In this document: positions 1 through 19,675 of the stretch, piece after piece
Numbering within the stretch: the stretch's first letter is position 1
Layout of the letters: each line of letters starts with the position of its first letter
Source: Methylovirgula sp.
Lineage (GTDB): Bacteria; Pseudomonadota; Alphaproteobacteria; Rhizobiales; Beijerinckiaceae
Direction: 5' to 3'
DNA length: 19,675 nucleotides
Assembly (NCBI GenBank): GCA_025356505.1
Contig: JANXSV010000321.1
Coordinates: 1 to 19,675, forward strand
Program-made: the position numbers and the translations under genes
Notes under the pieces: generated by a model
Told to the model about the DNA's origin: nothing
Databases searched by the model: none
The model's input: the letters and a program-made list of their open reading frames with translations, nothing else

Positions 1-1
1 T

Positions 2-568
2 CCGGTGACCGAAGCGCTTCTGGCCCGGGGCATATCGCCTGAAAGATTAGTGTTGATTGAGTTCAACCCGGAGTTTTGTCAGGCTCTGTCGAAAAAATAC
101 CCATCGGTGCGCGTGATTGAAGGCGACGCATATGCCATCAAAGCAACGCTGTCAGCGCATGGCATTGACAAGATTTCGGCCGTTGTTTCAAGTCTGCCAT
201 TGCTGACCAAGCCAGGTAGCGAACGGTTGAGCTTGCTTGCGGAAGCCTTCTCGCTGATGAGCGAAGGCGGAACATTCACGCAATTTACCTACGGCCTCAG
301 TTCGCCCGTGCCGCTTGAGCGCGCGCTGGCTGACGTGATCGGGGTTCACGCCCACGTCTCTGAGATTATCTGGAACAACCTGCCGCCTGCTCGTGTCTGG
401 ACATATAGCGCCTCGCACGGGCACCGCGTTACCTTTGATAAAGAAGTGGCTTTCGCGCGTTTTTGCCGTAAGCAGGCAGCGCAGTGGCGCGATGATGCGC
501 CGTTCAAACCGGCACGCGCCCTGCTGAAGCGTATCGGCGACCATTTTGACAGCCGTAAACCAAATTAA
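2..568 (+). CDS. pmtA: Phospholipid N-methyltransferase (PmtA-like), 5' end cut off
   Basis: This is a SAM-dependent methyltransferase that lacks its N-terminus because the window starts inside the gene. The GTG at position 5 reads as an internal valine: the first visible residues (P-V-T-E-A-L-L) continue the usual glycine-rich SAM motif of the form GPGTGPVTEAL. An acidic residue follows in LIEFNPEFC, the usual ribose-binding position, then GDAY, and SSLPLLTKP in the place of the motif IV loop. The later NLPPARVW block is typical of alphaproteobacterial PmtA proteins, which methylate phosphatidylethanolamine towards phosphatidylcholine. These are often annotated loosely as rRNA adenine dimethylase-like. 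It ends 22 bases before pyrF on the same strand. The family is fairly certain; the lipid substrate is inferred from similarity to the Sinorhizobium-type enzyme. Confidence 0.75.
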   Translation, partial: PVTEALLARGISPERLVLIEFNPEFCQALSKKYPSVRVIEGDAYAIKATLSAHGIDKISAVVSSLPLLTKPGSERLSLLAEAFSLMSEGGTFTQFTYGLSSPVPLERALADVIGVHAHVSEIIWNNLPPARVWTYSASHGHRVTFDKEVAFARFCRKQAAQWRDDAPFKPARALLKRIGDHFDSRKPN

Positions 569-590
569 CTGACCCCTGATGGAGCTTAGG

Positions 591-1283
591 ATGATTTCGC
601 CGTCTGTTCGCTCCCGACTGATTGTCGCTTTGGATTTACCGAATATCGACGCCGCGCGCGCAATGGTGGCCACGCTCGGCCCCTCGGTTTGTTTTTACAA
701 AGTCGGAATGGAGCTGATCTACGCCGGGGGGCTCGACCTGGTGAAAGAGCTTGTTGATAGCGGCAAAGAGGTGTTTGTCGATCTGAAACTCCATGACATT
801 CCAAATACTGTTGAAAAAGCTGCCGCTCAAATTGCCCGGCTCGGTGCACGATTTTTGACAGTTCATGCTTTCCCGCAGACCATGAAGGCTGCCAAGCAAG
901 GGGTTGCCGGCTCGAAGCTCCAGCTTTTAGCCGTAACCGTGATGACATCTTATGATGATGCAGATCTTGCCGACGCCGGGTATAGCCTGAATGTCAAAGC
1001 GCTGGTAGCGCGGCGCGCGGATCAGGCCAAAGCCATAGGTATTGACGGGCTGATATTGTCTCCCGAGGAACTTGCCGCGACACGCGCGCAACTTGGGCCG
1101 GACTTTTTGCTGGTCACGCCGGGAATCCGCCCTGCGGGCAGCAACGCCGGAGATCAGAAGCGAATCATGACGCCGCGCATGGCCATTGGCGCGGGCGCGA
1201 ACCATATCGTGGTCGGGCGACCTGTGACCCAGAGTGCGCATCCGCAGCAAGCTGCCGAGGCGATTGTTCAGGAGATTGTGTAG
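591..1283 (+). CDS. pyrF: Orotidine 5'-phosphate decarboxylase
   Basis: It catalyses the last step of UMP synthesis, decarboxylating OMP to UMP in the cytoplasm. The protein is 230 residues, normal for the bacterial family. The signature [12 protein letters not shown] at residues 63-74 contains the catalytic Asp-Lys-Asp set (D64, K66, D69). TPGIRP and VGRPV near the C-terminus form the phosphate-binding end of the barrel. An ATG also lies at 579, but the start at 591 has GGAG six bases upstream (581-584) and gives the usual short N-terminus before LIVALD, so I chose it. It follows pmtA closely and is separated by about 200 bases from the DUF1330 genes. Confidence 0.95.
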
Positions 1284-1487
1284 CGGACGAAAAGGGTGCT
1301 TCAGACAGGGCTCAGGATGTTTATATCTGGCCGCAAAACTAAAACGCCGAGGCGAAATGCAAATCCTGCATCCGGCCCGGCGCTCCTGTACCAAGCAACA
1401 ACAGCTGCTCGAAACTTGAGTAGTGAGTAGCGTGTAAATGTGAATAGATTGTGACCTCATCGCGTAATTCAACTTACAGGAAATAAT

Positions 1488-1775
1488 ATGCCTAAAGGAT
1501 ATGTTGTTGGAAATCTGACCGTTCTCGACGCTGAAGCCTATAAGCCCTATGCGGCTGCGGCGAGCGCTGCGATCAAACAATATGGCGGCACGCCGCTGGT
1601 GCGCGGCGGCAAATGCGAAATTGTCGAGGGGGAGGCGCGCATGCGTCAGGTGGTTATCGAATTTGAAAGCTTTGAACAGGCTAAGACCTATTTTTTCTCC
1701 CCAGAATATCAAGCGGCGCGTAAGCTGCGCTTCAGCATCAGTGTTGGTGATCTCGTGGTGGTTGAAGGGGCATAG
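1488..1775 (+). CDS. DUF1330 domain protein, first of a tandem pair
   Basis: A small (95 residue) cytoplasmic protein of the DUF1330 family, a ferredoxin-like dimeric alpha/beta-barrel fold whose biochemical role is not established. Family landmarks visible are KGYVVGN at the N-terminus, the AYKPY helix, the VRGGK strand, VVIEFESFE and SPEYQAAR followed by a C-terminal VVVEG strand. AGGA (1478-1481) lies about seven bases before the ATG. The second copy starts three bases after this stop, so the two are co-transcribed. The copies share the VRGG, VVIEF and SPEYQ blocks but differ widely elsewhere, which points to an old duplication. The 204 bases between pyrF and this gene contain no gene I can support; a promoter for the pair could lie there. 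Confidence 0.85.
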   Translation: MPKGYVVGNLTVLDAEAYKPYAAAASAAIKQYGGTPLVRGGKCEIVEGEARMRQVVIEFESFEQAKTYFFSPEYQAARKLRFSISVGDLVVVEGA

Positions 1776-1778
1776 GAA

Positions 1779-2093
1779 ATGGCAAAAGGCTACTGGATTG
1801 TGAATGTTGAGGTGTCTGATCCCGCCGCATACGGGCAATATGTGGCAGCGAATGGCGTGGCTTTTTCGAAATACGGCGCAAGGTTTCTCGTGCGCGGTGG
1901 GGTTCACACTGTCAAAGAGGGCGCGGGCCGGGCTCGAAATGTGGTGATTGAATTTAAAGATTATGCCACTGCGCTGGCTTGTTACGACTCACCTGAATAT
2001 CAGCATGCCGTATCGTTCCGGGCAGGCGCGGCAAATGCCAATATTCTGATTATAGAAGGCTATGACGGCGCCCAACCGGAGCCGCAGCAATGA
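1779..2093 (+). CDS. DUF1330 domain protein, second of a tandem pair
   Basis: A 104-residue paralogue of the preceding gene. It is closer than the first copy to the common alphaproteobacterial form: [48 protein letters not shown] and IIEGYDG. It has a short proline- and glutamine-containing tail absent from the first copy. Its stop overlaps the dapB start as ATGA (2090-2093), so translation is probably coupled to dapB. A DUF1330 gene before dapB is a familiar arrangement in this class of bacteria. That is context only, and no reaction can be assigned. Confidence 0.87.
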
Positions 2094-2896
2094 AGCTTGT
2101 CGTTGTAGGGGCAGGCGGCAGGATGGGCCGGATGCTGGTGAAAATCATGTCCGAAACGCCGGGTGTTACGCTTCACGGCGCAGTGGAAATGGCTGGTTCA
2201 GTTCATATCGGAGCGGACGCAGGGCAGCTTGCCGGCATTGGCGAAAACGGCGTGAAGATCACGTCGGATGCGCTTTCCAGTTTTTTGAATGCGGACGGTG
2301 TGTTGGATTTCACTGTTCCGGCGGCGACGCTGGAGTTTGCGGCTCTGGCAGCCCAAGCGCGGATTGCGCATATCATTGGCACAACCGGTATGACCGAGCA
2401 GGACCTCGACGCTTTAGCGGCCGCAGCGCGTCACGCAGTCATCGTGCGCTCTGGCAATATGAGCTTCGGCATGAACCTGCTGGCGGTTTTGGTAAAACGC
2501 GTGGCTCAGGCTCTGGGTGAGGACTTCGACATTGAAATTCTTGAGGCTCATCATCGTATGAAGGTGGACGCGCCCTCCGGAGCAGCCCTCATGCTGGGAG
2601 AAGCAGCCGCGCAGGGCCGCGGGATTTCTCTCAAAGAACGGGCTTCGCGCGGCCGGGATGGCATAACAGGCGCGCGCAAGCCTGGAGATATTGGTTTTGC
2701 AAGCTTGCGCGGTGGGTCGATTATCGGCGACCACAGCGTGATCTTTGCGGGCGATTCAGAGCGCATTGAACTGACGCATAAGGCTGATGATCGCGCGGTG
2801 TTTGCACGCGGCGCTCTTAAAGCGGCGCTCTGGGCGCGGGATAAGAAGCCAGGGCTATATTCGATGGTGGATGTTTTGGGACTTCAGGATTTTTGA
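2090..2896 (+). CDS. dapB: 4-hydroxy-tetrahydrodipicolinate reductase
   Basis: It reduces hydroxy-tetrahydrodipicolinate with NAD(P)H in the diaminopimelate/lysine pathway, supplying meso-DAP for peptidoglycan. The 268-residue length is normal. The Rossmann motif GAGGRMG is at residues 7-13 and the GTTGM loop at 97-101. The catalytic and substrate segment [13 protein letters not shown] lies at about 152-164, with H154 and H155, K158 and the DAPSG loop. The start overlaps the stop of the upstream DUF1330 gene by four bases, and gpmA follows after nine bases. The dapB-gpmA pairing is common in alphaproteobacteria. Nothing looks damaged. Confidence 0.96.
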
Positions 2897-2905
2897 GGAG
2901 AAGAT

Positions 2906-3529
2906 ATGAGCGAGCGGCTTCTGGTATTGGTACGGCATGGACAGAGCGATTGGAATCTGAAAAATCTTTTCACCGGCTGGCGTGATCCGGAACTGACCCC
3001 TCAGGGCGAGCGCGAGGCAAGCGCCGCTGGCGAACGAATTAAGGCGCTTGGTTTACACTTTGACGTTGCTTTCACCTCTGGTTTAACGCGCGCCCAGCAT
3101 ACATGCGCGTTGCTGTTAAAAGAGTTGGATCAAGTGTCCTTGCCTACAATCCGCGATGAGGCACTGAACGAACGTGATTACGGTGATCTTGCCGGGCTTA
3201 ACAAGGATGAAGCCCGCGTCAAATGGGGCGAAGCGCAAGTGCACTTGTGGCGCAGATCATATGACGTACCACCCCCTAACGGTGAGAGCCTGAAGGACAC
3301 GGTGGCGCGGGTGCTTCCCTATTATTGTCAGCACATATTGCCGAGAGTTCTGCGGGGCGAGCGGGTTCTGGTCGCGGCGCATGGGAACAGCCTGCGGGCT
3401 CTGGTGATGGTTCTTGACGGTCTTACTCCCAAGACCATCCCCTCGATGGAACTTGATACCGGAATTCCGCTGGTTTACCGCCTGAAGGGCGATTCGACCG
3501 TCGAAAGCAAGCTCGTGCTAAAGGCTTAA
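2906..3529 (+). CDS. gpmA: 2,3-bisphosphoglycerate-dependent phosphoglycerate mutase
   Basis: It interconverts 3- and 2-phosphoglycerate in glycolysis and gluconeogenesis through a phosphohistidine intermediate. The RHGQSDWN motif at residues 10-17 carries the phosphorylated H11. R62 (SGLTRAQ), E89 (LNERDYGDL) and H159 (AAHGNS) complete the active site. At 207 residues it is the short form usual in alphaproteobacteria, against about 250 in E. coli. The Shine-Dalgarno GAGGAG (2895-2900) overlaps the dapB stop. The last four bases overlap the end of the convergent brnA-like gene, and a possible terminator stem begins inside the final codons. Confidence 0.96.
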
Positions 3530-3543
3530 GACCGAGCTTTTTT
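3509..3543 (+). terminator. Possible rho-independent terminator after gpmA
   Basis: A 7-bp perfect stem, AAGCTCG at 3509-3515 pairing with CGAGCTT at 3533-3539, with a 17-base loop, runs into six T residues (3538-3543). It spans the last codons of gpmA and the 3' end of the convergent brnA-like gene. The long loop and short stem make this a moderate candidate. Confidence 0.4.
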
Positions 3544-3867
3544 GGCTTGCATATAGGCGCGCAAGACTGCGTTCATGCGGGTTAAATGGCCTTTGCCCTG
3601 ACTTTTGAACCAGACCAATACATCTGTGTCCAAGCGCAGATGTATCGAGGACTTGCCGTTGGCAATATTGATGTCGTCTGGCACCCAGCGGATATCCTCA
3701 GCTTCGTTTTTTGCCGCAGCGGAAGGCAATGTCGGCTGAAGGGCACGGAACTGATCACCGATAGGCGTCAATGAAGCGGGTTGCGTAGCAGTTACAGAAA
3801 CGCGGGAGCGCAGAGCCAGAATTTCGCTTAAAGTGATGGCGGCGGGCATGGTGGGTTTATTGGTCAT
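3526..3867 (-). CDS. BrnA-like antitoxin, orphan
   Basis: A protein of 113 residues whose last 40 or so match the BrnA antitoxin domain: [21 protein letters not shown] followed by [11 protein letters not shown], a ribbon-helix-helix type DNA-binding end. The N-terminal 70 residues are variable and low in complexity. The ATG at 3867 is chosen because AAAGG lies about eight bases upstream on the minus strand; an upstream in-frame start at 3924 has no such signal. BrnA normally neutralises the RNase BrnT and represses the brnTA promoter, with brnT just upstream. Only 87 bases separate this gene from the next, so no brnT fits here. It may be an antitoxin remnant, a partner acting in trans, or simply a small DNA-binding regulator. 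Confidence 0.72.
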
Positions 3868-3887
3868 GGTGTTACCTTTGAATGGCA

Positions 3888-3901
3888 GCATCATGCGATG
3901 C
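3888..3901. repeat. Inverted repeat upstream of brnA-like gene (proximal)
   Basis: GCATC and GATGC arms are separated by ATGC, 21 bases upstream of the brnA-like start. It is a possible operator for autoregulation by a ribbon-helix-helix protein. The site is short, so chance occurrence is possible. Confidence 0.3.
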
Positions 3902-3935
3902 CTGTCACACTCAAAGATACACATAACGTGTCCAC

Positions 3936-3951
3936 AAACTGATGCCAGTTT
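3936..3951. repeat. Inverted repeat upstream of brnA-like gene (distal)
   Basis: AAACTG and CAGTTT arms are perfectly symmetric around ATGC. The site lies between the AHSA1 gene stop and the brnA-like start. It shares the same 4-base spacer with the proximal repeat at 3888-3901, which suggests two related operator sites. Confidence 0.35.
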
Positions 3952-3954
3952 CGT

Positions 3955-4440
3955 TCAAATGCCCGGCAATAAATTATCCAGTTTTTGGTAGGACAATTCG
4001 AGCCCGGCGGCCATATCGGATTTTAGGACCAGATCGCGTGCGTCGCGGGACTCATAGGACATGGTCATATGCAGGCTACATTTGCCTTCGCGCTTGCTGA
4101 GCGTTTGTGTGATCAGCGCCTGTCCCGGATACCAAAGTCTTTCGAACTGCTCGGTTGCGATTAACGTGTAAGGCGGGTCGATTTCGACATAGGTGCCGCC
4201 CATGGCCACCTCGTGTGCGTCCGAACCGCGGCTCCAGCAAAAACGGTATTTTCCGCCGGGACGAAGATCAACTTCGCATAGCGACATCGCCCAGCCAATA
4301 GGGCCAAGGAGCCATCTCGTCAAATGTTCCGGTAGGGTAAGGGCAGCAAAAAGCTGCGTTCGATTAGCTTCAAACGCCCGCGTGACGATAATATCACGTT
4401 CGCCATGGGTATTGATATTCACACGATGGAATTCCGCCAT
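3955..4440 (-). CDS. AHSA1/SRPBCC-family protein
   Basis: A 161-residue protein of the START/Bet v 1-like SRPBCC superfamily, Aha1 C-terminal (AHSA1) subgroup. Visible marks are the N-terminal strand with ITVTRAF-like composition (DIIVTRAFEANRTQLF), the HLTRWLLGP segment, DLRPGGKYRF, GGTYVEIDPPYTL and the C-terminal helix GLELSYQKLDNLL. These proteins form a hydrophobic cavity for lipid-like ligands or act as stress co-factors, and no ligand can be read here. The ATG at 4440 has a strong GGGGAGGAG Shine-Dalgarno about six bases upstream, which decides the start over the longer 4467 option. It lies 56 bases downstream of the KirBac gene on the same strand and is probably in one transcript with it. 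Confidence 0.8.
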   Translation of the reverse strand: MAEFHRVNINTHGERDIIVTRAFEANRTQLFAALTLPEHLTRWLLGPIGWAMSLCEVDLRPGGKYRFCWSRGSDAHEVAMGGTYVEIDPPYTLIATEQFERLWYPGQALITQTLSKREGKCSLHMTMSYESRDARDLVLKSDMAAGLELSYQKLDNLLPGI

Positions 4441-4496
4441 GAAGCGCTCCTCCCCGCAAGTGTTCAACTATTTACATTTAGCCTCAGACGTAAGCC

Positions 4497-5372
4497 TTAT
4501 TCTTTAAGTGTTAGGTTAAATTTAGAATAATCAACAATCAAGCTGCCGTCCGGCTCGTTTGTGAGCATATCCGCATAACGGTGACCCCAAATTATTTTAT
4601 CACACTGATAGCTTTCGCGTGAGCGCAGTTCTTGCGAGGAGGTGTCATCTATGCCTTTAACTGTAACAATGAACTGATATTCTTCTTGGGCCAGCTGCTC
4701 CGCGGTTTTTGCATAAAGCAGGCTGTCGGGCGTGATGGCGTGAAACAGGGTCCACGTCAGGATAAAATTCGGGTTTTCCTGACGCAGAAGCTTAAGGCGA
4801 TGAATGCGCCGAAACCGCTGACCCTCTTCGGTAAACTCAAGCCGAAGCACCCACAGGTCCGCCGTGGCATCGGTAATTGTATTGTGCCGCTCGTTACCCA
4901 TGCGGATCATGAGTGTCGGCACCCCTTCATGCTGACTAATAACCGGGTTTGAGGCAAACATAATTCTGGCGCGCGGACGGGAAAATCGTGCGAAAATCAG
5001 CCCGGTCAGGGCGGCTGTTTGAATGAGGGCGACAAATCCTTCAACGCTGGCGACACCATGCCCAAAGATACTTTGAGGATGCATATCCCCGAAGCCGACT
5101 GTGGTGAAATTTTCGATGGAAAAGAAAAAAAGATAGAGCAGTTCTGGCGAACCCACATTTGACACTGGATCTTTGCCGAGGTTGAACAGGGTCGCAAAAA
5201 CCAAATTGTTGACGATGAACAGCGCCATCGCCCCCAAAATGAAGGTCAAAGTACTGACCGTCATTGCATGGTGGTAAAAGTCTGCCCAAAGCTCGTCTTT
5301 CTGACCGATCGTTTCGATCTGGCGTTGCCCGATTTTAACTCTACGGCGAAGAGGTTCTTTGGATTTTTTCAT
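4497..5372 (-). CDS. Inward-rectifier K+ channel, KirBac family
   Basis: A 291-residue membrane channel in the KirBac pattern. A basic amphipathic N-terminus comes first, then an outer helix at about residues 36-63, a pore helix and selectivity filter TVGFGD at 91-96, and an inner helix at about 104-129. The cytoplasmic IRK domain begins ARFSRPRARI and contains a conserved G-x-P-x-L-M-x-R-x-x-N segment. KirBac channels conduct K+ across the inner membrane and are gated by lipid and ligand contacts on the cytoplasmic domain. The filter has Phe rather than the commoner Tyr (GFG for GYG), a substitution seen in some K+ channels. Its ATG overlaps the amn stop (ATGA, 5369-5372) and there is no clear Shine-Dalgarno, so translation probably depends on amn. 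Confidence 0.92.
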   Translation of the reverse strand: MKKSKEPLRRRVKIGQRQIETIGQKDELWADFYHHAMTVSTLTFILGAMALFIVNNLVFATLFNLGKDPVSNVGSPELLYLFFFSIENFTTVGFGDMHPQSIFGHGVASVEGFVALIQTAALTGLIFARFSRPRARIMFASNPVISQHEGVPTLMIRMGNERHNTITDATADLWVLRLEFTEEGQRFRRIHRLKLLRQENPNFILTWTLFHAITPDSLLYAKTAEQLAQEEYQFIVTVKGIDDTSSQELRSRESYQCDKIIWGHRYADMLTNEPDGSLIVDYSKFNLTLKE

Positions 5373-6826
5373 CTGAAAGGGGGCTCATCAAAAGCGCGCA
5401 ACTTGCGAGAATGCAGCGTGTCTTTTCGGCCTCTGAGCAATTCGAGTGCGGTTAAGCCAATTTCGAGATGTTGCGCAACGGATCGCTCATAAAAAGCATT
5501 TGCGGCGCCTGGCAGCTTTATCTCGCCATGCAGCGGCTTATCCGATACGCAGAGCAACGTGCCGTAGGGCACGCGCAGCCGGAAGCCCTGTGTCGCGATC
5601 GTGCCGGACTCCATATCGACCGCTATTGCGCGTGACAGATTGATGCGCTTGCGTTCCTGTGTCCACCGCAGCTCCCAGTTTCTATCATCATTGGTGACAA
5701 CTGTGCCGGTGCGCAGGCGCTGTTTCAGCGCCTCGCCCTGCTCGCCTGTGACTGACGCGGCTGCTTCTTGCAGTGCGACTTGTACCTCTGCCAAAGCCGG
5801 AATCGGCATATCGGTCGGGACGAGATTATCGAGGATACGGTCCTGGCGCAGATAGCCGTGGGCGAGCACATAATCGCCGATCTGCTGGCTTTGGCGCAGG
5901 CCGCCGCAATGTCCGACCATGAGCCAGCAATGCGGGCGCAAAACTGCAAGGTGATCGGTCATGTTTTTTGCGTTTGATGGACCAACGCCGATATTGACCA
6001 GAGTCACGCCCTGACCGTCGGACGTTGTTACGTGATAGGCGGGCATTTGAAATTTATGCCACAGGTTGGACTGGATAATATGGTCCACCTCCGCATCAGA
6101 CATTTGTGCGGTGATGATGGCGTTTCCCGGGAGAACCACGGTTTTGAACCGTGAATGCGCGCGGATTTGTGCAACGCCCCAGTGGATGAACTGATCTACG
6201 TAACGGTGATAATTTGTGAGCATAATCCATGGCTGGCAGTGACGCCAATGGCTCCCCGTATAATGCACAATTCGCTTTAAGGAATAGTCCACGCGCGGCG
6301 CATCAAACAGACCTAAAGGCCTTTCACCTCCGACCGCCTGCTCCCACGTCCCGTCAGCAATTTCATCTCCCACGGCCGAAAGCAAAGGCATGGGGAAAAA
6401 CCGCGCAAGCTCCGCCGAAGAAACACCGCGCCCGCCAAGCTCATCGCCGGATTCGAAAACGTAAGGATAAGGAATCTCAATGTTGCTGACACCGACCTCA
6501 AGTGTTGCGCCAAATTCGCTGATAAGTGGCTGCAACTGCTCCAACAAATAGTTTCTGAACGCGCCAGGATGGGTGATGCTCGTGGAATAAACCCCCGCAT
6601 GTGAAAATTTTGCGAAGGCGCGACGGCTTGATGGCAGAACGCCCTTGGGCTCATAGCTAACCCTGAGTTCCGGATAGCGGAACAGGGTTCTGACTTCGAG
6701 CGAAGGTTCCTCTCCTTTGCTGAAAAATAACTCTAAAGCATGCCGTTCCGCCTTTACTGCACGGCTATGGAGCGCTTCCAGCTTGTCAATGGCGTCTTCA
6801 GCGTTGGTTACAGTTGCAAATTGCAC
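5369..6826 (-). CDS. amn: AMP nucleosidase
   Basis: It hydrolyses AMP to adenine and ribose 5-phosphate and helps control adenylate pools. The 485-residue length equals that of the E. coli enzyme, with matching blocks throughout. The N-terminal Amn-specific domain includes FSHAGVYSTSITHP and EIPYPYVFESG. The C-terminal purine nucleoside phosphorylase-like domain includes GQGVTLVNIGVGPSNAKN, GHCGGLRQSQQIGDYVLAH, AVDMESGTIATQG and PYGTLLCVSDKPLHGEIKLPG. The end, HSRKLRAFDEPPFR, also follows the family. The start is GTG at 6826, with only a weak purine stretch before it and no upstream in-frame alternative nearby. It is coupled by a four-base overlap to the KirBac gene. The 107 bases before it contain a TTGACA on the minus strand (6903-6908) but no convincing -10. 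Confidence 0.95.
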   Translation of the reverse strand: MQFATVTNAEDAIDKLEALHSRAVKAERHALELFFSKGEEPSLEVRTLFRYPELRVSYEPKGVLPSSRRAFAKFSHAGVYSTSITHPGAFRNYLLEQLQPLISEFGATLEVGVSNIEIPYPYVFESGDELGGRGVSSAELARFFPMPLLSAVGDEIADGTWEQAVGGERPLGLFDAPRVDYSLKRIVHYTGSHWRHCQPWIMLTNYHRYVDQFIHWGVAQIRAHSRFKTVVLPGNAIITAQMSDAEVDHIIQSNLWHKFQMPAYHVTTSDGQGVTLVNIGVGPSNAKNMTDHLAVLRPHCWLMVGHCGGLRQSQQIGDYVLAHGYLRQDRILDNLVPTDMPIPALAEVQVALQEAAASVTGEQGEALKQRLRTGTVVTNDDRNWELRWTQERKRINLSRAIAVDMESGTIATQGFRLRVPYGTLLCVSDKPLHGEIKLPGAANAFYERSVAQHLEIGLTALELLRGRKDTLHSRKLRAFDEPPFR

Positions 6827-6933
6827 TCTTTTGGCTTTCTCATCACAAATCGGCTACGGCGTAACAGAGTGCTGCAGAACGGTGACAAGGTAAAGTCATT
6901 GCTGTCAACACTTCGGCCGCGCGCTGGCTCGGC

Positions 6934-7587
6934 TTATGGAGCGCCGGGGTGCGCCAGCCAATCCAGGAGAGACTTCTTGTGTGGTGCCGGAGCATAGGCC
7001 AGAGGTGCGTGCTGCCCTGAATCTTGCGCTGCCATCGTGGAAGCGTGGTGCGGGATGTGACGCGAAGCCACCTGCGTTGCCGCATGTTTGTGACGGTGGT
7101 GAACCGAAGCCACCATGACGCGTTTTTTATGATGAGCGTCGACAGCGAGCTGGGTGTTTGACTGCGGCGCGCCGGTGAGCGTTATGCGTCCGCCGCCCTC
7201 GCTGCGCACCAGGGCAAACAAGGTAGCGGCATTGGCGCGGCTGAGCCGGACACAGCCGTGGGACGCTGCGCGGCCAAGATTTCTCTCAGAGTAAGTTCCA
7301 TGGATGGCAAAGCCACCCGTGAAGAACATGGAATGCGGCATGGGCGAATTATGATATTTGCGCGAATGGTGCATTACTTCCATATTATGGATCGTGTAGG
7401 TGCCGCGCGGCGTAGAATAGCCCTGCCCGGCCGTTGATACGGGCCAATCATAGGTTTCGCCACCGTCGGCCTGCACATGCATGGTCTGCGAGCCCATGTC
7501 CACACTAATCGCGACGCGCGCGGATGCCGTGGATATACCGGCACATAATAATGCAGCAGCAGCGAAAACTATCTTCAAAATACGCAT
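6934..7587 (-). CDS. Exported L,D-transpeptidase (YkuD domain) with His-rich tail
   Basis: A periplasmic cell-wall enzyme of 217 residues. The signal peptide is residues 1-23, ending A-S-A before RVAIS. The YkuD domain follows, with a GTYTIHNM strand, the HGT motif (96-98) and the catalytic SHGCVRLS (109-116, nucleophile C112). Such enzymes make 3-3 peptidoglycan cross-links or attach proteins to DAP. The last 68 residues carry 12 histidines and several Lys/Arg, a low-complexity tail outside the catalytic domain that could bind metal or the cell wall. The ATG at 7587 is preferred over 7608 because it starts directly at the signal peptide. It is divergent from mepA across about 195 bases. Confidence 0.9.
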   Translation of the reverse strand: MRILKIVFAAAALLCAGISTASARVAISVDMGSQTMHVQADGGETYDWPVSTAGQGYSTPRGTYTIHNMEVMHHSRKYHNSPMPHSMFFTGGFAIHGTYSERNLGRAASHGCVRLSRANAATLFALVRSEGGGRITLTGAPQSNTQLAVDAHHKKRVMVASVHHRHKHAATQVASRHIPHHASTMAAQDSGQHAPLAYAPAPHKKSLLDWLAHPGAP

Positions 7588-7633
7588 GACCAACCCCCAA
7601 AAACGCACTAAACCATTGAAATTCTAATGGAGG

Positions 7634-7674
7634 CATGATTCCCTAAGTTCGGGCTCCGGTAAACCTGAATCATG
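7634..7674. repeat. Inverted repeat between ldt and mepA
   Basis: CATGATTC (7634-7641) and GAATCATG (7667-7674) are perfect 8-bp inverted arms separated by 25 bases. They lie in the divergent promoter region of two peptidoglycan genes. It may be a regulator site or a leader hairpin; no T tract follows on either strand. Confidence 0.4.
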
Positions 7675-7782
7675 AGACATCGTTACCTAGACATTGAGCA
7701 AAGTTGCACCAAGGCAAACAGTTAAGGTTAAATATCCAGCAGCTTGCGCGTGGGCAAAAGCTTTGGACGCGGGATTTGAGTG

Positions 7783-8715
7783 ATGAAATTAGGCAGGCGC
7801 ACCCGAGTATTTGTTGTAACCGCCCTGCATTTTGCGGCGCTGATCTCTGGTGTGCGTGCTCAGGAAAAGGGGTCGCTCGAGCCAAAGGCGCTACCGCCCA
7901 TCACCAATATCGAAGACCCGTCGCTTGCCGCCAAGCAACTGTTCGGGCGCGCCAATAGCCCTGCATCTTTGGAAGCGCGGTCGATCGGCTTTTATTCGAA
8001 AGGGTGCCTGGCAGGTGCGCAAGCCTTGCCTGTGAACGGTGAGGCGTGGCAGGTGATGCGCCTTTCGCGCAACCGAAACTGGGCCAATCCGGCCCTGATT
8101 GACTATTTGGAAGGTTTTGCCGTCCGCGCCAAAAGCGTAACTGGATGGCCGGGAATTCTGGTGGGGGACATTTCCCAGCCGCGCGGCGGTCCGATGATCA
8201 CCGGCCACGCCTCGCACCAGATCGGGCTTGATGCGGATATCTGGCTGACACCCATGCCAAATCACAGGCTCTCGCGTGAAGAGCGCGAGGAGATGTCCGC
8301 TTTAAATATGGTTTCGGACGATCGCTTGAGCGTCAATGCCAACTGGACACCAAGCCATGTAGCGCTGATCAAGGCGGCGGCGCAAGATACTCAGGTTGAG
8401 CGCATTTTCGTAAATGCCGCCATTAAAAAGGCCTTGTGCGAAAGTCCCGGCGACCATGGCTGGTTGCATAAGGTGCGGCCCTATTACGGGCACGACTATC
8501 ATTTCCATGTGCGTATTTCCTGCCCGGAGGGGTCAGATAATTGCCAGTCGCAAGATCCCGTCCCAGTCGGCGACGGATGTGACGCATCGTTGGAGCATTG
8601 GTTTTCCGATGAAGTGCTGCACCCGCCAAAGCCTGCGCACCCGGGAAAGCCGAAACCTCCTCTGACGCTGGCGCAACTGCCGCAAGAATGCCGGCAAGTG
8701 TTATTGGCAAAATAG
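7783..8715 (+). CDS. mepA: Penicillin-insensitive murein endopeptidase
   Basis: A periplasmic zinc metallopeptidase (MEROPS M74) that cuts peptidoglycan cross-links. In E. coli, MepA cleaves both 4-3 and 3-3 bonds. The protein is 310 residues with a signal peptide at about 1-26 (basic start, hydrophobic VFVVTALHFAALI, then VRA). Zinc-site motifs are GHASHQIGLDAD (141-152) and GHDYHFHVR (236-244), supplying the conserved His and Asp ligands. Cysteines at C75, C219 and in ISCP are placed as in the disulphide-bonded family. The C-terminus is proline-rich before a last conserved PQECRQVL. A GTG lies at 7780 directly before the chosen ATG; neither has a strong Shine-Dalgarno. Confidence 0.93.
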   Translation: MKLGRRTRVFVVTALHFAALISGVRAQEKGSLEPKALPPITNIEDPSLAAKQLFGRANSPASLEARSIGFYSKGCLAGAQALPVNGEAWQVMRLSRNRNWANPALIDYLEGFAVRAKSVTGWPGILVGDISQPRGGPMITGHASHQIGLDADIWLTPMPNHRLSREEREEMSALNMVSDDRLSVNANWTPSHVALIKAAAQDTQVERIFVNAAIKKALCESPGDHGWLHKVRPYYGHDYHFHVRISCPEGSDNCQSQDPVPVGDGCDASLEHWFSDEVLHPPKPAHPGKPKPPLTLAQLPQECRQVLLAK

Positions 8716-8760
8716 GCTGCGCGGCCGAAACTTTCGCTATAGGCCTTACTCAATGACTGT

Positions 8761-8776
8761 CCGGAGAGCAGTCCGG
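8761..8776. repeat. Short hairpin between convergent mepA and adenosine kinase genes
   Basis: CCGGA and TCCGG arms with a 6-base loop lie in the 66-base gap between two convergent stops. It could end transcription from one or both sides, but there is no T tract, so this is weak. Confidence 0.25.
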
Positions 8777-8781
8777 CACGA

Positions 8782-9780
8782 CTAGATCATCAAGCCGTGC
8801 TCATGCGCCAGCTTGCGCAAATTTGTCTGCGGTCTCGCGCCGACATGCTGAATGACTTCAGCTGCGGCCAAGGCACCAAGTCGCGCGCTGAACTCATGGG
8901 GTTTCCCGCGCGAAAGGCCGGTGAGAAATCCCGATGCAAACAGATCACCGGCCCCCGTTGAATCGACCAGATGCTTGATGGGAAAGGCAGGCACCGCAAT
9001 CACACCGTGAGACTCGACAACCAGAGATCCAAGTTCCGAACGCGTGACGATGGCGAGGCAGTTTTCTTGCTGCATCTGGGCTACGGCCTTCTCAAAATCT
9101 TCGGTTTCATAAAGCGAGGTGAGCTCTGCCTCGTTGGCAAATACGACATCGACTATTTTGGAGCGGATGAGGCCAAGAAACTCTGCGCGGAAGCGATCGA
9201 CACAGAATGAGTCTGACAGCGTTATCGCAACCCGGTTTCCTGCAGCATGGGCGATAATTGAGGCTTTGACAAAGGCTTCCTTGGCGGCGGGTTTGTCCCA
9301 CAAGTAGCCTTCCAGATAGGTAATGGAAGCGCCTTTAACGGTGGCATCATCAACATCCGCGGGATTTAGATTTTGGCAGGCTCCCAGAAAGGTGTTCATT
9401 GATCGTTCGCCGTCGGGCGTTACGAAAATAAACGAACGGGCGCTGGCGGGCCCTTCGGACGCATAATCCACATCGAATCTGACGCCGGTCTTGCGGATAT
9501 CTTTCGAAAATATCGCGCCTACGGCATCGGCTTTAACCTTGCCGATATAGGCGGCGGACGCGCCCAGATCTGCCACACCCACTGTTGTATTTGCTGCCGA
9601 GCCGCCCGAAATGGTTAGGGCATGCGGCATTTGTTGTAGCAGATGCTCCGCCCGGGCCTCGTCAATCAAATTCATCGCGCCTTTGAGAATGGCCTCGCGC
9701 ACTAAAAACGCATCATCCGTAGGCCCGATGACATCGACGATTGCATTCCCAATTCCTAAAATATCAATTTTGTCCGACAT
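8782..9780 (-). CDS. Adenosine kinase, PfkB family
   Basis: A ribokinase-fold sugar/nucleoside kinase of 332 residues. The pattern matches alphaproteobacterial adenosine kinases, which phosphorylate adenosine to AMP. Landmarks are DILGIGNAIVDV (6-17), the GGSAANT substrate loop (59-65), NTFLGACQNL (129-138), TYLEGYLWD (154-162), FANEAEL (214-220) and the DSTGAGD anion hole with catalytic D279. The start at 9780 gives the usual N-terminus; a start at 9831 would add an atypical basic extension. It lies 83 bases after the XRE gene and could be the last gene of the timA-mltA-smr-XRE transcript. Related PfkB activities such as other nucleoside kinases cannot be fully excluded. Confidence 0.88.
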   Translation of the reverse strand: MSDKIDILGIGNAIVDVIGPTDDAFLVREAILKGAMNLIDEARAEHLLQQMPHALTISGGSAANTTVGVADLGASAAYIGKVKADAVGAIFSKDIRKTGVRFDVDYASEGPASARSFIFVTPDGERSMNTFLGACQNLNPADVDDATVKGASITYLEGYLWDKPAAKEAFVKASIIAHAAGNRVAITLSDSFCVDRFRAEFLGLIRSKIVDVVFANEAELTSLYETEDFEKAVAQMQQENCLAIVTRSELGSLVVESHGVIAVPAFPIKHLVDSTGAGDLFASGFLTGLSRGKPHEFSARLGALAAAEVIQHVGARPQTNLRKLAHEHGLMI

Positions 9781-9863
9781 GAGTTGTGCTTTCAAACGTA
9801 CCCTGCACCTGAATTGGAGTGGGTTTTGCATTTGAATGTAACCAGGTCAAGAGCTTGCAGCGC

Positions 9864-10238
9864 TCACGATTGGTTGGGTTTGCGCGAGGCTGCTTTCAAA
9901 ACACCCTGCAAAGCTGCGATATCGTTTGCGCTCAAGAAAGCAATTTGCCTCGATAAAGTGTTGGCAAGTTCGGTCGCCTCTGCACTCATGCCAGCGGTGT
10001 CGATCACCACACGCGGATTGGAAATTTGAGCGAGAAGAACGAGCTCTTCCGCCTCATCCCAGATAATGTTGAAATAAGCGATAATCCGCTGCACCAGTGA
10101 CCAGGTTGGCGTACCCCGGCGGCCATGCTCGAGCGCCGACAAATAGGCAGCCGAGACGCCGATATCATAAGCCATGGTTTTCAGGGATAATCCGCGCGCG
10201 TCCCGAAGGTGCCTGATGCGTTGCCCGAACGGCGTCAA
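9864..10238 (-). CDS. XRE-family helix-turn-helix regulator
   Basis: A 124-residue protein with an N-terminal HTH_XRE domain at about residues 5-55: GQRIRHLRDARGLSLKTMA, then GVSAAYLSALEHGRR for the turn and recognition helix. The C-terminal half (IWDEAEELVLLAQISNPRVVID, then ATELANTLS) is typical of the conserved alphaproteobacterial regulator found beside smr. The start is TTG at 10238, overlapping the smr stop as TTGA (10235-10238). No ATG or GTG lies upstream in frame, and MTPFG is the usual beginning in this family, so the TTG start is credible. Target genes are unknown. Confidence 0.87.
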   Translation of the reverse strand: MTPFGQRIRHLRDARGLSLKTMAYDIGVSAAYLSALEHGRRGTPTWSLVQRIIAYFNIIWDEAEELVLLAQISNPRVVIDTAGMSAEATELANTLSRQIAFLSANDIAALQGVLKAASRKPNQS

Positions 10239-10822
10239 AGACTGCGCTCCACACGCCGGATTCTAACATAAAGCGCACCGGAGCCGCCATGACCCGGGCC
10301 TGCCTCTTCAAAGCCGATGACAAGACCCCGTAATTCTGCGGCACGCAACCATTGCGGCACAAGGCGGCGCAAAACCCCCGTTTGGGCTTCACCGAAATGA
10401 AAATCGCGGCCTCTTGACCCTGAGGTCACGCTGCCCTTGCCGGTAACCACTATGACAATGCGATTTTGGCGTCTTTGCGCTTCTATCAAGAAATTAATCA
10501 GGCGGTCGTGGGCTTCTTCTTGATAAAATCCGTGCAGGTCAAGTTTGGCATCAACGTCGATTCGGCCCCGTAACAATTTCTGCTTAAGACGCTTTTCAAG
10601 AGCGGCCAAAGGGGCGCTATGGTGGAAACCCGTCTGGTGAATGGCATCGGGCACGCTGATCTTTACCGAAAGCACAGGTTTTGACCTATGCAGGTCCGGT
10701 CTCGGCAAGGGTCGCACCGACTGGCTTACCTCCTGCCACTGCTGCAGCTCATCAACGCTCAGCGCACGCTTGCGGCGGCCACTTTTCGGAAGGTCCGGAA
10801 AAAACTCTTTCATTGTTGTCAT
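10235..10822 (-). CDS. Smr/MutS2-domain protein
   Basis: A 195-residue protein with a C-terminal Smr domain. The motifs are LDLHGFYQEEAH (94-105), VVTGKGS (125-131) and HGGSGALYVRIRR (178-190). Smr domains can act as endonucleases on branched DNA or on RNA; stand-alone proteobacterial copies have had nuclease activity reported, but no specific role can be read here. The first 90 residues are basic and poorly conserved. The gene begins four bases after the mltA stop and shares bases with the XRE start, so it sits in the middle of a tight minus-strand operon. A second ATG three codons in (10813) is possible. Confidence 0.9.
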   Translation of the reverse strand: MTTMKEFFPDLPKSGRRKRALSVDELQQWQEVSQSVRPLPRPDLHRSKPVLSVKISVPDAIHQTGFHHSAPLAALEKRLKQKLLRGRIDVDAKLDLHGFYQEEAHDRLINFLIEAQRRQNRIVIVVTGKGSVTSGSRGRDFHFGEAQTGVLRRLVPQWLRAAELRGLVIGFEEAGPGHGGSGALYVRIRRVERSL

Positions 10823-10826
10823 GGTC

Positions 10827-11918
10827 TTAGATACCTGCTTTGGGCAAAAGTACCGTGAATTGTGCGCGGTGGCGAATGTTTCCTGCCAAAACTCCGGCTA
10901 ATTCTCCGGAGCCGAAAAAAATATCGCCCCGAGCCGCCCCGACAATAGCTGAGCCGGTGTCCTGTGCAATCATCAGGCGGCTAAACGATTCGGATACGTT
11001 ACTTTTAAATGGCAAAAGCGCGGTCAACCAGAACGGCAGGCCGTAGCTCCAAAGGGTGCGGTCAACCGCAAGCGATGTCAGAGGGGTAAGCGGAACACCG
11101 GCTCCACCGATAGGGCCATGATCGCCGGTCTCGACTGACGCGCGCTCAAAAAACACATACGACTTGTTCTGCTGCATGATTGAGGATGCCAGTCCGCCTG
11201 ATTGCAGACCATTGGCGCGCAGCCATTGCTTAAGCCTCGAGAGTGTCATTGAGTCGGAAGCGATATGATTCTGCGCGATGAGAATTTTGCCAATCGACGT
11301 ATAGGGGTGGCCATTACGTCCGGCATAAGTCAGGCGCAGTGCAGTCCCATCGGGCAAATTCACACGGGCTGAGCCTTGAACCTGGATGAGAAAGACCTCG
11401 ACGGTATCCTCCAAATACACGACCGCCTGAGTGTGGTTTTTAGCGGCTCCGTTTTCTATTTCGGCTCTTATGAAATAGGGGGAAAGAGTTCCATCAGGAA
11501 GGCGGCGCGCGGCTGCAAGACTGTCCAAATGCGCAGGGACATCGCCACGGAACGTAACCAGATCATCCGGCCGAGCCAAAATGGGTGTGGGGAACCGTTT
11601 GGTCTGAACCAAAGACCCGGCAACTTCGGGCTCGTAATAGCCGGTGACAAAACCATCGCCTGTCTTCGCATCGATTGTATGCGGAACAAAGTGGGTTTCG
11701 AAAAATCTCCGGGCTGAAAGAGAGTCAGGCGTATCGATTTGCAGTGCCGCGTGAAAGGCTGCTTCAAGGCCTGAACTGTTGGGCAGCGCCGGACGCAACA
11801 CCGGCGTTTCACTTAGAAAAGCCGCCGCCGAACTGCGAAAACATATCAACGCCGGGAGCAGGTCAGCCTCGTCAAATCCGGCCAGATCGTGAAAACTGAC
11901 CGGATCGAGGCGCGGCAT
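10827..11918 (-). CDS. mltA: Membrane-bound lytic murein transglycosylase A family
   Basis: It cleaves the glycan MurNAc-GlcNAc bond with formation of the anhydro end. The protein is 363 residues with the MltA domain and the C-terminal 3D domain. Motifs are TGYYEPE (92-98), HPYTSIGKIL (204-213), MQQNKSYVFFE (248-258), VDRTLWSYGLPFW (285-297) and AQDTGSAIVG (318-327), where D320 is the expected catalytic aspartate, followed by GDIFFGSG. The ATG at 11918 follows GGAAAA and gives the common start before PVSFHDLAGF. No signal peptide or lipobox is visible from this start or from the longer option at 12014. The gene starts 13 bases after the Tim44-domain gene. Confidence 0.92.
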   Translation of the reverse strand: MPRLDPVSFHDLAGFDEADLLPALICFRSSAAAFLSETPVLRPALPNSSGLEAAFHAALQIDTPDSLSARRFFETHFVPHTIDAKTGDGFVTGYYEPEVAGSLVQTKRFPTPILARPDDLVTFRGDVPAHLDSLAAARRLPDGTLSPYFIRAEIENGAAKNHTQAVVYLEDTVEVFLIQVQGSARVNLPDGTALRLTYAGRNGHPYTSIGKILIAQNHIASDSMTLSRLKQWLRANGLQSGGLASSIMQQNKSYVFFERASVETGDHGPIGGAGVPLTPLTSLAVDRTLWSYGLPFWLTALLPFKSNVSESFSRLMIAQDTGSAIVGAARGDIFFGSGELAGVLAGNIRHRAQFTVLLPKAGI

Positions 11919-11931
11919 GAAAGTTTTCCGT

Positions 11932-12618
11932 TCAAGCTTCGAGGGTCGCGACCAATTTCCAATTCGGGTCGCGGGCTGTGATATCCCTTGCGAAGCTCCA
12001 CACGTCCTGAACATCTGCTATTTCGTCGGCGCTGCCGTCAATGATCGTGCCGAGCTTGTCGCGCGTGACGGTAATCATCTTGGTGCGGAACCGCACAGTG
12101 ATACGCGCTTCATTATTATTGAGCTGTGCGGACTCAAATTTGGATTTTTCCTGCGAGATAAGTGTGGTTTCGAGTTTTTCAGCCTTGGCATCCCGAGCTG
12201 CGATTGCGCTCGAAAAGCTGGAAAACAGCGCCTCGTTGAGGAGTGATTTCAACGTCTTCAAGTCACCGGTGGCAAAAGCCTGTAAGATCATCTCATGCGC
12301 CGCGCGTGCTCCATCGAGGAAGCCAGCTGGCTCGAAGCGCTTGTCGGCAGCTTTAATCTGCTCCAGTCCAAGCAAAACCGCCGAGCCAGCTTCGCCAAAC
12401 GCCGTGTAATCGGGCGCGGCGGCTGGCATCGCACTTCCCTTACCCGGCAATCTCACCACATTCGAGGGCTGATCTTGCGGAGCGCCATTTTGAGCCGGGG
12501 GTGTATCCTGTTTTTGGTCAAAACCATCTTTGGAACCCAAAACAGAGCGCAATTTCCAGATCACGAACAGCGCCAGCAGGGCAAATAAAATCGTTGTAAA
12601 GTCAAAAGGATCTTGCAT
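11932..12618 (-). CDS. Tim44/TimA-type inner-membrane protein
   Basis: A 228-residue protein with one N-terminal membrane helix at about residues 7-23 (TTILFALLALFVIWKL). A charged, proline-rich linker follows to about residue 75, then a Tim44-like domain including AFATGDLKTLKSLL, the VRFRTKMITVTRD strand, DVQDVWSFARDI and NWKLVATLEA. Alphaproteobacterial relatives (TimA) are the probable ancestors of mitochondrial Tim44, which tethers the import motor. The bacterial function is not settled. It is the first gene of a minus-strand set with mltA, smr and the XRE regulator. It has TTAGG about nine bases before the ATG and faces fxsA divergently over 179 bases. Confidence 0.88.
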   Translation of the reverse strand: MQDPFDFTTILFALLALFVIWKLRSVLGSKDGFDQKQDTPPAQNGAPQDQPSNVVRLPGKGSAMPAAAPDYTAFGEAGSAVLLGLEQIKAADKRFEPAGFLDGARAAHEMILQAFATGDLKTLKSLLNEALFSSFSSAIAARDAKAEKLETTLISQEKSKFESAQLNNNEARITVRFRTKMITVTRDKLGTIIDGSADEIADVQDVWSFARDITARDPNWKLVATLEA

Positions 12619-12696
12619 GCCTGTGCCTAACCAATCGATTTTGAAGCAGCAAAAATGTTGGGATCATCGCTGCGCATAATGATGTGTGGCGCTCGC

Positions 12697-12727
12697 TTGC
12701 GTAGGAACGCCATCACTCCCATATAAT
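12697..12727 (+). promoter_or_regulatory. Candidate promoter for fxsA
   Basis: A perfect TATAAT -10 (12722-12727) is preceded by TTGCGT (12697-12702) at 19 bases, longer than the ideal 17. It lies about 70 bases before the fxsA start in the timA-fxsA divergent region. Confidence 0.35.
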
Positions 12728-12797
12728 GCTTTGCGTCGCACAGTGAAGCAAAAATGTATGATTTGTTTTCGACGCTGCGGCGGATTAGGAATTTTCG

Positions 12798-13313
12798 ATG
12801 GATCGTTTCTTCAATAATCGCGCTTTTCTGAACAAGCCCTTCGCGCAGTGGCGCAGACCGGGGCCGATTACCCTTGGCGTCATTATCTGGCTGGTAGCGG
12901 AAATCTTTGCATTTAGTTTTGTCGTATCAAAACTTGGTGTCGCCGGGGCACTGCTGCTTGGATTGGCGACCACACTTATTGGATTTGCGGCGCTGAAGAA
13001 ATTAAGTGCAGGCGCGATGGCCCATTTGCGGCAACGCATGGAAAGGGCGGATCCGCAGCCGGGCAATTTGTTAGATGGCACACTGACTGCGCTTGGCGCG
13101 GTTTTTCTCATTTTGCCGGGATTCATCACCGATATAGCTGGATTGGCTTTGCTTTCGCCTAGTCTACGCAGCTGGCTGGCCAAAATGTATGGTGGCGTGC
13201 CAATCCATCAGAGAGCAAGCAGACGGCCAACCGCTCCCGATGTTATTGATCTGGAAGAGGGCGACTGGAGACAATTGGATGACAGCACCCGGGATCGGCG
13301 ACACGAGGTATAA
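12798..13313 (+). CDS. fxsA: FxsA-family membrane protein
   Basis: A 171-residue inner-membrane protein. Helices are at about 23-43 and 46-66, and a third hydrophobic region at about 95-119 contains the family signature LPGFITDIAGLALLSP. The C-terminal 45 residues are hydrophilic and probably cytoplasmic. E. coli FxsA is known for reducing F-plasmid exclusion of phage T7 when overproduced, and its normal role is unclear. The ATG has AGGA seven bases upstream (12787-12790). It lies between timA and secB as in many alphaproteobacteria near the origin. Confidence 0.92.
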   Translation: MDRFFNNRAFLNKPFAQWRRPGPITLGVIIWLVAEIFAFSFVVSKLGVAGALLLGLATTLIGFAALKKLSAGAMAHLRQRMERADPQPGNLLDGTLTALGAVFLILPGFITDIAGLALLSPSLRSWLAKMYGGVPIHQRASRRPTAPDVIDLEEGDWRQLDDSTRDRRHEV

Positions 13314-13398
13314 GGCTCGCCCCGGCGTCTTGTGAGCGTGCCTGATCCGTGCTAGCGACACCTCCTAACTGGACACAAATTACCAACAGGGGATTACT

Positions 13399-13875
13399 AT
13401 GGCTGAAGCTAACGGGAATGGTGCCGGAGAGGCTCTCGCGCCTTCCTTGAATGTTATGGTGCAATATACCAAGGATTTTTCCTTTGAAAATCCGAACTCG
13501 CCGCGTTCTCTGGCTCCTCAAGACTCGCCGCCTAACATTGCTATTCAAGTCAATGTCAATGCGCGGCAAATTGCAGACGAGGATTTTGAAGTCAGCCTGC
13601 TGATGGAAGGTCAGGGCGGCGAGGGTGAAAATATCCTGTTCAAGTTTGAACTGAATTATGCCGGTGTCTTTCGCGTTCGCGGTGTCCCGCAAGAGCATGT
13701 GCATCAGGTGGTGATGATCGAATGTCCGCGGCTATTGTTTCCTTTTGGACGCCAGATCGTTGCCGACGCTGTGAGAGCCGGCGGGTTCCCTCCGCTTTAC
13801 ATCGACCCGATTGATTTTACCGCTCTCTATGCCCAAAAGGCGGCTGAAGCACAAAAGGCACAGGCCAACGCCTGA
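13399..13875 (+). CDS. secB: Protein-export chaperone SecB
   Basis: A cytosolic tetrameric chaperone that keeps preproteins unfolded and hands them to SecA. It is 158 residues, the normal length. Conserved SecB segments are visible: QYTKDFSFENPNSP (residues 22-35), AIQVNVNAR, FEVSLLMEG, FKFELNYAGVFRV, HVHQVVMIECPRLLFPFGRQI and FPPLYIDPIDFTALY. The alanine- and glutamine-rich tail is usual. AGGGGA sits just before the ATG. It is 85 bases after fxsA and convergent with dnaQ. Confidence 0.97.
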   Translation: MAEANGNGAGEALAPSLNVMVQYTKDFSFENPNSPRSLAPQDSPPNIAIQVNVNARQIADEDFEVSLLMEGQGGEGENILFKFELNYAGVFRVRGVPQEHVHQVVMIECPRLLFPFGRQIVADAVRAGGFPPLYIDPIDFTALYAQKAAEAQKAQANA

Positions 13876-13897
13876 TTTCACAAAGACTTGTGGCCCA

Positions 13898-13926
13898 AAG
13901 CCGCCTCTGCGCGAACGGGGGGGCTT
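13898..13926. terminator. Weak stem between convergent secB and dnaQ
   Basis: AAGCCGCC (13898-13905) can pair with GGGGGCTT (13919-13926) with one internal mismatch, forming an interrupted stem that uses part of a seven-G run (13917-13923). It lies in the 68-base gap between two convergent stops. There is no strong T tract, so the call is tentative. Confidence 0.3.
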
Positions 13927-13943
13927 CTTAGACGCGCGACTGG

Positions 13944-14639
13944 TTATGTTTTGGAACCCTCAAAGGCCAGCCAGATGGCCTTTTCGCCCAATGTTTTCAC
14001 AAATTTGGCATGAGCTTCCCGCTCGGCAGCTGTCAGACGCGGCGCAAGTGGAATAGGCCGCGGCGGTACCGCGACCTGCGTATAGGTGACTTTGTGAGCG
14101 TCCAGCGCACTCAGGCCAAGCGTGGTTTGGCGCCCGCCAAGAAGCTCCCCATAAACTTCCGCGAGAATTTCAGAATCGAGAAGCGCGCCATGTTTGGTGC
14201 GCCGCGAGTTATCTATATTGAAGCGTGAACACAGCGCATCGAGCGAATTAGGGCCGCCAGGGTTACGCTTTCGGGCAAGAGCAAGCGTATCGAGGACGCG
14301 ATCAAATGTGATCGGCGTACGTTGCAAGCGCGATAATTCGGCGTTGAGAAAGCGTATGTCAAATTCAGCATTGTGAATGACCAGCCGATCCTGACCGATA
14401 AAAGCGAGAAAGCGGTCGGCGACTTCCGCGAATTTCGGCTTATCCGCCAAGAAGGCACTCGACAAGCCATGAATGCGTTGTGCCTCTGGCGGCATGTCCC
14501 GTTCCGGATTGAGATAGACTTGAAAGGTCTCGCCGGTGGGGATGGAATTAAAAAGTTCAACGCAGCCGATTTCGACGACGCGATGCCCTTGAACGGGGTC
14601 TATGCCGGTAGTTTCGGTGTCGAGTACAATTTCACGCAT
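13944..14639 (-). CDS. dnaQ: DNA polymerase III epsilon subunit (3'-5' proofreading exonuclease)
   Basis: The proofreading exonuclease of the replicative polymerase, 231 residues. DEDDh active-site motifs are complete: Exo I DTETTG (D7, E9), Exo II HNAEFD (D94) and Exo III HGALLDSE (H150, D155). The C-terminal segment after residue 190 is the usual linker and clamp-contact region. Its ATG overlaps the end of coaE by eight bases (14632-14639), which puts it last in the ppsR-maf-aroE-coaE-dnaQ set. It is convergent with secB. Confidence 0.96.
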   Translation of the reverse strand: MREIVLDTETTGIDPVQGHRVVEIGCVELFNSIPTGETFQVYLNPERDMPPEAQRIHGLSSAFLADKPKFAEVADRFLAFIGQDRLVIHNAEFDIRFLNAELSRLQRTPITFDRVLDTLALARKRNPGGPNSLDALCSRFNIDNSRRTKHGALLDSEILAEVYGELLGGRQTTLGLSALDAHKVTYTQVAVPPRPIPLAPRLTAAEREAHAKFVKTLGEKAIWLAFEGSKT

Positions 14640-15228
14640 GGAAAAGGTTTAGCCCTAATGACTCCAGGATGTCTTTGATTTGTTTCCGCGCTGACAGCAT
14701 TCCATGTGATGTGTCCACAATGAAATCAGCTTGAGCACGCTTCTGGATATCCGGCATTTGTTGAGCCAAAATGGCGTCGAGCCGAGCCGGCGTCATATTG
14801 GGCCGCGCCAACACCCTGGAGCGCTGGAGTTCAGGCGGTGCCGTGACCACAATAACCCGATCAACCAAATTCTGAGCGCCTGTTTCAAACAGCAGCGGAA
14901 TATCCAGAACCGCCGCTGCCATGTGACCGGCGCGGCAGCGGCTCAGAAAATCGTCACGGTGTCGTGAGACGAGCGGGTGAACGATTGATTCGAGTTTTTT
15001 CAGCGCCGCCGGGTTATGAAGTACCTGCTGCGCTAGCAACTGCCTGTCGACGGCACCGCTGATCACCGTTCCGGGAAAAGCTGCTTCGATCGGGGCCGTC
15101 GCAGATCCGCGATAGAGCTCGTGTACTGCGGCATCGGCATCGTGAACCGGCAAGCCAAACTCGCGTAACATTTGGGCCGTGGTACTCTTGCCCATGCCGA
15201 TGGAGCCTGTCAGGCCCAGAATTATCAT
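14632..15228 (-). CDS. coaE: Dephospho-CoA kinase
   Basis: It carries out the last step of coenzyme A synthesis, phosphorylating the ribose 3'-OH of dephospho-CoA. The protein is 198 residues. The Walker A loop GSIGMGKST is at 8-16. DADAAVHELY follows, then HPLV and VLDIPLLFETG, the CoaE substrate and lid segments, then RVIVVTAP and a DFIVDTSHG strand near the end. The ATG at 15228 begins directly at the first beta strand (MIILGLTG); an upstream start at 15258 would extend into aroE. It starts seven bases after the aroE stop. Confidence 0.95.
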   Translation of the reverse strand: MIILGLTGSIGMGKSTTAQMLREFGLPVHDADAAVHELYRGSATAPIEAAFPGTVISGAVDRQLLAQQVLHNPAALKKLESIVHPLVSRHRDDFLSRCRAGHMAAAVLDIPLLFETGAQNLVDRVIVVTAPPELQRSRVLARPNMTPARLDAILAQQMPDIQKRAQADFIVDTSHGMLSARKQIKDILESLGLNLFHA

Positions 15229-15235
15229 GAGGGCG

Positions 15236-16072
15236 TCACTCCGGAATATCCCGGGCAATAAGCATCCGCAATTCAGGTGTCACTTGAGGGGTGTGTCCAA
15301 ACCACCGGCTGAAGCCCGGTACGGCCTGGTTCAGCAACATACCGAGGCCGTCAATCGCGGTGAGGCCGCGGTCCTTGGCCTGCTTGAGTAGGTTGGTCTG
15401 CATAGGGACATAAACGATATCGTTGACGATAAGTGTAGGATTGGCGGAAGCAAGATCAATCAGAAGGGGCGGTTGGCCATGCATGCCTAATGAGGTGGCG
15501 TTTATCAGCAGATCTGTCTCCTTGAGACGTGTCTGCGCAACCGCCCAATCCAGTGGTGTGACTTGATCGGGCCAAAGCGCGGCAAGTTTTTGCGCCCGCT
15601 CAAGATTGCGGTTTACGAGGAGGATTTTGTCATATTTATTTTGAACCAAAGCGTAAAGGATCGCGCGTGCCGCGCCTCCCGCGCCCAGCACCATCGCGGT
15701 TTTTCCGCTCTGCCACTGAGGTGCAAAATCCGTCAGGTTTTGGGAAAATCCATAGAGGTCTGTGTTGTCGCCGTGCAGTATGCCGCCTTCAAGCCAGAGT
15801 GTGTTCACCGCCCCAACGCTCTTGGCCTGAGACGTTACAGTGTCGCAAAGTGCGAAAATGGCTTCCTTATGAGGCACGGTGACGTTTGCGCCAGCAAATC
15901 CTTGAGCTTTAAGCACCGCAACGGTGTCAGCGAGCGTGTCAGGTGGCGTTTCGCAAAGCTCGTAACTTCCCTCTAGGCCAAGCTGCTTCAGCCAATAACC
16001 ATGGATTTTCGGCGAGCGGGAATGTTTGACGGGCCAGCCGAGGATATAGGCGCGCTGCATCAGATCTGTCAT
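15236..16072 (-). CDS. aroE: Shikimate dehydrogenase
   Basis: It reduces 3-dehydroshikimate to shikimate with NADPH in aromatic amino acid synthesis. The protein is 278 residues. The shikimate-binding serines are in HSRSP (S18, S20). The catalytic lysine K69 is in NVTVPHK, N90 in GAVNTLW and D105 in GDNTDLYGF, and the GAGGAARA dinucleotide loop starts at 130. The C-terminal DGLGMLLNQAVPGF segment is also typical. The ATG at 16072 overlaps the maf stop as ATGA, and this coupling decides the start over the longer 16117 option. Confidence 0.95.
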   Translation of the reverse strand: MTDLMQRAYILGWPVKHSRSPKIHGYWLKQLGLEGSYELCETPPDTLADTVAVLKAQGFAGANVTVPHKEAIFALCDTVTSQAKSVGAVNTLWLEGGILHGDNTDLYGFSQNLTDFAPQWQSGKTAMVLGAGGAARAILYALVQNKYDKILLVNRNLERAQKLAALWPDQVTPLDWAVAQTRLKETDLLINATSLGMHGQPPLLIDLASANPTLIVNDIVYVPMQTNLLKQAKDRGLTAIDGLGMLLNQAVPGFSRWFGHTPQVTPELRMLIARDIPE

Positions 16073-16677
16073 TTCATCAAATATCCCAAATCCCGAAGGG
16101 CGGCCAACAATGGCCAAAGCGGCAATCCCTGCACAGTCGTGTGATCGCCTGAAACGTCTTCCAGAATGTGAGGACCAAGGGCTTCCAGCTGGTACCCGCC
16201 GACAGTGCTGAATATAGCGTCGCCCATGGCATCAAGATAGGTTTCGATCATGACGTCGGACAAGTGCCGCACGGTGATCGTAGCGCTATCGTGAAAGCAG
16301 GCGAGCGTTTGACCATTTCTCACCAGCGCCACGGCAGATATCAACTTGTGCGATTTAGCCGAAAGCTGACGTAGTTGATGTTCCGCCTCAGCGCGCGATT
16401 TTGGTTTGTGCATGAAACCATGCTCGAATATCAAGGTTTGGTCGGCCCCCAGTGTCAGGTGATCTGGCCACTCGGGCGATACGCTAACGGCTTTGGCACA
16501 GGCTAGAGTCACTGCAAGGTCTTCAGGTTCCAATGCGACAATCGCGCGCTCATCGATGTGGGCGGCAGCGACCAAAATCGGCAGATCTAGGTTGAGCAGC
16601 AATCTGGCGCGAATTGGACTGGCTGAGGCGAGCACCAGCGGGTGTGGACCAAGCCAGAAAGGTTTTGGACGTGTCAT
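16069..16677 (-). CDS. maf: Maf-family nucleotide pyrophosphatase
   Basis: A 202-residue house-cleaning pyrophosphatase of the Maf/HAM1 fold, which hydrolyses modified or non-canonical nucleoside triphosphates. Visible motifs are [12 protein letters not shown] (16-27), HIDE (40-43), LGADQTLI (76-83) and GGYQLEALG in the C-terminal half. The usual SPRR is SPIR here, and GADQ replaces GADT. The latter resembles the YceF-like branch, whose E. coli member prefers 7-methyl-GTP, so substrate choice may differ from classical Maf. The ATG at 16677 overlaps the ppsR stop (ATGA), and aroE overlaps its own stop. Confidence 0.9.
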
Positions 16678-17507
16678 CCTTGCGCGATGAATTTCATGCG
16701 GTGATCTTTGTAAAGATCGACAATCGCCGCGGCAGTCTCCTCGATGGAGCGGCGCGTCACATCGATGGTGGGCCATCCACGCGCGTTGAAAAGACGCCGC
16801 GAGTTGGCGAGTTCTTCTGTGACGGACGTGCGGTCAACGTACGGGCTCTCATTGTCCGCATTTAAGGCCAGCAGACGGTTTTGACGGATTTGAATAATGC
16901 GCTCTGGAGAGGCAAACAATCCAACGATCAAGGGCTTTGTTAGCTTTGAGAGGTTTGCCGGCGGGTCGACACCCGGAACTAAAGGCACATTTGCCGTTTT
17001 GATACCGCGATTGGCCAGATAAATGCTCGTTGGCGTTTTTGAAGTGCGGCTGACGCCCAGCAGGATGACATCAGCCGCCTCCAGATTTTCAGGGGCCTGG
17101 CCATCATCCTGTGCCATCGTGAAATTCAGCGCATCGATGCGCCTGAAATAATCAGCGTTGAGGGTGTGCTGGGCACCCGGGCGCTGAGTGGACGCTGTAC
17201 CAAGATAGGATTGAAATAGCCCGAGGATGGGGGTCAGAACCGATAATGCGGGCGACCCCGCGGCCTCACAGGCTTGGTCGAGCCGCGTGCTTAAATCGTG
17301 GTCAACCAAAGTGAACAGCACGATGCCGGGCGAGGCTTCAATTTCCGCGATAACCTTATTGAGCTGGGCCAGATTTCGCACAAAGGGATAAACGTGCTCA
17401 ATCGAGGTCACACCTTGGTATTGCGCCGCCGCCGCTCTGGCAGCCGCGATCAGGGTCTCGCCGGTCGCGTCAGAAACGAGATGCAGATGAAAGTAGTTTC
17501 TTCCCAA
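16674..17507 (-). CDS. ppsR: Pyruvate dikinase / PEP synthase regulatory protein (DUF299)
   Basis: A bifunctional regulator of 277 residues, acting as ADP-dependent kinase and Pi-dependent phosphorylase on pyruvate phosphate dikinase or PEP synthase. The signature N-terminus [13 protein letters not shown] (7-19) and the P-loop [11 protein letters not shown] (151-161) are clear. RQNRLLALN and the [11 protein letters not shown] stretch also match the family. The start is TTG at 17507, with AAGAGGT about seven bases upstream on the minus strand (17515-17521). A perfect DnaA box begins at the edge of that ribosome site. It is the first gene leftward from the proposed origin and leads the maf-aroE-coaE-dnaQ set. 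Which dikinase it controls is not shown here. Confidence 0.93.
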
Positions 17508-17519
17508 TGCTTTGACCTC

Positions 17520-17528
17520 TTATCCACA
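17520..17528 (+). promoter_or_regulatory. DnaA box, perfect consensus
   Basis: TTATCCACA is identical to the strong E. coli R-type box. It overlaps by two bases the ppsR ribosome-binding site (minus strand, 17515-17521), so DnaA bound here could affect ppsR expression as well as initiation. Confidence 0.75.
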
Positions 17529-17581
17529 GGGCATCTGATGCTAGCGTTCATAAGCCAGAAAAACTGAGATCAGCGCGGCAA

Positions 17582-17590
17582 TTTTCCACT
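17582..17590 (+). promoter_or_regulatory. Weak DnaA box
   Basis: TTTTCCACT departs from TTWTNCACA only at the last base. It is a candidate low-affinity site. Confidence 0.4.
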
Positions 17591-17728
17591 GCAGTGTTAG
17601 AATTTTACAGATTTTGTTCAAGAGCAAATATTGTCGGGATTATTCGGTAGAGATTCTTGTAATCCGAATTTGAGTCAGTTCTTAACAATTTTTCTGCCAG
17701 AGATGTGAGGGCTGACTTTCTGAAATGG

Positions 17729-17743
17729 TTAATAAAACATTAA
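17729..17743. promoter_or_regulatory. CtrA-binding site
   Basis: An exact TTAA-N7-TTAA match (TTAATAAAACATTAA). In Caulobacter, phosphorylated CtrA bound at such sites in the origin blocks initiation. Here it ends one base before a DnaA box and lies about 150 bases upstream of hemE. Confidence 0.7.
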
Positions 17744-17744
17744 G

Positions 17745-17753
17745 TTTTCCACA
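17745..17753 (+). promoter_or_regulatory. DnaA box beside the CtrA site
   Basis: TTTTCCACA fits TTWTNCACA exactly. Only one base separates it from the CtrA site, so the two proteins would probably compete. Confidence 0.65.
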
Positions 17754-17806
17754 AAGGCCGCGTTTATATTAACGATTCGTCTGGCTCTGTGGCGTTGTGT
17801 ATCAAT

Positions 17807-17815
17807 TGTGGAGAA
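17807..17815 (-). promoter_or_regulatory. Weak DnaA box, reverse strand
   Basis: TGTGGAGAA on the plus strand reads TTCTCCACA on the minus strand, one mismatch from the consensus. Confidence 0.4.
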
Positions 17816-17840
17816 ATCAAATTGTCGCTAAAGAGCGGTC

Positions 17841-17880
17841 TAGAAGATTAAGAAGAAGATTCAAGATTCTATTATTTTAT
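17841..17880. other. AT-rich tract, candidate duplex-unwinding element
   Basis: Only 8 of these 40 bases are G or C. AGATT occurs three times (17845, 17857, 17864). GATTCTATTATTTT (17865-17878) resembles the E. coli 13-mer GATCTNTTNTTTT with one inserted T. The tract lies 16 bases before the hemE start. Confidence 0.5.
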
Positions 17881-17896
17881 CAAGGCTGGATATCAC

Positions 17897-18922
17897 TTGA
17901 CTGAGAAGTTGTTTTTGAAAGCCTGTAATGGAGAGGTCTTGGCGACACCGCCACTCTGGTTGATGCGTCAAGCAGGAAGGTACTTGCCGGAATATCGCGA
18001 GATCAGGTCAACGGCCAAAGGCTTTCTCGATTTCTGCTACTCGCCCAAGCTTGCGACTGAAGTGACACTGCAGCCGATACGGCGTTTTGGCTTCGATGCT
18101 GCCATTTTGTTTTCGGACATTTTGGTTGTTCCAGATGCTCTTGGTCAGAACGTGAGCTTTATCGAAGGCGAAGGACCAAAACTTGAACCTATCAGCTCTG
18201 AGGCGGAGCTTAACAAGCTGGAGGATCAAATTGATCTTAATAAGCTTGCCCCCGTTTTTGAAACCATCGATCGCGTCAAGTCGCAGCTCCCTAAAACCAC
18301 CGCTTTAATAGGTTTTTGTGGCGCGCCATGGACAGTGGCCTCCTATATGATTGCTGGTCATGGTACGGCTGACCAAGCCCCCGCCCGGCTTTTTGCTTAC
18401 AGATTCCCGCACGTCTTTCAACGTCTGATCGACAAGCTGGTCGTGGCCTCGCTGCTTTATCTCAACGCGCAGATCGAGGCGGGAGTTGAAGCGGTTCAAA
18501 TATTTGACTCATGGGCGGGCGTATTGCCCCGGGAAGAGTTTTTGCGATGGTGCTATGAGCCGGTTTGCAAGATGGTGGCCGCCCTGAAGCAGGCGCATCC
18601 GCATATCAAAGTCATTGCCTTTCCACGGCAGGCGACCAGCCATCTCAGCATGATGGCGCAAACCTGCGGCGCGGATGTGCTGGGCTTGGATACATCTGTC
18701 GACGTGGTCTGGGCGGCGCAAAATGTCCAGAACCATATTACTGTGCAAGGTAACTTGGATCCGCTGGTTTTGCTGGCGGGCGGCGACCGCCTGAAAAGCC
18801 AAGTTATGAGTATCAAAACGGCGCTGCAGGCTCGGCCATATATTTTTAATTTGGGTCATGGAATTTTGCCGCAGACCCCGGTTGCTCACGTCGAGCAACT
18901 TGTGAAACTGGTACGAAGTTAG
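17897..18922 (+). CDS. hemE: Uroporphyrinogen decarboxylase
   Basis: It removes four carboxyl groups from uroporphyrinogen III to give coproporphyrinogen III in haem synthesis. The protein is 341 residues. The signature PPLWLMRQAGRYLPEYR (18-34) holds the substrate-binding arginines. GFCGAPWTVASYMI, the IFDSWAG segment, VQGNLDP and the C-terminal GHGILPQTPVAHV follow the family. The start is TTG at 17897, with GGA six bases upstream; no ATG gives a complete N-terminus. It is the first gene to the right of the proposed origin, and its promoter must lie inside the origin, as in Caulobacter. hemJ follows after ten bases. Confidence 0.96.
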   Translation: MTEKLFLKACNGEVLATPPLWLMRQAGRYLPEYREIRSTAKGFLDFCYSPKLATEVTLQPIRRFGFDAAILFSDILVVPDALGQNVSFIEGEGPKLEPISSEAELNKLEDQIDLNKLAPVFETIDRVKSQLPKTTALIGFCGAPWTVASYMIAGHGTADQAPARLFAYRFPHVFQRLIDKLVVASLLYLNAQIEAGVEAVQIFDSWAGVLPREEFLRWCYEPVCKMVAALKQAHPHIKVIAFPRQATSHLSMMAQTCGADVLGLDTSVDVVWAAQNVQNHITVQGNLDPLVLLAGGDRLKSQVMSIKTALQARPYIFNLGHGILPQTPVAHVEQLVKLVRS

Positions 18923-18932
18923 GACAAGCAAA

Positions 18933-19355
18933 ATGTATGAATGGATCAAAGCACTGCATATTTTAGCCGTGATCGCATGGATGGCTGGAATGCTCTATCT
19001 GCCTCGGCTTTTTATCTATCATGTCGCCGCTGAGAAGGGCTCGGTGCAATCCGAAACCTTTAAAGTTATGGAACGGCGCTTGCTCAAGGCGATCATCAAT
19101 CCGGCTATGGCAGTGACTTGGATTGCCGGGCTGTACCTTGCTTATGCATCGCATGCCTTCGCAGCCCATTGGATGAGCGCGAAATTTCTCTTGGTTCTAT
19201 TGATGTCAGGCGTTCACGGTTTTCTGGCTGCAAGCACCCGCAAATTTGCCAATGACCAAAACACCCGCAGTGCAAACTTTTTTCGGGTCGTCAATGAGGT
19301 TCCCACGGTTCTGCTGATACTGATCGTCATCCTGGTTGTGGTAAAGCCGTTCTAA
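18933..19355 (+). CDS. hemJ: Protoporphyrinogen IX oxidase HemJ
   Basis: An inner-membrane protein of 140 residues in the HemJ (former UPF0093) family, which oxidises protoporphyrinogen IX to protoporphyrin IX late in haem synthesis. About four membrane helices are visible, at roughly 5-25, 55-73, 82-101 and 122-138. Conserved features are H9 in KALHILAVIAWMAGMLYLPR, the MERRLLKAIINPAM block (46-59) and K84 in the third helix. The Shine-Dalgarno AGGA overlaps the hemE stop. The pairing with hemE supports the role, and the next gene starts directly after its stop. Confidence 0.94.
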   Translation: MYEWIKALHILAVIAWMAGMLYLPRLFIYHVAAEKGSVQSETFKVMERRLLKAIINPAMAVTWIAGLYLAYASHAFAAHWMSAKFLLVLLMSGVHGFLAASTRKFANDQNTRSANFFRVVNEVPTVLLILIVILVVVKPF

Positions 19356-19675
19356 ATGACGCGCCGACTTATTTCGACAGGGTCACCGTTTGAGCTTAAG
19401 GGCGGCTATTCCCGCGCGGTTGTTCAAGAGCCATGGGTTTTTGTCTCGGGCACGACCGGATATGACTATACGAAAATGGTTTTGCCTGAAGGTGTAACCG
19501 CTCAGACACATCAGTGTTTCAACACAATCTCCGCAGTATTGAACCAGTGCGGCTCGTCTTTGCGAGATGTGGTGCGGGTGAATTATGTGGTGTCGAGCCG
19601 CGACTATGTTGAAGAGGTTCTTCAAATAGCGGGTCAGTATTTTGCAGAGATCCGGCCCGCGGCTATGATTATCGT
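19356..19675 (+). CDS. RidA/YjgF-family protein, 3' end cut off
   Basis: An open frame beginning ATG directly after the hemJ TAA (no gap) and running 106 codons to the window edge without a stop. The RidA fold is clear: YSRAVVQEPWVFVSGTTG, then TAQTHQCFNTISAVLNQCGSSL, DVVRVNYVVSSRDYVEEV and EIRPAAMII. Classical RidA proteins deaminate reactive enamines using an arginine in a P-A-R motif; here the aligned residue is alanine (R-P-A-A), so ordinary RidA deaminase activity is doubtful. Translation is probably coupled to hemJ. The missing end is probably about 20 residues. Confidence 0.85.
   Translation, partial: MTRRLISTGSPFELKGGYSRAVVQEPWVFVSGTTGYDYTKMVLPEGVTAQTHQCFNTISAVLNQCGSSLRDVVRVNYVVSSRDYVEEVLQIAGQYFAEIRPAAMII

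Follow-up and report, generated by a model that had tools for sequence, protein, structure and literature searches.

A putative chromosomal replication origin of the Caulobacter type between ppsR and hemE in a draft genome of a Hyphomicrobiales bacterium

The DNA described here, which will be referred to as the window, is a stretch of 19,675 nucleotides that makes up an entire contig (C380) of a draft genome of 2.57 Mb (453 contigs, 97.2% complete). Near its right-hand end, an intergenic gap of 389 bp with a GC content of 0.39 separates two divergent genes, ppsR on the minus strand and hemE on the plus strand. As an earlier note on this DNA had claimed, both genes point away from the gap, ppsR leftward and hemE rightward. 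The identification of ppsR is based upon PF03618 and PRK05339 (339 bits, cut-off 225). For the HemE protein of the window, the nearest records (up to 67%, where records very near its own genome may be left out) are from Hyphomicrobiales and Beijerinckiaceae. Among the called genes of the window this is the sole gap above 300 bp, the runner-up being 204 bp long, and the five 389-bp segments listed as lowest in GC all start at 17501–17581, that is, in the gap region. The region 1284–1778, which was also considered as a large gap, was rejected because it holds a DUF1330 gene (1488–1775); this gene forms a tandem pair with a second DUF1330 gene (1779–2093), flanked by pyrF and dapB. A scan of the window against Rfam gave no matches. 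The features of the region are as follows, with the strand indicated where one applies:

16674..17507, minus strand: ppsR, kinase/pyrophosphorylase regulator of PEP synthase/PPDK (COG1806/DUF299), left boundary
17508..17896: putative chromosomal origin (Cori-type), AT-rich, recognized by its motifs, position and relatives
17520..17528, plus strand: DnaA box TTATCCACA, perfect, ppsR-proximal
17652..17656: GANTC (GATTC), candidate CcrM site
17672..17676: GANTC (GAGTC), candidate CcrM site
17729..17743: CtrA box TTAATAAAACATTAA (TTAA-N7-TTAA), half-sites invariant with four relatives
17745..17753, plus strand: DnaA box TTTTCCACA, 1 bp from the CtrA box
17774..17778: GANTC (GATTC), candidate CcrM site
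17807..17815, minus strand: DnaA box TTCTCCACA, about 90 bp from hemE
17837..17876: candidate unwinding tract, AT peak 20–60 bp before hemE, common to relatives
17858..17869: two GANTC sites (17858–17862 and 17865–17869) in the AT-rich hemE-proximal tract
17897..18922, plus strand: hemE, uroporphyrinogen decarboxylase (TIGR01464, 407 bits, cut-off 303), right boundary
19096..19675, plus strand: window end overlapping the start of contig C225 (95% identity, 580 bp)

The three DnaA boxes in the gap are the only matches to the pattern TTNTCCACA in the window. The number expected per dinucleotide shuffle of the gap is 0.013, and none of 5000 shuffles reached three. The whole draft contains 57 such matches, and the three in the gap, which span 296 bp, form its densest cluster, as is expected for a Cori-type origin; this comparison counts exact TTNTCCACA sites and not weaker boxes. 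No other two matches in the draft are less than 800 bp apart, the closest other pair (C82:3747 and 4558) being separated by 811 bp. Taken one at a time, the remaining motifs are less telling. A TTAA-N7-TTAA site was present in 107 of the 5000 shuffles and is thus weak evidence alone; in the entire draft this pattern occurs at 35 sites and a control pattern at 50, and the looser pattern TTWW-N7-TTWW showed no enrichment in the gap (1 observed, 0.64 expected, with 2198 of 5000 shuffles reaching 1). Five GANTC sites are present where 2.0 are expected, a number reached by 204 of 5000 shuffles. Two patterns for the IHF consensus gave no match in the gap, which may contain a degenerate site. The concentration of DnaA boxes, a CtrA box, GANTC sites and an AT-rich tract in the sole gap above 300 bp, as described in the earlier note, is confirmed by these counts (three, one and five sites, at a GC of 0.39). 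The DnaA-box cluster is strong evidence by itself, and the CtrA box and the GANTC sites become so only together with the relatives. In the draft's lists of both motifs, the sole other close CtrA/DnaA pairing that we saw is at C341:2914–3190, where two CtrA boxes lie 31 bp apart and a DnaA box follows after about 220 bp.

A comparison using the gap itself as a DNA query against 199 genomes of the family, 185 of which gave some match at E values up to 10, was dropped. Its best matches were mostly in the start of ppsR and not in the gap, and hence the gaps were compared by means of their flanking genes. The ppsR gene was found in 328 of 397 genomes of the order. The best 30 ppsR loci, one of which is the window's own and 29 of which are from relatives, all had a divergent hemE, with a gap of 372–619 bp. 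A larger set of 140 loci was made up of the best ppsR loci, named loci fetched by means of HemE and further loci from the family, some genomes being included twice; of these, 113 contained a divergent ppsR/hemE gap. The gene pair was not shown in the other 27, where 4 had ppsR alone and 23 had hemE alone, several of them being cut off by the end of a contig. Many of these 27 loci are from Methylocystis, Methylosinus or Roseiarcus, and no ppsR was observed in the roughly 3 kb of flank fetched around hemE in L085, L086, L094, L096, L106, L107, L110, L113, L114, L120, and L140, which are from these genera and their kin. The ppsR-less loci point to a rearranged origin neighbourhood in this group. 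After removal of 11 gaps (the window's second copy and near-duplicates), 102 non-redundant gaps including that of the window remained.

In these 102 gaps the motifs are far more frequent than expected. An exact TTNTCCACA site is found in 45 of them, where shuffles predict 1.8, and in only 10 of 929 flanking windows; the other 57 gaps lack the exact pattern. The corresponding numbers for TTAA-N7-TTAA are 60 gaps, 1.0 expected and 5 of 929 flanking windows. GANTC is present in all 102 gaps, with 467 sites versus 228 by shuffles, and at least one site occurs in 596 of the 929 flanking windows. When no motif was supplied, the top enriched 8-mers over the same gaps consisted mostly of DnaA-box cores (TGTGGA) and CtrA half-sites (GTTAAC). 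The sites also have preferred positions: 38 of 70 CtrA boxes are located 150–200 bp before hemE, and reverse TCCACA cores peak at 100–150 and 350–400 bp before this gene. In the window, occupied bins contain the CtrA box (168 bp before hemE) and both forward DnaA boxes (at 152 and 377 bp), and the reverse DnaA box, some 90 bp before hemE, is slightly outside the main cluster at 100–150 bp. A TCCACA core is found between 18 bp before and 60 bp past the hemE-side end of 37 of the 70 CtrA boxes, and none of the CtrA–TCCACA spacings listed, which cover 40 bp before this end and 80 bp past it, was on the ppsR side. Both CtrA half-sites and the TCCACA core are invariant in an alignment with four near relatives. 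The composite in which the CtrA and DnaA boxes are separated by one base is present in 4 of 102 gaps, namely those of the window and of L072, L073, and L074, and this exact geometry is confined to near relatives.

A perfect CtrA box is present in 28 of the 39 gaps in the set from the window's own family. The idea that it is limited to this family, which came from its occurrence in 1 of 11 gaps from other families (10 of them from one genus, g27), was rejected upon examination of 40 further loci at the listed places of ppsR. Thirty-seven of these 40 loci, from 19 other families, contained a divergent ppsR/hemE gap (351–602 bp) and were scored, whereas three could not be scored. TTAA-N7-TTAA was found in 19 of the 37 gaps and TTNTCCACA in 18, leaving 19 without the exact pattern, and 11 of the 19 other families had at least one perfect CtrA box. 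Families in which none was seen include f24 (0 of 3; L249, L260, and L272), f28 (0 of 2; L239 and L256), and f50 (0 of 2; L233 and L271). The perfect CtrA box at the ppsR/hemE gap is thus widespread but patchy in the order, and it is not family-specific.

The partition genes provide a further marker, as parAB is a good anchor for the origin (PMC8116508). Contig C225 and the window overlap end to end, the initial 580 bases of the former being 95% identical to the final 580 of the latter. This suggests a strain mixture in the assembly, and C380 and C225 are most likely neighbouring contigs that were broken by strain variation, as judged by this overlap and not by a joined sequence. C225 carries, in this order, a RidA-type gene, rho, mnmE, mnmG, rsmG, a gene for a ParA-type ATPase and parB, and it contains two parS-like sites (C225:646 and 5495), each with a single mismatch. 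By way of the overlap, their distances from the gap come to 1.8 and 6.7 kb on the hemE side. The parAB/parS locus, a companion of Cori-type origins, appears to lie close by, as judged through the overlap with C225. In Caulobacter the arrangement is similar, with hemE and CC0001 divergent, GANTC sites within Cori and parAB located beyond hemE, and in Sinorhizobium meliloti experiments reportedly place the chromosomal origin beside hemE as well. A perfect parS was found in 16 of the 21 genomes searched and was absent in five, including the draft itself. In all 16 it was on the hemE side of the gap, and in 14 of them the nearest one was 3.7–7.5 kb from ppsR, the distances in the other two being 29 kb (G142) and 90 kb (G117).

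Based upon its location, its boundary genes, the DnaA boxes, the conservation in relatives and the adjacent parAB/parS cluster, we consider it highly probable that this gap is the oriC of this Hyphomicrobiales bacterium and that, as in Caulobacter, it is of the hemE/COG1806 type. The placement of the origin between ppsR and hemE proposed in the earlier note is thus supported, and the context it cited, that of the Caulobacter and Rickettsia origins, has the same boundary genes hemE and COG1806 (PMC1914354). According to that source, Cori lies between these two genes, and the features listed for such origins, which include an IHF site (usual, with single elements sometimes missing) and a shift in GC skew, need not all be present; CtrA boxes number five in Caulobacter, with a variable number elsewhere and zero in some members (PMC1914354). 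The Cori of Caulobacter crescentus, between hemE and CC0001, is 404 bp long compared with 389 bp here, and as in the present gap its AT content is above that of its own genome and it contains DnaA boxes and TTAA-N7-TTAA (PMC1914354; PMC8959179). In contrast to it, the gap described here has one perfect CtrA box and not five and has no match to the IHF consensus, and no ctrA was found in the draft. The hemE/COG1806 origins predicted for Rickettsia have the same boundary genes and are of similar length (383–396 bp; PMC1914354), but those gaps are about 82% AT versus 61% here. For Hyphomonas, the origin was mapped by marker frequency to hemE after GC skew, dnaA and DnaA sites had been unclear; in Hyphomonas neptunium coverage peaks beside hemE, and parAB, with two parS sites upstream of it, is at a distance of about 7 kb (PMC6650430), so that a position mapped there corresponds to one that is inferred here. 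Within the same order, the chromosomal origin of Sinorhizobium meliloti is reported to have neither CtrA motifs nor CtrA binding (PMC4433202), whereas a perfect CtrA box is present in our gap.

The AT content of the 102 gaps reaches 0.61–0.66 at 20–60 bp before hemE and is 0.39–0.56 in the other 20-bp bins. An AT-rich tract of the AGATTCTA type about 50 bp before hemE is common to these gaps, with the exact word in 13 of 102. In the window, the candidate tract at 17837–17876 may be either an unwinding element or the promoter/leader of hemE. As an alternative, the gap could serve only as a bidirectional promoter of ppsR and hemE that is regulated by CtrA and DnaA, which double as transcription factors, with replication starting elsewhere. 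Two divergent genes do need promoters in the gap, and the AT peak before hemE is a possible place for one of them. However, three clustered DnaA boxes occur nowhere else in the draft, and parAB/parS is adjacent, as judged from the contig overlap in this draft and from its position in the relatives, so that we regard a promoter role alone as very unlikely. Further, in Caulobacter the transcription of hemE and the function of the origin share one region (PMC8959179), and the two readings are not exclusive.

A main origin next to dnaA, or a pair of origins (at dnaA and at hemE), would have a parallel in Ochrobactrum anthropi, for chromosome 1 of which two origins have been predicted (PMC4403523). 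In the draft, dnaA is on another contig than the gap (C87, 17.5 kb), and no TTNTCCACA and no TTAA-N7-TTAA were found on that contig, where weaker boxes may be present; a cluster of exact DnaA boxes is thus not seen beside dnaA. In addition, parB and parS are on C225, whose start overlaps the window end, and we give this alternative only a slight chance. The case that the earlier note had named as contrary to its claim, an origin next to dnaA or to a parAB locus far from the gap, was likewise not encountered as far as can be seen, with C87 devoid of these motifs and parAB/parS apparently adjacent by overlap. For Methylocystis sp. SC2, a related methylotroph, there is no clear inversion of GC skew, and the predicted oriC, 1063 bp long compared with 389 bp here, is not near the dnaA genes (PMC3794950).

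The GC skew in the window does not switch at the gap (+0.046 to the left, +0.063 to the right), and in two nearly closed relatives, G378 and G117, the skew was weak and its use for placing the origin was rejected as too weak. We also scored the strand polarity of the KOPS-like motif GGGNAGGG, of which the window and C225 contain too few sites for use. In G378 (40 stretches), 92 sites are concordant and 24 discordant about the gap, a result equalled by none of 5000 random strand flips. The best switch in this genome is at 520–570 kb (520–560 kb before six stretches were added) and the gap is at 476 kb, so that the fit is 45–95 kb off, on the ppsR side. For G117 the fit gave 1.28–1.30 Mb with the terminus free or 1.46–1.68 Mb with equal arms, the gap being at 1.15 Mb and parS at 1.24 Mb. 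This fit is at least 130 kb from the gap and beyond parS, and the net score at the gap is 26 (38 with the terminus free) versus best scores of 54 and 62. At best, polarity in G378 and G117 places the origin in the same part of the chromosome and not in the gap itself. A 16S gene was found in 8 of 25 genomes, and it points away from the gap in all seven with ppsR on the same contig, five of these being from one genus. A search for dif with an E. coli-like core as query and up to three mismatches gave a match in 1 of 29 genomes and was uninformative. An origin near the gap and not in it, for example in the mnmG–rsmG–parAB segment a few kb away, would suit the displaced polarity fits (beyond parS in G117, on the ppsR side in G378), but with neither TTNTCCACA nor TTAA-N7-TTAA in the 10.5 kb of the parB contig C225, and with the sites concentrated in the gap relative to the flanks over 102 gaps, it is exceedingly improbable.

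An origin of the Cori type at this locus is expected and ordinary; what goes beyond the routine is the missing ctrA, which is the most unusual point, and the patchy spread of the CtrA box. A ctrA gene was not found in the 97%-complete draft in a search at E values up to 1e-40, which a short fragment would escape, the best match (177 bits) being a paralogue. In contrast, all 21 other searched genomes of at least 90% completeness gave a match of 419–430 bits (cut-off 350), and the other three genomes without a match are 57–76% complete. Seven OmpR-type DNA-binding domains were detected in the draft (E values up to 0.001); none of the five of these proteins scanned against NCBIfam matched at the CtrA cut-off, and the other two were covered by the ctrA profile search only. 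The likeliest explanation for the missing gene is an assembly gap. It is rather unlikely, in our view, that this lineage has kept the CtrA-type switch at its origin, where the box is common to its nearest relatives, and has lost ctrA, with another OmpR-type regulator or none using the box; if true, we would be seeing an origin whose master regulator has already disappeared. A CcrM-like methylase is encoded in the draft (602 bits with 347 of 350 positions aligned, against a cut-off of 830 for the Caulobacter-named model, which is not reached), and it likely reads the GANTC sites of the gap.

If the gap is the origin, initiation may be envisaged as follows. DnaA-ATP would bind the boxes at 17520, 17745, and 17807 and then oligomerise, and the oligomer would open an AT-rich tract, most likely that at 17837–17876 beside hemE. 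The helicase would then be loaded and two forks would leave, one in the direction of ppsR and the other in that of hemE. A CtrA-type regulator bound at 17729–17743 would occlude or crowd the DnaA box, from which it is separated by one base, and thereby block initiation; at Cori, CtrA excludes DnaA (PMC8959179). The GANTC sites could report replication through CcrM methylation, and the nearby parS sites would subsequently be pulled apart by ParAB.

From a single contig and its relatives, the present analysis predicts with good support the origin of a draft Hyphomicrobiales genome, and it yields a footprint of conservation over 102 gaps. Given the patchy distribution of the CtrA boxes, the gain and loss of CtrA control over initiation can be compared across sister families.
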